Source: Polyangiaceae bacterium
GTDB taxonomy: Bacteria; Myxococcota_A; Polyangia; Polyangiales; Polyangiaceae
Length of the DNA: 64,000 bases
Assembly: GCA_025353725.1 (NCBI GenBank)
Contig: JANXOF010000086.1
Location: forward strand, 1 to 64,000
Direction of reading: 5' to 3'
Shown here: piece after piece, positions 1-64,000 of the stretch
Numbering within the stretch: position 1 is the first letter of the stretch
How the letters are laid out: each line of letters opens with the position of its first letter
The notes under the pieces: model-generated
What the model was told of the DNA's origin: nothing
Seen by the model: only the letters and a program-made list of their open reading frames with translations
Databases searched by the model: none
Program-made: the position numbers and the translations under genes

Positions 1-107
1 GCCGCAACCTCGAGGATGCGCGCAAACCGCTCGCGGTTACGGGGGTCGTCGAACTTCGCGTCCCTCGCAATCGATACCAGCGCAGCAATCTCATGGGGCT
101 CGAGCAT
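1..107 (-). CDS. Hypothetical protein, 5' end only (cut by window edge)
   Basis: An open frame reads leftward off the window from an ATG at 107. The visible 35 residues begin MLEPHEIAAL and continue as an acidic and basic helical stretch without motifs I recognise. It lies downstream of rplS in the same orientation, with a 174-base gap, so it may be cotranscribed. No strong Shine-Dalgarno precedes the ATG. The product cannot be named from this fragment, and the reading frame itself is only moderately supported because so little is visible. Confidence 0.4.
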   Translation of the reverse strand, partial: MLEPHEIAALVSIARDAKFDDPRNRERFARILEVA

Positions 108-281
108 GCGGCCAAAAGATCACGTCCCGAGGCGCACCGCACCGAAAAAACCGCAGTTCCGGCCGCGATTATTTTGCCGCGGTAACTTTTTAGCCACGTT
201 GTGTTGAACCACGAGACTCCTGTACGGCGACGCCCCCCGACGACGCCAGCGCGCCGCTATCGGCGAAAAACGCCGCCCTTC

Positions 282-635
282 TCAGTTGTCTTTTTGATCG
301 CGGACGCGCGCAGCTTTGCCCTGGAGCTCGCGCAAGTAGAAGAGACGCGCGCGGCGGACGACGCCCTTCGACACGATATCGACCTTGTCGATGCGCGGCG
401 AGTGCGAAAGGAATTGCCGCTCGACACCTACGCTGAAGCTAACTTTTCGCACCGTGAACGTACTCCGCGCGCCTGCCCGATGCCGCTTGAGCACGACGCC
501 CTGGAACACCTGGACGCGATCCTTGTCGCCTTCCACGATCTTGTAGTGCACGCGAATCGTGTCACCCACGCGGAATTCGGGGATACCCGTACGAAGCTGC
601 TCGTTTTCGATCTGGGCGATCTTCGCGTTCTGCAT
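282..635 (-). CDS. rplS: 50S ribosomal protein L19
   Basis: This 117-residue protein is the full-length bacterial L19, which sits at the 30S/50S interface of the large subunit. The family pattern is clear: an N-terminal helix, then the F-R-V-G-D-T-I-R-V segment, the VFQGVVLKR motif and the basic C-terminal [10 protein letters not shown] segment. The start ATG at 635 has a GGAAAG-like ribosome binding site about 7 bases upstream. In many bacteria rplS follows trmD in an rpsP operon. Here a 658-base gap precedes it and no trmD or rpsP is adjacent, so it appears to have its own promoter in the divergent region shared with rplC. Confidence 0.97.
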
Positions 636-1293
636 GGCCGTTTCTTTCCAGAATCCAGTAGGTTGAAGTGAACTTAGTGAGCCCAGCGGATTTGGAGCTC
701 GGCCGTCTCGTGAACGACTGAATGTATAACCATCTGAGCATCAGAACATCGGAATGAAGGAACGACGGAACCCAGCTGCTCGACAGCCTAGTCAGCCTCT
801 CCAGCACCCCAGCCCAGCACTCCAAAACGAGGCTCAACAACATTTCTATCGTACGAAATACGTAGAGATGTCCCGAGGACGGTCGAGCGTGGCTTCTCCG
901 TGACTCGGCGGGGCTAGTCTTAGAGCACGCGCATCGAACTGTGTCAACGAACCCCCACCCAACAATGTTCAGCCGCCGCATGAATCGGAGTGCATGCGTC
1001 CGGGACGCCGAAGGCCTAGCGACCCCGAAGCGTGAATGCGATGGCGTCGCGCTTGACGGAGCGTGAACGAACGAGCAAAGTCGCTGCCCCTGCCCAATGA
1101 CGGGAAGGGGAGAGACTGTAAGCTTCGGGAAAGCCCCGCGGGTCCTGCGCTAGGAACCGTCACTCGTCGACACCTCAAGGGTAGCGAGCGAACGCCAAGC
1201 GGTCTTTTGTTGGTCGCCGTTTCGAGAACCTCAGCTCGAACCGGCCAACAGGTCTTGAATCACGGCACCGCTAGCGCAAGAAAAGGTACTTCT
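636..1293. other. Long divergent intergenic region between rplS and rplC
   Basis: These 658 bases separate two divergently transcribed ribosomal protein genes and must hold promoters for both. I see no convincing coding frame and no tRNA. The frame of rplC stays open upstream to 1063, but the L3 family begins at the ATG at 1294, so that extension is not believed. The space before rplC could hold an autoregulatory leader; I could not identify a known leader fold by eye. Confidence 0.5.
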
Positions 1294-1965
1294 ATGAACA
1301 CCAAGCCCGGAACCATTGGCATGAAGCTGGGAATGACCCAGCTCTACAAGGATGACGGCACCGTTCAACGCGTCACGGTGCTCGACATGAGTGCTGTCTC
1401 CGTTGTCGGTAAGCGAACGCTTGAGAAGGATGGGTACGTCGCCCTCGTGTTTGGCGTGACGGATGCGAAGGAGAAGCACCTCACGAAGGCCGAATCCGGC
1501 TCTTTCAAGAAGAAGGGCGTGACGGCCAAGCGCGAGCTCAGTGAGTTGCGGTGCTCGGAAGAGTTCGCCTCGAAGTTCGAGCTGGGTGCGTCGCTCAAGC
1601 TCGATGAGTTGTTTACCGTGGGTCAAAAAGTCGACACGCGCGGAATTACGCGCGGTCGTGGGTTTACCGGCGTTATGCGCCGCTGGAACTTCGCGGGCGC
1701 CCCGAGTGAGACTCACGGCACGCACGAGTATCGCCGTCACGGCGGCTCGATCGGTACGAACATGACGCCAGGCCGCACGCTGCCAAACCTCAAAATGCCT
1801 GGCCAGTACGGCAACGAAACCGTGAGCGTTCTCAATCTCAAGGTCGCACGCATCGACGCAGAAAAAGGCCTCCTAATGATCGAGGGAGGCATTCCCGGTG
1901 GAACGAACGAGGTTGTCCTCGTGCGTCACGCCGTGAAAGAGCGCGTTCGCAAAGCAGGCCGCTAG
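1294..1965 (+). CDS. rplC: 50S ribosomal protein L3
   Basis: This 223-residue protein is L3, an early-assembling 23S rRNA-binding protein near the peptidyl transferase centre. The N-terminus has the family signature GMKLGMTQLY. The central extended loop carries GRGFTGVMRRW, a RRHGGSIG segment and the MPGQYGNE motif, followed by the C-terminal beta-barrel ending in VPG-like IPGGTNEVV. The start at 1294 is chosen because L3 starts with this short basic segment and an AAAAGG element lies just upstream. The gene stands alone: rpsJ is not upstream and rplD, rplW and rplB are not downstream, unlike the usual S10 operon. It may be the only copy moved out of the operon, or a second copy. Confidence 0.96.
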   Translation: MNTKPGTIGMKLGMTQLYKDDGTVQRVTVLDMSAVSVVGKRTLEKDGYVALVFGVTDAKEKHLTKAESGSFKKKGVTAKRELSELRCSEEFASKFELGASLKLDELFTVGQKVDTRGITRGRGFTGVMRRWNFAGAPSETHGTHEYRRHGGSIGTNMTPGRTLPNLKMPGQYGNETVSVLNLKVARIDAEKGLLMIEGGIPGGTNEVVLVRHAVKERVRKAGR

Positions 1966-1985
1966 AGTTTTCGGAGGCGTACGCG

Positions 1986-2183
1986 CTACGTCTCTTCGTC
2001 ACTCGACCATCCGCGCGCACGCTGCCACGTCTCGTGGGCCGTGCCGCGCGGTTCTGAAGGTTCGATCCAGTCGACCTCGAGGTCGAGAATGCTTGGCATC
2101 CGCGGTCGCACGGCCTTTGGTTCGGCTGCACCCGTACCTGCCATGCTCGTTGGGGTTACGTGGAAAACGCACTTTAGGTTCAT
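1986..2183 (-). CDS. Hypothetical small acidic protein (65 aa)
   Basis: A 65-residue frame starts at ATG 2183 and ends at 1986, convergent with rplC. The C-terminal half has a composition unlike a random frame, with a hydrophobic/acidic segment SILDLEVDWIEPSEP followed by an acidic end. I recognise no domain. The frame stays open further upstream, but the longer version is rich in Arg and Ser and looks like shadow sequence, so the internal ATG is preferred. The 423-base gap between rplC and rlmE holds nothing else that I can support. This may be spurious. Confidence 0.35.
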   Translation of the reverse strand: MNLKCVFHVTPTSMAGTGAAEPKAVRPRMPSILDLEVDWIEPSEPRGTAHETWQRARGWSSDEET

Positions 2184-2387
2184 GTCTTGGGCTCTGTGTG
2201 CTGACGTTCTTGCGATAGGCGAGCGAGTCGCGTCGTCGAGGCCGCACGACACGAAGAGTGTCGCACGGGAGTGCGAGCCGCGCTTCGGACTTTGCGTGGG
2301 CTGCACCTTCGCCGTTCCGAGTCGCCGTTGGCCTGCGCCTTGATGCCGCTTGAAGCGCCTTGAAACGATGGAATTGAGGCAGTAGCG

Positions 2388-3011
2388 ATGGCGAAGGGTA
2401 GAAACGCTAAAAATCCGTATGCGCGCGCCGACCGCTTCACAGTGGAGGCGAAAAAGCAGGGATATCCGGCGCGCAGTGTATTCAAGCTCGAGGAAATCGA
2501 TCGACGCATTCGCCTGCTCCGACCCGGCATGCACGTCCTTGACCTCGGGGCCGCTCCCGGGAGCTGGATGCTCTACACTGCACAAAAAATAGGTCGAAAC
2601 GGCAAGCTCCTTGCCGTCGACTTGACCGAAATCACCGTGCCCATTCCAGAAAATACGACGTTTTCTCAGGGTGACGCTCTCTCGCTCGAGAACGAGGCTC
2701 TTGCCATGTTCGCACCGTACGACCTCGTGCTCAGCGACATGGCTCCCAACACCACCGGCAATCGTCTCGGTGACCAGACCAGGAGTTTCGAGCTTTTTAT
2801 GCGCGCCTTGAAAATCGCCGAAATGCTCTTGAAGCCGGGGGGCGCATTCGTCGGGAAGATCTTCATGGGAGAGGACTTCGCCAACGCGAAGAAAGACGTT
2901 AAACGTGTGTTTGGCGAGGAGCGCGCGCTCAAGCCCGAAGGAACGCGAACCTCAAGTTACGAGCTCTTCCTCGTCGGGCTTGCGAGAAAGACCACGGTTC
3001 CAGCGGCCTAG
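2388..3011 (+). CDS. rlmE: 23S rRNA (uridine-2552-2'-O)-methyltransferase
   Basis: This 207-residue enzyme of the RrmJ/FtsJ family uses S-adenosylmethionine to methylate the ribose of U2552 in the 23S rRNA A-loop, a late step of 50S maturation. The SAM-binding motif is LDLGAAPGSW (residues 51-60). The catalytic K-D-K-E tetrad is present at K33 (VFK), D117 (LSDMAP), K157 (GKIF) and E192 (SYE), matching the spacing of the E. coli enzyme. Length is typical. The ATG at 2388 begins the basic N-terminal segment usual for the family. It stands between a ribosomal protein gene and a kinase gene, transcribed with the latter. Confidence 0.95.
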   Translation: MAKGRNAKNPYARADRFTVEAKKQGYPARSVFKLEEIDRRIRLLRPGMHVLDLGAAPGSWMLYTAQKIGRNGKLLAVDLTEITVPIPENTTFSQGDALSLENEALAMFAPYDLVLSDMAPNTTGNRLGDQTRSFELFMRALKIAEMLLKPGGAFVGKIFMGEDFANAKKDVKRVFGEERALKPEGTRTSSYELFLVGLARKTTVPAA

Positions 3012-3066
3012 CCTGAGTCCCCGCGACGGGTGCCTGAGGAGAGCTTAGTGGTGTACCTTCTTCTTC

Positions 3067-6000
3067 GTGATGGGGGTCGCGTTCCAGGGGTTACTCGCAG
3101 GTCGGTTCGTGATCGAGCGAGAGGTCGGTCGCGGTGGCGTCGGTATTGTTTACCGTGCGACCGACGAGGTCTCCGAGGCTCATGTTGCCTTGAAGGTCAT
3201 CGCGATTCCCGGTGTAGACGCCAGCGAGGAGGCTCGGTTCGGCCGGGAGGGCCGCGTGCTCGCTGGCCTGAACCATCCGGGGATTGTTCGTGTCGTTGCC
3301 TTCGGACAACTCGAAGACGGGCATCCTTACGTGGCGATGGAGTGGCTTGACGGCGAAGACGTCGCGCAGCGGCAAAAGCGTGCTCCACTTACCCTCGGGC
3401 AGGCGGTGGAGGTCGGTGCGAGCGTGGCGGATGCCCTCGCCTACGCGCACGGCGTTGGTATCGTGCATCGCGATGTGAAGCCGTCGAATGTGATTCTTGT
3501 CGGGAGTCGCGCCGGACATGATTGGCCCATCGCGTCAAAGCTCGTCGACTTTGGCGTGGCGTCCGCTGAAGACGCTCGTTTAACGCGCACGGGAGCCATT
3601 ATCGGGACGCCGGCTTACATGGCACCGGAACAGGCACGCGGAGATTCTGAAGTTGACTCTCGTGCTGACATCTACGGGCTCGGCGCGACACTTTTTGAGA
3701 TGATCGCAGGGCGCCCGCCCCACGTCGGGCCAACGCCCGTCGCGATTCTCGCTCGCCTGGTCACAACCCCCGCACCTCGCCTCACGGAGATCTTTCCCGA
3801 TGCTCCACACTCGCTCGACAACTTGCTCAGCGAGATGCTCGCGACGCAGCCCGAGGATCGTCCGAAGAAAGCTTCGGACGTCACGGATAGGCTGCGCGCC
3901 ATTGCGCTGGAGTTAGAACGCGCGCCCATCGCGGCTCACACGCTGGTGCCCGAATCGGGCAAGTCGCCGAGTATGGGGTCGATAGTTCTTTCGAGTGTGC
4001 GTCCCGGTGGGTCGCGGCTGGTGACATCGATCTTGGCAACGGCAGTCCCGAAAGGCCCAGGGCGAAGTCGACTGATTGCGCACCTTCGTGCGCGAGGCGC
4101 TGAGGCGACCGAACTCGGAGGAGACGCCATCGTCGCCCACCTTGGTGTCAAAATGGCCATCGGTGACGAAGCCGTTCGCGCTATTGATCTTGGGCTTCGA
4201 CTTGCGAAAGCAGGATGTCGAGTCGGCGTTGCCAGCGGCCGAACGCGGATCGACCGTACGCGTCCGACGGGCGAAGTCGTGGACCGCGCCGCCGCACTCT
4301 CGCGGGATGCCCCAAAGGGGCAGGTGCTTGCGGACACGACCACAAGCGAGCTCGCCCGGGATAGCTTCGAGATGGAGTTGCGTGCGGACGGATCGGCGAT
4401 CGTTTCCGCGAAGACCACGGTAAAAAAGGACCTTGCCTGCGGGTCGCCTTTCGTCGGGCGCGAAGCGGACCTTGCCCAAATCGTGGCGGCTTACGAGAGG
4501 TGCGAAGACGATAGAACGCCTATTGTGGTAACGATTAGCGGCCCGCCCGGGATCGGTAAGACCCGCTTACGCCATGAGGCGATAACGCTTATTGATACGC
4601 ACGCGTCGGCGCCTCGCGTCGTGCTTGTTCGAGCGGAGTCTTTTGCCAAAAGCCACGCGCTCGGGATCATGGCTGACGTCGCGCGGCGCATCGTTGGCGT
4701 CGCCAAAGGCGCACGGCTCGACGATGTTCTTCGCGCGATCGACGCACTTTTTCCAGATTCGGAAGTCGTTCGTCGAAGTACGCGCGAGCTCGTCGCGCGG
4801 CTTGTTGCGAACGAGCCGCTTCCTGAAAGCGTCGATGCCCGTGCGGCGCGCGACGCGCTGTGGATCGCGCTCACGGAAATTGCGATTCGCGCCTCGAAGG
4901 ATGCGCCGCTCGTCATCGCGGTCGAAGATCTGCAATGGGCTGACCTCGACAGCGTCGCCTGGCTCGATCACCTTCTCGTTCGCGCGTCCGGGCACGCGGT
5001 CTTCGTGGTCGTGACTGCACGACCCACGCTTTGGCGTGATGATCCTTCCCGGTTTTCGGGCCGAGATCACGTGCGTATCGAGCTAAGGCCCCTGGCCAAG
5101 CGCACCGTTCGTGCGATTGCTACGGCGATCCTCGGTGACAAGGCTTCCGGCGAAAGCGGTATCGCTCGAGTCGAATCGATTGCCGCGCAAGCCGGTGGTT
5201 CACCACTGTTCGCCGAAGAGCTCGCTCGCCTTGCGCACCAGGGGCGCGACGCCGCGAACGCCCCGACCATCGAGGCCGCGATTCAAGTTTCGCTCGATGC
5301 GCTCGACGAAGACGTTCGTGAGGCCGCGACGAAGCTCAGCGTGTTCGGTATGCAGGTATGGGATTCATCGCTCGCGTCGCTTGGTGTCCGCCACGCGTCC
5401 GAAGTGATGAGCGCCTTGACGGCGGCCGAGCTGCTCGTTGAGCAGTCCCATTCGCGCTTTCGAGATACGCAAGAATGGGCTTTCAAACATGCGCTTACGC
5501 GTGAGGTGGCGTACGCGTCGCTCGCGGACGACCAACTCAAAGACCTTCATGTGCGCGCGGGGCATTGGCTTGCGCGCATGGGTGAAGACGACGCCATCGT
5601 TGCGCGCCACTTCGAACTTGGCGGAGACCTCGTAAACGCAGCGAACTACCTTGAAAAAGCAGCGCGTCGTGCGCTCACCGCAAATGCTCTTGGGGAGGCC
5701 GTGCGCCTTGCGGAAAAGTCACTTGCCTTTGCCGAGGATAAGCCGACGCAATTCGCCCGCGCTCAGATCCTCGACGAGGCGTGGAATCGTCTGGATGCCC
5801 GCGCGGGCGAGCGCGACACGGCTGTCCGTGCCATGCAGGAGTCCGTCTACGACGAAGCAAGTGAGGTGCGTTCACGCGGTGCGCGCGTCCGCTACGAGGA
5901 TGCTTGCGCGGGAGGGCCGGACACAACTGCGGGGCTCCAAGACGTTATCCGTCGCGCGAAGGCTGCAGGCCTGTTCGACGAAGAGGCAAGAAGTGCCGCG

Positions 6001-7011
6001 GCGCTTGCGGCCCGCCTTGCCTTTGCGGGCGAGCTCGAGCAGGCAGCCGACGTCGCGCACTCGCTTCTCGAGCTCTCGCGTGTGCATGGCATCCCTGGAG
6101 CTGCGGTCGACGCATGGCAGACGCTCGCCGTTGTGCGTCAAGGGCGCGGAGATGTCGGTTCGGCCCTTGAGGCGCGCCGAAGTGCAGCCCACGCCGCTGC
6201 CGCTGCCGGGTTGAAAACACGCGAAGCGACGCTCACCATCAACGTTGGCTTTGCGCTGACGACGATGGGGGCGAAGCAAGAGGCACGGACGGCGATTGAA
6301 GCTGGCATCGCGTTGGCTCAAGCCGTGGGGTCGCCGGGAACGGTACGGCACGGCCTGATGAACTTGCTTTGCTGGGTAGCGACGTTCGGCCCAGATCCGA
6401 CGCTCGACGCGTTGCTTGTTGAGCCCCGCGCTATCGCCGACAACGCCGTTTCGGGAGGGTGGGTACCCCACGACAGAGCGACGCTCGGCGTACTTTTTTA
6501 TCGAGGGGCCGAATGGCTACGAGAAGATACCCGTGTCGACCCGCACTCGCACGAAGCTCGAAGTGCCGAGTCAAGGCATGCCGATCAGGCGCGAACGCTT
6601 TTGAAAACGGCGGCCCTTGGCTATCGAGCCACGAAAATGCTCGATGTTGTCCCCGTCGCGCTAGGACTCTGGGCGGAGGCGGAGCGTCGTTGCGGGTCGC
6701 CGGACAGCGCGCTGTCGATAGCGACCGAAGCTGGGAGCTTGCTCGAGAACGGCTCACCGAGCTTGCTCAACGAAGCTTCGATTTACCTCGCGCTTCACGA
6801 CGCTTGCATCGATCTTGGGAAGCTTGCGGAGGCCAAAGACGCCATCAAGCGCGGGCTACCGCGGCTCGCTACACGCGTGAACGGTTTGGCGGGGACACCG
6901 TACGCCAAAGATTTTCTCTTCGATCTTGCGCCGAACGCAGGACTTATCGCGGCGGCGGAGAGGTACGGACTTCTCCCTACCGAAATTCGGTCGCTGCTTG
7001 ACCGCGCTTGA
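3067..7011 (+). CDS. Ser/Thr protein kinase fused to cyclase-like, AAA ATPase and TPR-like regions
   Basis: A 1314-residue cytoplasmic signalling protein. Residues about 12-285 are a Hanks-type kinase with glycine loop GRGGVG (21-26), catalytic Lys43, HRDVKPSN (134-141), DFG (161-163) and APE (186-188), so it should be active. Residues about 310-440 resemble a class III nucleotide cyclase fold (GGDAIVAHLG, then VDRAAAL), but the first metal-binding Asp segment is missing, so this part is probably non-catalytic. An AAA_16-type ATPase follows, with Walker A GPPGIGKT (492-499) and Walker B LVIAVEDLQWAD near 615. The C-terminal half is alpha-helical, Ala-rich and TPR-like. No membrane segment is seen. 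GTG 3067 and ATG 3070 are adjacent possible starts. The target is unknown. Confidence 0.92.
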   Translation: MMGVAFQGLLAGRFVIEREVGRGGVGIVYRATDEVSEAHVALKVIAIPGVDASEEARFGREGRVLAGLNHPGIVRVVAFGQLEDGHPYVAMEWLDGEDVAQRQKRAPLTLGQAVEVGASVADALAYAHGVGIVHRDVKPSNVILVGSRAGHDWPIASKLVDFGVASAEDARLTRTGAIIGTPAYMAPEQARGDSEVDSRADIYGLGATLFEMIAGRPPHVGPTPVAILARLVTTPAPRLTEIFPDAPHSLDNLLSEMLATQPEDRPKKASDVTDRLRAIALELERAPIAAHTLVPESGKSPSMGSIVLSSVRPGGSRLVTSILATAVPKGPGRSRLIAHLRARGAEATELGGDAIVAHLGVKMAIGDEAVRAIDLGLRLAKAGCRVGVASGRTRIDRTRPTGEVVDRAAALSRDAPKGQVLADTTTSELARDSFEMELRADGSAIVSAKTTVKKDLACGSPFVGREADLAQIVAAYERCEDDRTPIVVTISGPPGIGKTRLRHEAITLIDTHASAPRVVLVRAESFAKSHALGIMADVARRIVGVAKGARLDDVLRAIDALFPDSEVVRRSTRELVARLVANEPLPESVDARAARDALWIALTEIAIRASKDAPLVIAVEDLQWADLDSVAWLDHLLVRASGHAVFVVVTARPTLWRDDPSRFSGRDHVRIELRPLAKRTVRAIATAILGDKASGESGIARVESIAAQAGGSPLFAEELARLAHQGRDAANAPTIEAAIQVSLDALDEDVREAATKLSVFGMQVWDSSLASLGVRHASEVMSALTAAELLVEQSHSRFRDTQEWAFKHALTREVAYASLADDQLKDLHVRAGHWLARMGEDDAIVARHFELGGDLVNAANYLEKAARRALTANALGEAVRLAEKSLAFAEDKPTQFARAQILDEAWNRLDARAGERDTAVRAMQESVYDEASEVRSRGARVRYEDACAGGPDTTAGLQDVIRRAKAAGLFDEEARSAAALAARLAFAGELEQAADVAHSLLELSRVHGIPGAAVDAWQTLAVVRQGRGDVGSALEARRSAAHAAAAAGLKTREATLTINVGFALTTMGAKQEARTAIEAGIALAQAVGSPGTVRHGLMNLLCWVATFGPDPTLDALLVEPRAIADNAVSGGWVPHDRATLGVLFYRGAEWLREDTRVDPHSHEARSAESRHADQARTLLKTAALGYRATKMLDVVPVALGLWAEAERRCGSPDSALSIATEAGSLLENGSPSLLNEASIYLALHDACIDLGKLAEAKDAIKRGLPRLATRVNGLAGTPYAKDFLFDLAPNAGLIAAAERYGLLPTEIRSLLDRA

Positions 7012-7048
7012 CGAGGCTCGTGTGCGAGTGAGCTGAGCCGTCCAACCC

Positions 7049-7075
7049 GCGAGACTACCTTAACGTAGGTCTCGC
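7049..7075 (+). terminator. Hairpin downstream of kinase gene
   Basis: An inverted repeat GCGAGAC-TAC / GTA-G-GTCTCGC gives a 10-bp stem with one bulged G and a 6-base loop, 37 bases after the kinase stop. No T-run follows, so termination activity is uncertain. The rest of the 324-base gap up to the M4 protease gene shows nothing else I can support. Confidence 0.4.
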
Positions 7076-7335
7076 ACCGTGGATCGGAGCTCCATCAGCT
7101 TCGACAAAGGGGCGCTCAGGCTCGCGCCTTGCCAACCAAAGAGCGCTGGAATCGTCCTCAATGCCCCCGTTTTTCTCCCACAACACCCGACGAGTTGCCG
7201 GGCGATTGTAGCGGTTTCCGTTGTGCCTTTAGCAGGACGCACGCTCACTCGATTGGCTCGTTGCTTGCTCAAGTTTGGCCGAACGTCGCGGCTCCCCCCT
7301 CCACGGAGCGTCGGGGCCTTTCTCAGGGAGACGAG

Positions 7336-9357
7336 ATGAGAAAATTCGCATTTTTCGCGCTCGCTATCGTGTCTTCAGGCTGCAGCGCCGACCCGCAGCT
7401 GGGGTCGAACGAACCCGCGACGCCGCGCCTGACGGACCCGGGCGTCACGCCTGCTCAGGTTCAAGCTTTCGGGCGCCTCCAGGCGGACACCGGCATGACG
7501 TGGGCTTGGTCGCAGCAGGCCACGCTTGCGACGCCCATGCATCTTTCCGCCCCTAGGACAGGTAAGGGTGTCCTGACGGCCGGCGCGAGAGCGGATCACG
7601 CGACCGTCGCGTTCGTTGGCCAATACAAGGATCTCTTTAAGATGCGAGACGCGGCCACTGAGCTTGCAGTCACGACGTCCGAGGTCGACGCGCTTGCGAT
7701 GACCCATGTGCGCTTTCAGCAAGTCACCCACGGCGTCCCGGTCGTGGGTGCGGAGCTTGCGGCTCATTACGACGGCGAAGGTCGTATGGCCTCGATTCTC
7801 GCCAATTACGTATCCGGCATTGGCGATCTCAATCTCGAGCCCTCGATCACCGCAAAAGCCGCGAAAGACATCGCTCTTGCGGAAGTCGCAGCGTACTCGA
7901 AGGACGTTGACGAAAACCTGCGTCACGCGAGTGACGGTAACCTGGTCGTCTTCGCCTTGGGTTCGCGGGCTCCGACTCTCGCGTACCAAGTGACCGTTCG
8001 CGCCGTGTATGGGAACGAGCCGGCTGTCTGGGTCACGACGATCGACGCCAAGACGGGCAAAGTTATCGACCGCTACAACGACCTGCAGACGATCGAAGCC
8101 ACGGGAAAGGGCGTTCTCGGCGACGTTCGGAAGTTTGAGGTGGCCGCCGGCGGCAGTGGTTATGTGATGAGAGATACTTCGACCGGGACTCCCATTATGA
8201 CCTACAGCGCGGGTGGGAAAGCCGCGGGTCCGGATAGTGGCGCGACGCTCGTGACCTCACCGACGCTGGCAAGTTGGGACACGGGACTTGGTGCCGGTGC
8301 GGCTGTTGATGCCCATACGAACTCGAATACCGTCGCGGCGTACTACTTGAAAGTTCATGGGCGCAAAGGGATTGACGGGGTAGGGGGCGCGCTCTTGTCA
8401 ACAGTACATTACGGTAAAGCGTACGATAATGCATTTTGGGACGGTACAGGAATGACGTACGGTGACGGTGGTCAGGATTTTATCCCTCTTTCGGCTTCGC
8501 TCGCGGTAGCGGGTCACGAAATATCTCATGGCATTACTCAACTGACTTCCAAGCTTGGGCCGAACAATCAGCAAGGTGCGACAAATGAAGCGTGGAGTGA
8601 TATTATGGGTGCTTATATAAAGCATTCGAAAACGCCGAGCGATAAGGATTGGAGTACGGGCGAAGAAATTGCTAAGTCAGGCCTCCCGCTTCGAGATGCG
8701 AAGACTCCGGGCGCGAGGTACCCGGCACACATGAGTCAATACAGCACGACTCAGACAGACCAAGGAGGCATTCATACGAACTGCACCATCGTTAGTCATA
8801 CCGCTTACCTCATGACGATGGGCGGTATCAACTCGGTGTCAAAGACGGCCGTTCCATTCGGGCTGGGGTGGGATAAAGCTGAAAAGCTCTGGTTCCGAGC
8901 GAATACGAAATACTTTCTCACTACGACAGACTTCGCACAGGCGGCTCAAGCGACCATGCAGGCTGCGAAAGATCTCGCGTTTACCGAGAACGAACAAAAT
9001 ATTGTCGATTGCGCTTGGAAGGCTACGGGCGTCGTCACAGGCGCGTGTTCGCCCATGGTCGACCCCAAAGCGGTTGCCGTCCCTGTCGGCGGTCCGGACG
9101 CCGGTGCTACCTCGAACGGTGCCGTCGCGGACAACACGGGCAAAAGCCCGACCGACGCGAAGCACAGCATAGCGGCCGCCGAAGCGCCAGAGACGACGCC
9201 CCCTGCGGCGCCTCGAAGGAGTACGCTCGGAGCCGGGTCTTCGTCGGGCGCAGGCTGCAGCGTCCCCTCCGGTGCGGCCAACGGATTCAGCCCATGGGCT
9301 GGGCTGTTCGCGGCTGTTTTTGGTATCGCGGCTGTCCGTCGTCGTAAGCGCGCGTGA
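7336..9357 (+). CDS. Secreted M4 (thermolysin-family) metalloprotease with MYXO-CTERM-like tail
   Basis: A 673-residue exported zinc protease. The ATG at 7336 is chosen because CAGGGAG lies just upstream and it opens a lipoprotein-like signal peptide with Cys at VSSGC. A FTP/PepSY-type propeptide follows. The catalytic domain has HEISH at 394-398 (HExxH), the third zinc ligand Glu418 in GATNEAWSDIMG, and the downstream GGIHTN...SH segment holding the active-site His. After a Thr/Ala-rich linker the protein ends with Gly-Cys-Ser, a hydrophobic helix and RRRKRA, resembling the MYXO-CTERM surface-sorting signal. DNA around 8390-8720, encoding the catalytic core, is visibly AT-richer than its flanks. 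It likely degrades external or prey protein. Confidence 0.93.
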   Translation: MRKFAFFALAIVSSGCSADPQLGSNEPATPRLTDPGVTPAQVQAFGRLQADTGMTWAWSQQATLATPMHLSAPRTGKGVLTAGARADHATVAFVGQYKDLFKMRDAATELAVTTSEVDALAMTHVRFQQVTHGVPVVGAELAAHYDGEGRMASILANYVSGIGDLNLEPSITAKAAKDIALAEVAAYSKDVDENLRHASDGNLVVFALGSRAPTLAYQVTVRAVYGNEPAVWVTTIDAKTGKVIDRYNDLQTIEATGKGVLGDVRKFEVAAGGSGYVMRDTSTGTPIMTYSAGGKAAGPDSGATLVTSPTLASWDTGLGAGAAVDAHTNSNTVAAYYLKVHGRKGIDGVGGALLSTVHYGKAYDNAFWDGTGMTYGDGGQDFIPLSASLAVAGHEISHGITQLTSKLGPNNQQGATNEAWSDIMGAYIKHSKTPSDKDWSTGEEIAKSGLPLRDAKTPGARYPAHMSQYSTTQTDQGGIHTNCTIVSHTAYLMTMGGINSVSKTAVPFGLGWDKAEKLWFRANTKYFLTTTDFAQAAQATMQAAKDLAFTENEQNIVDCAWKATGVVTGACSPMVDPKAVAVPVGGPDAGATSNGAVADNTGKSPTDAKHSIAAAEAPETTPPAAPRRSTLGAGSSSGAGCSVPSGAANGFSPWAGLFAAVFGIAAVRRRKRA

Positions 9358-9366
9358 GCGCGCGGC

Positions 9367-9398
9367 CCGCGTTCAAGCGTAGAGCTGCTTGAACGCGG
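9367..9398. terminator. Probable bidirectional hairpin between convergent genes
   Basis: A perfect 12-bp inverted repeat, CCGCGTTCAAGC / GCTTGAACGCGG with an 8-base loop, sits between the ends of the M4 protease gene and the epimerase gene and overlaps the last codons of the latter. Position and symmetry suggest termination in both directions, although a T-run is absent on both strands. Confidence 0.6.
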
Positions 9399-10326
9399 CG
9401 AAGGTTTTGCGAAGACCGTCGCGCGCGCCGACTTTCGGCTCGTAACCGAGAAGCTTGCGCGCTCTGTCGATCGACGCGAGGGAGTCTCGGACGTCCCCCG
9501 CGCGACCCGGCACATACTCCGGCTGAAGTTTGAATCCGGACTCCTCGCTAATGTGGGCGAGAAGCTGGTTGAGTGAAGTGCGCTCGCCGCAAGCGACGTT
9601 GACAACCTCACCCGAAAGCTTGTTGGGCGTTGTGGCCGCGAGCAGGTTTGCAGCCACGGTGTTTTCGATAAAGCAAAAATCGCGCGTCTGCTCACCATCG
9701 CCGTAGACCACGGGCCTTGTACGTTTCAGCGCAGCGGTGATGAAGTTCGGCACGACGGCTGCGTATTGGCTCGTCGGGTCTTGCCGCGGGCCGAAGACGT
9801 TGAAGTATCGAAGGCTCAGCGTTTCAATGCCGTACAGCTTTGAAAAGACGCTCACGAGATGTTCACCCGCGAGCTTCGCGACTGCGTACGGAGAAAGGGG
9901 AGACGCGGGCATGCTCTCGACCTTTGGCAGCGTGGGCGTGTCGCCGTAGGCCGAGGAGCTCGCTGCGAACATAAGCCTGCGAACTTTTGCGTGGCGCGCG
10001 GCATCGAGTACGACGGTCGTTCCCATCACTCCCACGCTGAGTGACGCTTGCGGGTTTTCGACCGACCGCACGACCGATGGAATGGCAGCCTGATGGAAAA
10101 CGACCTCGACGCCCTTCATCGCCGCGGCGACGATGACCGGGTCCACGACGCTGCCTTCGATAACCTCGACATTGCCCGTTAGCGCTTCGAGGTTGCTACG
10201 GCGACCCGTCGAGAGATCGTCGAGGATCCGCACGCGCTCGCCTGCCGCGAGGAGCGCCTCTGCGATCGAAGAACCGATGAACCCAGCGCCGCCGGTCACG
10301 AGGTGAAGAGCCATAGGTTCGACCAT
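9373..10326 (-). CDS. NAD-dependent epimerase/dehydratase (UDP-hexose 4-epimerase type)
   Basis: A 317-residue extended short-chain dehydrogenase. The N-terminal Rossmann motif is VTGGAGFIGS, followed by the acidic DDLSTGR segment that binds NAD. The catalytic Ser-Tyr-Lys set is visible as SSSAYG and YAVAK, and the RYFNVFGPRQ motif is typical of UDP-glucose/UDP-N-acetylglucosamine 4-epimerases and related nucleotide-sugar enzymes. It should supply activated sugars for polysaccharide or lipopolysaccharide. The substrate cannot be fixed from sequence alone. Starts at 10326 or at the internal ATG at 10314 are both possible. No glycosyltransferase genes lie beside it. Confidence 0.92.
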   Translation of the reverse strand: MVEPMALHLVTGGAGFIGSSIAEALLAAGERVRILDDLSTGRRSNLEALTGNVEVIEGSVVDPVIVAAAMKGVEVVFHQAAIPSVVRSVENPQASLSVGVMGTTVVLDAARHAKVRRLMFAASSSAYGDTPTLPKVESMPASPLSPYAVAKLAGEHLVSVFSKLYGIETLSLRYFNVFGPRQDPTSQYAAVVPNFITAALKRTRPVVYGDGEQTRDFCFIENTVAANLLAATTPNKLSGEVVNVACGERTSLNQLLAHISEESGFKLQPEYVPGRAGDVRDSLASIDRARKLLGYEPKVGARDGLRKTFAAFKQLYA

Positions 10327-10386
10327 ACATCACCCAAGGGGCTGGAAACTTGGCCCGCTAGGGTCGAGTCGGCGAATTTCCACCTC

Positions 10387-10722
10387 ATGATCCGGAAGCA
10401 GCGCGGTCTAACGTCCGTGAGAAATGGCTCGACGAACCGCAAGGCGTCTGGGGCGTGCGCCGTGTGCGCCGCATCGGACCCGCGCGCGCTGGTTTCCGTC
10501 GACCTCGCGAACGAACCATTTGTGACACTCTGCGGCTCGCACGAGCTGATGCACCGTCGTTCTGGCTTTGTCGCAAGGACCGTGACCGAACTTCGCTCCG
10601 CGGTAGGTGATCGTCGCGGTACGGATCGCCGAGGTGGACCCGGCGAGGTCGACGAGCTCGCCGAATCGCTCACCCGCGCATTCATGCGCGAACGCCGCAC
10701 GCTCGCCCGCCGCGCCTCGTGA
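10387..10722 (+). CDS. Hypothetical small CxxC...CxxH protein
   Basis: A 111-residue soluble protein with CAVC followed about 27 residues later by CGSH, a C2-CH arrangement that could bind zinc. The C-terminal half is basic and rich in Arg, with a predicted helix. I do not recognise a named family. The ATG at 10387 is chosen because upstream sequence in frame overlaps the divergent epimerase start. It has its own divergent promoter space with the epimerase gene. It may be a small nucleic-acid-binding or regulatory protein, but that is a guess from the motif. Confidence 0.55.
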   Translation: MIRKQRGLTSVRNGSTNRKASGACAVCAASDPRALVSVDLANEPFVTLCGSHELMHRRSGFVARTVTELRSAVGDRRGTDRRGGPGEVDELAESLTRAFMRERRTLARRAS

Positions 10723-10898
10723 CCACCGCGGTGGTTCGTTGAGCACGCCATCGAGCGTGTGGGCCGCGTCCCGGTCCGCGTCGGACCCGAACCGAAGCTA
10801 CAGTCGACGACGCCCTTCCGCTCGACGAATCGAGTGAGACGCGAACGCGACGCGGCTTCTTTCGACGAAAAAGCGACCCCACGGTAGCCTGCCCAGCC

Positions 10899-11618
10899 AT
10901 GCGCAGAACTGCGACAATTCGAAGCGGGCTTTCATCGTTGGCGGCGGTCGGCGCCTTCGTCTTCGTGCTAGTGGCATGCGCTGTCGGTACGAACGCAGAC
11001 CTCGGCGACAGCCAGCTCCCGACCACGCCGAGTGGGACTGCGGTAAGTCAGGTGCCTGCCGTGAAAATTCCTCAGCAGAGCCCTCCCGCTGCCACGGGTA
11101 CGCCCGGCCGCACTGAAGGAGGTACCTCGAGCGACGCGGGGAGGCCCGGCACCGATGCGTCGACGACGGATGCCGGGAATATCGCGTGCACCAGCCCGAA
11201 CGTGTGCAGAAAAGCAACGAACCTCGGGCAGCTCAGCGGAGACACGGGGAAAGTCGTCATCACGTCGGAAGGCGTGGGCTCGCAATGGCTTCGGTTTCGA
11301 CTCACCGAAGACACGGACTTTGACGATGGCCCGCCGGTTAGAGCGAAAATCGAGTTGGTTTCGCCGCCTGGTACGGACTTCAACCTCTTCGTTTACGTCG
11401 GCCCGAAAGACCCCTCGAACGACGGCACGGCGCCTCCGCTCGAGTGCTCCGCTCTCACGTCGAGTTCGACAACGACGGGGGCCGATGTGGTTGACGTCGA
11501 TGTTCAGCATACGAACGGCTACGACCACCGAACCGTTGCTGTCGAGGTCCGTTGGGTGTCTGGGCCTTGCAACCCTGCCGCGAAGTGGAATCTAAAAGTG
11601 AGCGGACATCTCCCTTGA
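10899..11618 (+). CDS. Hypothetical lipoprotein
   Basis: A 239-residue exported protein. Residues 1-27 form a signal peptide with lipobox-like LVAC. A Thr/Pro/Gly/Ala-rich linker covers about 30-95, followed by a compact beta-rich domain with two Cys pairs (ACTSPNVC and, later, LECS with GPCN). The end, roughly 105-239, resembles the pre-peptidase C-terminal or similar beta-sandwich domains of secreted proteins, but the match is by impression only. It is followed by a secreted muramidase gene in the same direction. No enzymatic residues are recognised. Confidence 0.75.
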   Translation: MRRTATIRSGLSSLAAVGAFVFVLVACAVGTNADLGDSQLPTTPSGTAVSQVPAVKIPQQSPPAATGTPGRTEGGTSSDAGRPGTDASTTDAGNIACTSPNVCRKATNLGQLSGDTGKVVITSEGVGSQWLRFRLTEDTDFDDGPPVRAKIELVSPPGTDFNLFVYVGPKDPSNDGTAPPLECSALTSSSTTTGADVVDVDVQHTNGYDHRTVAVEVRWVSGPCNPAAKWNLKVSGHLP

Positions 11619-11753
11619 GGTCCGCACTTGCATGCGGGTAGCTCGTGATCCACGGCGTGACTAAGGTCCGTCGAAATTTCTTAAAATGACGAGACTTGCC
11701 GTCTTTTTCCGGGTCACCGCGTGAGGCCTGGGTCGTGCTACTCAGCGTCGCCA

Positions 11754-12713
11754 ATGACAAGATCTGCCCCCTCGCTTCGTCCCGCTCGGTCTTCGTCTTC
11801 GTCTTCGTTTTCGTTGCTTACCTTTTCTGTAGCCGCGCTTATCTCGGTCGGGTGCTCGGCGGCAGGGTCGACCTCCGACGAAGGCTGCGTTGGCGCGACG
11901 AACGAAGCCCTGAAGACGTGCGCGAGCGGTCCGACGATTCCCGGAGTGGACGTTTCGTTTTACAACGGGACGGTCGACTGGTCGAAAGCGAAAGGCGCCG
12001 GCCAGCGCTTCGCCTTCGCGCGCATCAGCGATGGCCTCAAGTTCCGCGACGCGACGTTTGCTCGGAACTGGCCGGCCATCAAAACCGTGGGGCTCGTTCG
12101 CGGCTCGTATCAGTTCTTTCGACCGAGCCAAGACGCGGGCCTGCAGGCGCAAATGGTCCTCGATACACTTACAGCGGCCGGTGGCCTGAAGGCCGGCGAC
12201 CTTCCCCCCGTTCTCGATCTCGAGTCGGCAGACGGTCTACCGCCGAGCGTCGTCGTGTTGAAAGCGAAGGCGTGGCTCACGAAGATCGAAGCGGCGCTCA
12301 AAGTGAAGCCCATCGTCTACACGGCCGCGTTTATGTCCGATTCGATCGACAAAAACTTCGCAAGCTACCCGCTCTGGGTAGCGAACTACCAAACGACATG
12401 CCCGACGATGCCAAGCGGGTGGGACGACTGGAAGTTTTGGCAAAACTCCGAGAAAGGCAAGATTGCTGGAATCCCGGGCGATGTCGACACGAACCTGTTC
12501 AACGGCACGCTCGTACAGCTCCAGGCGATGACGCTGAAAGCAGCGACCGGAACCGGAGCTGCTCCCCCCGCGCAAGCGCCAGGCACGGACGAAGGGACTT
12601 CGCCGAACGGGTCCGCATCCGCCACTGAAACGCCGCAAGACAGTCCGCAAGGCGCCACCTTGGGAGGTAGCGCGCGCACCCCACCCGACACGGCCCGTCC
12701 GACGTGTCGCTAA
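11754..12713 (+). CDS. GH25-family lysozyme (muramidase), lipoprotein
   Basis: A 319-residue secreted enzyme expected to cut N-acetylmuramyl bonds in peptidoglycan. A Ser-rich signal peptide ends in a lipobox-like ISVGC (Cys34). The GH25 domain spans about 60-260: PGVDVSFYNGTVDW carries the first catalytic-site Asp (Asp66), FARISDG follows, GSYQFFRP is the third strand, and DLES (Asp155, Glu157) holds the acidic centre. It ends with SGWDDWKFWQNS and a DTNLFNG segment, typical of the family. A Pro/Thr/Ala-rich tail of about 60 residues follows. The ATG at 11754 is preferred; a GTG at 11721 would add 11 residues. It could act on prey cell walls. Confidence 0.9.
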   Translation: MTRSAPSLRPARSSSSSSFSLLTFSVAALISVGCSAAGSTSDEGCVGATNEALKTCASGPTIPGVDVSFYNGTVDWSKAKGAGQRFAFARISDGLKFRDATFARNWPAIKTVGLVRGSYQFFRPSQDAGLQAQMVLDTLTAAGGLKAGDLPPVLDLESADGLPPSVVVLKAKAWLTKIEAALKVKPIVYTAAFMSDSIDKNFASYPLWVANYQTTCPTMPSGWDDWKFWQNSEKGKIAGIPGDVDTNLFNGTLVQLQAMTLKAATGTGAAPPAQAPGTDEGTSPNGSASATETPQDSPQGATLGGSARTPPDTARPTCR

Positions 12714-12795
12714 CTCATCCCAGCTTTCCGGCTCATAAACTACGCATGGAAGGCGTTGACGTACGCGACCGATGCGCGAAAACTGCTCGTGAAGA

Positions 12796-14196
12796 ATGGC
12801 GGGACGATCCCCTATCGTCAGCGCGTTCTACGCGGCAACGACCGCCGCGTTCGGTTGCCTTCTTGGATTTGGGCTGACCTTCGTTTATCTCCGCCCGTGG
12901 CGACGAAGCCCTCCGGTGGCCGTCGTCAGCGTCAGCGACGACGCCGCGCCTCTGGCGCCCGCATTGCCAGCCCCGCGCCCGTCAATCGCTATCGCAGGGT
13001 CCCCGACTGCAAAAGCACGATCCCCGAAAACCTACAACGTTATTCTAATCACTATCGATACGCTGCGCGCCGATCTTGGGTTCGCTGGATATCCGAAACC
13101 CATCACGACGGCCCTCGATGCCCTCGCGGCGCGGAGCGTAGTCTTCGAGCGCGTTTACTCGACGGCGTCGTTCACGCCGAAGAGTCTGGGGCCGCTGCTC
13201 ATTGGCAAGTATGCAAGCGAGACTAGCCGTGACTTTGAGCACTATACGACGTTCTATTCGTCAAATGTGTTTCTCCCCGAGCGCCTTCACGCGGCGGGGG
13301 TGCGCACGTTCGCCGGGATGTGCCATCGGTATTTCACTTTCCGCAATGGCATGCAGCAGGGGTTCGATATCTGGGATACGACGGCGATGCCGCCGAAAAT
13401 GACGGATACCGATCGCCGCTCGACGAGCAAAGAATTGACCGATGTAGCGCTCTCGCTTCTTGGAAAGCCGGAGAATACGGGCACGCCACGATTCTTCGCG
13501 TGGTTTCACTACTTCGACCCGCACCTGCCTTACGTCCCGCACGCCGGGGCACCTGATTTTAGCCCTAAAGAAGCCTCGAAGTCCGCGCTAGCCCGGGCTG
13601 CCTACGACGAAGAGGTGTGGTTCACAGATTCGCACGTGGGTCGTCTACTCGCCTATGTTCAGGCGCAGCCGTGGGCTCGTGACACCGCGATCGTCGTGAC
13701 CGCAGACCACGGTGAGGCGTTTGGCGAGCACAATCATTGGGGGCACGGACGTGAGGTATGGGAGCCGCTCGTTCGAGTGCCGCTCGTGGTTTACGTGCCG
13801 GGCGTCCCGCCCAAGCGCGTCGAAGTCAAGCGTTCGCACATCGACCTGGCGCCGACGATTCTCGAGCTCACCGGCACACCGCAGCCTTCGGATCGGTCGC
13901 TCCGAGGCACGAGCCTGGTGGCGGACCTTCTCGCGGGACCCGACGCGCGACTTCCGGAGCGCGACGTGTTCATCGACATGCCGAAGGGACCCTTTAACGA
14001 GATGCGACGGGCCTATCTGAGTGGGACCTCGCCCGGCTACAAACTCGTCGACATCGGTCGACGCTACGAACTCTACGACCTCGAGCACGACCCGGGCGAG
14101 CGCCATGATCTCGCGGAAGACAAGACACGCCTTGCTCCGTTTGTCGCTGGTTTGGCGAAGCTTCGGGGCACGCTCCAAGAGCTTCCCCCGCGCTGA
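12796..14196 (+). CDS. Membrane-anchored sulfatase-like hydrolase
   Basis: A 466-residue alkaline phosphatase-superfamily protein. One N-terminal membrane helix (about 8-33) and a Pro/Ala linker anchor the catalytic domain outside the membrane. Metal-site motifs are IDTLRAD (Asp88) and TADHGEAFGEH (Asp304, His305) with HGRE nearby. The position that carries the formylglycine Cys of true sulfatases (CxPSR) reads FTPKS at 126-130, so the usual nucleophile is absent; Thr127 could substitute, as Thr does in other superfamily branches. It may therefore be a phospho- or phosphonotransferase, or an inactive relative, rather than a sulfatase. A strong terminator follows the gene. Confidence 0.85.
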   Translation: MAGRSPIVSAFYAATTAAFGCLLGFGLTFVYLRPWRRSPPVAVVSVSDDAAPLAPALPAPRPSIAIAGSPTAKARSPKTYNVILITIDTLRADLGFAGYPKPITTALDALAARSVVFERVYSTASFTPKSLGPLLIGKYASETSRDFEHYTTFYSSNVFLPERLHAAGVRTFAGMCHRYFTFRNGMQQGFDIWDTTAMPPKMTDTDRRSTSKELTDVALSLLGKPENTGTPRFFAWFHYFDPHLPYVPHAGAPDFSPKEASKSALARAAYDEEVWFTDSHVGRLLAYVQAQPWARDTAIVVTADHGEAFGEHNHWGHGREVWEPLVRVPLVVYVPGVPPKRVEVKRSHIDLAPTILELTGTPQPSDRSLRGTSLVADLLAGPDARLPERDVFIDMPKGPFNEMRRAYLSGTSPGYKLVDIGRRYELYDLEHDPGERHDLAEDKTRLAPFVAGLAKLRGTLQELPPR

Positions 14197-14215
14197 GCGC
14201 AACTTCACCACGCAC

Positions 14216-14247
14216 CTCGCGAGAACTCGCCTTTCGTGAGCTTTTTT
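14216..14247 (+). terminator. Intrinsic terminator after sulfatase-like gene
   Basis: A 7-bp stem CTCGCGA / TCGTGAG (one G-T pair) with an 11-base loop is followed by C and six T residues. It begins 20 bases after the stop at 14196 and separates this transcript from the HEAT-repeat gene at 14312. Confidence 0.75.
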
Positions 14248-14311
14248 AGATATCGTTTTCCGGCCAGTTTTCAGAGTCCGGCCACGCACGGCCAGCCTCT
14301 CGGTAGGACCC

Positions 14312-16972
14312 ATGAACCAAACGCCGCACTTCGACTACCCGCAGCCCATTCGCGCCCACGGCGTTCCCATGCTGCAAGCGGCCAAGTGGCCTCCGAGTGA
14401 TGACGATGACGGTTTACTGTCGGGGCTGCCCGGCGGGAGTCGTTCTTCCGGCGGTGGTGGCGACGACGGTAACTTTAAAAAAGGCCGCTTTGGCCTCGCG
14501 GCGATCGTCGTAGGCGTGCTTATTGCGGGCGCAGGCGTAGCTATCGCCATTGTCTCGGGCACCAAAGCTGCCGAGACAATGACCCCAAAACAGGTCGCGG
14601 ACGAGAAGAAGGCGGCGTCCCTCCTAACGCTTAGCGAAGCACGGCTGAAGTGGCGCGAGTGGGCCAAAAAAGACGATGCACCAAAGCTGCAAGAAGAGGC
14701 CTTCGCGCAGCTCGCGTGGCTGAAGGATCCCGAAGGCCTCGCATCGATCGTCAAAGGGCTCGATTCGGACGACCATCGCGTGCGCGGTACGGCCGCGACG
14801 TCGCTTTTGGAGTACGGCACCCCCGGTGGCGACTCCGCAAAGTCCGCGCTGCTCAAGGCTTTGAAAGAGGCCGACGCGAGCGACAGGCCGCAGATCGCGT
14901 GGGCGCTTGCCAACCTCCACGAGCCGACCGCGTTCGACGACGTGATGGTCGAGTACCGTGCGGGGCACCTCGCGAAGGTTCAGCGCCTCGACGGCAACCC
15001 AGCGTTTGACCCTGACCAGATAGCGTTGATGGTTTCGCTCGACAGACTGGCGACGCTCGCGGGCGACGAAAGCGAGAGTGTCCGTCAGCTCGTGGCGACC
15101 GCGCTCTCGCGCCAAGCCGATGCAAAGTACACGACCGCGCTGATCAAACTTGTTCAGGATAAGTCTGTGGAGGTCGCGCGCGAGGCGGCCGTGGGCCTCG
15201 GGAAAATTGCGAACCCGCAGGCCATGCAGCCGCTCCTCGGGGCTCTCAGCAAGGCGGACAAAGACTCGCGGCAGAAGTTTCTGGAAGCGCTGCGCGACGG
15301 CGTCGGCGGAAACGGTCTCGTGCTCGCTCTCCAAAGCGTCGACACCTCGAAACGCGACACCGAAAAATTCCAAATCAAGCTGATTTTTGACATGCTTCGG
15401 TCGCTCGAGGACCCGCGCGCAGGAGATGCGCTCGCCGCCTACCTCGCGACGAATCCGCCGCCGCACTGGAGAACCGAGGCGGCGCTTCGGATGGCCGAAA
15501 TTGGCGATCTCCGCAGCGTGTCCACGCTCGCGTGGCGCATGAAGCAAGACCCGCTCGTTCTCTACGGCAAGGACCTCGAACCCGAATACCGGCAAGACGA
15601 CAACGAACGCGTGGTCTCCGCACGCATGCTCGCCGATCTCGCGGTGGTGAACGCCGCGAAGCGTCAGGAGATCCGCGCTGAGGCCTACGACGGCGTGTAT
15701 GTTTGGATGACCAGCAAGCCGCAGCCGCACGCGAACGCGCTTCGCTTTATGGCGGCGGCGGACGCGAGAGACGCGCTGCCGAAAATGCGCGCCTGGGCGA
15801 ACCCTTCGATTCCGTTCCCGAAGGAGGGCCAGCAAGAATTCCCACCTGTTTGGGCCACGGCGCAAAGCGCACTTCGCTACGTCGGGTGGATGCAAGACGC
15901 CGCGTCGTGGGGCACGCTCGAGGCCCAGTTGAGGCGAAAACCTGAGAAGGTCGACGCCACCATGGACTCACTCCTCCAGGGCGGAATGGCCGTCATGGGA
16001 ATGAGCCTGCGCGCCGTGGGCGTTGGCGCCTCGCACGGACTCGCGCAGTGGGGAGACGCGAAGGCTTATCCGAGTCTCGTCCGCTACATCGAGGACAAGC
16101 AAAATAATGAGCAGTCTCGTATCGAGGCATGCTTCTCGATCGGCTGGGTTGCCACAGACGACCAGATGAAGGAGGTCGCCAAGAAAGTCAAAGAGTTCGA
16201 CAAGACGGACCCTAAAACGCAGCTTATTCGCGGCTGCTACCTCGAGGCGCTTGTGCGCAAGCCTCTCCCGGCCGCGACGGCTGGTCTCGTCGATCTCATC
16301 AACGGCACGCTTGATCTCGAAGTCCAACACCAAGCCGCGCGGGCGATAGGCTTTGGTGGGATGAATGCCGACATCACGGCCAAGCTTGCCGAGAAATTGA
16401 AAAGCCCTGCGACTCGGACGGACGCCGCGCTCGCGATTCTTCTCGGCGGCGATACGGATTCGGTGCGCCGCATGTTGGCCTCGTACAACGATCTCGATGC
16501 GTCGGAGCTTGAGCCGCTCAAGGTCGCGTACAGCCAGACGTTCGGATATTGGAGCGACAGAAATTACGACAACGGCGACGTCGGGCGCTGGATCGACAAC
16601 GCCTTTGCGGCCTCGCGTGTCAAGGTGCGCGACGCGTTTCAAGACTGGCCGAAGCTGATTCTCTCCCGGGCTATTCAGGGCATCGATTACGACAATGGAC
16701 CCCACTCGGTTACGCGCGTGCAGATGCGCGTGCGCCTCCTGCGAGACGCCCGAGGCGAAGACGAGAAAAAACGCCAAAAAGCGGTGCAGCTGCTGCAGGT
16801 TATGGGCGAAAGAGGCGTTCTAATGGCGCTCAAGTCGGAGGCAGGCCCCGCGCAAGAGCTCGCGCGGCAGGCGTTTTTCGAGGTGATGAATCCGAAGGCA
16901 GCCACGGAGGCGCTGCCTGAGGCGAAAGATGCGAAGGCGTCTGGCGGCGGCTCAAGCCTGGCGCCGCGTTGA
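14312..16972 (+). CDS. HEAT-repeat membrane protein
   Basis: An 886-residue protein with an acidic, Gly-rich N-terminal region, then one membrane helix at about 60-83 (FGLAAIVVGVLIAGAGVAIAIV). The remaining 790 residues are alpha-helical and rich in HEAT/PBS-lyase-like units, for example VRGTAATSLLEYG, VAREAAVGLGKIANPQAMQPLL and HQAARAIGFGG. This large solenoid should lie outside the inner membrane and act as a protein-binding scaffold. The Lys/Ala/Ser-rich C-terminus is disordered. The stop TGA overlaps the TTG start of the next gene by 4 bases, so the two products are probably made together. No enzymatic motif is present, and the partner is unknown. Confidence 0.85.
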   Translation: MNQTPHFDYPQPIRAHGVPMLQAAKWPPSDDDDGLLSGLPGGSRSSGGGGDDGNFKKGRFGLAAIVVGVLIAGAGVAIAIVSGTKAAETMTPKQVADEKKAASLLTLSEARLKWREWAKKDDAPKLQEEAFAQLAWLKDPEGLASIVKGLDSDDHRVRGTAATSLLEYGTPGGDSAKSALLKALKEADASDRPQIAWALANLHEPTAFDDVMVEYRAGHLAKVQRLDGNPAFDPDQIALMVSLDRLATLAGDESESVRQLVATALSRQADAKYTTALIKLVQDKSVEVAREAAVGLGKIANPQAMQPLLGALSKADKDSRQKFLEALRDGVGGNGLVLALQSVDTSKRDTEKFQIKLIFDMLRSLEDPRAGDALAAYLATNPPPHWRTEAALRMAEIGDLRSVSTLAWRMKQDPLVLYGKDLEPEYRQDDNERVVSARMLADLAVVNAAKRQEIRAEAYDGVYVWMTSKPQPHANALRFMAAADARDALPKMRAWANPSIPFPKEGQQEFPPVWATAQSALRYVGWMQDAASWGTLEAQLRRKPEKVDATMDSLLQGGMAVMGMSLRAVGVGASHGLAQWGDAKAYPSLVRYIEDKQNNEQSRIEACFSIGWVATDDQMKEVAKKVKEFDKTDPKTQLIRGCYLEALVRKPLPAATAGLVDLINGTLDLEVQHQAARAIGFGGMNADITAKLAEKLKSPATRTDAALAILLGGDTDSVRRMLASYNDLDASELEPLKVAYSQTFGYWSDRNYDNGDVGRWIDNAFAASRVKVRDAFQDWPKLILSRAIQGIDYDNGPHSVTRVQMRVRLLRDARGEDEKKRQKAVQLLQVMGERGVLMALKSEAGPAQELARQAFFEVMNPKAATEALPEAKDAKASGGGSSLAPR

Positions 16973-17586
16973 ACTCTCCTCGCCTCTTTGTGCGCCTTGT
17001 CAGCGTCGCTTTGGTCGTTTCGGCCGCACCGGGGGTCGCGTGCTCGAGAGTCACGTCGTTGCCTGCGGCTAGGCCCGGCGCGGCGCTGGTAGCGAAGGGA
17101 CTCGTGATGTCGGACGGCACGAGTCTAAATGTGGCTTGTACACCTACAGGTCCAGAGCAATGTTTCAACGCGCGGGACGACAACTGCAACGGCGTCATCG
17201 ACGAAGGATGCGGTACGGGAACAGGGGTCCTTCAGTTTATGGTCGCTTGGGCCGACAGCCCTGCAGACGTCGACCTCGTGGTCACGGAGCCAGGCGGCGC
17301 AAAGGTTCAAGCGTCAAGCCGTGAGGCAGCCTCGGGGCTTCAGCTCGAGAAGAACTGCCCCGACGACGGCTGCCATGGTCAGAACGTTGAGAACGTCTTT
17401 TTCGAGGGCAACGAGCCGCCGCGCGGGAAGTACGTGGTCGAAGTGAAGCTCGTCGACGCTCGTGGCGCCGACCTGCCAGTGCTCGCGCGCCTTTCAGCTC
17501 GTGTGGGAAACCGCACCTTCTCGGCGGAACTCCGGCTCGTCCCCGGCAGCTCGAGCGGCAAGCAGGGGTTCACGTTCACGCTTTGA
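16969..17586 (+). CDS. Lipoprotein with MopE-type metal-binding motif and DUF2135-like domain
   Basis: A 205-residue exported protein starting at TTG 16969, overlapping the HEAT gene by 4 bases (TTGA). The signal peptide ends near GVACS, a plausible lipobox. Residues about 60-80 carry EQCFNARDDNCNGVIDEGC, the Cys/Asp/Asn motif seen in MopE and many myxobacterial surface proteins, thought to bind metal. The C-terminal domain has DVDLVVTEPGG, then ENVFFEG and GKYVVEVKL, resembling the DUF2135/YfaP beta-sandwich. It probably works with the HEAT-repeat membrane protein. The TTG start is inferred from the coupling and from the signal peptide. Confidence 0.8.
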   Translation: MNSPRLFVRLVSVALVVSAAPGVACSRVTSLPAARPGAALVAKGLVMSDGTSLNVACTPTGPEQCFNARDDNCNGVIDEGCGTGTGVLQFMVAWADSPADVDLVVTEPGGAKVQASSREAASGLQLEKNCPDDGCHGQNVENVFFEGNEPPRGKYVVEVKLVDARGADLPVLARLSARVGNRTFSAELRLVPGSSSGKQGFTFTL

Positions 17587-17696
17587 CCCCAGCCGGTCGC
17601 TCGCGCTTGCGCGTCGCGGTTGACGACGAACCGGAAGCCCCTCTATGTCCTACGCAATTCGCCTGCTACCCGCGCGCTTTTGAGCCCTGAGGACCG

Positions 17697-20072
17697 ATGA
17701 ACCCGACTGCCATGCTCCTGCTCATCGTCGCCGCCCACGCGATGTTCTTCTGGTCGATCATGCGACGTTGGCAGTTGATGCGCGTCGGGCGGTTTATCGA
17801 CCGCTTCGACCGCATACCGGAACGCCTATCCGCCGTCCTTCGCTACGCCTTCGCGCAAGAGAAGATGGCCTATTACCAACCTGCCGGGATTGCCCACAAG
17901 CTGATCTTCGTCGGTTTTATGGTGCTTCTTTTCAGGACCCTCGTGCTGTGGGGCCGAGGCTTCGACCCCTCCTGGAACTTACTGATTCTCGGTCCGACGC
18001 AGCCGATTGGTAAAGTTTACGAGTTCGCGAAAGACATTGTGGCCGTGCTGGTTATGGCCGGAGTCTCCGTGTTCTTTTACTACCGAGTTATTCGACCCGC
18101 GAAGCGACTCACGCACAGCGCGGAAGCGATCTTCATTCTCGGCATTATCTTTACGATGATGTTTGCAGACATCACGTATGACGGCGCGGCGCTCGCCCTC
18201 CTCGCAAAGGCGCCTGAGCTGTGCCCACCCGGAACCGGCGCGTCCGGCGCATTCGGTGCATTCGGTGCATTGGGTGCATCGATAGCCGCATCCGTCGGTG
18301 CGCAATGCCAGGCTATTCAAGAGATCCTCGCTCCCCACGCCGGCGTGGAACCGCACGTCGGGTTTTCGTTTTTCCCGTCTCCCGCGGGTTCGTTAATGTC
18401 GCTGCTGCTTCGCCCGCTATCGCCGAGCGTCCTTGTCGTGCTCGCGAAAATAGGATTTTGGACGCACGCGACGCTTCCCCTCGTGTTTCTCAACTTGCTC
18501 CCACACAGCAAGCACTTTCACGTGATTACGGGTATCCCGAATATCTTCTTCAAAGACCTGACGCCCAAGGGCAGGCTCGTTCCCATGGGGTCGGCCGAGC
18601 AAATTATGGAGCTCGCGATGGCGGCCTCCGAAATGCCCGAACCTACGAGAGCGCTGATTGGCGTTGCGAAAGTCGACCACCTTTCCTGGAAGGCCGTTCT
18701 CGACTTTTACACGTGTACGGAGTGCGGTCGCTGCTCGGACAATTGCCCTGCGCACAAGACAGGCAAAGTCCTCTCGCCGAAGCAATTTACTTTGGCGCTT
18801 CGCGACCACATGTACGAGCACGAAAACGAGCTCGTCGAGCGGGAGATGGCGTGGGGCACCGCGACCTCGGGAACCACGAACGGTTCGGAGGGAGACGTTC
18901 CGGTGGACCCCGAAGTGCTCGCTTCGGCGCGCGAGGGGGCTCGCGTCGCTCCGAAGTACACGGCTATCGACCTTGCGCCTGACGTCATTCATCCCGACGT
19001 TCTTTGGGCGTGCACTTCGTGCCGTGCGTGCGAGGAGCAGTGCCCCGTCCTCATTTCGTACGTCGATAAAATCGTCGATATGCGTCGAAATCTCGTGATG
19101 GTGCGCGGTGAGTTTCCGCACGCTCTCCAGAAACCGTTTCAGGGCATGGAGGTCAACGGTAACCCGTGGAACCTCTCTCGCCTCGACAGGTCGGCGTGGT
19201 CCGATGGTCTTGGCATCCCGACGTTCGCCGAAAAACCTAATGCAGAGGTTCTTTATTGGGTGGGGTGTGCCGCGAGCTACGACGACCGCGCGAAGAAAAT
19301 TGCCCGAGCGACGGCGCGTTTAATGAAGTCTGCGGGCGTCGACTTCGCCATCCTTGGGCAGGAAGAGAGCTGTACGGGCGACCCTGCGCGACGAGCGGGC
19401 AATGAGCTTCTCTTCGCGACGCTTGCAGAGGGCAATGCCCAAGTGCTCAATAGCTATAAAGATCAGGGCGGAATGAAACAAGTCATTACGGCTTGTCCTC
19501 ATTGCTTCAATACGCTGAAAAACGAATATCCGGATTTCGGCGCCAAGCTCGAAGTCGTTCATCATACGGACTTTTTGCTAGGTCTTCTCGCCGAGGGAAA
19601 GCTGAAGCCGAAGAGAGCCGTACCGGGCCGCGTCGTCTACCACGACAGCTGTTACCTCGGTCGCTACAACGATATCTACGAATCGCCCCGTGAGATCTTG
19701 CGGCTCATCCCTGGCGTCGAACTCGTCGAGCCCGATTACTGGACGAAAACGCGAGGGCTTTGCTGCGGCGCTGGCGGCGCTCAAATGTGGATGGAGGAAC
19801 AAAACACCAACCGCGTCAACGTCAAGCGGACGCTTCAACTCGTCGATACGGGGGCCAAGACGGTCGCGAGCGCGTGTCCGTTCTGCATGACGATGCTCAC
19901 CGACGGCCTCAAATCTCAAAGTCTCGAGGACACGGTCAAGCAGATGGACGTCGCCGAGATCCTCGATCTGAGCTGTGCCGTCGAAGAGTCGCCCGTGACG
20001 CTCCAAGCCGTGGCGCTTCGAGAACCCACGAGCCTCGCATCGGTCGCGTCGGTCGCGTCGACGGCCGGATGA
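17697..20072 (+). CDS. Membrane Fe-S oxidoreductase (heterodisulfide reductase-like, possible ETF:menaquinone oxidoreductase)
   Basis: A 791-residue integral membrane protein. The N-terminal third has about six membrane helices and resembles the NarI/cytochrome b-like domain. Two 4Fe-4S motifs follow, CTECGRCSDNCP (from Cys340) and CTSCRACEEQCP (from Cys439). The C-terminal half holds two CCG domains, including CPHCFNT (Cys600) and CCGAGG (Cys689-690), as in HdrB/GlpC. This order matches enzymes proposed to pass electrons from electron-transfer flavoprotein (fatty acid oxidation) to menaquinone. No etf genes are adjacent. Imperfect 9-bp repeats add a Gly-Ala-Phe stretch between helices, and the C-terminus is a short Ala-Ser-Val repeat. 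ATGA overlap couples it to yacG. Confidence 0.88.
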   Translation: MNPTAMLLLIVAAHAMFFWSIMRRWQLMRVGRFIDRFDRIPERLSAVLRYAFAQEKMAYYQPAGIAHKLIFVGFMVLLFRTLVLWGRGFDPSWNLLILGPTQPIGKVYEFAKDIVAVLVMAGVSVFFYYRVIRPAKRLTHSAEAIFILGIIFTMMFADITYDGAALALLAKAPELCPPGTGASGAFGAFGALGASIAASVGAQCQAIQEILAPHAGVEPHVGFSFFPSPAGSLMSLLLRPLSPSVLVVLAKIGFWTHATLPLVFLNLLPHSKHFHVITGIPNIFFKDLTPKGRLVPMGSAEQIMELAMAASEMPEPTRALIGVAKVDHLSWKAVLDFYTCTECGRCSDNCPAHKTGKVLSPKQFTLALRDHMYEHENELVEREMAWGTATSGTTNGSEGDVPVDPEVLASAREGARVAPKYTAIDLAPDVIHPDVLWACTSCRACEEQCPVLISYVDKIVDMRRNLVMVRGEFPHALQKPFQGMEVNGNPWNLSRLDRSAWSDGLGIPTFAEKPNAEVLYWVGCAASYDDRAKKIARATARLMKSAGVDFAILGQEESCTGDPARRAGNELLFATLAEGNAQVLNSYKDQGGMKQVITACPHCFNTLKNEYPDFGAKLEVVHHTDFLLGLLAEGKLKPKRAVPGRVVYHDSCYLGRYNDIYESPREILRLIPGVELVEPDYWTKTRGLCCGAGGAQMWMEEQNTNRVNVKRTLQLVDTGAKTVASACPFCMTMLTDGLKSQSLEDTVKQMDVAEILDLSCAVEESPVTLQAVALREPTSLASVASVASTAG
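18246..18281 (+). repeat. Four imperfect 9-bp tandem repeats inside the Fe-S oxidoreductase gene
   Basis: The unit GGTGCATTC occurs four times with one to two changes and encodes repeated Gly-Ala-Phe/Leu/Ser. It lies in a loop between predicted membrane helices. The unit length keeps the frame, so copy-number change would be tolerated. Confidence 0.75.
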
Positions 20073-20311
20073 CACGCGCCATGGCCTTCTGCCCCATCTG
20101 CGGTGAGGTTGTGGCGCCTCGCGAGTCGAACAAGGCGTTCCCCTTTTGCAACGCACGCTGCAAGTCGATCGACCTCGGTAAATGGCTGAGTGAACAGTAC
20201 ACGGTTCCTACCGTGCCTGATGAAGCCGGAGAGACCGACGGCGACGCGGCCTCCGAATACGACAAGGTTGAGGAGCACGGGCAGCCAACCCCGCGCGAGC
20301 CGCTTCACTGA
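20069..20311 (+). CDS. yacG: DNA gyrase inhibitor YacG (zinc protein)
   Basis: An 80-residue protein with the YacG pattern: FCPICGEVV, then PFCNARCKSIDLGKWLSEQYTVP. The four Cys residues (CxxC and CxxxC) bind one zinc ion, and in E. coli the protein binds GyrB and inhibits gyrase. The acidic C-terminal tail is longer than the core needs and looks disordered. The ATG at 20069 overlaps the stop of the Fe-S oxidoreductase gene by 4 bases, so translation is coupled. An ATG at 20081 would give a start just before the first Cys and is also possible. Confidence 0.92.
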   Translation: MTRAMAFCPICGEVVAPRESNKAFPFCNARCKSIDLGKWLSEQYTVPTVPDEAGETDGDAASEYDKVEEHGQPTPREPLH

Positions 20312-20407
20312 CGGGCGAGCGGCGCGTAAATGCCGGGTTGCACTGACCCACGTGAGCGTGTAGCCCGGAGGTACCATTCTTCGCGGTGCTTACCAGGAAA
20401 CGTGCCG

Positions 20408-21010
20408 ATGTCGCCTCTCCTTCATGCCTCGCTTCAACCGACGAGCGAAGCTCATGTGCGTCAACGTAAGACGCACGCGTTGTCCAGCTCCCTCATTCGC
20501 CCCGCGGTCGCGCGCTTGCTCATCGCAGCGGCCTTTTCGGCGGCGGCCTCCGTCGCGTGCAGCAAGGAGCCGACGCGTTGGGATAAAGCGGTCGAGACGG
20601 CAAAGAGTGTGGAAAAGGCGGACCTGCCGAAACCGGTTGTGGCGGAAGGCGGAAGCCTCAACAAGTTCTTTCCCCCGAAGGAATTCGACGGAAAGAAAGT
20701 GACCTTTACCGCCGAGAAGCCTGGCGCTGTCGAAGCAAAGCTCGAAGAGGGCGGAGCCGAAATCGGCACGCTCGCAATTACGGATACAAACGGTAACGCC
20801 GACGCGTTAGCGAAATTTGATAAAGCCGCTGAAGAGGTCTCCGGTGCGCCTCTCGTGACGCAAGGAAAGAACAAGAGCGCCGCGCTCGTGGGTAAACGGT
20901 TTCAGGTCTCGGTGATGAGTCAGAAACTTGACCCTGAAGCGCGGAAGGCGATCCTAGGCAAGTTTGATATCCGCGGGCTTTCTTCGTTCACGCCGCCGGT
21001 GGCAAAGTAA
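20408..21010 (+). CDS. Hypothetical lipoprotein
   Basis: A 200-residue exported protein. After about 30 variable residues, LLIAAAFSAAASVAC forms a signal peptide with lipobox Cys, followed by Ser-Lys. The mature part has a helical segment (KAVETAKSVEK) and then a small alpha/beta domain of about 120 residues containing DTNGNADALAKFDKAAEEV and ending FDIRGLSSF. I recognise no family. The ATG at 20408 is preferred over the upstream frame because it gives a shorter lead into the signal peptide; still later starts cannot be excluded. It lies in the same-direction run after yacG, 97 bases away. Confidence 0.75.
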   Translation: MSPLLHASLQPTSEAHVRQRKTHALSSSLIRPAVARLLIAAAFSAAASVACSKEPTRWDKAVETAKSVEKADLPKPVVAEGGSLNKFFPPKEFDGKKVTFTAEKPGAVEAKLEEGGAEIGTLAITDTNGNADALAKFDKAAEEVSGAPLVTQGKNKSAALVGKRFQVSVMSQKLDPEARKAILGKFDIRGLSSFTPPVAK

Positions 21011-21059
21011 ACGCCTTGATTCGCGCCTTTGGTTTTCCACCCCTCGAAAGTAGAACAGC

Positions 21060-21947
21060 ATGAGCGACATCGCGATATCTCAGCTCCTTGAAGAACTTCC
21101 CGCGACCAGCCTCACCACGCGCGTCCTTGGCGGTCTCGATTACTTGGTTCCTGGTGAGTGGGTAAACGTTACAAACTTCGAGGAGACCGTGAAGCTCGTC
21201 ACGGGCGAAGACGACCAAGCCTTGATTCAACAGGTCGGTGAGCGCGCGATAGCGCTCTACGCGGATGCGTCGAACGGCTATCAACGCGCGGTTTCTCTTT
21301 ACAAGCTCGTAGACAGCGGGTCGACGATGGCAGGCGTCACGGCCCTCGCCGGAAAGCTCGCCGAAGACGTGAGCTGGCTTCAGTTTCTCGGCAGCGTCAC
21401 GCCTAAGTCTGAGACGACACAAAGCATCGACGCCGCTCTCAAGTTTGCGGCCGAAATCGGTGCGTTTTGTTGCAGTAACGGAATTCCCGGTGACAGCGTA
21501 GGGGAATTTGTATCGGCGCTTACGGCGTACGAAAAGGAGGACAAAGTTCGGTTTGCCGCGTGGATAGCGCTGGATTGCGTGCTTCCGCTCGGCCCCGAGT
21601 TCTTCTCGTTGCTCACGTCGTCGCTCAGCGGTGCGATGGACAAGCTCGAGGCGAGCCCGCTTTACGGAAAGCTGCACGGGTTCATTCCTGGCAGCGGGGC
21701 AGGCGACAAGAGCGCCTTCCTCCGCGAAGCTCTCGAGAAGTCGTCGGCGCACATCACCGGATTCGCTCAAGAGAAAGACCTCACTCAAGCCGGCATTCTC
21801 GACACCGTGAAGGGCTACATCGACGGAGCCGAAGGCAAGCTCGACTACGCAGCGGCGATCCTCGACCTCTCCACGAACGTCTTTGAGCACACCGGAATAC
21901 AATCGGTGGCGAGGCGCGTTATTAAGCGGGCATACGCCGAAATCTAA
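21060..21947 (+). CDS. Hypothetical helical protein (295 aa)
   Basis: A soluble protein of 295 residues without signal peptide. It is almost wholly alpha-helical, with repeated helical hairpins, a GAFCCSNG dicysteine and a Gly/Ser-rich loop near residue 215. No catalytic motif or known domain is recognised. The ATG at 21060 gives a sensible N-terminus (MSDIAISQLLEELP). Codon use and length support a real gene. It sits 49 bases after a lipoprotein gene and about 100 bases before an outer-membrane protein gene in the same direction, so an envelope-related role is possible but unproven. Confidence 0.75.
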   Translation: MSDIAISQLLEELPATSLTTRVLGGLDYLVPGEWVNVTNFEETVKLVTGEDDQALIQQVGERAIALYADASNGYQRAVSLYKLVDSGSTMAGVTALAGKLAEDVSWLQFLGSVTPKSETTQSIDAALKFAAEIGAFCCSNGIPGDSVGEFVSALTAYEKEDKVRFAAWIALDCVLPLGPEFFSLLTSSLSGAMDKLEASPLYGKLHGFIPGSGAGDKSAFLREALEKSSAHITGFAQEKDLTQAGILDTVKGYIDGAEGKLDYAAAILDLSTNVFEHTGIQSVARRVIKRAYAEI

Positions 21948-22048
21948 GTCCTTTCCGCCCATCTCGGCACCGGCTGGCGCGTGGCTGGCACCATCGCTTG
22001 TCGACGGTTGGGGACCTCTCGCCACGAGACATGCGACACTACCTTGCG

Positions 22049-22951
22049 ATGCGCCGTCCTCTCGCCCGAAGCCTGAAGCGTTTCTTCCGCGGCAGTTCGA
22101 CCGCGCTGGTTCTTCTTGGTTGCGTGCTCTTCAAAGGCGGTGGCTCCATTTCGGACGCGTACGCACAGGAAATGGCGCCCCTTCCTGCGCTTGTGCCTCC
22201 TCCTCCGATGGGCACACCGCCATCGCCCACTCTACCCAACGACCCCAATTCGCCTGGCTCCGTGGCGGGCCCTGGCGCGTATCCTGCGTACCCTGGGGCC
22301 GAGCAGGCGACGGTCGCGAAGCTCGACGAAGCCGAGCGCGAGGATAGCGGACGGAAGTTCGAACTCTTCTGGTTCGATGCTCAACTCGGTGCATCTTACA
22401 TTGACATGCGTCAGTTCTCGTCGGAGACGCTTGCTATCGAAAAGGCGAGCGCGGGTGGGCCGATGTTTGCTCTTGGCGCGGGCGTGCGGTTCGTTCTGCT
22501 TACGCTGGGGGTACGTGCGCGCTACAATGCTTTATCTTCCTTCAATATGTGGCAGATCAACGGCGAGATAGGGTTCAAGATCCCGATTCGAAATGTTGAT
22601 CTTCTGTTCGGATTGCACGGAGGCTATTCGTTCGTTGGGAGTCTCGGTGAAGGGGCCACCGCGACGAACAGCGGAAATACGCAAGCGAACTCGGACGCCG
22701 TCAAAGTCCGAGGGTTCAACGCCGGGCTCGACCTCGCCGTTGACTATTACGTCACACCGACAGTGTCGGTGGGCGGAGGGTTTGTCGGCGACTTTCTTTT
22801 GTTGAATCGTCCGCCCGTGGGCGTACCCGCTGGGTTGACGCCCGATCAACAGGCGGCGGTAGCGGCAGACCCGCTCTACCAACGTTCTGGGACGAGCGCG
22901 GGGTTGCAGCTTGGAGGCGCCCTACGCCTCGGCTTTCACTTCGGGCTATGA
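22049..22951 (+). CDS. Outer-membrane beta-barrel protein
   Basis: About 300 residues. A basic N-terminus and hydrophobic segment (residues 1-35) ending DAYAQE form a signal peptide cleaved after Ala. A Pro-rich linker (VPPPPMGTPPSP) precedes a domain of alternating hydrophobic and polar residues with many aromatic girdle positions, ending in FHFGL, whose hydrophobic C-terminal residue is typical of barrel assembly signals. It is of the small OmpA/OprF-like or porin-like barrel type; the exact family is not clear. ATGs at 22031 and 22049 are both in frame; 22049 directly opens the basic signal sequence. Confidence 0.78.
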   Translation: MRRPLARSLKRFFRGSSTALVLLGCVLFKGGGSISDAYAQEMAPLPALVPPPPMGTPPSPTLPNDPNSPGSVAGPGAYPAYPGAEQATVAKLDEAEREDSGRKFELFWFDAQLGASYIDMRQFSSETLAIEKASAGGPMFALGAGVRFVLLTLGVRARYNALSSFNMWQINGEIGFKIPIRNVDLLFGLHGGYSFVGSLGEGATATNSGNTQANSDAVKVRGFNAGLDLAVDYYVTPTVSVGGGFVGDFLLLNRPPVGVPAGLTPDQQAAVAADPLYQRSGTSAGLQLGGALRLGFHFGL

Positions 22952-22983
22952 ACGCGCGTGCCTTAGTGACGGGTACCGTGCGC

Positions 22984-22998
22984 GGTCACGAAGTGACC
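22984..22998. other. Perfect inverted repeat between outer-membrane protein gene and PrsW-like gene
   Basis: GGTCAC-GAA-GTGACC is a perfect 6-3-6 palindrome, 33 bases after one stop and 40 bases before the next start. It could be an operator for the PrsW-like gene or a weak terminator hairpin. No T-run follows immediately. Confidence 0.4.
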
Positions 22999-23037
22999 TG
23001 GTTTGTCATGGATCTTTTCACGGGCTAAGCTCCGCGG

Positions 23038-24204
23038 GTGCTCACCTGGATAAGCTGGCTCGGCCCTTCATTTGTGCCGGCGCTGCTGCTTCTCGCGCTT
23101 GTTTACGTGAGCGATCGACGTCGCGAGCCATTGCCGATTGTTTTGCTCGTCTTCGCCCTCGGCGGAATGGGGAAGGTCGTAACGCACTACGCCGAGACAC
23201 GCGCAGCCGGATGGATAGGCCTCGAAGCGACGGGCCAATCCGCGAGCCCCGCAGGCTCGATGCTCTTCTTGTTCGGATTCGCCGCGCCGATGCGGGAAGC
23301 CTCCAAAGTCGCAGCCATGTGGCCTGCGTTTCGCTCGAAACACTTTGACGAGCCCGTCGACGGCCTTGTCTACGCGTCGGCGTCGGCGCTCGGGTTTGCG
23401 TGCATCGAAAACGCGTTCGCGTTGCACGGTCACGAAGGCAGTTGGCTTGGCCTCGCTCGCGCGGCAGTCGCGCTGCCTGCTCATGTCTTTTTTGCGTGTA
23501 CATGGGGATATGTACTCGGACGCGTCAGAAGCGATAAACGAGCTGGCCCTCTCTTCACGTTATCTTGGGTCGTCGCGACTGGCATTCACGGCCTCTACGC
23601 GCACCTCGTCTATGGCCGCGGTTCCGGTGCGCTCCTAGGCACGCTTCCGTTGCTTGCCGCGATGGCGGTCGCGGCATTCTTCGCCGCGCGTGATCTCAAG
23701 TCACGCGGCGATAGGCACTCCCGGGTTTCAGAGCTCCTCGAGCGTCTCTCCACGCTCTACGTTTCAGGCCCGCCAAGCCTTCAGACCGTACGCGAGGCGC
23801 TCCGTCGCGAAGGCCAACCGATCACGCTGCGGTGGGTCGGGTTTGGCACGCTCGTGACCGTTGGCGCGATGGTGGTCGGCCTTGCCCTTTCCGTGGCGTG
23901 CGGTCACTGGGCACACGTCGACTTCGCCTCCGTCGATGAACACGACGTGGGCACCATCGCGCCGGTCGTGCTCCTTGGCTCGGGCCTGCTCGCGGCGTTT
24001 CCAGTGAGCGGGTTTTTGATCGCTCGCGCGTCCAACCTCCCCACGCTGCTCGAGTCGGCGCTGGCTTCGGGGTTGGCGATTGTCCTTATCCTGGTCTTGA
24101 TGGGACTTGCGGCGCCGGCAGCCTTGGTCTTCGCGTTAGCGTTTTCACCCATTGCGTGGAGCCTGGCATGTGCGGGGGCGTGGATGGGTCGCCCGGCAAG
24201 CTAA
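23038..24204 (+). CDS. PrsW family intramembrane metalloprotease
   Basis: A 388-residue membrane protein with about eight to nine hydrophobic helices. PrsW-type conserved residues are visible: PMREASKVAAMW (related to the EExxK motif), the GFACIENAFAL segment with Glu-Asn, PAHVFFACTWG with His, and GIHGLYAHLV with His. In Bacillus PrsW cleaves an anti-sigma factor within the membrane. The first Glu of EExxK is Arg here, so activity relies on the remaining Glu and His residues. A cytosolic helical insert lies between the N-terminal protease part and four C-terminal helices. The start is GTG at 23038. No sigma/anti-sigma pair is adjacent. Confidence 0.82.
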   Translation: MLTWISWLGPSFVPALLLLALVYVSDRRREPLPIVLLVFALGGMGKVVTHYAETRAAGWIGLEATGQSASPAGSMLFLFGFAAPMREASKVAAMWPAFRSKHFDEPVDGLVYASASALGFACIENAFALHGHEGSWLGLARAAVALPAHVFFACTWGYVLGRVRSDKRAGPLFTLSWVVATGIHGLYAHLVYGRGSGALLGTLPLLAAMAVAAFFAARDLKSRGDRHSRVSELLERLSTLYVSGPPSLQTVREALRREGQPITLRWVGFGTLVTVGAMVVGLALSVACGHWAHVDFASVDEHDVGTIAPVVLLGSGLLAAFPVSGFLIARASNLPTLLESALASGLAIVLILVLMGLAAPAALVFALAFSPIAWSLACAGAWMGRPAS

Positions 24205-24448
24205 TCCACGCCAGTGCAAGTAAACTCGCTAACGCAGGCGCTCAGCCTCGCGCTCATAGGCCCCGGCGGCCACATGGAATCACGTTCCAACTGAGGCAAA
24301 ACCATGAGTGTAGACGTCCACTTAAAACGACATTCGCGCATCTATCGATGAAGTGTCGAGCCAGGTGAAAATGCCTCTGCAAAATGTGAGAATAATGACT
24401 CAACTTCCAAACGAGAAAAGCAATTTAAGTAGATTAAAGTCCGGTAAA
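24205..24448. other. AT-rich spacer after PrsW-like gene
   Basis: Composition drops sharply in this stretch, marking the left boundary of an AT-rich island that continues to about 25,900. I see no coding frame, no clear inverted repeat end and no tRNA. Confidence 0.5.
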
Positions 24449-25774
24449 TTAGAAAAATGATTTGTACGAACCGTTGACCGCTTTTGTGTCGAGACTATCC
24501 GTATGAGCGACTAGCCGTTCAGCATAGCGTTTGTTAATGGCACCGCAGGCACGAACCATCTCCTCACGATTGTCCGGCCCTGTGACATCCGGAACTTTGT
24601 CCAACCCGCGCATGGTGTAGTGATTGCTCGCCAGCCATAAAGCAATGACTCTGGTGTACATGTAGTCACCCTGTTTGGCGGAAAGTACCGAAGGCATAAG
24701 TGGCTTAGGGAATAGGATATGGAGGTTATTTAGTTCGCTCAGGATGAAAGACATGTTCCAGCTTTCATAGAGATTGATCCACTCTTGGGTGAGGTCGTCC
24801 TTCAAGTAGTAGTTCTCTTCGGAAATTAGCGAGCGGTACAAATCGCTTTCAATCGTTTTGGGGGCCACTGAGTTTTTCTCGACGTAGCTCTTCGGTTTTT
24901 CTGATGTTATAAATTGACTCAAAACATGTCCGCTATAGGCATTGTCCTTCTAGTCTTTCTTGTACTCGGTTGAAGCCGCCTGGTAGACGTTGAGAATAAT
25001 GCCAGAGAAGTCACCGATAGCCGTGGGCTTCGTAGAATTCATTAGGCTCTTTTTTTAGCAAAACCGATCAGGTGTTTGTTGTCAAAATCCTGCACCTGCT
25101 CTACTGTGAGTAACCGACCGTTGTTGGCATTGAGGTAGCGGTTAAATGTAATTGCTGGGTCGACAGATACCGTCTTTACGGAATCAAAAAACGGTGAGTG
25201 GACTTGAATACGCCAAAAAAGTCGAGAATGTGCTATGCGGTTTGATGCCGTACGCGCTTCTTTTATCGAGGATGTGCTCCTGGATGTCGACGACAAAGCG
25301 ATAATTGTTGGCCATCGCTGCAGTCAGCGACTCAAGTAAGTATATTTGATTGAGTGTGATCTCGAGCTCTTTGAACGGTTCCAGCCACTTGTTGTTGATG
25401 GCGAGTTCGATAAATTCCATGATCGCAGGGTGGTGAGCGACGCCCTCCCGAATAGCCTGCAGTAGAGGGGCCATCGGTTGCGGCGTGGACTTGGCAAGCC
25501 TGAGGAATTCCTGCATTGGCAGCGATGACGGTTTGAAGTCAGACAATTTCATTTCACTCAGCAAGGAATCGATGATGCTGGGATTAGTCATCATTGTTTT
25601 ATTAATGCCCAACATCGTCATGGCCGTATCAACTTTGGCCAAAGCCGCGCCCGTAACCGCTGTTTCAGCCATCCGCGTATCCGCAGTGCTCACGTCTGAA
25701 GCGGTGAATGCGCATCCTTGCGTGGCAGTAGCAAGAGCGATGACCGAAACGAATTGGAGGCTGATGAGTTTCAT
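24449..25774 (-). pseudogene. Decayed AT-rich lipoprotein gene of unknown function
   Basis: Three frames together encode one protein of about 440 residues. The start ATG at 25774 has AAAGGA upstream and opens a signal peptide with lipobox TQGC. The first frame carries coherent sequence to about 25,240 (ILDKRSAYGIKPHS), then coding potential moves to another frame ending LIGFAKKRA at 25042. A run of seven A residues there marks a second frameshift. The third frame continues MNSTKPTAIGDF..., is broken by an in-frame TAG near 24,951, and resumes through KSYVEKN to SYKSFF. The gene has low GC and codon use unlike its neighbours, so it was probably acquired and then decayed. No known domain is recognised. 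Confidence 0.72.
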
Positions 25775-26051
25775 GAGCAGTCCTTTATTTGAGGGTACTG
25801 CGCACACAGTAATATGTGTGCCACAAAGAAGGGCGATGTCGGAGGTCTGGTTGCAACTGTCTAAACTCTTGATAGGACTCGCTTTGACCCAAGCGGCGGA
25901 GCTAGCCGGGCGCAACGCGAAGCCTCAGTAGCGCCGCTGCTTGAACCGATGCGAGGATCGGTTGATCGAGGTGGGCGTCACCACGCGCATGTTTCTGTCG
26001 TGACCTGTCCGCAGAACATTGGCTCACGCGAAGCTGGAAATTTGACGTCGT

Positions 26052-26185
26052 TCATCGTTTGAACTGCAATTCGATTTGCCAGCGAAGTCTGTATCCCTGT
26101 AGACATCGCTCGGCGTCGAGCGGCGAGCGGACGTGACCAGCAAGACGTACTTCGCCGACGCGAAGACGCGCACCGACAGGGCCGC
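26052..26185 (-). pseudogene. IS4-family transposase remnant
   Basis: A short broken fragment. One frame reads ASAKYVLLVTSARR...PSDVYR, and after a frameshift the next frame reads GYRLRWQIELQFKR and stops. The second piece matches the YRxRWQIELxFKR signature of IS4-type DDE transposases, and the first matches the strand just upstream of it. The rest of the transposase and the terminal repeats are gone. The fragment lies at the right edge of the AT-rich island and 21 bases from the stop of the dienoyl-CoA isomerase-like gene. The remainder of the gap 25775-26206 holds nothing else I can support. Confidence 0.6.
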
Positions 26186-26206
26186 GCCTTCTCACATCGC
26201 AGCCGT

Positions 26207-27028
26207 TCACGCGTGCGTGAACTTCGGCGGCCGTCGCTCCATAAACGCTTGCATGGCTTCTTTCACATCCGACGACGCGAGGAATGCCGCGTTCCAAACG
26301 GCTACGAACCGCTCCGCGTCCGCAACGCTGCGACCCTCGCTGAACTCGAGCACCTGCTTTGCTCCCTGTACGACGATGGCTGGGTTGGCCGCGATCTCAC
26401 GCGCCATCTCGCGCGCCGCCGCGATGAGCGCGGACTCATCTGGATATACGTCATTGACCAAGTTGATCCGCAGCGCGCGTTCAGCGTTGATGTCGCGTCC
26501 CGTGAACGCCAATTCTCGGGTGTGCCCATGGCCTATGATTCGCGGAAGGCGTTGAAGGCTCCCGAGATCGGCCACGATAGCGACCTTCACTTCGCGGACG
26601 CTGAACGTAGCGTCGCGCGACGCGATACGCACATCACACGCGGCGATGAGGTCGACACCTGCACCAATGCAGGCCCCCGCGACCGCAGCGATTACGGGCT
26701 TTCGACAGCGCGAGACGGCATCGAATCCGCTTTGCATGTCTCCAATCAGGTCAAGAAGCTTCCCGCGTTCTGCCGCGAGGTTGCCCGCTTCGAGGTGCGG
26801 TAGCAGCGCGGTGGCCATCGCTTTGAGGTCGAGCCCGTATGAAAAGATGCACTGACTGCCACTCAAAATCACGACGCGCACCGAAGGTTCACGGTCGACA
26901 AACGTAAAGAGCGCGGGCAGTTCGCGAAAGAACGCAGGCCCCATCGCGTTACCCTTACCCGGGCCTAAGAGCGTCACCTCCGCGACGCCATCCGCGCACT
27001 CGACACGCATCGATTCATAGGTATTCAC
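26207..27028 (-). CDS. Enoyl-CoA hydratase/isomerase family protein, likely dienoyl-CoA isomerase
   Basis: A 273-residue crotonase-fold enzyme. The oxyanion-hole segments are GNAMG and GACIGAGVDL. Three acidic residues stand at Asp126 (GVDL), Glu146 (VREVKV) and Asp154 (VADLG), with the same spacing (20 and 8) as Asp176, Glu196 and Asp204 of rat ECH1. This suggests isomerisation of 3,5-dienoyl-CoA to 2,4-dienoyl-CoA in oxidation of unsaturated fatty acids. Length is typical of the family without a targeting peptide. The gene is monocistronic here, next to a transposase remnant, and no other beta-oxidation gene is adjacent. The start ATG is at 27028. Confidence 0.92.
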   Translation of the reverse strand: MNTYESMRVECADGVAEVTLLGPGKGNAMGPAFFRELPALFTFVDREPSVRVVILSGSQCIFSYGLDLKAMATALLPHLEAGNLAAERGKLLDLIGDMQSGFDAVSRCRKPVIAAVAGACIGAGVDLIAACDVRIASRDATFSVREVKVAIVADLGSLQRLPRIIGHGHTRELAFTGRDINAERALRINLVNDVYPDESALIAAAREMAREIAANPAIVVQGAKQVLEFSEGRSVADAERFVAVWNAAFLASSDVKEAMQAFMERRPPKFTHA

Positions 27029-27118
27029 GCACGTAACGGTACACCAAGAGCCGAAACGAATGGGCTGGACCCACGAGGGCCGACGGAGACCCCTTCGTTT
27101 GTTGCAGCGCTCTCGGTC

Positions 27119-27146
27119 TTGACTTTTCTGAACGGATCTCTATGGT
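27119..27146 (+). promoter_or_regulatory. Probable sigma-70 promoter for rpsT
   Basis: TTGACT and TATGGT are separated by 16 bases and lie about 140 bases upstream of the rpsT start. The match to -35/-10 consensus is good. The long 5' leader would leave room for control of S20 synthesis, which I cannot identify by eye. Confidence 0.5.
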
Positions 27147-27284
27147 GCGCGGGCTCTGAGCGCTCAAAAGCACCTTCGCGAGCCATCTTGAGACCTTCGA
27201 GACGCTCACTACGAAGCGCAACTGTTACTGAATTCGTCCCTGAACACTCCCTGAAGTCGACTTCGAAATCGAGAGGCAATCGCC

Positions 27285-27557
27285 GTGGCCAATCATCCGT
27301 CAGCAGAAAAGCGGAACCGTCAGCGCGTCAAGCGCACCCTTCGTAACCGTGGCGTCTCTACCGCCGTCCGTACGCTCGTCAAACGCGTTCGCACCGCACT
27401 TCACGCCAAGGACCAAACGGCCGCTACGGCCGCACTCAAAGTCGCGGTCGTGGCTCTCGACAAGGCCGCAACGAAAGGTGTTCTTCATCCGAAGGCAGCC
27501 TCGCGGACGATTTCGCGGCTCGCCGCACAAGTTCACCGAATCGGCGTCGCCGCCTAG
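27285..27557 (+). CDS. rpsT: 30S ribosomal protein S20
   Basis: A 90-residue basic three-helix-bundle protein that binds 16S rRNA at the bottom of the 30S body. MANHPSAEKRNRQ and the KRTLRNRGVSTAVRTLVKRV segment are typical of S20, and the C-terminal helix includes LHPKAASRTISRLAAQV. The start is GTG at 27285 with GAGAGG about 10 bases upstream. The gene stands alone with its own promoter and a hairpin terminator, the usual arrangement for rpsT. Confidence 0.96.
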   Translation: MANHPSAEKRNRQRVKRTLRNRGVSTAVRTLVKRVRTALHAKDQTAATAALKVAVVALDKAATKGVLHPKAASRTISRLAAQVHRIGVAA

Positions 27558-27638
27558 GTTGACCCGGCCGTCGTCGTTCCAAAATCACGCCGCGCTGGGA
27601 ACATCTTGCGCGCACATGACTAGGCACGGCGGTCGGTT

Positions 27639-27665
27639 AAGGCGCTCCAACTAAAGAGCGCCTTT
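27639..27665 (+). terminator. Terminator of rpsT
   Basis: A 9-bp perfect stem AAGGCGCTC / GAGCGCCTT with an 8-base loop lies about 80 bases after the rpsT stop and before the tRNA gene. The stem is flanked by TTA on the left and TTA on the right. Confidence 0.6.
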
Positions 27666-27705
27666 ACAGATCGCGAAGACGACGGTACATCTCCTGCTCA
27701 CACTG

Positions 27706-27781
27706 GTCCCCATCGTCTAGAGGCCCAGGACCGCGGATTTTCACTTCGCTAACAGGGGTTCGAATCCCCTTGGGGACGCCA
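27706..27781 (+). tRNA. tRNA-Glu (anticodon TTC)
   Basis: The 76-base gene folds as a cloverleaf. The acceptor stem GTCCCCA pairs with TGGGGAC, followed by discriminator G and an encoded CCA. The anticodon stem GCGGA/TTCGC holds loop TTTTCAC, giving anticodon TTC. The T arm is CAGGGGTTCGAATCCCCTT. Sequence closely resembles bacterial tRNA-Glu. It reads both GAA and GAG codons and also supplies Glu-tRNA for tetrapyrrole synthesis in organisms using the C5 route. Confidence 0.96.
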
Positions 27782-27943
27782 CTCCCGTTTCCTCTCGTTG
27801 GTCCTGCGAGAGGAGATCCCTGCAACCTCGCCCCGATAACGTCTGTTATCCGTGTGAGGTTTTTCGTTTTATACGTGTCGAGTTTAGCTCTCGCTGTCGA
27901 CAAGGCGTGACCCCACCGATCTTTACGAAAGCGGTGGCCGACT
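27782..27943 (+). other. Post-tRNA spacer with two hairpins
   Basis: CCTCTCG / CGAGAGG (27791-27813, 9-base loop) and GATAAC-GTCT-GTTATC (27835-27850) lie downstream of the tRNA. The second is followed about 9 bases later by TTTTTCGTTTT, so together they may end the tRNA transcript. No protein-coding frame is seen. No integrase gene or duplicated tRNA end is present nearby. Confidence 0.45.
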
Positions 27944-30580
27944 TCACAGCAGGTCGGTCGCGGTGCGAGGGTAGAGCTTTCGGTGGCGAAACGAATAGCC
28001 AAGGATTCCGACGATCCTGGAGAAAGAGCGTCCGACCTCGAAGCCAAGAGGCGGGTAGGGGCATGGCGAGGGCGTGCACACCGCGGGAGTCCCGAAGCGC
28101 GTCAGGATGGCGTCGTCGACGCGCAAGTCCTCGTTCACTTCAAATTCGAAGAAAGGGCCGGGGTCCGGATTGGCGTTGGTAATGGTGAGCGGGCCGGCCA
28201 CCTCGAGAAGCAGGTTCTCGAGCGGCTCGACGTCGAGTCCCGCTTTGCCAGCAAGTTGGGCGACGCTTACGACCAAAGGCACCATCTCGGCGCGGGCGGC
28301 GTTCTCGATGGCTATCGTCACTGACGTGATCTGGCTGACACCGAAGAGCTCGTTGTACACGCCGACAACCGAGATCTGCTGACCCACCTTCGCGCCGGAG
28401 GACGCGCTGCCCGTAAGTGCATCGGCCTTAATCTGAATCCCTTGCCAGGGGCCGCCCGTCAGCCCCTCTTGCAGGTAAAAGCCATTGCCTGTCTTTCGCG
28501 AGGAAACGTAGCCTTGCGTTCTCACGACTGCGCCGCTCGAGGGATGCCCCGCGGCGGCCGGATTCCGAATCGTCGCGATGCTCAGCGGGCAAGGCGTGGC
28601 ACCCGGGTTAGGGACCGCACACGAGTCGCAGGCGTCGCCCGTGCCATCGGCATCGGCATCGGCCTGACTCGGGTTCGCGACCTCCGCGCAGTTGTCGCTC
28701 GCGTTCGAGATGCCGTCGGCATCGAGGTCGTCGCCCGTGGCTCGCGCGCACGTTTGCGTCGGGTCTTCGGGGCAGACATCACACGCGTCGCCAATCGAGT
28801 CCCCGTCTTGGTCCGGTTGCACTCGGTCGTCCATAGGGCGAATGGGGTTGAAGATGGTAGGGCAGTTGTCTTGCGCGTTCGGGATGCCGTCGCCGTCGTG
28901 GTCCTCCGCCGTAATGGCGCCCGTGTAGACGCCAGACCCAAAAACCGAAGCGCCCCGCGACGGAACGCACGTGGGCTCATTTGTAGGTTGCACGGTTTTG
29001 CAAAAATAAAGCGGATAGTACGCTTCCCCAGCGGCGCGGATCGACGCGAGCTTCGGCGGGGTCGAACCCCCGACGCGAACGTCGAGGCACGCTTTTTTTG
29101 GCTTACCGCAGACGTCGGAGCCGACCGCCTCGCATTCTTCTCCAAGGCCGAAGCTGAAGATCGGGTGGCTCATGAGCGCGTCGTCGCCGTACATCGCGCG
29201 TCCGCCGCGGAGGACGAGCGCCACATCTTCCACCCCCGCCTCGATGACGGCGCGGTAGTCCTTGCTCGTTGTCGCGTCGTAGACAGCGATGTCGGCGAGG
29301 TAGCCTTGCTTCAGCATGCCCACGGCGTGGCCTGCCCCAATGGCGAAGGCCGCATTTTCTGTCGCCATGCGCCAGAGATCGGCGTCGCTGAAATGCGCAT
29401 CGAAATACGTTCGATTGAGCGAATCCGCGCATTTGAGTTCGCGGAGCGTATTCATCGATCCTGACGGCACCCAGTCGGTACCTAAAGAGATATTCACGCC
29501 GACGAGATCCAGCATCGCGACCGAAGCCGTGTTCCCATAAAGGTCGACGTTGGACCGAGGCGACCAAACGACCTTCGCCATGCTGTTACGGATGAGAGCG
29601 GCATCGCTCGCCTGCAGCGCAACTCCGTGAATGATGGCCGTCTGCGGTTGCACGAGGTCGACGTCTTTGCCGCTGGTGCACAAGAATTCGTTTCTCGCTT
29701 CCATGTCCACGCCCTCGGAGAGGTGCGGCAGGTAGCTCGCGAGCTGAGACACGTACCCTCCCGTCGTTCCGCCAGGCGAGTAGTCGCATCCGACTTTGAT
29801 ATTCTTTCCCGGTGTACTTAGCGGGAATACGTCAGTGTCCGCGGGTTGCGCGGGCAGGCCCTCGAGCTTGTCGGCCGTCCCGTCGACGTTTCGAACGAGG
29901 CCTGGAACTCCCCCTCCGCCCGCCATCGACGTCGTGCCGCCCATGAGGTGGCGTAACTCACCAAACGCTTGGACGGCTTGGTTCGCGCTGCTCTTGTACG
30001 CCAAGCGCGTATGGCCGCGGCTTCCTTGCCAGTCGCTTCGGTTTTCGTAGCGCTCGCTGCCGTGCGCGAGCGGCGCGTTGTTTTGGTAGGAGACATGCTC
30101 ATGCGGGTTGATGAGACCCGGAGAGATGACCCCGTTGGCGCACGTGATCGTTGATGCCGCCGCATAAGCCGGGTGCGCGGTGCAGTCGCAGGCGGCGCAT
30201 AGAATCGAGCCCGAGTCGTCGAGGAGCACCTCGCCGCGATGCAGCAGTTGGTCGGGCGCGAGTACGGTTCCTTGCAGCACCTTACCTGTCGTTCCGACGT
30301 GCGCCACCTCGCACGTTCCGCTTGAGGTTAGAGCGAGCGGCTCGCGCGCGCACTCGACCACTTTCGGTTGCGGGTTTGCACTCGGATGCGGCTGCGCCGA
30401 GCCGAGCGGTTGAACGGCCTGCACCGCGTCGAGGCCGCCCGCGTCAGAATCGCGCGTGCTCCCTTCAAAGGCGTCGGGGGCCACGTTCTCGCCGTCTCGG
30501 CATGCGAGAAACGACAGGCCGATCGAACCGACAAACAGGGACATGAACATGCCAACCGCAAGCGTGCGAATAAGCTTCAT
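27944..30580 (-). CDS. Exported amidohydrolase-family lipoprotein with thrombospondin type 3 repeats
   Basis: An 878-residue exported protein. The ATG at 30580 opens a signal peptide with lipobox FLAC (Cys27). Residues about 95-560 form a metal-dependent amidohydrolase: the HxH motif is NPHEH (His160, His162), with later IIHGVAL and the metal Asp in GTDWVPSGS. This could deaminate or hydrolyse a cyclic amide or nucleobase-like substrate. Thrombospondin type 3 calcium repeats follow (DHDGDGIPNAQDNCP, DQDGDSIGDACD, DADADGTGDACD), then an OB-fold-like beta domain of about 200 residues. The combination of a cytosolic-type enzyme domain with surface repeats on a lipoprotein is unusual. It is divergent from the SNF2 gene. 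The substrate is unknown. Confidence 0.88.
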   Translation of the reverse strand: MKLIRTLAVGMFMSLFVGSIGLSFLACRDGENVAPDAFEGSTRDSDAGGLDAVQAVQPLGSAQPHPSANPQPKVVECAREPLALTSSGTCEVAHVGTTGKVLQGTVLAPDQLLHRGEVLLDDSGSILCAACDCTAHPAYAAASTITCANGVISPGLINPHEHVSYQNNAPLAHGSERYENRSDWQGSRGHTRLAYKSSANQAVQAFGELRHLMGGTTSMAGGGGVPGLVRNVDGTADKLEGLPAQPADTDVFPLSTPGKNIKVGCDYSPGGTTGGYVSQLASYLPHLSEGVDMEARNEFLCTSGKDVDLVQPQTAIIHGVALQASDAALIRNSMAKVVWSPRSNVDLYGNTASVAMLDLVGVNISLGTDWVPSGSMNTLRELKCADSLNRTYFDAHFSDADLWRMATENAAFAIGAGHAVGMLKQGYLADIAVYDATTSKDYRAVIEAGVEDVALVLRGGRAMYGDDALMSHPIFSFGLGEECEAVGSDVCGKPKKACLDVRVGGSTPPKLASIRAAGEAYYPLYFCKTVQPTNEPTCVPSRGASVFGSGVYTGAITAEDHDGDGIPNAQDNCPTIFNPIRPMDDRVQPDQDGDSIGDACDVCPEDPTQTCARATGDDLDADGISNASDNCAEVANPSQADADADGTGDACDSCAVPNPGATPCPLSIATIRNPAAAGHPSSGAVVRTQGYVSSRKTGNGFYLQEGLTGGPWQGIQIKADALTGSASSGAKVGQQISVVGVYNELFGVSQITSVTIAIENAARAEMVPLVVSVAQLAGKAGLDVEPLENLLLEVAGPLTITNANPDPGPFFEFEVNEDLRVDDAILTRFGTPAVCTPSPCPYPPLGFEVGRSFSRIVGILGYSFRHRKLYPRTATDLL

Positions 30581-30759
30581 CAAGGGTCGTCGCTCCAGGT
30601 CCGAGCGTGAGAGCCGACACGGTAGCGGCCTTCCTCCGTTCGGCCCGAACTCATTTAGGCTGGGACGGAAACGGGACGACGCGCGCCGATCTCCGCGCGT
30701 CGTAGGGGCGAACGCGGACCACTCTTGCCGGTCCTTGCACGCTCGCCTACGACCGACCC

Positions 30760-33700
30760 GTGGTGAAAGAGGGAAGGCCAACGGTTGCGACGAAGGAGTG
30801 CCTTGTCGCACTTTTGAGGCCCTACGACGCGGCGACGCTTTCGCGCGGGCAACAGTGCGCGGCGGAGGGCTGTGTGTCCGCCTTGCGTCGCGGCGCGAAT
30901 GACGAAACCGCGACGGCGATGGTGCGCGACCGCGCGCAGGTTTGCCGGGTCAACTTCATGGCGTATGGCTACGGTGAACTCGATTGCCTCTGTTCGTGCC
31001 CCGCGTTTGCGCGCGACGCGAAGTGCGAGCACGTCGTCGCGGTAGCGCTCACGCTTCTCCGCGATGTGGCGGCTTCGGCGGCTCTTGCCCCCACGGCCAT
31101 CGCAGTGAGCCCTGCTCGCGGGGCGCAGTCCGCTGACGTTGCGCCCTCGAGCGCCGCTGCAGAGGCGCTCCCGGCCATGCTTCACGGTGTCTACTCGACA
31201 TCGCTCTTTCTTTCTCGGCTTTCGCTTCACGCAGGCACGCACGTCGGCGACGGATTCGATCGCTGGTCGCCGCTACCCGATTGGTGGGCTCGTTCCAACG
31301 GCGCAACGACGACCGCCATCAAAGCCGTTCGCCGATTCGTCCTTCTGCACGCCGCGGAGATCGCGCGCGATCTCGAGACGGTTCGTGCGTGGACACCCGC
31401 AGAGTCACCGCTACCGGGTACGGTATTCGCCGACGTCTACGCGAAGCTCGCGGAGCGTTACGTCGCACGTCGCCACGATGCGCAAATCGGGCGCGGCGCG
31501 CCGGGACCCCTCGAAGGTGGTCGCCATCCCGGGTTCGACTTCTTCTACGACGCCCAGCGTGGCGTGTTCGAAGCGCGTGAGCGGCGGACCTCGCTTCTCA
31601 CGGCTCCCTTTCGCCTCGCGTTCGCTTTGCCGCTCGCGTCGCGTGCGGAGCCGCGGTTTGAAGAGGGCGCGCTCGAGGGCTACGGCGCGGCCGACGCGTG
31701 GGATCTTTTCGCGCTCCGTGCGGTGCTCATCGCGATGGCCGAGCGCACCGAAGATGCCGTGTTCGCGCTTGAACATGAGCTAGGTCGACCGGTGTGGGAC
31801 CATGTGCTCGAGCAGCTCGGCCACACGGAAACCAAGCCTTCAGAGGTCCGTGAGTGGTCGTTCGCGCTCGTGCAAACGTATCGCTCGGGCGAGTATCGAC
31901 TCATCCCTTTTTCGCGTCGCACACTCATGAGTGGCAAGCCGTCAAAGTGGAAGAAGGAAACCTTCGAGACTCTCTACGTCGAACTTGATGAGTCGCTCAC
32001 GCTCGAACGGGAGATCGCGCGTGTCGCGATGTGCAACGTCGAGCGAGCGTCCGAGGCGCGTCTTGTCCTTGGCAAGCCGCACGGTCACGAGCTCCTGCGG
32101 CTCCTCTCGACTCACCCAAACGTACGCTGGCAAACCACGGCGAAGTCAGACCCCGAAAACGAAGTGCTCGCCGAGGTTATCGCGGGTGATCTGGCGATGC
32201 GCATGGAGCCAGGCGAAGGCGGTGCGCTCACGCCTTCTTTCAGGGTTGGGACACGCGCGGTGCCCGCTTCGCTCCTCGGTGGCGGTGAGAGTCTAGGCCT
32301 TCGCGCGGCGATGAGCGGCACGACGATCGTTTCGGTGTTCGTACCGCCGGCGCTTCGGCCTTGGCTTGATGCGTCGCAGCGCGTCGGCTCAGCGATGGCC
32401 TTTCCGAGTGAGTCCGTGCCGAGGCTTCTTACCGCGACGCAGGCGCTTCTCCAAGCAGGCGTTGTTGAGCTGCCGCGTGAGACGCTCGGCATCGAGCTCC
32501 CGTACGAACCGTCGCCCGCGCTTCGCGTCGAGTGGAAGCCCGCAGGCGCCGCTACGCTCGAGATCTTCATCACGGTTCATCCGCGAGCGCCGCTCGTCGC
32601 GCCGGGAAAAGGCCCGCCGCTTTTCACGTTCGCGGAGGGAGACCAACGGTTTTTCGTCGACCGCGACTTGCCGCGCGAACTGCTTCTTGCCGAAGAGTCG
32701 CGGGCTCACATTCAAGCTCCCGTCGTTTGGGACCACGCAAACGGCCATACAGACAGCCTCGAGGACACGCTGGCGCTCGCGGAGTACCTCGACAGCAACC
32801 CGCTCGGCCTCGCGATTGAAGTGAAGGTCGGTAAGGCGCCGACTGTGACCGCCTGGTCGGACGCCGCGCGCAGTCTCAACATCAAAAAAGACGGTTCGTG
32901 GCTTGTGGTCGGAGGTGCGCTCGACGTGGCCGGCGTGAAACTTACGCTCGGCGACGTACTCAACGCCGCGCGCCTCGCCCAACGTTTCGTCAAAGCGGCG
33001 GATGGCGTTTTTCTCGAGCTCTCGAAAGAGGCTATCGAAAAGCTGCGACCCGTGGCCATCGCCACGGAACTCGGAGGCGCGGCAAACGGCGAAGACGCGC
33101 GCATGCACGATGCCTTCGGCTCGATTCTCGCCGACGCACGTAGCCTTTTTGCGGACGTCAACGGCGCGGATCTCGACGCCTACGTCAAGCGCTTTGAAGA
33201 GCGAGACACGCGCGTTGTCGTTCCCGCCCTCGAGGTGGGCACGCTCCGTCCTTACCAACGCGACGGCGTCGCGTGGATGCTCGGCCTCGCGACGTGGGCG
33301 CCTGGGTGCATTCTCGCGGACGACATGGGGCTTGGCAAAACCGTGCAAACTGCATGTGTTCTTAAAGCACGCGCCCCGCTCGGCCCTCAACTCATTATTG
33401 CGCCGGCTTCCGTGACGTCGAACTGGATGTCGGAGCTCGCGCGGTTTGTACCAAGCTTGAAGTCGCGCTGGTACAACGAGGAGCGAGGCCTGTCCGTCGC
33501 AGAGCTCGGCCCGTCCGACGTGTTGGTCATCTCGTACGGTCTGTTGCAAAACAGCCGTGAGCTTTTCGCCAACGTGCGCTTTGCGACGGTCGTAGTCGAC
33601 GAAGCGCAGTACGTGAAAAACGCGACCGCTCAGCGCACGGACGCGGTTCGTTCAGTCGTGCGGGATTTCACGATCACGCTCACGGGAACGCCGCTCGAGA

Positions 33701-34623
33701 ATCACCTTGGCGAGCTTTTCAGCATCGTTGACCTCGCCTTCCCAGGTCTGCTCGGAACGGAGCCCACGTTTCGGGAGCGCTTTCGTAAGCCGATTGAGGG
33801 AGCCCAGCGCGACGAGGTTCGCCTCAACGTGCTCGGGCGGCTTCTCGAGCCGTTCCTGCTAAGGCGGACACGCGCGAAAGTGCTCGAGGAGCTTCCTCAA
33901 CGCGAGGAGATTACCGAGTACATCGACCTCGATCCCGAGGAGCGAAAGCGTTACCTCGCGCTGCGACTCGCGTGTGAACAGCAGTTCGCAAAGCGTAAAA
34001 AGGGTGAGACTGCCGCGCAGCTCAAGATTGCTCTTTTCGCAGCCCTGACGCGCCTTCGGCAGCTCGCTTGTGACGTGCGCCTCGTCGACCCCTCGTACAC
34101 GGGGCCGTCGTCGAAGATCACGCGCGCCGTGGAGATTTGTCGGGAGCTTGCGGATGAGGGGAATCGAGCTCTTGTGTTCAGCCAGTTCACGCAGTTCCTC
34201 GGCAAGTTGAGACCCGAGCTCACGGCGGCAGGTCTTCGCGTCGCGTACCTCGCGGGGGAGACGCCCACCGCAAAGCGGCGAGGGATCGTCGAGGCGTTTC
34301 AGCGCGGCGAGTACGACGTTTTTTGCGTCTCTTTGCTCGCCGGCGGTACGGGGCTCAACTTGACGCGCGCAAGTTACGTCATTCACACGGATCCGTGGTG
34401 GAACCCCGCGGCGGAGGAGCAGGCCACGTCGCGGGCGCATCGCATGGGGCAAACCGAGCCGGTCACGGTCTACCGCCTCGTCGCGCGCGGCACGATTGAA
34501 GAGGCCGTCCTCGCGATGCACGCGTCGAAAAAGGAACTCGCCTCCGCAGTGCTTGAGGGAAAGTCGAGCGGCAAGGCCACGACGTCGGCCGAGTTGCTCG
34601 AGCTTCTTCGGTTCGGCGAGTGA
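30760..34623 (+). CDS. SNF2-family helicase with N-terminal SWIM zinc finger
   Basis: A 1287-residue DNA-dependent ATPase. A SWIM zinc finger lies at residues 78-91 (CLCSCPAF...CEHVV; CxC-x8-CxH). A long middle region of about 700 residues has no domain I can name. The SNF2 ATPase begins near residue 825: DDMGLGKT (854-861) is Walker A, DEAQ (947-950) is motif II, and TGTPLENHLGELFSI is motif III. The helicase C domain contains VFSQFTQFLGKL and HTDPWWNPAAEEQATSRAHRMGQ. Such SWIM-SNF2 proteins are widespread in myxobacteria and actinobacteria and are thought to remodel protein-DNA complexes during transcription or repair. The start is GTG at 30760. The gene ends 10 bases from the convergent protease gene. 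Confidence 0.94.
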   Translation: MVKEGRPTVATKECLVALLRPYDAATLSRGQQCAAEGCVSALRRGANDETATAMVRDRAQVCRVNFMAYGYGELDCLCSCPAFARDAKCEHVVAVALTLLRDVAASAALAPTAIAVSPARGAQSADVAPSSAAAEALPAMLHGVYSTSLFLSRLSLHAGTHVGDGFDRWSPLPDWWARSNGATTTAIKAVRRFVLLHAAEIARDLETVRAWTPAESPLPGTVFADVYAKLAERYVARRHDAQIGRGAPGPLEGGRHPGFDFFYDAQRGVFEARERRTSLLTAPFRLAFALPLASRAEPRFEEGALEGYGAADAWDLFALRAVLIAMAERTEDAVFALEHELGRPVWDHVLEQLGHTETKPSEVREWSFALVQTYRSGEYRLIPFSRRTLMSGKPSKWKKETFETLYVELDESLTLEREIARVAMCNVERASEARLVLGKPHGHELLRLLSTHPNVRWQTTAKSDPENEVLAEVIAGDLAMRMEPGEGGALTPSFRVGTRAVPASLLGGGESLGLRAAMSGTTIVSVFVPPALRPWLDASQRVGSAMAFPSESVPRLLTATQALLQAGVVELPRETLGIELPYEPSPALRVEWKPAGAATLEIFITVHPRAPLVAPGKGPPLFTFAEGDQRFFVDRDLPRELLLAEESRAHIQAPVVWDHANGHTDSLEDTLALAEYLDSNPLGLAIEVKVGKAPTVTAWSDAARSLNIKKDGSWLVVGGALDVAGVKLTLGDVLNAARLAQRFVKAADGVFLELSKEAIEKLRPVAIATELGGAANGEDARMHDAFGSILADARSLFADVNGADLDAYVKRFEERDTRVVVPALEVGTLRPYQRDGVAWMLGLATWAPGCILADDMGLGKTVQTACVLKARAPLGPQLIIAPASVTSNWMSELARFVPSLKSRWYNEERGLSVAELGPSDVLVISYGLLQNSRELFANVRFATVVVDEAQYVKNATAQRTDAVRSVVRDFTITLTGTPLENHLGELFSIVDLAFPGLLGTEPTFRERFRKPIEGAQRDEVRLNVLGRLLEPFLLRRTRAKVLEELPQREEITEYIDLDPEERKRYLALRLACEQQFAKRKKGETAAQLKIALFAALTRLRQLACDVRLVDPSYTGPSSKITRAVEICRELADEGNRALVFSQFTQFLGKLRPELTAAGLRVAYLAGETPTAKRRGIVEAFQRGEYDVFCVSLLAGGTGLNLTRASYVIHTDPWWNPAAEEQATSRAHRMGQTEPVTVYRLVARGTIEEAVLAMHASKKELASAVLEGKSSGKATTSAELLELLRFGE

Positions 34624-34633
34624 ACCGCGGCGT

Positions 34634-35422
34634 TTAGTTTCCGACGGTCTTCACCCACGCGATGAACGCGGCGTCGATCCGGGTGAGCTGGTCGAGCCCC
34701 CGAACGGGGTCTGGCTGCCGCGCAACACCGACGAGTTGATGCGTGCGCTTGCCGTTTTCGACGAGGAAAAGGCCTGCGCCTGAGTCACCGGCTTCGGAAA
34801 AGAGCTTAACAGCGATTCCGTGTGCGTAGCCGAATTCCTCCGCCGACGAGATTTCGAGTCCGCCAATGAAGTCGAGTGGGGCTTCAGGGTCGATATACGT
34901 TCGCACTTTTGTCACGCCGAGTGCCTTCTTTTCACCCGCAACTCGCGATGTGACATCGGTGAGCTGCCCGTAGTTCGCGATGTCGATGGGCTCGCTTAGG
35001 ACGATGACGCCAATGTCCGGGATGGCGACGTCTTCGTAGTTTCGGTCGAGCATCTGAACTCGTTTGGACCGAACCTTTTTGTGGCCGGCATTCGGAGCCA
35101 CGACCTCCCAGGAGTGAAACTTCGACGCATCGAGACAGTGCGCGGCCGTCACGACCATCGTTTTAGAGATCAGCGTACCGGTGCACAAACCGTCTCCGTC
35201 GATGAGAACGTTCACCACCTCCTCGAGGTTTGAGTCTGTCGTGGGCGTCGGTTCCGGGATGTTGATCGATCCCGCGGCAGGCGTATGGCCTCCACCTGCA
35301 GACCTCGGCGTTCCGATGGGAGAAGCGGGGCCAGCAGCCGCGAGATCCGCGTCCCCTTCAGAGGTTGCGGAACTACACCCGACCACAACGGCAAGAGAAA
35401 GAAGGTAAACGGCTCGGCGCAT
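34634..35422 (-). CDS. Trypsin-like serine protease, lipoprotein
   Basis: A 262-residue exported S1-family protease. The ATG at 35422 opens a signal peptide with lipobox VVGC (Cys16). A Pro/Gly-rich linker leads to the protease domain: His95 in VTAAHC, Asp136 in PDIGVIVL and Ser214 in GDSGAG. The last motif usually reads GDSGGP; Ala and Gly at the end are unusual but found in some bacterial S1 proteases. There is no IVGG-type activation site, and the domain starts near LEEVVNVL. The second trypsin-like gene lies about 1.2 kb away in the same direction but is not close in sequence. Confidence 0.88.
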   Translation of the reverse strand: MRRAVYLLSLAVVVGCSSATSEGDADLAAAGPASPIGTPRSAGGGHTPAAGSINIPEPTPTTDSNLEEVVNVLIDGDGLCTGTLISKTMVVTAAHCLDASKFHSWEVVAPNAGHKKVRSKRVQMLDRNYEDVAIPDIGVIVLSEPIDIANYGQLTDVTSRVAGEKKALGVTKVRTYIDPEAPLDFIGGLEISSAEEFGYAHGIAVKLFSEAGDSGAGLFLVENGKRTHQLVGVARQPDPVRGLDQLTRIDAAFIAWVKTVGN

Positions 35423-35579
35423 TGACCCCGAGAGATGCAGGAGGCGGGCCATCGAGATCGACCCGTCGATCGACGGTCGTGGTTCCCGTCTCCCGTGAGC
35501 CCACGCGAGCCAGGTGGTCGAAGGATCCATGAACCTTTGCCCACTGTCACAAACCTTGCTCGCTGGCAGGAGCGAGCCA

Positions 35580-36530
35580 TCAGGGGCTCGTGGTGGGGTC
35601 GAGTGGTGGTGACGCGGGCGTCTCCGCTGACCCTGCCGGCTTGACGGCCAAAGCGCGCGTCTTCGCTCGCTCCACGACCGAGCTTGATTGTGCGACGAGC
35701 TGGCGATAGTGACGCTGCGCGGCTGCGTGATCGCCGACATCCCACAGGGTGTCTCCGAGCCCAAGAAGAGCCGGCGCGTAGCTTGGACTTGTGCCAAGCG
35801 AGCGCTCAAAGTGTCGAAGGGCCGCGGCAAGGTCCCCCCTCGCGCGCGCGAGGTCTCCAAGACCCGCGAATGCTTCGGCGTTGCCAGGGCTCACGACGAG
35901 TGCACGGTCGAACAAACGACGCGCTTTGTTGGCGTCGCCGGCCCTCTTTGCCGCGGACGCTCGCACAAGCAACTCGGAGAGCGAGGGGGGCGCGTCGTCG
36001 ATGGGTCGTTCGGCCGCGGGCGCGGCCGTGGTGAAGGGGGGCTTCTCGACGGGCGGCGCGGCAGTCGGCTCGGTGGCCTCTGGCGTCCGATGGCCTGCGT
36101 CTACCGCTTGGCTAAGATTTGGCGCAGTGGCCACACCGGCCGAGGCGCTAGCTTCTGCGACGAGAGGCAGCGAGCCTCTGGCTTGCGCTCCTACGGTCGC
36201 CGGTTCTTTCGATCGAACACCTAACGCGGAAAAGATCGCACTGCCTGCGAGAAGCGCCACCACCGCAGCGGGTAAAAACCAACCCAGCCCGCCGGACGCT
36301 TCCTCGGCGATGCCCCTCACGGCGTCCTCCTTCGCCTGGCCTCTGCCGCCGCTCGTGGGAGATTCACCGAAAGATGGGTCAGGCCGCAGCGACGGCTTGC
36401 CTTCGCAAGCTACGCAATAGGCCGCAAAGACGGCATCGCGACAAACGAGCACGCGCGGGCCATCACACGTTTCGCACGCCGTTGGCGCAACGCACGCTTC
36501 CTCCGACCCGTCACTCCCGCGCTCCGCCAT
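35580..36530 (-). CDS. Membrane protein with zinc-ribbon-like N-terminus and TPR repeats
   Basis: A 316-residue protein. Cys19, Cys22, Cys30, Cys39 and Cys42 near the N-terminus suggest a small zinc ribbon on the cytoplasmic side. One membrane helix follows at about 80-105 (GLGWFLPAAVVALLAG). A Pro/Ala/Glu-rich linker leads to TPR units at about 180-290, for example AEAFAGLGDLARARGDLAAALRHFERSL. The C-terminus is Pro/Ser-rich. Proteins of this plan act as membrane scaffolds, but the partner is unknown. It lies between two secreted serine protease genes in the same direction, with about 40 bases to the downstream one. Confidence 0.8.
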   Translation of the reverse strand: MAERGSDGSEEACVAPTACETCDGPRVLVCRDAVFAAYCVACEGKPSLRPDPSFGESPTSGGRGQAKEDAVRGIAEEASGGLGWFLPAAVVALLAGSAIFSALGVRSKEPATVGAQARGSLPLVAEASASAGVATAPNLSQAVDAGHRTPEATEPTAAPPVEKPPFTTAAPAAERPIDDAPPSLSELLVRASAAKRAGDANKARRLFDRALVVSPGNAEAFAGLGDLARARGDLAAALRHFERSLGTSPSYAPALLGLGDTLWDVGDHAAAQRHYRQLVAQSSSVVERAKTRALAVKPAGSAETPASPPLDPTTSP

Positions 36531-36572
36531 CGCCTTCAGGAATACCGAAAAACTCTGGCCTGGGTGCGGTCC

Positions 36573-37343
36573 TTAGCGCGCGGCTTGGCGAACGAAGGCT
36601 TGAAACATGTCGACGCGCGTGTCGACACCAAACCTCGTGCACTTCTCATCCCCGTAGGATGTCACGCCGGCAACGACGACGGCTCCGCTTGCATCTTCCG
36701 CGAGTGCCGGCCCGCCGGAGTCGCCAAAGCATGTGTTTTTAGGACCTTTGTAGGAAAACTGGTCCGCTTTGACGCCTGCGATTGGAATCGACGCCTGGCG
36801 CTTTACGCCCGCGCCCACTTGCGTCGTGCCGTTGGTGACGCCGTAGCCGACGAACGTGAGCTTTCGGCCCATCCAGCTGGCGTCGAGCGTCGCCGTATTC
36901 ATCGGAATCGGCGTCACCGGGGCGTCCTCCGCGAGCAGAACGACACCAATGTCATTGATGAGTCGGTCAGCATTGTAGCCCGAGTGCGCGATGATCCGGG
37001 CCACGGCGACAGAGGCCGTTGGAGCGTTCGCGTTAGGTCCAATCGCGAAGCGCATCGTGCTTGGAGCACCGTCCGTGAGGCAGTGAGCGGCCGTGACGAC
37101 GACGCGAGGCGCGACGACGGTGCCCGTACAGAACGGAAACCCACGGTCCGTAAGTGCGCCAACCGCCGGGAAAGCGGCCGTCGGCGTTCCGCCGACGATG
37201 GACGCTTCGTTGGACTCGACGTCAGCGCTATCGCCTCCTTGCTCGGCCGCGCAGCCCTGGGTCATCGCGGCGAGGGCGAAGAGCGTAACGAGTGACGCGA
37301 GGCCCTGGATGCGTGCGAGGTTAGAGTCGATCGCGGTGAGCAT
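36573..37343 (-). CDS. Trypsin-like serine protease, lipoprotein
   Basis: A 256-residue exported S1-family protease. The signal peptide ends in TQGC (Cys31). The mature enzyme should begin at IVGG (49-52), the classic zymogen activation site. The triad is His87 (VTAAHC), Asp131 (NDIGVVLL) and Ser209 (GDSGGP). The residue six before the Ser, which sets S1 specificity, is Asn rather than the trypsin Asp, so cleavage after Arg/Lys is not assured. Two Cys pairs could form disulphides. The ATG at 37343 is chosen because it directly opens the signal sequence. It has a 363-base upstream region of its own. Confidence 0.92.
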   Translation of the reverse strand: MLTAIDSNLARIQGLASLVTLFALAAMTQGCAAEQGGDSADVESNEASIVGGTPTAAFPAVGALTDRGFPFCTGTVVAPRVVVTAAHCLTDGAPSTMRFAIGPNANAPTASVAVARIIAHSGYNADRLINDIGVVLLAEDAPVTPIPMNTATLDASWMGRKLTFVGYGVTNGTTQVGAGVKRQASIPIAGVKADQFSYKGPKNTCFGDSGGPALAEDASGAVVVAGVTSYGDEKCTRFGVDTRVDMFQAFVRQAAR

Positions 37344-37706
37344 GAAGTTCGATCCCTTTCGTCGTGTGTCGTCGCTTGAGCGGACGGCAGTAGAGCTCCA
37401 GACCGTTGCCTCGGCCAGCACGATCCTGGACATACGAGCTTGCCTGTTTGTCGAACGACAGAGTGCAGCGATGTCGTCTACGTTCGCTTGTCTGCGCACC
37501 TTGGAGGTGATGGATCGCCGACGTTTTGTTGCACCCACTCGTTCCAACGGCTCCACAGGGCTCATAGGCTTCCGCTTGCACTAGAATAATCCACTGGGAG
37601 GCGAACCTGTCTGGCGCGACGAAAATCCACTGTGAGCGGTAATTTAAACCTTAGCGTCCTGAAGTGGCTGCGTTCAACCGTTGAACGGTTGAGCACGTTC
37701 GAACGG
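37344..37706. other. Regulatory spacer upstream of the trypsin-like protease, with palindromes
   Basis: No believable gene is present. Near its right end are TCAACCGT-TGA-ACGGTTGA (37674-37692) and the perfect palindrome CGTTCGAACG (37696-37705), immediately beyond the stop of the 37707-38084 gene. Two copies of AATCCACTG lie at 37588 and 37624. The palindromes could be operators for the protease gene, which starts 330 bases away, or a terminator for the gene to the right. Confidence 0.5.
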
Positions 37707-38084
<378 letters not shown>

Positions 38085-38117
38085 AAGTGAAGTCCTTAGC
38101 TCGCGCGGCGCCTCCCG

Positions 38118-39284
38118 TCACTCCTTGAGAAATGGCGACAGCACCGCCATCTGCGGTCGGTCTTTTCCACCCGTGGGCTCGAGCGTGAAGACATAGTCCT
38201 GCCACGCGGGTCCCCCTGCCCACCAAAGCCATCCCGTGAGGACATCGGCATTCGTATGAATGGTAGTCAACATATCCGTGACGGCGGCGTAGCATTGCTG
38301 GTTTCGGCCCCCTGCGAGTTCGCCAATGAGTCCTTTGAGCTTATTCGCGCGCAGCCAGCTAATAAACGGGGCAAGACGCGTGCTACCGACGGTTGCGCCT
38401 AGGCATGTGTCGGACGTCCCACTCGAGTCTGCGTCCATGTACTGGTGCGCCTCGAACAGGATATTGTTGATCGGGTCGGTGACCTTCAACATCGCTACAG
38501 AATTAGGTGTCCCGTACCCGTTGCTCGCCCAACTATGGGCGCCGGTCCATGCGTTGCCAGGGACGAGAATAACGTTTCTCGAACCCGTCTGGCGAATGGC
38601 TTGTATCGCGCTGTTGGCAGATCCAACCCACTGCTCGGTGGGCATATCATGCGGCTCGTTAACGAGGTTGAACGCAACGTGCGCGTCGCGTATCCAGAGC
38701 TGCGCGAGACGACTCCAGAAGTTAGCGAAAACGGCATTCGGCACCTGAGGTGAGCCGACCGTGGAACCGTAGTAGCGCGCGAAGTTGTGCGGCTCCAAGA
38801 TGACGGTCGCCCCTCTGCTTGATGCATATGTCACGAGAGCCCCAATCTTTTTTGTGTAGTCCTCATCCAGTGGACCATAAGCCGCACGTTGCATTCGCTC
38901 CCACTTGAACCCAATTCGAAACGTGTTCATCCCTTTCGAAAGATAATAATCAATCGCCGTCGTCGTCGGAAAACTGTAATCTAATCCTTCGCGGCCTGGA
39001 ATAGCGCTTCCAAACTCGGCGCCCGCGAGATTGATTCCCCGGTATGGCACCGCGCGATTCTCCGAAGTCGTGGGGGAGTTCGTAGTCCCGGCAGTCTGTG
39101 GGCGCGATGGCGGTGAGGTCGACGCAGAGGGCGCCGCCATCGGGGATGCTGGTTCATTCGTTGACGGCGCTTGTGACGTCGACGGATCGGGCGGTTCGGA
39201 CCCGCACGCGGAAACCAGAAATGCGAGTACGGAGGATAAGAGCGCGCGCGGCTGGGGCTCGCGTACGAAGGAAATCTTGGCCAT
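38118..39284 (-). CDS. Glycoside hydrolase family 5 (cellulase/endoglucanase-like), lipoprotein
   Basis: A 388-residue secreted enzyme. The signal peptide ends in lipobox VSAC (Cys27), followed by a Ser/Pro/Thr linker to about residue 78. The catalytic TIM barrel starts RGINLAGAEFG. The acid/base Glu210 is in NLVNEP and the nucleophile Glu322 in LIGELAGG, the classic GH5 pair. HQYMDAD and the Trp-rich GWLWWAGG strand are also typical. It should cut beta-1,4-glucan or a related beta-mannan; the substrate is not fixed by sequence. No binding module is attached. The start is ATG at 39284. The 340 bases upstream (39285-39624) show no gene. Confidence 0.92.
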   Translation of the reverse strand: MAKISFVREPQPRALLSSVLAFLVSACGSEPPDPSTSQAPSTNEPASPMAAPSASTSPPSRPQTAGTTNSPTTSENRAVPYRGINLAGAEFGSAIPGREGLDYSFPTTTAIDYYLSKGMNTFRIGFKWERMQRAAYGPLDEDYTKKIGALVTYASSRGATVILEPHNFARYYGSTVGSPQVPNAVFANFWSRLAQLWIRDAHVAFNLVNEPHDMPTEQWVGSANSAIQAIRQTGSRNVILVPGNAWTGAHSWASNGYGTPNSVAMLKVTDPINNILFEAHQYMDADSSGTSDTCLGATVGSTRLAPFISWLRANKLKGLIGELAGGRNQQCYAAVTDMLTTIHTNADVLTGWLWWAGGPAWQDYVFTLEPTGGKDRPQMAVLSPFLKE

Positions 39285-39624
39285 TGTTCAACCCAGTCTC
39301 TGCGAGCGGTTCTATCGAAAAATTTTGACGTGTGGGTGCGCGGCCCTCTCAAAGCGACCCGCGCTTGCACCTTGCTTTTCAGGACCCCAGGTCCGTTCGA
39401 CCGTTCGCCGAGCCAGCGACTCGGCTAGCGCTGGAAAGTCCGACCGGGCTGTCCACACCACGGAGTTCGTGCATCCTCGTCGTCGTCCTGCGCTATTTCA
39501 AGCAAAACCTTGAAGTAATGGGCGACATCTGCGCCCATCGACTACATGTCGCGGACTCGAAAGTCAGTGGAGAAGGTGCGTTCGCGCGCGCGAAGGACGC
39601 TACCCCGAGGTAAGGTGGCGAGCA

Positions 39625-39930
39625 GTGAGAACGACATCCGTTGGCGAGAGAGTGCGCGCTGACTTATCGGAGATGGCGCCGAGTCCGTCAGCGGAGAAGG
39701 CGATTCGCGAATGGCTCCTGGCGGATGCCGACTTCAACGTCTGGTTCCTGGAGACGACGAAAGGTTCGCTCGATGATGCTACGCTCATGGCCCTTCTCGG
39801 CGACTACGGAGACGACCAAGACGCCGTAGAGCACGCTTGGAAAGCGTTTCTTGTCGACCACGATGACGCGACGCTGATCCGCGAGTTGGGTCAGTCGATG
39901 CGGGCGATGACGACGCTAAAACACAAGTAG
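39625..39930 (+). CDS. Hypothetical small acidic protein (101 aa)
   Basis: A soluble helical protein of 101 residues starting at GTG 39625, with TAAGGTGG about 8 bases upstream. It is rich in Asp and Ala (LADADFNVWFLE, LLGDYGDDQDAVEHAW) and lacks signal peptide, Cys or membrane helix. No domain is recognised. The clear ribosome binding site and coherent composition support a real gene. Nothing in the context indicates a function. Confidence 0.6.
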   Translation: MRTTSVGERVRADLSEMAPSPSAEKAIREWLLADADFNVWFLETTKGSLDDATLMALLGDYGDDQDAVEHAWKAFLVDHDDATLIRELGQSMRAMTTLKHK

Positions 39931-40080
39931 GGGGCCTGCTTCGCAGCCGCAGCGGAAGAGCTTGCACGGATGCGAAGCACGGATAGTCGCTTTCGCTCCA
40001 GCCGTGCATGTCTGCAATTTTACACTTGCGAAAGTGACGTCCTTCCGTGGTTCCTTGCGGTCATTTCCATGACTTAGCGC

Positions 40081-40096
40081 TGGCACGAAAGGCGCA
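40081..40096 (+). promoter_or_regulatory. Possible sigma-54 promoter element
   Basis: TGGCACGAAAGGCGCA keeps the -24 TGGCAC and the -12 GC of the sigma-54 consensus, with the standard spacing, but the TT of TTGC is not kept. It lies 102 bases before the start of the beta-propeller lipoprotein gene. A run of nine C residues follows at 40127-40135. Single-site matches of this sort are weak evidence. Confidence 0.25.
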
Positions 40097-40197
40097 TGTG
40101 GGTTGGTGCGCTGCGGTGTGGCTTATCCCCCCCCCGAGTCCGCCGCAGCGCACTTTTCTGATAGGGTTCACCGGCCCAAAACGCCGCAGGAGCACCT

Positions 40198-41244
40198 ATG
40201 TCCGTACCTCATGCCAAATACCGATACGCATCCCCGCGTTCGTCCTCGGTCACCTTTCTCCTGTTCTTCTTTTCGGTCGGCCAAGGGTGCGGCGGAGCTG
40301 AAACGGCTCCAGCGCAAGCTCCGGTAGCCATTGCGAGCCTGGCTCCCAATTCTCCCTCCACTCCAGCGACTCCCGCCCTTGCGCCGGTCGTCGTTGTGCC
40401 CGCCTTGGTTGACCCGAAGAGGTCGCCGGTATCGCCCGTCGTTGCCGTAAAAGACGTTGGCTTCGCGACGCCGGAGTCGGTGATTCACGACGCGGAAGCT
40501 GACGTTTACCTCGTTAGCAACATCAACGGCCCACCCGGTGCGTCGGACGGTAACGGGTTTATCTCGAAGGTAAGTCCCGAGGGAAGGGTCCTCGAGCTGA
40601 AGTGGATTGAGGGGGGCAAGAATGGGGCAAAGCTCGACGCACCCAAGGGCATGGCCCTGGTTGGCGACATGCTTTACGTCGCAGACATCACGACAGTTCG
40701 AACGTTCGACCGAAAGACGGGAAAGCCTGCCGGCGAAGTAAAGCTACCAGGGTCAACGTTCGTGAACGACTTGGCTGCTCGCGCCGGGAAAGTTTACGCG
40801 AGTGATTCTGGAATCAAATTTTCTGAAAAGGGTGCCGAGCCCACCAAGACCGATAGCGTTTGGCTTATCGAAAAAGGGAAAGCCAAACGGATCGTTACTG
40901 GCGAGTCACTTGGAAAGCCCAATGGCTTGCTCGCGACGGAAACCGGTGTGTGGGTCGTCACGTTTGGCAGTGGTGAGCTTTACCGCATCGAGGATAGCGG
41001 CACCAAGTCGGATACCCAAAAGCTTCCGAAGGGGTCCCTTGATGGTATCGTGGCTGTCGGCGACTCCTTTCTTGTTTCAAGCTGGGAAGCCGGAGCGCTC
41101 TTCAAAGGAAAGCCCGGCGGCACATTCGAGGGTATCGTCGATGGTCTGAAGGCTCCAGCTGACATCGGCTACGACGCGAAACGCAGCCGGGTGCTCGTGC
41201 CTCTCTTCAACGACAATGCCATTGCAGTCTACGACGTCCGATAA
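40198..41244 (+). CDS. SMP-30/NHL-like beta-propeller lipoprotein
   Basis: A 348-residue exported protein. The signal peptide (FLLFFFSVGQGC) ends in a lipobox Cys. A Pro/Ala/Val linker covers about 35-80, then a six-bladed beta-propeller follows. Blades include FATPESVIHDAEADVYLVSN, PKGMALVGDMLYVADITTV and LGKPNGLLATETGVWVVTF, similar to SMP-30/gluconolactonase and NHL repeats. The enzyme residues of gluconolactonases are not clear, so it may be a binding or lactonase-like protein. A hairpin follows the stop. Confidence 0.85.
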   Translation: MSVPHAKYRYASPRSSSVTFLLFFFSVGQGCGGAETAPAQAPVAIASLAPNSPSTPATPALAPVVVVPALVDPKRSPVSPVVAVKDVGFATPESVIHDAEADVYLVSNINGPPGASDGNGFISKVSPEGRVLELKWIEGGKNGAKLDAPKGMALVGDMLYVADITTVRTFDRKTGKPAGEVKLPGSTFVNDLAARAGKVYASDSGIKFSEKGAEPTKTDSVWLIEKGKAKRIVTGESLGKPNGLLATETGVWVVTFGSGELYRIEDSGTKSDTQKLPKGSLDGIVAVGDSFLVSSWEAGALFKGKPGGTFEGIVDGLKAPADIGYDAKRSRVLVPLFNDNAIAVYDVR

Positions 41245-41253
41245 CTGTTCAAG

Positions 41254-41284
41254 CGACGGCTCGGCGCATGTGACCGGGCCGTCG
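41254..41284 (+). terminator. Hairpin after beta-propeller gene
   Basis: CGACGGC and GCCGTCG form a 7-bp stem extended by weak pairs, 10 bases after the stop, followed by TCGTTCT. It lies between convergent genes and may act on both strands. Confidence 0.5.
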
Positions 41285-41349
41285 TCGTTCTGCTCGCACC
41301 GTCACTTAAGCCGCATGCGTAACCGTCGATGAGACCGAACCCGCGAGCG

Positions 41350-43542
41350 TCAGTAGTAGGGGCGCGTAGCGGCGTCGATTCGGGCAAGGAGGTCGGCGAC
41401 AAGAAGGGCTTGTGCGTCTGGGAGCGGCCCCGCAGCTTTCGCAATTTCCGACCGGCTAGTGAGCAGGGTCTCGAGCGCTAAATCAGACTTCATTTTCTTA
41501 AGAATATCGATGGCGGCTCGTCGTGACGGAAACGATCGCACACCGTCGATATTCACGAGAACTCCGTGGAGTTGTACGATGGCTTGCGGAAGCGCCGTGG
41601 CCAAAGGCGCGCCGACGATAGACCCCTGTTGTTTGGGACTGTCGAGGAAAAGACGGCTGAGGACGAAGGCGTTCAGGCCATCTGCGGCCGTCCCTTCGCC
41701 CGGACCTACGGGCCCGGCTACCGGTGCACCTATACGACGAAAGAGAATCGACATGGCATCGGTGGCTGCCGTGTCGTTATTCCCACTACGCGTGAATTGA
41801 GCGACGGTGTTTGACACTTCGTCGAGATAGCGTTGGAGAATCGTCGCAGATCCGTTTTTGAGCGAGAGGTCGATGATCTGGTTGTACAGCGGTCCGAAGT
41901 CCTTCCGCAGCGGGTCGTCGCTCCGATCGAATCGGTTACAGTTTGGGTCGTGCTCCGTGTCCTCGTCGGTGCAGAATTGCTCCTTCGGTGGCGCGCCCGC
42001 CAAGTAGAGGTGTTTGAGTGCTGCCGTGTCGTACGTTCCAGGGTGTGCAAGGGTAATAGAGTCTTCGTCAACCATGTAGTCCATGACGGACGTAGACACT
42101 GCGCCATCGGGGACGAGCGAACCTTTGAAGTTGTGACGAAGGCCTAACGTGTGGCCAATTTCATGAAGAATCACGTGTGTGACGAATTCCTCGACTTTTT
42201 GTTTCTTCGTCAGCGGGCTTCCGTTTGGCAACTCGAGTGCTGCAGCTCGGGCCGCGCTTCCGAGCGCCTCGCCCACGAAAAGCGAGCACCCTGGCGCCTG
42301 GTGCATTCCGGCCCAGGCCATGCTTGGGACCGCCGGTCGCTTCGCAAAGGTGCTGGCGAAGGCAAGTGCTTTTACCTGCGCTGCGGCGGGGTCGCTCTCG
42401 AAGAGATCGGGCTGGACGAATACGCTACTAAAATAAACACTCGCGCCTCGAATTTCACCGTTGTTGGGATTCGTTCGTAAATTTGCAAATGCAAAGGGCA
42501 AGCTCGGGTCGGTATCCCAGGCAAGGACGTTGAGTGTGTCGTCGCCGAAACGCTCGCCCGTCCCGGCTAGCGCGGCCTCGAAGACGGGGAAGCCAAAGAC
42601 CTCGTTCCACCGCTCAATCCCCGCCTTAGCAGCGCCTACGAGATCGTAAGTGCCACCTGTCGCAGCTTGGGTTGCGAGAATGTCTCGCGAAATGAGCCAT
42701 TTGATGGGCTTCATTCCAGGTGCAATGTTCCACTTGTTTGTCGCTGGAGACCCGGTGACGTCCGATGAGTTGTTGGTGAAATAGTAGGTTCTGTCGCTCT
42801 GTGGCGCGGGCTTGAATCCTGCGCTCACGTTGTATCGTCGGAGTGACAATGTGAGCGTCCCGTTCGCGTGAGTCGGGTTTGGGTCTGTTGTCCCGTCCCC
42901 AAGGGGTTTGTCAGCAATCCCACTAAATATTTGCTGCATCTCGACACCATCCGCGAGGATTTGAAATCCTTGCTGATAGGAAACATTTGTGTCGAAGTGT
43001 ACGCCTCCGGATGCGAACGCATCGCCGAGAAAGGAATACGGATTCAGGCTTAATCCAGGATCGATGATGATCCACTTGTCGGCGGGGTATATTCGGGTGA
43101 GATTTGAATCAGTAATGATTGGATAAGCGTCAATCACGACTGCCTGGTCGTTGACTTTGCTTAATGCTTTGGTGTCTCCTGCATCGAAAACATAGAGCTT
43201 GCCGTTTTGAGGCGTGAACGTGACAACACGGGTACCGAGTGACGTTCCCGCGCCTTGCTCGAAGCCTCCCTGTGAAAATTTCTCGAGGAACGCGGAGAGA
43301 AACCATCGCTGGCCGAGTTCCTTCTTATTGATCGCAAGGTAGATGCTTTCGTTGCCCGCTTGCGGGAGGGCCCGTATGCGAATGGATTGCGGGCTCGCAT
43401 CATGAGATTCGGATTTAGAGATCGCCAGGAAGGATTCGTCGCTTTCGATTTCTTGTGATGGGCTCGAGGGATCGCCTGCAACGTTGCATCCTGCAGCGAG
43501 GGCAACTGGAAAAGCCAGGAGGAGCGCTCGGTTGAACTTCAT
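41350..43542 (-). CDS. Secreted metzincin-type zinc metalloprotease, lipoprotein
   Basis: A 730-residue exported protease. The ATG at 43542 opens a signal peptide with lipobox AAGC (Cys19). The N-terminal 280 residues are a beta-rich propeptide-like region. The zinc site is HEIGHTLGLRH (460-470; HExxHxxGxxH) and the Met-turn is SVMDYM (Met487), features shared with DUF5117/DUF4953-type bacterial proteases. The C-terminal 220 residues are helical. No C-terminal sorting signal is seen. The upstream part of the gene, about 42,850-43,500, is less GC-rich than its surroundings. It probably degrades external protein together with the M4 and M36 enzymes of this window. Confidence 0.88.
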   Translation of the reverse strand: MKFNRALLLAFPVALAAGCNVAGDPSSPSQEIESDESFLAISKSESHDASPQSIRIRALPQAGNESIYLAINKKELGQRWFLSAFLEKFSQGGFEQGAGTSLGTRVVTFTPQNGKLYVFDAGDTKALSKVNDQAVVIDAYPIITDSNLTRIYPADKWIIIDPGLSLNPYSFLGDAFASGGVHFDTNVSYQQGFQILADGVEMQQIFSGIADKPLGDGTTDPNPTHANGTLTLSLRRYNVSAGFKPAPQSDRTYYFTNNSSDVTGSPATNKWNIAPGMKPIKWLISRDILATQAATGGTYDLVGAAKAGIERWNEVFGFPVFEAALAGTGERFGDDTLNVLAWDTDPSLPFAFANLRTNPNNGEIRGASVYFSSVFVQPDLFESDPAAAQVKALAFASTFAKRPAVPSMAWAGMHQAPGCSLFVGEALGSAARAAALELPNGSPLTKKQKVEEFVTHVILHEIGHTLGLRHNFKGSLVPDGAVSTSVMDYMVDEDSITLAHPGTYDTAALKHLYLAGAPPKEQFCTDEDTEHDPNCNRFDRSDDPLRKDFGPLYNQIIDLSLKNGSATILQRYLDEVSNTVAQFTRSGNNDTAATDAMSILFRRIGAPVAGPVGPGEGTAADGLNAFVLSRLFLDSPKQQGSIVGAPLATALPQAIVQLHGVLVNIDGVRSFPSRRAAIDILKKMKSDLALETLLTSRSEIAKAAGPLPDAQALLVADLLARIDAATRPYY

Positions 43543-43768
43543 GTCACCCACTATGGAAGATCTATGCCCACGAAAAGTATTGATGTTCCCGCATGAATGT
43601 AAAATCAATGCGAATTAGGTGGATCTCCGAGGGTGCAGCTTGGTCTGCCAGTGGTGGAACAGTGTCCAAAACGTACATACAGAATAAGAGACCACGGCAA
43701 GAGTCGAACGTAGTCTCACGAGGCGCTTCGGGTTTGTAGGGATCGAGCGTACTCGTCGGATGGGTAGT

Positions 43769-44437
43769 CTACGGATAGAGGGCGTCGGTCTGAGGAATCA
43801 TCCAGGTTTCACTGAGTGCCGCGCGCTCCCATTCCGCAAAGGCGGCATCTAGAAAAATGGTCGTACAATAGGTTTTGCACGGGGGTGTGAGCTCGATTCC
43901 GTACGTTCGCAGGCGCGTCGCTACGGGCGCGTAGAACGCATCGGCGATGGACCGTTCGCCGAAGAGCCATGGACCCCGTGCGCCGTAACGCGTGCGAAGC
44001 TCGGTCCACAGATTTGTGAGTCTAGCGATGTCTCGTTTCGTATCTTCGGCCCAAGCCTGGGCGGGTGTGCGCCGTCGCAAATTCATCGACAGATCGCGTC
44101 GCAAAGGCGCAAACGACGAATGCATTTCAGAGGCGACCGAGCGTGCAAGTGCGCGCGCGGTCGAGTCTTTCGGCCAGAGTGCGCCTCCGGTTTGTTCGTT
44201 TGCCCACTCACAGATAGCCAGCGAGTCCCACAAGACGGTTTCACCCACAGCGAGCGCTGGCACCCTGCCGCTGGGGCTCACCGCGAGAATGGCGGGATTG
44301 GTTCCTGTCCCGTACGTGTCGCCGCCGAGTGGAATCACCCGTTCCTCGAACCCCACGTCAGCCCACCGAAGCGCGAGCCACGGTCGCATCGACCAAGACG
44401 AGTAGTTTTTGTTTCCTATGTAGAGCGTTGGCGTCAT
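43769..44437 (-). CDS. Glutathione S-transferase family protein
   Basis: A 222-residue cytosolic protein with the GST plan. The N-terminal thioredoxin-like domain starts LYIGNKNYSSWSMRPWLAL, where the Ser residues are the likely glutathione-activating group, and contains SGRVPAL with the cis-Pro and DSLAICEW, which binds the gamma-glutamyl part. The C-terminal helical domain includes GERSIADAFYAPV, the N-capping box region. It may detoxify electrophiles; the substrate is unknown. The gene stands alone. The 260-base gap to the next gene shows nothing I can support. Confidence 0.92.
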   Translation of the reverse strand: MTPTLYIGNKNYSSWSMRPWLALRWADVGFEERVIPLGGDTYGTGTNPAILAVSPSGRVPALAVGETVLWDSLAICEWANEQTGGALWPKDSTARALARSVASEMHSSFAPLRRDLSMNLRRRTPAQAWAEDTKRDIARLTNLWTELRTRYGARGPWLFGERSIADAFYAPVATRLRTYGIELTPPCKTYCTTIFLDAAFAEWERAALSETWMIPQTDALYP

Positions 44438-44697
44438 GAACCGTGAGTACCAGGGCTACTCATGACGACGCGGGCAAAACGAAAAGCGCCTACGCAAAGG
44501 GGCCGGGGGGGCAGCCACTCTCCACGCAGGCACAACCCGGTAAGCAATTGTCGGACCAAGCCCTCCAGGCCCTCTTTTTCGAGATAGTTTGCAATCGTGC
44601 GCCGCACTCGTTCTCAGTTCTGCATGGGCTTTTTTCGGAGTTGCACGGCTTCGCTTGGTCCTTGAGCGCTCCATGTGCGTGAGCTTAAGGAACCGCA

Positions 44698-47600
44698 TTA
44701 CTTTCCCAACGTGCAGCGAAGTCCGTAGCGACCTTGCGACCAGAGGGCACTCACGACGACATCCGATAGGTTGGTGACGGGCGGCGGCGCGGTTGAGGAT
44801 GTCTGTGCCGGGGAAGTGCCGTCATAAACTCCGGCGATGCGCTCGATGCATGTCCGCGACGCGCTAAGTCGCATCCGCGCGTAAGCTCCGTGGAGCGTGC
44901 CCGCGCCGTGGGGCAGGCGGATGCGCACGGTTGCCCCTGGCATCGACGCATCGACCACCCACCCTATCGCGCCGTCGCCGTCGCCGCAGCGCTCGAGCGT
45001 TCGGCCTGCGAGGTCGGCGTAGCCGAGCGATTGCGGCTCGCCGAAGGCGCCAGACGTGAGATCGACGGGCAGCGCCCATCGCGTCGCGGCGTTGCGCTCG
45101 GCCGTGGCTTGACCGTCGACGACAAGTGCGATGGCACCTCCGTCGGATCGTCGAGCGAGCCTAACGCCTGCGGGCCTTCCCGTGTCTGCAGCCGCGCGCG
45201 GGACTCGAACGAGCTCGCGTGCCACCGCTCCTTCAACCTGCCAGATCGTCGTGAACGCCTTCGCTTCGCCGGCCGAGGGTGGAGTCGCGAGGTACCAGCG
45301 ACCCGCCGTGCGCGTCACGGCGTCGATTTCGGCGAAAGGCTCGCCATCGGCGCGCCGGATTTCAACAGGTGCCCGCTCAGCCTCGAGCACGATAGCAGCC
45401 ACTTCGGTACGACTCATGCGGCGTGCGATGAGTAAGGCGTGGCGGCTGTCGTCGCCGCCTGCGAGTTGGAACCACCCCGCGAAGCTTGAGCTACCGCTGC
45501 CATAAGCGGAGGTTGGCGTAGTAAGATCATGCATCCACGCCGGAGGAATCGACGCCTGGGATGCTCGGGCCTCTTTCCAGTCGGCAAAAGGGGAGAGCCA
45601 CTTTATTTGCCACCTGCCCTGCGCGTCCCAGTCCCCGCCCTTGGGTCCCCACGCGTAGACGCGCCCGAGTGTGCCGATTCGAGGGTAGCGCTCGAGCAAG
45701 TCCTGAACATCGAAAGGGAGGCCGCGTTCGGAGTCCCGAAGTGCGGGCCCAGGCCGCCCGAAAAACGATGGCAACGGTGGCAACGATGGCATTGATGCAA
45801 CACCCAAGGCGCCCGAGGTTGTCATCTTCTCGGTAGGCATGGCTTGCGTTGTGGCGTTACAGGTAAGCGAGAGAACCGGAAGCGGCAACGCACTCGGAAC
45901 TAGTGCGTGAGCGGAAACTGCCGCGATTGGGCTCTTTTTTGCGTTGCCCCAGCCGACGCGAAGCCACCCCGCGGCGAGGCACCCGATGGGACCACACGCG
46001 CGTCTCTCGACCTTCGCGAGCGGTACCAGTGGCTCGGGAAGCTCAACGCTCGCCCATGTCATTCCGCCATCTGTGGTCTCAAACCCGCGCCCAGAGGGCG
46101 TCCAGCCAAGTCCGTACCTTCCGGCGACGAAAGGTAGGCCGGCGTCGCGTATGAATCGCCCGAGCATCACCTTTCCGTCGAGGGCGATTTCGAGCCCGAG
46201 CATCACACCGCCCGCTTCGATCCACCCACCGATCACGCCGGCGCGGCGCTCCTCGAAACCGTCGAGCCACACGCCGAGGCGGATCATGCGAGCCAGGTCA
46301 CTTGTGAGGGCTGGCCATACGAGGCTTCGCGTCACGGCGCGTCCGTTGGCGAGCACCGTGAGACGGGCGGTGCTCGCCAATCCTTCAGGGGGAGAGACAA
46401 TGGCGATTCGTCCGTCGACGAGACCCACGACACGCTGCCCGCCCGCATCGCCACGCACGTTGACCTCGCGCCATACGTCGTCGATACCGAAAACGCAGAA
46501 GGGATGCGGTTCGCGTGAGGGGACGCTCGTCGAGCTGGCTTCGTAAGGCGCGCGGGGCCTTTCGTCTCCGCACGAACCGCGCACCGCGAGCGTTCCGTTC
46601 GCGCCTGACGTGACGACGCGCGGAGTGTCGAATCGTTTCACTTCCCGCAAGGGACGGACGTTCGAATCATAGGCATAGATCACGGTAGGGCCGCGTGGAT
46701 CCCCGCAAACGAAGCCAAACGCACTGGCATCTCGTAGGCGCGCCAACGAGACGGGATGGCAGCGTGCGGGCGCCATGGGAAAAGCGTGCTCGTCCGTCGT
46801 GAGCAGTGCGCCGTCCGACAAACGTACTTGCGCGACGGCGCCGTCGCGCGCGACGAGCGCAGTTCCGTCGGTCCAAGGCCAGCCGTCCTCGAGGGCAGCC
46901 ACGAAAGGGCGCGTACCGAAAACGCGTCGCGCGGACCTTCGCTCTATGTTTTCGTGCTCTCGGTCGGTGGGGGCGTTCGCGCCAGTCGCGTCTGGGGAGG
47001 CCACAGCGATGGAAGGCGTCAGTCCGCCTGGCGTAAATCCCCACGGAAATCCTCCCGGTAGATACGTCCGCGGTGCCGTGGGAGATGTAGGCAACAGTGT
47101 CCCTTTTGCCTCGCGGGGCGGAGTCGCGAGGCGCGTGACCGAGGTGCCGTCATGTAGCTCGAACCAGGCGGGTGTCCTCCCGTGTTCGAGTCCGCCGATG
47201 GCGATGGACCGGCCGCTCACCACGAGCTGTTTCGGCTCGATGGCGAGGTCGAGCGAACGCCAGGTCGCGCCTGCGTCCTCCGTTACGACCACGCCTCGCA
47301 GGTCGGTGAGGGCGGCCGCTCGCCATCCGTCGACAGCGGCGAACGAGGCAACAAAGGGACTCGCCGGCCACGGTCCGAGATCGAGCGCTTCGCCCGTTCT
47401 TCCGTCGATAGCCGAATAAGCGTTTTGCGAACGCACGTACACGCGGTCGAGGCCGGGGAAAACGGCTTGAACGCCCTGCGGGAACGAAACGATGGGCCTC
47501 GTGGTGTCGAGCCAGTGTTCGGCCCGCCAGATCAGCGCGCCAACAACAAAAAGGAACCCGCCGCCAAGGCGCGCCGGTAGCGCCACCGTCAGCTGAGGGG

Positions 47601-47928
47601 TCTGCGAGAAGCGTTCGTCGGCGGACGCGAGCGCACCGTCGCGTTTGGCGACGAGGCGGAGTCCGGCGGTGAGGACTCGAAGGCTGCCGTCGGGCTCCGC
47701 GCCCAAGGCCTGGCTCTCGTCTACGCTCTCGGGAAATAGGCTTGGCCCGGGCGCGACTAACGCGCGGACTTTTCGCGTTTCGTCCGGCCGCACCAGCTCC
47801 GCATTTGGCCTCGACTCTTTTGAGGGTGAGTCCGAGCTGTTCGCCGGCGTCTTCGTGGGCGGATTCGACGGTGCTTGCCTTACACATGCCGCAAGCACGG
47901 CGAGCGGTAGGACTCGCGACGCGCGCAT
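44698..47928 (-). CDS. Very large lipoprotein with Asp-box (BNR) repeats
   Basis: A 1076-residue exported protein. The signal peptide ends in LAAC (Cys15), then a Pro/Thr/Ser linker. The remainder is beta-rich and propeller-like. Asp-box motifs include TEDAGATWRSLDL near residue 210 and TTDGGMTWASVELPEP further on, as in sialidase/sortilin-type propellers. The catalytic Arg triad of sialidases is not evident, so it is more likely a surface-binding or scaffold protein. The C-terminus contains SRTCIERIAGVYDG and ends LRCTLGK. It is divergent from asd. Function unknown. Confidence 0.82.
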   Translation of the reverse strand: MRASRVLPLAVLAACVRQAPSNPPTKTPANSSDSPSKESRPNAELVRPDETRKVRALVAPGPSLFPESVDESQALGAEPDGSLRVLTAGLRLVAKRDGALASADERFSQTPQLTVALPARLGGGFLFVVGALIWRAEHWLDTTRPIVSFPQGVQAVFPGLDRVYVRSQNAYSAIDGRTGEALDLGPWPASPFVASFAAVDGWRAAALTDLRGVVVTEDAGATWRSLDLAIEPKQLVVSGRSIAIGGLEHGRTPAWFELHDGTSVTRLATPPREAKGTLLPTSPTAPRTYLPGGFPWGFTPGGLTPSIAVASPDATGANAPTDREHENIERRSARRVFGTRPFVAALEDGWPWTDGTALVARDGAVAQVRLSDGALLTTDEHAFPMAPARCHPVSLARLRDASAFGFVCGDPRGPTVIYAYDSNVRPLREVKRFDTPRVVTSGANGTLAVRGSCGDERPRAPYEASSTSVPSREPHPFCVFGIDDVWREVNVRGDAGGQRVVGLVDGRIAIVSPPEGLASTARLTVLANGRAVTRSLVWPALTSDLARMIRLGVWLDGFEERRAGVIGGWIEAGGVMLGLEIALDGKVMLGRFIRDAGLPFVAGRYGLGWTPSGRGFETTDGGMTWASVELPEPLVPLAKVERRACGPIGCLAAGWLRVGWGNAKKSPIAAVSAHALVPSALPLPVLSLTCNATTQAMPTEKMTTSGALGVASMPSLPPLPSFFGRPGPALRDSERGLPFDVQDLLERYPRIGTLGRVYAWGPKGGDWDAQGRWQIKWLSPFADWKEARASQASIPPAWMHDLTTPTSAYGSGSSSFAGWFQLAGGDDSRHALLIARRMSRTEVAAIVLEAERAPVEIRRADGEPFAEIDAVTRTAGRWYLATPPSAGEAKAFTTIWQVEGAVARELVRVPRAAADTGRPAGVRLARRSDGGAIALVVDGQATAERNAATRWALPVDLTSGAFGEPQSLGYADLAGRTLERCGDGDGAIGWVVDASMPGATVRIRLPHGAGTLHGAYARMRLSASRTCIERIAGVYDGTSPAQTSSTAPPPVTNLSDVVVSALWSQGRYGLRCTLGK

Positions 47929-48005
47929 GGTCTCGCCAAACTTATCACTGAATTTCGAAGCACGTACCCTCTACGCAGTGCGAGGAGGCGCTAGTGTGGC
48001 GACCC

Positions 48006-49052
48006 ATGTCGAACGGGATGTCGAGTGCGAAAACCTTCGTGGTGGCGGTTGTCGGAGCGACGGGGGCCGTGGGGCGCGAAATGGTCCGAACCCTCGAACG
48101 CCGGCGCTTCCCCGTGTCACGCCTGGTCGCGCTCGCGAGTAAGCGGAGCGCGGGTCAAACCATCCCGTGGCATAACACCGAGTTGACGATTGAGGAGCTC
48201 GGCCCGACGTCGTTCGCGGGCGTCGATATCGCTCTCTTCAGTGCAGGCGGAAGCGTCTCGCGCGATTATGGGCCCATTGCCGCGAACGCAGGTGCCGTGG
48301 TGATCGACAACTCGAGCGCCTGGCGGATGGACCCGGCCTGCCCCCTCGTGGTTCCTGAGGTCAATATGGCCGCGGCGGACGTCAGGCCAAAAGGGATTGT
48401 TGCGAATCCGAATTGTTCCACCATTCAGATGGTGGTTGCGCTCAAGCCTTTGCACGACGCGGCGCGCATCAAACACATCATCGTCTCGACCTACCAAGCC
48501 ACGAGCGGGAAGGGACACGCCGCGGTCGAAGACTTGCTCGCTCAATCGCGCGCAGTGCTCGGTGGCATGCCCGTCGAGCCCGACGTGTTCCCGGGTCAAA
48601 TCGCGTTCAATGTGTTGAGCGATTGGAAGGCGGGCGAAGGCGACTACTCCGAAGAAGAGTGGAAGATGGTTCACGAGACGAGAAAAATTATGGGCGACGC
48701 CTCGATCGGCGTTTCACCTACAACCGTCCGCGTCCCAGTCGTCAACGGACACGCCGAGTCGATTCACGTGCAATTTCATCGTCCTATGACGGCCAGCGAG
48801 GCTAAGAGTCTGCTTCGCGGCGCCGAGGGGGTGGTCTTGATGGACGACACGTACGCGCCTGGCGTCCACCCGCAGCCCGCCCACGCCACAGGTACGGACG
48901 CGGTCTATGTAGGACGCGTCCGCGACGACCTTGCGGTGCCCGGCGCCCTCAACCTTTTCGTTGTCGCGGACAACCTTCGCAAAGGAGCCGCCCTGAACGC
49001 CGTTCAGATTGCAGAGCGGCTCTTCACGTCCTCTGTCGAACGTCGCACCTAG
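48006..49052 (+). CDS. asd: Aspartate-semialdehyde dehydrogenase
   Basis: A 348-residue NADPH-dependent enzyme that reduces aspartyl-4-phosphate to aspartate 4-semialdehyde, the branch point to lysine/diaminopimelate, methionine and threonine. The nucleotide-binding motif is VVGATGAVGREM. The catalytic Cys137 is in NPNCSTIQMV, and GHAESIHVQFHRP contains the conserved His. Length is typical. Starts at ATG 48006 and ATG 48018 are both possible and differ by four residues; an upstream GTG at 47994 is less likely. It shares a 77-base divergent spacer with the Asp-box lipoprotein gene and is not in an operon with other lysine genes. Confidence 0.95.
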   Translation: MSNGMSSAKTFVVAVVGATGAVGREMVRTLERRRFPVSRLVALASKRSAGQTIPWHNTELTIEELGPTSFAGVDIALFSAGGSVSRDYGPIAANAGAVVIDNSSAWRMDPACPLVVPEVNMAAADVRPKGIVANPNCSTIQMVVALKPLHDAARIKHIIVSTYQATSGKGHAAVEDLLAQSRAVLGGMPVEPDVFPGQIAFNVLSDWKAGEGDYSEEEWKMVHETRKIMGDASIGVSPTTVRVPVVNGHAESIHVQFHRPMTASEAKSLLRGAEGVVLMDDTYAPGVHPQPAHATGTDAVYVGRVRDDLAVPGALNLFVVADNLRKGAALNAVQIAERLFTSSVERRT

Positions 49053-49055
49053 CGC

Positions 49056-50279
49056 CTAGCTCGCGATTTCTCGAACACCCTCGAGAAGCACATCGATCTC
49101 TTCGGTCGTGTTGAAAAGGTGCGGACTTGCGCGCACGGTGCCAGGCAACTGCGCGCGGGCGTGAAGGACGTGCGTACAGTGAAAGCCTGCCGAGACGCAC
49201 ACGCCGAACATGTCGCAGAGCGCGCGTGCGACGCTTTCCTGGGTCATCGACGGCGCGTCGACGACAAACGTGGCGAGGGCTATCCGCTCTTCCGGGGGTA
49301 AGCGCTTCGCAAGGACGCGCACGCCGCGGATGTCGGAAAGACCGTCGAACAGGTACTTGCTCATCGCGAGATCGTGTTCGCGGATAGCGCCCATGCCGAT
49401 TCCGCGCATCCACTTTACCGCGGCGCCGAAGCCGATCGTCGCCTCGATGGCGGGGGTGCCTGCCTCAAACTTGAACGGAGCGTCACGCGGGATAAAGCCT
49501 CCGACGTCGAGGTCGTTGTTGAGGGAAACCATGCCGCCGCCGACTTGGTAGAGCGGACACTTCGCGAGAAATTCTTTTTTTGACCAGAGGATCCCGACGC
49601 CGGAAGGTCCGAAGGCTTTGTGGCTCGAGGCCGCGAGAAAATCGACACCGAGTTTCGCGATATCCAACGGGAGGTGAGAAATCGACTGCGCGGCATCAAG
49701 GAGCACCGGCACGCCGCGCGCCTTCGCGATGCGGACGACTTCTTCGACGGGGGCAATGGCGCCCGTCACGTTCGAGACATGACCAATCGAGACGAGCTTG
49801 GTCTTCGAGGTGATGAGCTTTTCGATGAGCTCCCAGCGCGGCAACCCGTCTTCGTCGATCGGCACGGGAACAGGTTTGCCGTGGAGCCGCCAAGGGATCC
49901 AGTTCGCGTGATGCTCACTCGCAGGAAAGACCACTTCGTCTTCCGGGCCGAGCTCGAGTCCGTTAGCGACAAAATTGATGGCTTCCGTGGTACCGCGCAC
50001 GAGGACGATCTCGCTCGGATTGGCTCCGATGAGCGCGCCTACCTCGCGACGCGCGTCGTCGAAAAGGCGGGTTGCCTCTTCGCCGAGGGAATGCACGCCG
50101 CGGTGCACGTTGGCGGTCGAACGCTCGTAGTACCCCACCACGGCGTCGATGACCTGCCGAGGCTTCGGCGTTGTGGACGCGTTATCGAGAAAAATGAGCG
50201 GGCGGCCCGAAAGCTCGCGCGCGAGCAGCGGGATCTGTGGGCGTACGCTCGCCGCGTGGCGATCGATCAACTCCTTCAT
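49056..50279 (-). CDS. Cysteine desulfurase (SufS type, PLP-dependent)
   Basis: A 407-residue group II cysteine desulfurase-like enzyme. It removes sulfur from cysteine as a persulfide for Fe-S clusters or thio-products. NVHRGVH and the GTTEAIN segment are typical; the PLP Lys221 is in SSHKAFGPSG and the persulfide Cys368 in AGFHC. The C-terminus has TVRASPHLFNTTEEID, a SufS hallmark. No sufB, sufC, sufD, sufE or sufU is adjacent. Instead the start overlaps the stop of a PaaK-like gene by 4 bases, implying a shared job. It converges with asd, 3 bases apart. Confidence 0.93.
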   Translation of the reverse strand: MKELIDRHAASVRPQIPLLARELSGRPLIFLDNASTTPKPRQVIDAVVGYYERSTANVHRGVHSLGEEATRLFDDARREVGALIGANPSEIVLVRGTTEAINFVANGLELGPEDEVVFPASEHHANWIPWRLHGKPVPVPIDEDGLPRWELIEKLITSKTKLVSIGHVSNVTGAIAPVEEVVRIAKARGVPVLLDAAQSISHLPLDIAKLGVDFLAASSHKAFGPSGVGILWSKKEFLAKCPLYQVGGGMVSLNNDLDVGGFIPRDAPFKFEAGTPAIEATIGFGAAVKWMRGIGMGAIREHDLAMSKYLFDGLSDIRGVRVLAKRLPPEERIALATFVVDAPSMTQESVARALCDMFGVCVSAGFHCTHVLHARAQLPGTVRASPHLFNTTEEIDVLLEGVREIAS

Positions 50280-51613
50280 CGTTCAGCTCCCTCGAATCGT
50301 TCGTAGCTCGTACCCAAACCCTCGCGTCGCGAAACTCTGTACTTCCCATTCGGCTCGACGGCGATAGCGGTCGCCTGTCGCGCGGTGAGGGTCATCCCCA
50401 CCAAAAGTGGAGCGAGAGCCGCTTTCACGGCCTCGAGCGACCCTTCGACGACCTCGACGCTCACGCTCTGCGCGTCGGTCTGCACCACCTGATAAGCCCG
50501 CGGTGACGCCTCAGTGAGGGCTCGGTCGACGGCTCCCGGCGTAACAAGTGCGCCGTCGGGCCGAAGCAGCGCGTCGGCTAGTTTGCCCTCGACGCTAACG
50601 ATGGGCGATACGGTCGTGAATCGTGAGGGGGCGCGCGCGACTTGCACCAGGTCTCCGAGCACGTAACGAACAAGCGGCTGGACCTCGCGGTCGAGCGTCG
50701 TGACGACCACGAGGGCCACATCGACGGCGCCCGGCGTCGGCACGCTGGCGCGAAGAAACTCGATGTGGGTCGTGAAAGGTGCATGATGCAACAGCTTGTC
50801 CTCGCCCTCGACGAAAAGGACGCCTGCCTCGCGAGCCCCGTAAATTTGGACTGTTTCGGCCGTCGGGCAAACCGCTTTGAGGCCCGCGCGGTGAGCGGTG
50901 GTCGTGAGGCCGCGCGTGAGGCCCACGAAACCACGGACGTCGAGAGACCTCCGCTGGGCGCTCGCGTGCCGCGCGAGGACGTCAAGGTAGAACGGATCCG
51001 CGAGCAACCCGACGGTCGCGTGGCGTGCCAGCTCGTCGAGCATCCGTGTCATGACCGGCTCGGACCAAAACGTCGGGTCCTGTCTCGAGTTCAAGTGAAG
51101 GCGGTTCCCCTCCAGACGCTCTTCGAATTCGGGATCGCCCGACCCACATGAGCCCGTTCCGCGTTCGGGTATCCAAAGTACGGCCTCACGGTAGGCCCCG
51201 AACGCGCCGTCAAGCGCGGCCGCGGCTGTCTTGTTCATGCGAAGCGCGCGTGCCTCTTGGGCGCGCCACCACGCGCCGTCCCAAAGAAGGCGAATTCGGT
51301 CCTCCGCAAGGCCTGTCTCGACGACTTTGAGCTTTCCCATGGCAAATTCGGCCCTCCCGTCTCGACCGTCGGGGAGCCATGCCTTGGGCAGTGTGGGCCT
51401 CACCTGGGCCGCCGTGAGGAGCGGTAACGCGGCGAGCGCGTCTTTCAGCGAAGTCGCCTCTCCAAGGGCCGGTGGTTTTACATACTTCGCGTAAAATGGA
51501 ATGCGCTGGAGGGCCTTGCGGAGGGCCTGCACCGTTCGCTCGACGTGCTCGCTATCGGGGACGGGGAGAGCTTGATTGTCATCCAGCAGCGCCATCGCGC
51601 CGTCAGATAGCAC
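50276..51613 (-). CDS. Phenylacetate-CoA ligase-like (PaaK/CapK) adenylate-forming protein
   Basis: A 445-residue member of the adenylate-forming superfamily. Core motifs seen are YGAREAG (A5-like YGxxE), RYVLGDLV (A7-like, Asp binding the ribose) and NGKYRVSRRE near the C-terminus (A10-like Lys). However, the Ser/Thr/Gly-rich phosphate loop expected near residue 100 reads ETGLAEDR instead of TSGTTGxP, so ATP binding may be altered. It is the upstream gene of a two-gene unit with the cysteine desulfurase (ATGA overlap), which suggests activation of a carboxylate coupled to sulfur transfer; that is an inference. Starts at 51613 or 51595 are possible. Confidence 0.75.
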   Translation of the reverse strand: MLSDGAMALLDDNQALPVPDSEHVERTVQALRKALQRIPFYAKYVKPPALGEATSLKDALAALPLLTAAQVRPTLPKAWLPDGRDGRAEFAMGKLKVVETGLAEDRIRLLWDGAWWRAQEARALRMNKTAAAALDGAFGAYREAVLWIPERGTGSCGSGDPEFEERLEGNRLHLNSRQDPTFWSEPVMTRMLDELARHATVGLLADPFYLDVLARHASAQRRSLDVRGFVGLTRGLTTTAHRAGLKAVCPTAETVQIYGAREAGVLFVEGEDKLLHHAPFTTHIEFLRASVPTPGAVDVALVVVTTLDREVQPLVRYVLGDLVQVARAPSRFTTVSPIVSVEGKLADALLRPDGALVTPGAVDRALTEASPRAYQVVQTDAQSVSVEVVEGSLEAVKAALAPLLVGMTLTARQATAIAVEPNGKYRVSRREGLGTSYERFEGAER

Positions 51614-51669
51614 AGGCGCAGAGACGCGTGCGACACGGGCAACCGCGCTTTGCTAGGCTGCCTCTCGCG

Positions 51670-53040
51670 ATGCCATGGCACCTCGATTCCTGGAAAGACA
51701 AGCCCCTTGCCCAAGAGGTCGCCTACGACGACCCCGCTGCCGTTGCGAGCGTGGTCGCAAAGCTCTCGCAGCTACCGCCTCTCGTGACGTCGTGGGAGGT
51801 GGAGCGGCTCAAAGCCTCGATCGCCGAGGCTCAGGCCGGGAAGCGCTTTGTGCTCCAAGGGGGGGACTGCGCCGAGACCTTGCTCGATTGCCAACCGGGC
51901 ATCATCGCCAACAAGCTCAAGATCCTCCTGCAGATGTCGATGGTGCTCGTGCACGCCGGGAAAAAGCCCGTTGTTCGCATTGGTCGCCTTGCGGGCCAGT
52001 ATGCGAAGCCGCGGTCGAAGCCGACCGAGGAGCGTGACGGGGTCTCGTTGCCTAGCTACTTCGGCGACCTCGTCAATCAGCCAGAGTTTACCGCGGATGC
52101 CCGCCGTGCGCACCCCCGCGCGCTGCTCGACGCCTACAGCCATGCGGCGCTTACGCTCAACTTCGTGCGGTCGCTCACGGCCGCGGGGTTCGCCGACCTT
52201 CATCACCCTGAGTATTGGGATCTCGGGTTTTTCTCGCGCTCCGGGCTGACGCGCGAGTTGCGTGACGAATACATGCAAACCACGGAGCGACTCTCTGAGG
52301 CCCTTCGCTTCATGGAGGCGTTGGGTGAGACGACGGTTGACGAGCTTTCTCGCGTCGATTTCTATACGAGCCACGAGGGGCTAAACCTTCACTACGAAGC
52401 GGCTCAGACGCGTCAAGTCCCGCGGCGCGACGGTCACTACCTGTTGACCACGCACATGCCGTGGATTGGCGAGCGAACGCGCCACCTTGGCGGGGCGCAC
52501 GTCGAGTTTTTCAGGGGTATTCAAAACGTGGTCGGCGTGAAGCTGGGGCCCAAGGTCGACCCGCAGGACGCCGTCACGTTGCTCACGTGCCTCAACCCGA
52601 CCAACGAGGCCGGCAAGCTCGTGTGCATCACGCGCATGGGCGCCGCGGAGGTCGAGCGCGCACTTCCGCCGCTCGTTTCCGCTGTCACGGCGGCCGGTCT
52701 GCGCGTCCTTTGGATGTGCGACCCCATGCACGGAAATACGCAAGCGACCGCGACGGGAATCAAGACGCGTAGTTTCGATGACATCCTTCTCGAGATCGAG
52801 CGTTCGTTCGCCGTGCACGCCGACGCAAAAACACACCTCGGGGGTATCCACTTCGAGTTGACCGGGGAGGACGTGACCGAATGCATTGGGGGCGGCCTGA
52901 CGGAGGCGGACCTCGACAAGAACTACGCGAGCGTCTGCGATCCCAGATTGAACTATCGCCAAGCGCTCGAGATGGCGTTCCGGGTCGGCAGTTGGATCCG
53001 TAGAGCGTCTGCGCCAAGACAAAGCCCGACGCGCGCATAA
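51670..53040 (+). CDS. 3-deoxy-7-phosphoheptulonate (DAHP) synthase, class II
   Basis: A 456-residue enzyme that condenses phosphoenolpyruvate with erythrose 4-phosphate, the first step of the shikimate route. It is of the plant-type class II group: MPWHLDSWKDKPLAQEV at the N-terminus, VLQGGDCAETL with the metal Cys, GRLAGQYAKPRS, THMPWIGERTR, VGVKLGPK, DPMHGNT with the metal His, GGIHFELTGEDVTEC, and NYASVCDPRLN. The ATG at 51670 is the natural start although the frame is open upstream. Length is full. It is divergent from the PaaK-like/desulfurase pair with 56 bases between starts. Class II enzymes serve both as housekeeping and in secondary metabolism. Confidence 0.95.
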   Translation: MPWHLDSWKDKPLAQEVAYDDPAAVASVVAKLSQLPPLVTSWEVERLKASIAEAQAGKRFVLQGGDCAETLLDCQPGIIANKLKILLQMSMVLVHAGKKPVVRIGRLAGQYAKPRSKPTEERDGVSLPSYFGDLVNQPEFTADARRAHPRALLDAYSHAALTLNFVRSLTAAGFADLHHPEYWDLGFFSRSGLTRELRDEYMQTTERLSEALRFMEALGETTVDELSRVDFYTSHEGLNLHYEAAQTRQVPRRDGHYLLTTHMPWIGERTRHLGGAHVEFFRGIQNVVGVKLGPKVDPQDAVTLLTCLNPTNEAGKLVCITRMGAAEVERALPPLVSAVTAAGLRVLWMCDPMHGNTQATATGIKTRSFDDILLEIERSFAVHADAKTHLGGIHFELTGEDVTECIGGGLTEADLDKNYASVCDPRLNYRQALEMAFRVGSWIRRASAPRQSPTRA

Positions 53041-53085
53041 CGGCGCGGCCGAGCTCGTGTCCGAGACGCGGGCGTGGCACGCTGG

Positions 53086-53121
53086 GTGTCGCTTTAAAAC
53101 GACACACTCGGCCTTGCCGAG
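53086..53121 (+). other. Two consecutive hairpins after DAHP synthase gene
   Basis: GTGTCG-CTTTAAAA-CGACAC (53086-53105) and CTCGGC-CTT-GCCGAG (53107-53121) are perfect 6-bp stems placed head to tail between the DAHP synthase stop and the next start. They may terminate the first transcript or control the second. No T-run follows either stem. Confidence 0.4.
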
Positions 53122-53145
53122 GCGAGGGGAGCGTTGTAGCGAAGG

Positions 53146-53469
53146 GTGACAAAGCGCGTGAAGCAAATGATGAGCATCGAAGGTCGCATAGGCAGTCCCA
53201 TGAGTTGGCCGCAGATCCGCCAAAGCGGCGCATACCGAGGGCGTTGGGTCGCGCTCGATAACTGCAAGTACGACGGCCGTACGGCTCAGCCCCTTGAAGG
53301 CACCATCGTCGACGCTGACGATGACCTTGCGGAGCTCTGCACACGCATTCGCCAGAGCGACAACAAGCACTGCGCCATTCTCTTTTGCGACGAGGCTGAA
53401 GACGAGACATCGCCGCCGTCGTCGGTGCGCCGACCCTCGACCGCGCCCATTACCCCCGCGCAGCACTAG
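53146..53469 (+). CDS. Hypothetical small protein (107 aa)
   Basis: A soluble protein of 107 residues starting at GTG 53146; ATGs at 53167 and 53170 are alternatives. The ordered core runs from about WPQIRQSGAYRGRWVALDNCKYD to NKHCAILFCDEAED, a small alpha/beta unit that looks like a real fold, with three Cys. The last 20 residues are Pro/Ser-rich. I recognise no named family. It follows DAHP synthase by 105 bases, with two hairpins between, and may or may not be cotranscribed. Confidence 0.65.
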   Translation: MTKRVKQMMSIEGRIGSPMSWPQIRQSGAYRGRWVALDNCKYDGRTAQPLEGTIVDADDDLAELCTRIRQSDNKHCAILFCDEAEDETSPPSSVRRPSTAPITPAQH

Positions 53470-53557
53470 GGCCTGTCCCCAATCTCGCGACTGCAGCTCA
53501 TTGGAGAAGCCGAGCATCGGACGGGCAAAGCCATGATCGTCCGCGTCGTGTCGAGCT

Positions 53558-54565
53558 CTACTCCTTCTTCGCAGGTAGCTTGGTCGCCGGAGTGGTTGGG
53601 ACCGGCACCGCGCGGCTTGGAAGAGGTGGTGGCGATCGCGGGCCTACCGTCGGTCCTTGCGGGCGCACCGGAAGCGGAGGGGGCAGGGCGGGCGACGACG
53701 CCCTTGACGATGAAGCGACGGAACCCGTCACCGGCGGTGAGACTGCGTTTGCCGTGGGCGGTGCCGCGCCACCTGTGGCCGGAAGGACGGTGTCGACCGG
53801 ATCGAAGCTCTCACTCGACGGTGCGCGCGCTCGCATGCTGCCGGCAGGATTGAGCGGGCGAAGTTTCGGTGATGCGTGAGGGGCTCCTTGAACTCCTCGC
53901 TGCAGCCCCTTTTGCGTCGTAGGGAGCGAATCAGCAGCCGGTGCGGGGGTCAATGCAGGCTCGACCGCGCGTGGCGCAACCTTAGCCGCCAGCTCCCGTT
54001 TGCGTAAAAGGAGAGGCTTGGCGCCTGCGGGTAACGTAGCACCACGGACTTCGCGCTCGAGTAGAGGGCGCGGCACCGCGACGACCGGGTCAACGCGGGA
54101 GACTTCGTCATACGGTATCGGTGGAGCGAATAGCGCGAGGCGGGGCACGGTTGATCCCACCACGGCGACGGGTTCGGCTTGGGCGAGGTCCTGCGTTCCT
54201 ACTTCGACATCGACGTCGACCTCGAACTCGACGCTATCTTTCGATTCGATCGACGGCTCCTCAAAACGTGCTTTCGCCTTCCGGAGATGGCGCTTGTACG
54301 TGCCTGCCTCGATCTGGCGGCAGATGCGCACCCAGTGCATGGCGTACGTATTGTATCGCTGCGTGACCATCTGGAAACGGAAGCGCACTGCGGTGTTACG
54401 GATTTGCTCTTTTCTTAGAAGCGCGAATCGACGATCGACATCCTTCCGCGGCACCATCGGCTCGATTTTCTCGAACCCGAGAAAGTACTGCTCGTAGATA
54501 TTGCGCAAGCGGTCGACACGCTCCTCCAGCTCGCTTAGCGCGATCTCCTGCTCTTTGAGGTTCAC
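53558..54565 (-). CDS. Hypothetical coiled-coil protein with Pro-rich tail
   Basis: A 335-residue soluble protein. Residues 1-105 are helical with a heptad-like start (LKEQEIALSELEERVDRL) and conserved-looking aromatic positions (YEQYFLGFEK, QRYNTYAMHWVRICRQIEAGTYKRH). The rest is low-complexity, rich in Pro, Ala, Ser and Val, and probably disordered. No enzyme motif is present. The N-terminal part suggests a protein-protein or nucleic-acid contact module. It is followed downstream by the convergent small gene at 53146. The start ATG at 54565 lies 25 bases after the stop of the DUF1080-like gene, so the two are likely cotranscribed. Confidence 0.75.
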   Translation of the reverse strand: MNLKEQEIALSELEERVDRLRNIYEQYFLGFEKIEPMVPRKDVDRRFALLRKEQIRNTAVRFRFQMVTQRYNTYAMHWVRICRQIEAGTYKRHLRKAKARFEEPSIESKDSVEFEVDVDVEVGTQDLAQAEPVAVVGSTVPRLALFAPPIPYDEVSRVDPVVAVPRPLLEREVRGATLPAGAKPLLLRKRELAAKVAPRAVEPALTPAPAADSLPTTQKGLQRGVQGAPHASPKLRPLNPAGSMRARAPSSESFDPVDTVLPATGGAAPPTANAVSPPVTGSVASSSRASSPALPPPLPVRPQGPTVGPRSPPPLPSRAVPVPTTPATKLPAKKE

Positions 54566-54590
54566 GTCGGTTTGGCGCCGGCAGCGCCGC

Positions 54591-55586
54591 TTAGAGCGGC
54601 TTGACCTTCACGTTGTCGAAGCAAACTTTTGCTTCCCACTCGTTGAACCCTAGGTGGTCATGGCCTTGCCCGACGAGCGGCGCAGGGTCGTTCCACGTGA
54701 AGAACTCAATACCATCGACCGACCATCGGACTGTTTTTCCGTCATTTCGTTCGATTTTGAAGTGATAAGTTTGGCCGCGCTGGGCAGGCCGTTGACGCGG
54801 GTCGTCCGAGTCCTTGTCGACTTTGATCTCTTTGCGATCGGTGCCGTGCTCGTTTAATCGTGCGAGCACGTGCTGCGAGTTCTTCCATCCGCCAAGGATT
54901 GCAAGGTAACTCGTGGCGTTCGTATACGACGAGCCGGTCGCGTAGGAGACACCGTCGCCCCAGACCTCGGCTTTGAGGTCACCATCGTCCGAGGCTCCGG
55001 TCACGTCGAACTCAATGCGTGCGTTCACGGGAAGCGTTCGGTTCAACCAAATGGGGTGATTGTGTGCGTTTTGCACGCAAAGCCTTCCACCCTCGACGCG
55101 CCAGGCATTCGTTTTGACCTGCACCCAGTCTGGCCCCAGGTTCGCGCGATCGACCGGCATCCGTGCGAGGTCTCTCGTTGGGCCGGCTTCGAGTACCGCG
55201 TCGCGACCGAAAACGCTACCGTCGCCCGCCTCGACCAGCTCACGACCCTCGCGACTCGGCTGCACCCCCGCCTCGAAAGCGGACCACGTGCTTTCGACGA
55301 GAGGGCCGCCCGTATCGGGACGATCGAACGAGTCCTCGAACGGCGCCGTCATCACGTTGAGCGACGGCCGCGACGTCGCGCTGGCCGCAGGGGGCGCTCC
55401 TGCGTCGTAGGGAGGCGCACTCCCCGGTGGGACGCACGCGGGCAAAAGCAAGGATAAGGATCCGACGGAGAGCAGCGCGCTCGCGACGGAAGACCTGCGA
55501 GCCGATCCGACCGCTCTCGTCACGCTCAACTTGCTCGTCACGCTAAGCCTCACGGTGTCTGCGGCCGCTCGATTAAGCCTCACCAC
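54591..55586 (-). CDS. Lipoprotein with DUF1080/LamG-like beta-sandwich
   Basis: A 331-residue exported protein. The long basic N-terminus leads to a signal peptide with lipobox LLPAC near residue 50. The mature part starts with a Pro/Ala linker and then SFDRPDTGG, a typical start of DUF1080/concanavalin-like domains. Later segments include NLGPDWVQVKTNAWRV, HFKIERNDGKTVRWSVDG and DHLGFNEWEAKVCFDNVKV. Such domains bind or hydrolyse glycosides; catalytic residues are not identified. The gene starts at GTG 55586; a shorter start would give a more usual signal peptide. It is divergent from lgt. Confidence 0.8.
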   Translation of the reverse strand: MVRLNRAAADTVRLSVTSKLSVTRAVGSARRSSVASALLSVGSLSLLLPACVPPGSAPPYDAGAPPAASATSRPSLNVMTAPFEDSFDRPDTGGPLVESTWSAFEAGVQPSREGRELVEAGDGSVFGRDAVLEAGPTRDLARMPVDRANLGPDWVQVKTNAWRVEGGRLCVQNAHNHPIWLNRTLPVNARIEFDVTGASDDGDLKAEVWGDGVSYATGSSYTNATSYLAILGGWKNSQHVLARLNEHGTDRKEIKVDKDSDDPRQRPAQRGQTYHFKIERNDGKTVRWSVDGIEFFTWNDPAPLVGQGHDHLGFNEWEAKVCFDNVKVKPL

Positions 55587-55655
55587 GCGGTTTCTACCAC
55601 AGAGTCGAACGATCTTTAGGCCCTACGGGGCCTCTCTGATAAAAACGACCGCGCC

Positions 55656-57161
55656 ATGCACCCGATTCTCTTCCGTATCCCGCTGCCCAAGATGCCGCTG
55701 AAGCTTTGGTGGGCGCTCGCCGCCGTCGCAGCCATCGCCCTCATTTACGCGGCCCTAGGCCAGCGCCGAAAGGAGCGGGCGACGGTGCTTACGGCGCTCG
55801 CGGTCGCCGTGGGCGCCGGCATTGCCGGGTACGTGATGCGCGAGACGAAGTACGAAGCGCCGAACCTTCCCATCTACTCGTATGGCGTGATGCTCGGCCT
55901 CTCGCTCGTGGTGGGTTGGTACGTCACGCTCATGCTCTCCGACCGCGAGGGCATGCCCAAAGAGACGATGGCGAACTGCTACGTGGTCACGGCGATAGCC
56001 GCGATCATCGGCTCACGCGTCCTTTACGTCATTACCAACCTCGATGAGTTCCGCGTCAACACGCACGACGGCTCAAGTGCCATGGACTTCGCTAGCTTTT
56101 TCGCGTTGCGGCGCGGCGGCTTGGTGGCGTACGGCGGCTTTCTCGGAGGCTACGTCGGGAGCTGGCTTTACCTTCAAAAGCACAGAATTCGCCTCATGCC
56201 GTGGGGAGACGTCGCCGTTCCGAGCCTCGCCGCAGGGCTCGCGATCACGCGCATCGGCTGTTACCTCTTTGGCTGCGATTTCGGCAAGCGTCTCCAACCG
56301 ACCGCGCCCGCGTTTCTCACGAAGCTAGGCACGTTCCCGCATTGGCCGACCGGAACGCTTGATGGAAACGGGGATGGCGCGCCTGCATGGTCGAAGCATC
56401 TCGACGCCGCGGGTCACGGAACGCCTGCCGCCGCCGAGCTGATGAAGATGAATCACTCGTGGCCGGTCCACCCGACGCAGCTTTACGAGTCGATCGTCGG
56501 CCTCACGCTTCTCGCGCTGCTCCTCTGGCAACGCAAACACCAGAAGTTTCGCGGCCAGATTTTCTTCCTTTTCGCCTTTTCTTACGGTTACTTACGTTTC
56601 TTGATCGAGATGCTTCGCGACGACTCCGAGCGAGGAGAGTTCGGGACGTTTGCCGTACACCACTTCGTCCCTGCGGCCCTTACGATTATGGGTCTCGCGT
56701 TCGTGTTCGGCATCTCGCTCGGCATCACGAATCTAAAGACCCGCACCATCGCTCGGGTGCTCGCCTTCGTCCCGCCGGTGGTCGCGTACATCGCCCTCGC
56801 CCCGGCAAAGTTCGGCGCGACCGAACCCATGCATGTGTCGACCAGCCAGTGGATCGGCTTGCTCAGTGCCGTCACGGTGGCTTACTTCTACGCGCAGTTC
56901 TGGGAGATCGCCCGGAAGAGCCCGAAAGCCGCGATGAGCCTCGAGTCGTTAGGCGACATCACCCCGACCGAAGACGCCGAGCGCCCGCGCGCCCGTGCCG
57001 ACGAAGAAGACGATGACGCGGACGCCGCAGACGACGATGTCGTCGCCGCCGATCCCGTCGCGCTCCCCAAGAAAAAGGGGAAAAAGAAGGGGAGCTCCGC
57101 GAAGCCGGAATCAGACGCGGCGGGCGAACAGGAGCCCGAACCTGAGCCTCAAAGCTCTTGA
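55656..57161 (+). CDS. lgt: Prolipoprotein diacylglyceryl transferase with extra C-terminal tail
   Basis: A 501-residue inner-membrane enzyme that adds diacylglycerol from phosphatidylglycerol to the lipobox Cys of prolipoproteins. The signature segments are RRGGLVAYGGFLGG (152-165) and TRIGCYLFGCDFGK (198-211), with HPTQLYES and a late YGYLRFLIEMLRDD carrying conserved Arg. About ten membrane helices are predicted. The usual length is 260-300 residues. The excess comes from added N-terminal helices, an insert before HPTQLYE, extra C-terminal helices and a tail of about 75 residues that is first acidic (DDDADAADDD) and then Lys-rich. It should process the many lipoproteins encoded in this window. 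Confidence 0.93.
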   Translation: MHPILFRIPLPKMPLKLWWALAAVAAIALIYAALGQRRKERATVLTALAVAVGAGIAGYVMRETKYEAPNLPIYSYGVMLGLSLVVGWYVTLMLSDREGMPKETMANCYVVTAIAAIIGSRVLYVITNLDEFRVNTHDGSSAMDFASFFALRRGGLVAYGGFLGGYVGSWLYLQKHRIRLMPWGDVAVPSLAAGLAITRIGCYLFGCDFGKRLQPTAPAFLTKLGTFPHWPTGTLDGNGDGAPAWSKHLDAAGHGTPAAAELMKMNHSWPVHPTQLYESIVGLTLLALLLWQRKHQKFRGQIFFLFAFSYGYLRFLIEMLRDDSERGEFGTFAVHHFVPAALTIMGLAFVFGISLGITNLKTRTIARVLAFVPPVVAYIALAPAKFGATEPMHVSTSQWIGLLSAVTVAYFYAQFWEIARKSPKAAMSLESLGDITPTEDAERPRARADEEDDDADAADDDVVAADPVALPKKKGKKKGSSAKPESDAAGEQEPEPEPQSS

Positions 57162-57179
57162 CCAGACGGGGTCCTCCGC

Positions 57180-58805
57180 TCAGCTAAAGGTCGTAGGCAG
57201 GTTCGCACCCTTGAACATGCCCAAAAGGCCGGCTTTATCGGTCGCCTTCAGCCATGCCTCTTTGGGTTCGACCTGCTTCGACTGTACGAGCGCGAAGAGC
57301 GAGTCGTTCATGGTCACCATGCCCTGAGCTTTCGACGTCTGCATGACGCTCGCGAGTTGGAACGTCTTGCCGTCGCGAATGAGGTTCGTCACGGCAGGTG
57401 AGCCAAGCACGATTTCGTGTGCCGCGACGCGACCGCCGCCGATTTTCTTGCACAAGACTTGCGCCACGACGCCCTTGAGCGATTCGCTCAACATGACGCG
57501 GATTTGCGCCTGCCGATCCGTCGGGAACTGATCGATGATGCGGTCGACCGTGCTCACCGCGGTCGTGGTGTGCAGTGTGCCGAACACGAGGTGGCCTGTT
57601 TCTGCCGTCTCAATCGCGATGGCGATAGTCTCGAGATCGCGCATTTCGCCGACGAGCACGATGTCGGGATCTTCCCGGAGTGCGGCTCGGAGTGCGCTTT
57701 TGAAGCTCTTCGTGTTCTGTCCAATCTCGCGCTGATTGACGAGACACTTGATATTTTTGTGAACAAATTCGACTGGATCTTCAATCGTGATGATGTGATC
57801 GGCGCGGTTCTTGTTGATATAGTCCACCATCGCCGCGAGCGTTGTCGACTTGCCCGAACCGGTGGGCCCCGTCACGACGACAAGCCCCTTCGAAAGCCAG
57901 CACAGGTCGATACACGACTTCGGAAGGCCAAGCTTTTCGGCCGTGATGATCTCAATCGGGATTTGACGCAGCACGGCGCCTACGCCGTTACGGTCTTCAA
58001 AGACGTTCACACGAAAGCGTGCGAGCCCGGGGATCTCGTAGGCAAAGTCAGAGTCGCGCAGGGCCGCGAAATCGGCTCGTCCTTTCTCGGTCATGATCTC
58101 GTCGACCAGTGCACCCACGTCGGCGCTCGTGAGCACGCTCTGATCGCGCCCGAAGTGGATTTCGCCATGCACGCGCATCACGGGGTGATCGTTGGAAGAG
58201 AGGTGAAGGTCGGATGCCTTCGACGCGAGCATTTCGCGGAGGAGCGCATCAATTCGCGCGGGACCCGCGTGCGAAGGCGTAGGCGGCTGCGCGTCCGGTG
58301 TCGCTGGGGTTGGCTTGGCGACGGGCCGCGCCGTGGGCGCCTCCAGCTTCGCAAACGGCACCGCGGCCTTCTCTTCGATAGGTGAGTGTGCGACCGCAGG
58401 CGTAGCGGAAGGCACGCCATGACCGCGTGGTGTCACCGCCAGTTCGATGGACGGCGCCGCATGGGCTTGCGTTCTTCCAACGCGCGGCTTTGCAGGACGA
58501 ACCGTAATTCCAATGCCCGCGGCGACGCGAGCGATCTCGACGACATACAAGATGTCGGCATGCTCATAGCGCACGGTGCGCGGGCGCTGCGTCGGCAGGT
58601 CTGCGAGCTCTTCCTGGGAGAGAACGTCTGCCGCCGCGGCCAGGATGAAACGAGGGTTTATAGGCTGTGAGGCGACATCGCGACGTTGACCTCCAGTGAC
58701 GACGTACGGCACCTCGCCCGGCGCGAGTCTGAGCTCGTCAGCCTGCGCGGTTTCGAGCATTTCGACGACGGTTGAGAGTGCGGAGAGCGGCGCGGGATTC
58801 GACAC
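57180..58805 (-). CDS. PilT-like twitching ATPase with N-terminal extension
   Basis: A 541-residue hexameric ATPase of the type IV pilus retraction family. The PilT core covers about 185-541: DALLREMLASKASDLHLSSN begins the N-terminal PAS-like domain, and VVTGPTGSGKST is Walker A. The Asp box and Walker B lie in LRAALREDPDIVLVGEMRD, the His box in FGTLHTT, and the C-terminal part contains LCKKIGGGRVAAHEI. The first 120 residues (LETAQADELRLAPGEVPYVV...) look like a second, degenerate copy of the PilT N-terminal domain, then a Pro/Ala linker. Classical PilT is about 340-370 residues. No other pilus gene is nearby. It may power retraction or act as a PilU-like accessory motor. Confidence 0.9.
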   Translation of the reverse strand: MSNPAPLSALSTVVEMLETAQADELRLAPGEVPYVVTGGQRRDVASQPINPRFILAAAADVLSQEELADLPTQRPRTVRYEHADILYVVEIARVAAGIGITVRPAKPRVGRTQAHAAPSIELAVTPRGHGVPSATPAVAHSPIEEKAAVPFAKLEAPTARPVAKPTPATPDAQPPTPSHAGPARIDALLREMLASKASDLHLSSNDHPVMRVHGEIHFGRDQSVLTSADVGALVDEIMTEKGRADFAALRDSDFAYEIPGLARFRVNVFEDRNGVGAVLRQIPIEIITAEKLGLPKSCIDLCWLSKGLVVVTGPTGSGKSTTLAAMVDYINKNRADHIITIEDPVEFVHKNIKCLVNQREIGQNTKSFKSALRAALREDPDIVLVGEMRDLETIAIAIETAETGHLVFGTLHTTTAVSTVDRIIDQFPTDRQAQIRVMLSESLKGVVAQVLCKKIGGGRVAAHEIVLGSPAVTNLIRDGKTFQLASVMQTSKAQGMVTMNDSLFALVQSKQVEPKEAWLKATDKAGLLGMFKGANLPTTFS

Positions 58806-58957
58806 GATGAGAGCAACCTCCAGTCGACATGAGAATACGTAGGGCCCACGGCCCGGCGTAAAAAATGACGCGGCACGGATTGCGCGGCTGATCTGCTCGC
58901 ACGATCGGCCACACCATCACCTGCGCACAAGTGCGCTAAGCTCCTGGGTCGCCGCTC

Positions 58958-60034
58958 ATGGGTTCACGCGTTCTCGCCGGGTTGTCGTTTTTCGTGGCTT
59001 TTACGGCTGCGCGGGCGGCGTTCGCCGATAAGGTCGTCGTGTTTCCGTTTGCGTCGGCGAAGGGACTGTCAAAACCCGAACTCGAGGAGGCTCGGAAGTG
59101 GACACTCGAGGCGACGATGGCGCGTGGCCACGTTCTTCCGAGTGACGCCGAGATACTGGCCGGGCTCGCGGCCGTACGCGACGGCGCTCCCGATACGAGC
59201 GAAGAATACGTCGCCGCAGGACGCGCCGCGGGCTCACAGTGGACGGTGAGTGGCCGCTTGGAGCGTGTAAACCGTCGGGACACGCTGCCCGCGCGAGGGC
59301 CTGATGGCCACGTCGACGAGGGCGTTAACGCGTACCGCGTCGAGCTGGAGGTCGCGCAAGTGGCGACGGGGCGCATCGAATCGCTCGCGCGCGACATCGA
59401 TGAGGACCAGGCGCCCGTGCAGGTAGCCGAGATGCTCGCGCTCCTTCTGCGTCCCGAAGGCCTGCGCAACGCGACGATTCCCTGGGAAAACATGGCTCCG
59501 CCGAAGCGAAAAGTGAAGCCGCCGGACGTGTCCGAACTTGGACCTGTCGTGCCCGTGCTCCCCGCCGCGACGTCTGCGTATGCGGAGAGCCACACCGCGG
59601 CGGTCGGCTTGTCGCTTGGGTTTTCCACCGCGCTCGTCCGTCCGTCCGAGGCGCGCGGATCGTCGAACGCCATCGCTGTCGGGGCAGCTTTCGCGTACGC
59701 CCTTGAGGCGTTAGCGGGAGTGGAGCTCCGCGGCGTCTTCACGAGTCAAGTGAGTGGGCCAAGGGCTATCGAACTTTCAGCTGGCGCTCGCTATGCGATC
59801 CCCGTGGCGCCGCGACAGCGAGTCTTCGTGGGCCCGGAGGTCCTCGCAGGTGCTCACGTCGCGTTAGGAGCCGAAAAAACGGCACGATTTCTCACTCACG
59901 GTGCGGCATTTGCGTCTTGGGGGCCCAGCGAACGCCTTCAATTCGAGGTTGCTGTCGACGTTGCGGCAGCTTTCGGCGGCTCGGGAACGCTCATCCTCGG
60001 CGGAAGCACGGCGCGTGCGCTCGTGCGTTTTTAA
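58958..60034 (+). CDS. Exported protein with probable outer-membrane beta-barrel domain
   Basis: A 358-residue exported protein. The signal peptide (about 1-23) ends AAFADKVVV. Residues 24-170 form an alpha/beta domain resembling proteins that compute a component score ([36 protein letters not shown]), similar to TolB-N-like domains. A Pro-rich linker precedes a C-terminal part of about 150 residues with alternating beta strands ending in ALVRF, whose terminal Phe suits barrel assembly. Divergent from the PilT-like gene. It is separated by only one base from tsaE, with which it is likely cotranscribed. Confidence 0.75.
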
Positions 60035-60035
60035 C

Positions 60036-60527
60036 ATGAGTGCGGAAGTGGACGGAGAACCTCGCGTCGTCGAGCTCTCGCTGCGGCGCCGCCGAGACAC
60101 GACCCACCTAGGAGCGCGCTTGGGAGCGAAGCTTATCGACGGCGACCTCCTGCTCCTTTCAGGCGACCTCGGCGCGGGCAAGACGTTTCTCGCTCGCGCT
60201 GTCGCACGCGTTCTCGGGGTGCCCACGTCACAAGCGATCGCGAGTCCGACGTTTACGCTCGTGCAAGAGTACGAGACGCCACGCGGCATTCTTTTGCATT
60301 GCGACCTTTACCGATTGCGGGCGGACGACCCGCGGAAGACGGCCACCGAGGTTCGCCGTCTCGGTCTCGCAGAACGCCGCGCAGAAGGGGCGATTCTTAT
60401 CGTCGAATGGGGTGAGGGGTGCGGTCGTGAGCTCGGCGGTGAAAGCCAGCTCGCTGTCGAACTCAGGCTTGAGCCACGCGTGGCGCGCGTCACGGGCACG
60501 CGCTCGGCTTTCTTTGAAAACTTATAA
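60036..60527 (+). CDS. tsaE: tRNA threonylcarbamoyladenosine synthesis ATPase TsaE
   Basis: A 163-residue P-loop ATPase needed with TsaB and TsaD to make t6A37 on tRNAs reading ANN codons. Walker A is [12 protein letters not shown], and [11 protein letters not shown] and HCDLYRL are TsaE-specific segments; VEWGEG is the expected C-terminal motif. Length is typical. The ATG at 60036 begins one base after the preceding stop, so translation is probably coupled, although a longer upstream frame exists. tsaB and tsaD are not seen nearby. Confidence 0.94.
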
Positions 60528-60690
60528 GTGAATGACGTCGCGTACCTTGCCTTACGTCACAAACGGTCAGCGCTTCGACACGTCCGTCTGCGTCTCGCCG
60601 TAGACCTGACTGCGTCACCGTAGCGTCTCACTGCGGCCTCGCGCCTGATTCGCGAAGCCGGCGCCTGAGGGAGCTGCTACCTGCGCTGCC

Positions 60691-63600
60691 ATGGTCGTTC
60701 GCGCGTCATTCAAATCTTCGCTTTTAGGTATCGTCGCCCTCGGTCTGCTTGGGGCATGTGCCTCTGACTCGAGGAATGACTCCAAGGGTGCGACCCCTTC
60801 GGTCGCGCCCGCCGGGGACGCCGCCGTCGCCGCGAACGTCGTGCATCGCGATAGCGTGAGCGGACGGCCGCGCTTTTCATGGCTGAACGTCGAAGTCGCC
60901 GCGAAGGGCGCCATGAAAGACAAGTCTGCAAGCGATGCCGCATGGGCGACGTTTCGCGCCGTCGCGAAGACCTACGGCTTGAACGAAGACGTCATCGCCT
61001 CCGCGCAGCTCGACTCCGTGCATGATACAGGCGTTGGTCCCGTCATCGCGCGGTTCACACAGACCGTCGACGGCGTGGACGTCTTCCGTTCGCAAATGTC
61101 GATCGCGATGACTCGTGAATTAGACCCGTCGGCGGCGTCTGGTTCGCTCTCGCCGTTGCCCCGAACGTCTGAGCGCGGCTCGTTTACACTCTCCCCCCCC
61201 GCGGCCGTCGCGGCCGCTGCGCGCGCCTTTGGCGCGAAAGTCATTGTCTCGGATGTTCGCGATTCCGGGTCGCTTTCGGGCGGGTTTTCGAGCTACGCGC
61301 TCCGCGCCGGTGCGCTCGGCGAGCGCCGGGAGGTTGCGCCGACCCGTGCAAAGCGCGTCTGGTTCGAGGGCGCGAAAGGGCTCGTTCCTGCCTACTACGT
61401 TGAGCTCCACCTCGGTTCCGACGCGGTGGGCGACGCCGAGCTTCGATCGTACGTCGTGTCAGCCGTCGACAGCACGGTGCTTTACGACCAGTCGATGACC
61501 GCCTCGGAGGCATTCAGCTATCGCGTTTACGCGGACGCCGACGGCGACCGTGCGTTCCACCCGTACGCGGGGCCGCAAGGAAACGCGGGGTTCCCGCACC
61601 CGACAGGCGTGGCGAACGGATTTGACCCCGCGTTTGTCACCCCGAATCTAGTGACCCTGACAAGTTCGCCGTTCAGCAAAAACGACCCTTGGCTTCCAGC
61701 CGGCGCCACGGTCACGACGGGTAACAACGTCGATGCTTTCGCGAACCTCGTTGCGCCGGATGCATTCGGCGACGGCGACCGTCGGGCCGCGGCCACGGCT
61801 GCGAATACCTTCGACTACACGTACAACCACGCGGCGCAGCCTGGCGCGGCCGATTTGAACAACGTTCAAGCGGGCACCGTGCAGCTCTTTTACACCGTGA
61901 ACTTCATGCACGATTGGTTCTACGACGCCGGTTACGACGAGGCGGCGCACAACCCACAATCCGACAATTACGGTCGCGGCGGCGTGGCGGGCGATGCCAT
62001 TACGGCGCAATCGCAGGATGTCGGCGGTCGGAACAACGCGAACGCGTCGACGCCCGCGGACGGCGCATCGCCTCGTATTCGCATGTACGTATTCGACGGT
62101 AACGCGCCCAAGAAGCTCGTCACCCCGGGCGGCGATAAAGAAGTCAACACCGTGGCGTGGGGACCGAAAGTCTTTGCGCAAACAGGCATACTCTCTGAAG
62201 TGTCGCCCGCGCTAGCGTGCGACCCGCTCGTCAACCTGGCGGAAGTCGCGGGGAAGATTGCCCTTATCGACCGCGGTACGTGCTCGGCGCAGATCAAAGC
62301 TCAAAACGCCCAGGCTGCAGGAGCCATCGGCGTGGTCATTGCCAACAATCAGCCCGGCGGTCCCCCGTCGTTTTCGACGGTACCCGGTATTGACCCTGCA
62401 ACGACGTCGCTCCCGACGCTCACCGTTACGCAGGCCGACGGCGCGGCGCTCCACGCCGCTGTCGCCGCAGGACCCGTCGAAGTTACGCTGCGACGTGAGG
62501 AAGCGATCGACAAGGACGGCTCGCTCGATACCTCCGTGGTCGCGCACGAGTGGGGTCACACCCTATCGAATCGCCTTATCGGTAATGGCAGCGGAATCAC
62601 CGGTCAACAGGCTACCGGTATGGGCGAGGGCTGGGCCGACTTCGTCTCTCTGCTCGTCCTGAGTCGCAAAGAGAACGCGACGGCGCCGAGCAATCCGGAC
62701 TGGAGCGGTACGTTTGCCGTCGGCACGTATGACCAAGGCGGAGCAGGCAATCAGGGGTACTATACGGGAATTCGCCGATATCCTTATTCGGTGGCCTTCA
62801 GCAAAAACCCGCTCACCTTCAAGTACGTCGAGAACGGCGTCGCGCTTCCGACGACGGCGCCTATCGCGTTTGGGCAAAACGGCGCGAACAACGCCGAAGT
62901 GCACAACGTGGGCGAGGTTTGGGCTACCATGTTGTGGGAGTGTTACGTCTCGCTGCTCCGCGACCCGCGCTACACGTTCGACCAGGCTAACGAGCGGATG
63001 CGCCGTTACCTTGTCTCGTCCCTCAAGCTCACGCCCATCGGTCCCTCGATTACGGAGGCGCGCGACGCGGTTTTGGCTGCGGCGTACGCCACGGACAAGC
63101 AAGACTTTCAGCACTTCGCGCTCGCCTTTGCGCGCCGGGGAGCCGGCGTCGGCGCGACCTCTCCGGACCGCCAGTCGGCGGCGAACGCGGGCGTCGCGGA
63201 GAGCTACGTCACGGGCGGCGACGTCGCGATCGTCTCAGCGAAGGTCGAAGGCATTGTAACTCCTTGCAACCCCTACGGTATTCTCCGAAATGGCGAGCAC
63301 GGTAAGCTTACTGTCACGCTGCGAAATGCCGGAACCGCGCCGCTTCTCGCGACAACGATGACGCTCACCTCGCCCGGGGGTCAGATGACGTTCCCGGGCG
63401 GACCCGTCGTGGCGGTTGCGCCTCTCCTTCCACTCAGCACGCGGACGACAGTGACCGACGTAGTGCTCGACGGCGCAGTCTTCGCGGCGCCGATCGAGAC
63501 GAAAATCGAGGTCACGGATCCCGACCTCGCGACGCCGCGCACCGTGACGCTCACCAACACGACGGACTTGAACTACGACGTAGCGGTCGCGTCGTCGGCG

Positions 63601-64000
63601 ACCGATCTGCTCGACACGCCCGTGTCGACGTGGACCGTCGCGAGCGACCCAGCGCTCGATGTGGCCTTCCCGTGGGGGCTTGTCCCCGAGGGCGCAACGC
63701 AGCGTTGGTCGCTTCGCGACTCAGCGACGACCTCGGACCACTCCCTCGTCACTCCTGATCTCGTCGTCGCCGGAGAAGGACTGACGATGACGTTCGATCA
63801 TCGCTATTCGTTCGAGGCGTCCCTCGGAAGGAACTTCGATGGCGGGGTTCTCGAAGTCAGTGTCGACGGCGGCCTGACCTGGACGGACATCGGCGGCATC
63901 GCGGCTCCCGGCTACAACGGAATCATCGACTTTGACCAGTCGACGAATCCGCTCAAAAGCCGCGCCGGTTTCACGGGAGCGAGCGCGGGCTACCCGGATT
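60691..64000 (+). CDS. M36 (fungalysin) family metalloprotease with PA domain, 3' end missing
   Basis: The first 1103 residues of a secreted zinc protease, cut by the window end. The ATG at 60691 follows GAGGGAG and opens a lipoprotein signal peptide with LLGAC (Cys21). A FTP-type propeptide covers about 60-260. The fungalysin catalytic domain begins NFMHDWFYD and holds HEWGH (619-623) and Glu646 in GMGEGWADF. A PA (protease-associated) insert with CDPLVNLAEVAGKIALIDRG lies before the zinc site. Further downstream are beta-sandwich segments, including MTFDHRYSFEA and DGGLTWTDIGG. No stop is seen before the end. It likely digests external or prey protein. Confidence 0.93.
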   Translation, partial: MVVRASFKSSLLGIVALGLLGACASDSRNDSKGATPSVAPAGDAAVAANVVHRDSVSGRPRFSWLNVEVAAKGAMKDKSASDAAWATFRAVAKTYGLNEDVIASAQLDSVHDTGVGPVIARFTQTVDGVDVFRSQMSIAMTRELDPSAASGSLSPLPRTSERGSFTLSPPAAVAAAARAFGAKVIVSDVRDSGSLSGGFSSYALRAGALGERREVAPTRAKRVWFEGAKGLVPAYYVELHLGSDAVGDAELRSYVVSAVDSTVLYDQSMTASEAFSYRVYADADGDRAFHPYAGPQGNAGFPHPTGVANGFDPAFVTPNLVTLTSSPFSKNDPWLPAGATVTTGNNVDAFANLVAPDAFGDGDRRAAATAANTFDYTYNHAAQPGAADLNNVQAGTVQLFYTVNFMHDWFYDAGYDEAAHNPQSDNYGRGGVAGDAITAQSQDVGGRNNANASTPADGASPRIRMYVFDGNAPKKLVTPGGDKEVNTVAWGPKVFAQTGILSEVSPALACDPLVNLAEVAGKIALIDRGTCSAQIKAQNAQAAGAIGVVIANNQPGGPPSFSTVPGIDPATTSLPTLTVTQADGAALHAAVAAGPVEVTLRREEAIDKDGSLDTSVVAHEWGHTLSNRLIGNGSGITGQQATGMGEGWADFVSLLVLSRKENATAPSNPDWSGTFAVGTYDQGGAGNQGYYTGIRRYPYSVAFSKNPLTFKYVENGVALPTTAPIAFGQNGANNAEVHNVGEVWATMLWECYVSLLRDPRYTFDQANERMRRYLVSSLKLTPIGPSITEARDAVLAAAYATDKQDFQHFALAFARRGAGVGATSPDRQSAANAGVAESYVTGGDVAIVSAKVEGIVTPCNPYGILRNGEHGKLTVTLRNAGTAPLLATTMTLTSPGGQMTFPGGPVVAVAPLLPLSTRTTVTDVVLDGAVFAAPIETKIEVTDPDLATPRTVTLTNTTDLNYDVAVASSATDLLDTPVSTWTVASDPALDVAFPWGLVPEGATQRWSLRDSATTSDHSLVTPDLVVAGEGLTMTFDHRYSFEASLGRNFDGGVLEVSVDGGLTWTDIGGIAAPGYNGIIDFDQSTNPLKSRAGFTGASAGYPD

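Follow-up and report, generated by a model that had tools for sequence, protein, structure and literature searches.

As shown in Table 1, the window (the whole 64,000-nucleotide stretch of DNA analysed) contains two minus-strand genes, for a PaaK-like protein and a cysteine desulfurase, joined by an ATGA overlap. Both frames lay at the coordinates given by the original prediction, apart from the start of the PaaK-like gene, which had been placed at GTG 51613. A codon-usage gene caller selected ATG 51595 instead, and this codon aligned with the starts (chosen by hand, not by program) of eight PaaK-like homologues from the window's genus; ATG 51595 is probably the likelier start. Lys221 (SSHK) and Cys368 (GFHC) of the desulfurase were read in frame, as had been claimed, and so were the motifs said to be kept by the PaaK-like protein, namely YGARE (252–256), GD (314–315) and K418 in NGKYR, numbered from ATG 51595. 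The ATG of a DAHP synthase gene (51670) was 74 bp from that of the PaaK-like gene.

Table 1. Genes, overlap and key codons of the desulfurase/PaaK-like locus (positions in the window)
Feature	Position	Strand	Basis
Cysteine desulfurase, SufS-type (type II); 407 aa; lies second in the pair	49056..50279	(-)	
PaaK-like protein with predicted adenylate-forming (ANL) fold; 439 aa if started at ATG 51595	50276..51595	(-)	
ATGA stop/start overlap: PaaK-like stop 50278-50276, desulfurase ATG 50279-50277	50276..50279	(-)	
ETGLAEDR codons (residues 93-100 from ATG 51595), degenerate phosphate loop of PaaK-like protein	51296..51319	(-)	alignment
Cys150 codon, PaaK-like protein; proposed sulfur acceptor	51146..51148	(-)	alignment
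Lys418 codon (NGKYR), PaaK-like protein; C-terminal ANL catalytic-lysine position	50342..50344	(-)	
Cys368 codon (GFHC), active-site cysteine of desulfurase	49176..49178	(-)	
Lys221 codon (SSHK), PLP-binding lysine of desulfurase	49617..49619	(-)	
DAHP synthase of class II; divergent neighbour, its link taken as positional and the gene as outside the unit	51670..53040	(+)	

Both genes were searched for in 58 relatives, the window's genus being represented by the source genome and 11 others. A close copy of the PaaK-like gene was found in the source genome and in nine of the 11, and in all ten carriers it adjoined a desulfurase (82–92% identical). One member (G006) had two copies of the pair (L069 and L068). 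G008 and G010, of the same genus, were without both genes and had only a 30%-identical desulfurase-like match; these two assemblies were 98 and 100% complete. At E<=1, the PaaK-like protein matched the source genome once only.

When 317 genomes of the class were searched, 34 had a PaaK-like relative at E<1e-50, and in 21 of these a desulfurase lay directly beside it (the ten genus carriers, G510, G511, G496, G495, G520, G521, G431, G432, G433, G030 and G146). In G343 the desulfurase adjoined another PaaK-like paralogue, in G413 and G418 one gene lay between the two, and G414 was outside the adjacency tally. No desulfurase was detected in the flanks seen of nine genomes (G326, G329, G330, G331, G333, G334, G335, G477 and G482), those of G333 and G335 being 1.5 kb only. 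Six of the nine had other desulfurase matches (E<=1e-40), on contigs other than that of the PaaK-like gene and mostly in open frames of >600 aa; three had none. The two genes were co-directional at all 24 loci measured (G001 is excluded from the gap table). At the 21 loci with the PaaK-like gene first, the intergenic gap ranged from -23 to +8 nt; the order was reversed in G146 (desulfurase first, gap -4), and the desulfurase also came first in G413 and G418, before the intervening gene.

By comparison, 63 control PaaK-type loci from outside the family had no desulfurase within the ~1.5 kb of flank fetched (some of these loci repeat one gene from different searches and some flanks end at a contig edge). 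An evenly drawn sample of the phylum (377 genomes) gave 20 PaaK-like matches at E<=1e-45, of which only five reached E<1e-100, all from the same class, and a plasmid collection gave only two weak PaaK-family matches. The adjacency counts indicated that the pairing was not due to chance; the pair is real and old. The proposal that the two genes are one functional unit was upheld by their adjacency in further genera and other families of the same class: adjacency was not limited to the source genome, and homologues of the PaaK-like protein were not always located away from desulfurases, which excluded both outcomes set in advance as refuting it.

The window, G009, G520 and G521 were the only ones with a DAHP synthase gene no more than 4 kb from the PaaK-like gene (several other contigs end before that distance). 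It was on the opposite strand at all four loci, and in the window and G009 it belonged to a larger run of shared neighbours. The suggested functional link to this enzyme was not supported by the neighbourhood comparison and was set aside as positional only. A major-facilitator transporter was a commoner neighbour (eight genomes), located upstream in the same orientation in G001 (abutting), G003, G004, G007, G009, G520 and G521 and 7 kb off in G011; it had no match in the source genome at E<=1e-60. A Ser/Thr kinase gene diverged upstream within ~800 bp at six genus loci. Although it could be part of the locus, kinases of this sort abound in these bacteria, and this neighbour was hence given no weight. 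A Peptidase_S51-type gene (Pfam identification was run on one of them) adjoined PaaK-like genes without a desulfurase at L145, L146, L147, L148, L149, L150 and L153, and G432 and G433 had S51, PaaK-like and desulfurase genes together; the source genome had no S51 match at E<=1e-4. Elsewhere in the window, a 1076-aa protein (44698–47928) with only a below-cut-off BNR-repeat signal was the divergent neighbour of asd, and a homologue was also near asd in G001 and G007.

Different neighbours were seen in distant relatives. In G146 (L106, 4132–9741), a 47-aa peptide (identified by eye), the desulfurase, the PaaK-like protein, HlyD and a weak below-cut-off match to an M50 peptidase were encoded together. 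The N-terminal region of this PaaK-like protein was PqqD-like by eye and gave a weak winged-helix match but no PqqD match in Pfam; the locus looks like a modified-peptide cluster. One motif scan detected no such small peptide in the window at 40–60 kb or at the genus loci. G343 (L154/L155, contig C38) encoded several PaaK-like proteins with N-terminal extensions (PqqD-like by eye, without a Pfam match), a desulfurase, HlyD and a TldD-type gene, and the G418 cluster a P450 (by eye), the desulfurase, an O-methyltransferase and the PaaK-like protein. In G030 (L072, 3135–18499), a myxobacterial relative with a 12.2-Mb genome, the pair was surrounded by a lux-like gene set (luciferase-like monooxygenase, LuxC, LuxE and an acyl transferase of LuxD type) and by three radical-SAM genes. 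Because the loci of G146, G343, G418 and G030 look biosynthetic, they support special metabolism over housekeeping.

By Pfam, the desulfurase belongs to the class V PLP enzymes (Aminotran_5, E=1.3e-106). It was nearest to SufS, yet scored below the NCBIfam TIGR01979 cut-off (366.9 vs 475.1 bits), and its best solved relatives were SufS-type desulfurases. Its catalytic residues were intact, i.e. the PLP lysine K221, the active-site H123/H124 and the persulfide C368. Among the desulfurases linked to a PaaK-like gene, the PLP lysine and the histidine were kept in 23/23 aligned rows and the cysteine in the 22 readable ones, the G510 gene being out of frame at its tail. The motif following the catalytic Cys was H(V/I)LH(A/H)R in linked enzymes (as read in the window's genus, G495, G496, G511, G520, G521 and G431–G433) and QP in unlinked ones.

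In a tree, a clade with full support (1.0) united the 16 unlinked desulfurases sampled from related genomes, both canonical-length enzymes and long ones resembling encapsulin cargo, to the exclusion of the 23 linked enzymes, among which deep nodes were weakly supported; G007, cut by a contig end, is not in this alignment. The clade order of the linked desulfurases resembled that of the PaaK-like tree, and pairwise distances of the two genes were correlated (r=0.95, 0/2000 permutations, n=21, without G510); both the tree likeness and the correlation partly reflect shared species history. In five genus pairs, dN/dS was 0.14–0.24 for the PaaK-like gene and 0.06–0.17 for the desulfurase, some dS values being near or above 1. 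Purifying selection acts on both genes; the PaaK-like one is no pseudogene in decay.

The original prediction had found no Suf partner near the desulfurase, and this extended genome-wide. In the source assembly (6.6 Mb, 97.55% complete) no SufB/SufD match was obtained, the control search being positive in 14/14 genomes, and no SufE match was obtained there or in any of 19 genomes overall. SufE was present in five and absent from nine of 14 control genomes; its absence is thus common. Other contigs of the source genome carried a NifU_N/IscU gene and one more desulfurase-like gene (32% identical, and IscS-type on our reading of its sequence). Since SUF partners were not found in the source genome, the SufS-type enzyme here is an orphan.

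A Pfam search of the PaaK-like protein gave no match at E<=1, and NCBIfam gave only weak PaaK-type matches confined to its second half, with the TIGR02155 cut-off not reached (12.5 vs 646.3 bits). A profile built from 21 relatives matched solved PaaK-type ligases (4r1l, E=1.1e-32; AjiA1, 1.3e-29), and hhalign of the family against E. coli PaaK gave 98.3%; on these matches, the protein is predicted to be an ANL-fold member of the PaaK group. An AlphaFold2 model from the window protein and two relatives had a pLDDT of only 40.8 and was set aside. The PaaK-like protein of one relative was 74% identical to that of the window.

The phosphate loop reads ETGLAEDR, and its earlier description as degenerate proved apt for the window's genus, since aligned proteins from outside keep a near-consensus loop. 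In an alignment of 31 relatives (without G001, which has a run of N, the truncated second G006 copy, G333, G335 and G414), the loop was degenerate in 9/9 genus copies and only there. All nine were at least one residue short and had lost the Ser/Thr pattern (ETGLAE, ETGLGE, DTGSAD, EAGSAD, EVGTSE and EVGGA), and the 22 rows outside the genus had loops such as TAGSTGE (G495) and TSGTTE (G433). The A8 arginine was replaced by Lys, Ser or Thr in eight of the nine genus copies and stays in G011; the A5 tyrosine was kept in five and replaced in four, and the A5 glutamate was lost in G009. GD (D315, the ribose-binding Asp) and the C-terminal catalytic K418 were kept in all nine. A passage of a review (PMC8388817) assigns ATP contacts to these ANL motifs and describes large activity losses on changing the loop Thr and Gly.

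Cys150 was present in 23/23 desulfurase-linked aligned PaaK-like proteins and in 0/7 unlinked ones. It was the only cysteine column filled in all 23, and in four of the nine genus copies (G004, G005, G007 and G009) it was the sole cysteine. Only R100, C150, E279 and P307 separated linked from unlinked rows (criterion: a residue shared by 95% or more of the linked rows and found in no unlinked row). Because the unlinked rows (G482, G477 and the f20 genomes) amount to little more than a single clade, the correlation of Cys150 with linkage may reflect one evolutionary event. G343b, with Cys150 but no adjacent desulfurase (there is one on the same contig), was put in neither set. The Cys150 segment aligned with TGGLGAHYG of E. 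coli PaaK, which presumably places this cysteine near the acid pocket.

We tentatively propose, at a little under an even chance, that the pair is a dedicated sulfur-transfer unit, in which the orphan SufS-type desulfurase would pass persulfide sulfur to Cys150 of its PaaK-fold partner. According to a passage of PMC10011822, the SufS persulfide is protected and requires a transpersulfurase; given this requirement, the failure to find SufE and the one invariant cysteine, the PaaK-like protein is a natural acceptor candidate. From the residues of its family, the desulfurase would move cysteine sulfur onto Cys368 with PLP held on Lys221, and the persulfide sulfur would then go to Cys150, the PaaK-like partner replacing the missing SufE. 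In the parent family that keeps the loop, the PaaK-like protein could adenylate a carboxylate and pass it the sulfur, so that a thiocarboxylate or a Cys150 thioester forms; thiolation of an ATP-activated carboxylate was probably the ancestral role. In the window's genus, the PaaK-like protein would most likely use ATP inefficiently if at all and either receive and deliver sulfur or bind an acid whose activation happens elsewhere, because the loop was lost under continued selection while Cys150, GD and the C-terminal lysine were retained. As a whole the pair may, as first suggested, hand sulfur to a carboxylate that has been bound or activated. The narrower idea that the genus protein is an ATP-free, single-cysteine sulfur receiver derived from an acid-activating enzyme is unlikely; if true, it would add a class of desulfurase partner outside SufE, SufU, TusA and the rhodaneses, with a receiver evolved from a thiocarboxylate-making family that in some bacteria may act on peptides (the G146 and G343 clusters).

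The PaaK-like protein could still be an ordinary acid-activating ligase with an odd loop, making acyl-AMP or acyl-CoA, with Cys150 shaping the acid pocket and the desulfurase feeding a separate later step. The well-supported ANL fold (4r1l and E. coli PaaK matches), the retained GD and K418, the intact loop of relatives outside the genus and the biosynthetic look of clusters such as G418 all agree with this, but nine genus copies are without the loop, eight without the A8 arginine and four without the A5 tyrosine, loop Thr/Gly mutants lose much activity (passage of PMC8388817), and Cys150 is the sole cysteine in four of the nine. We regard such a ligase as somewhat unlikely. It is quite unlikely that the SufS-type enzyme is some other PLP enzyme, a C-S lyase or selenocysteine lyase, acting on the product of the PaaK-like partner: no linked row lacks the PLP lysine or the histidine (23 rows) or, where readable, the Cys (22 rows), and the best solved relatives are SufS-type desulfurases, although the sufS score below cut-off, the altered motif after the catalytic Cys and the split from unlinked enzymes in the tree would fit it.

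A desulfurase serving Fe-S clusters or tRNA thiolation beside a PaaK-like gene that is an unrelated passenger or regulator would suit the SufS-type sequence. Against it, NifU_N/IscU and another desulfurase-like gene lie elsewhere in the source genome, where SufB/SufD gave no match; the pair is missing from two genus members whose assemblies are 98 and 100% complete; and the gene coupling persists across families. Together these make it very improbable. Part of the surrounding block (asd, lgt) is common to some genomes, as chance adjacency inside a syntenic block would have it, but the coupling survives different neighbours and one reversal of order, and no control locus had a desulfurase; we give chance next to no weight.

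For the proposed sulfur-transfer unit, a literature search of open-licence PubMed Central papers found no description of a desulfurase/PaaK-like pair, and the pair possibly marks a sulfur-transfer route not yet described. A desulfurase tied to a protein of acid-binding type across many members of the class provides a gene signature for mining, Cys150 is a single residue open to test, and the series from loop-intact to loop-lost partners is a natural one for asking when the need for ATP ended.

Several known systems resemble parts of the pair. The cargo desulfurase of family 2A encapsulins has a SufS-type domain close to the window desulfurase (361.8 bits), but the latter (407 aa) is without the long N-terminal region, covers only positions 227–622 of the 623 of model NF041166 and falls below its cut-off of 800 bits. 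PaaK-type aryl-CoA ligases (E. coli PaaK, 4r1l and AjiA1) have the ANL fold, GD and the C-terminal Lys in common with the PaaK-like protein; unlike them, the window-genus proteins are without the Ser/Thr phosphate loop (9/9), the A8 Arg (8/9) and the CxCG pair, and the PaaK-like protein has its own segment carrying Cys150. SufS-SufE and SufS-SufU likewise have a type II desulfurase with a PLP Lys and a persulfide Cys, and a protein acceptor with a single key Cys is proposed to be needed in the window pair too. In the window pair, however, the candidate acceptor is a predicted ANL-fold protein, SufE was found in 0/19 genomes and SufB/SufD not in the source genome, and the linked desulfurases are separate from unlinked ones, with a different loop after the Cys.

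LarE is a PP-loop enzyme, not an ANL protein. In a passage of PMC9283937, LarE moves sulfur onto a nicotinic acid-derived substrate and T. maritima LarE can be reloaded by a cysteine desulfurase; the donor named there is E. coli IscS, not a dedicated partner gene. Thiocarboxylic acid natural products are called rare, and their biosynthesis obscure until recently, in a passage of PMC6006322, which describes the PtmA3/PtmU4 thioacid cassette as two proteins for carboxylate activation and sulfur transfer. That cassette uses coenzyme A activation, a sulfur step by PtmU4 and sulfur-carrier donors, whereas the partner in the window pair is a desulfurase. By analogy, LarE and PtmA3/PtmU4 set a precedent for passing sulfur to an activated acid.
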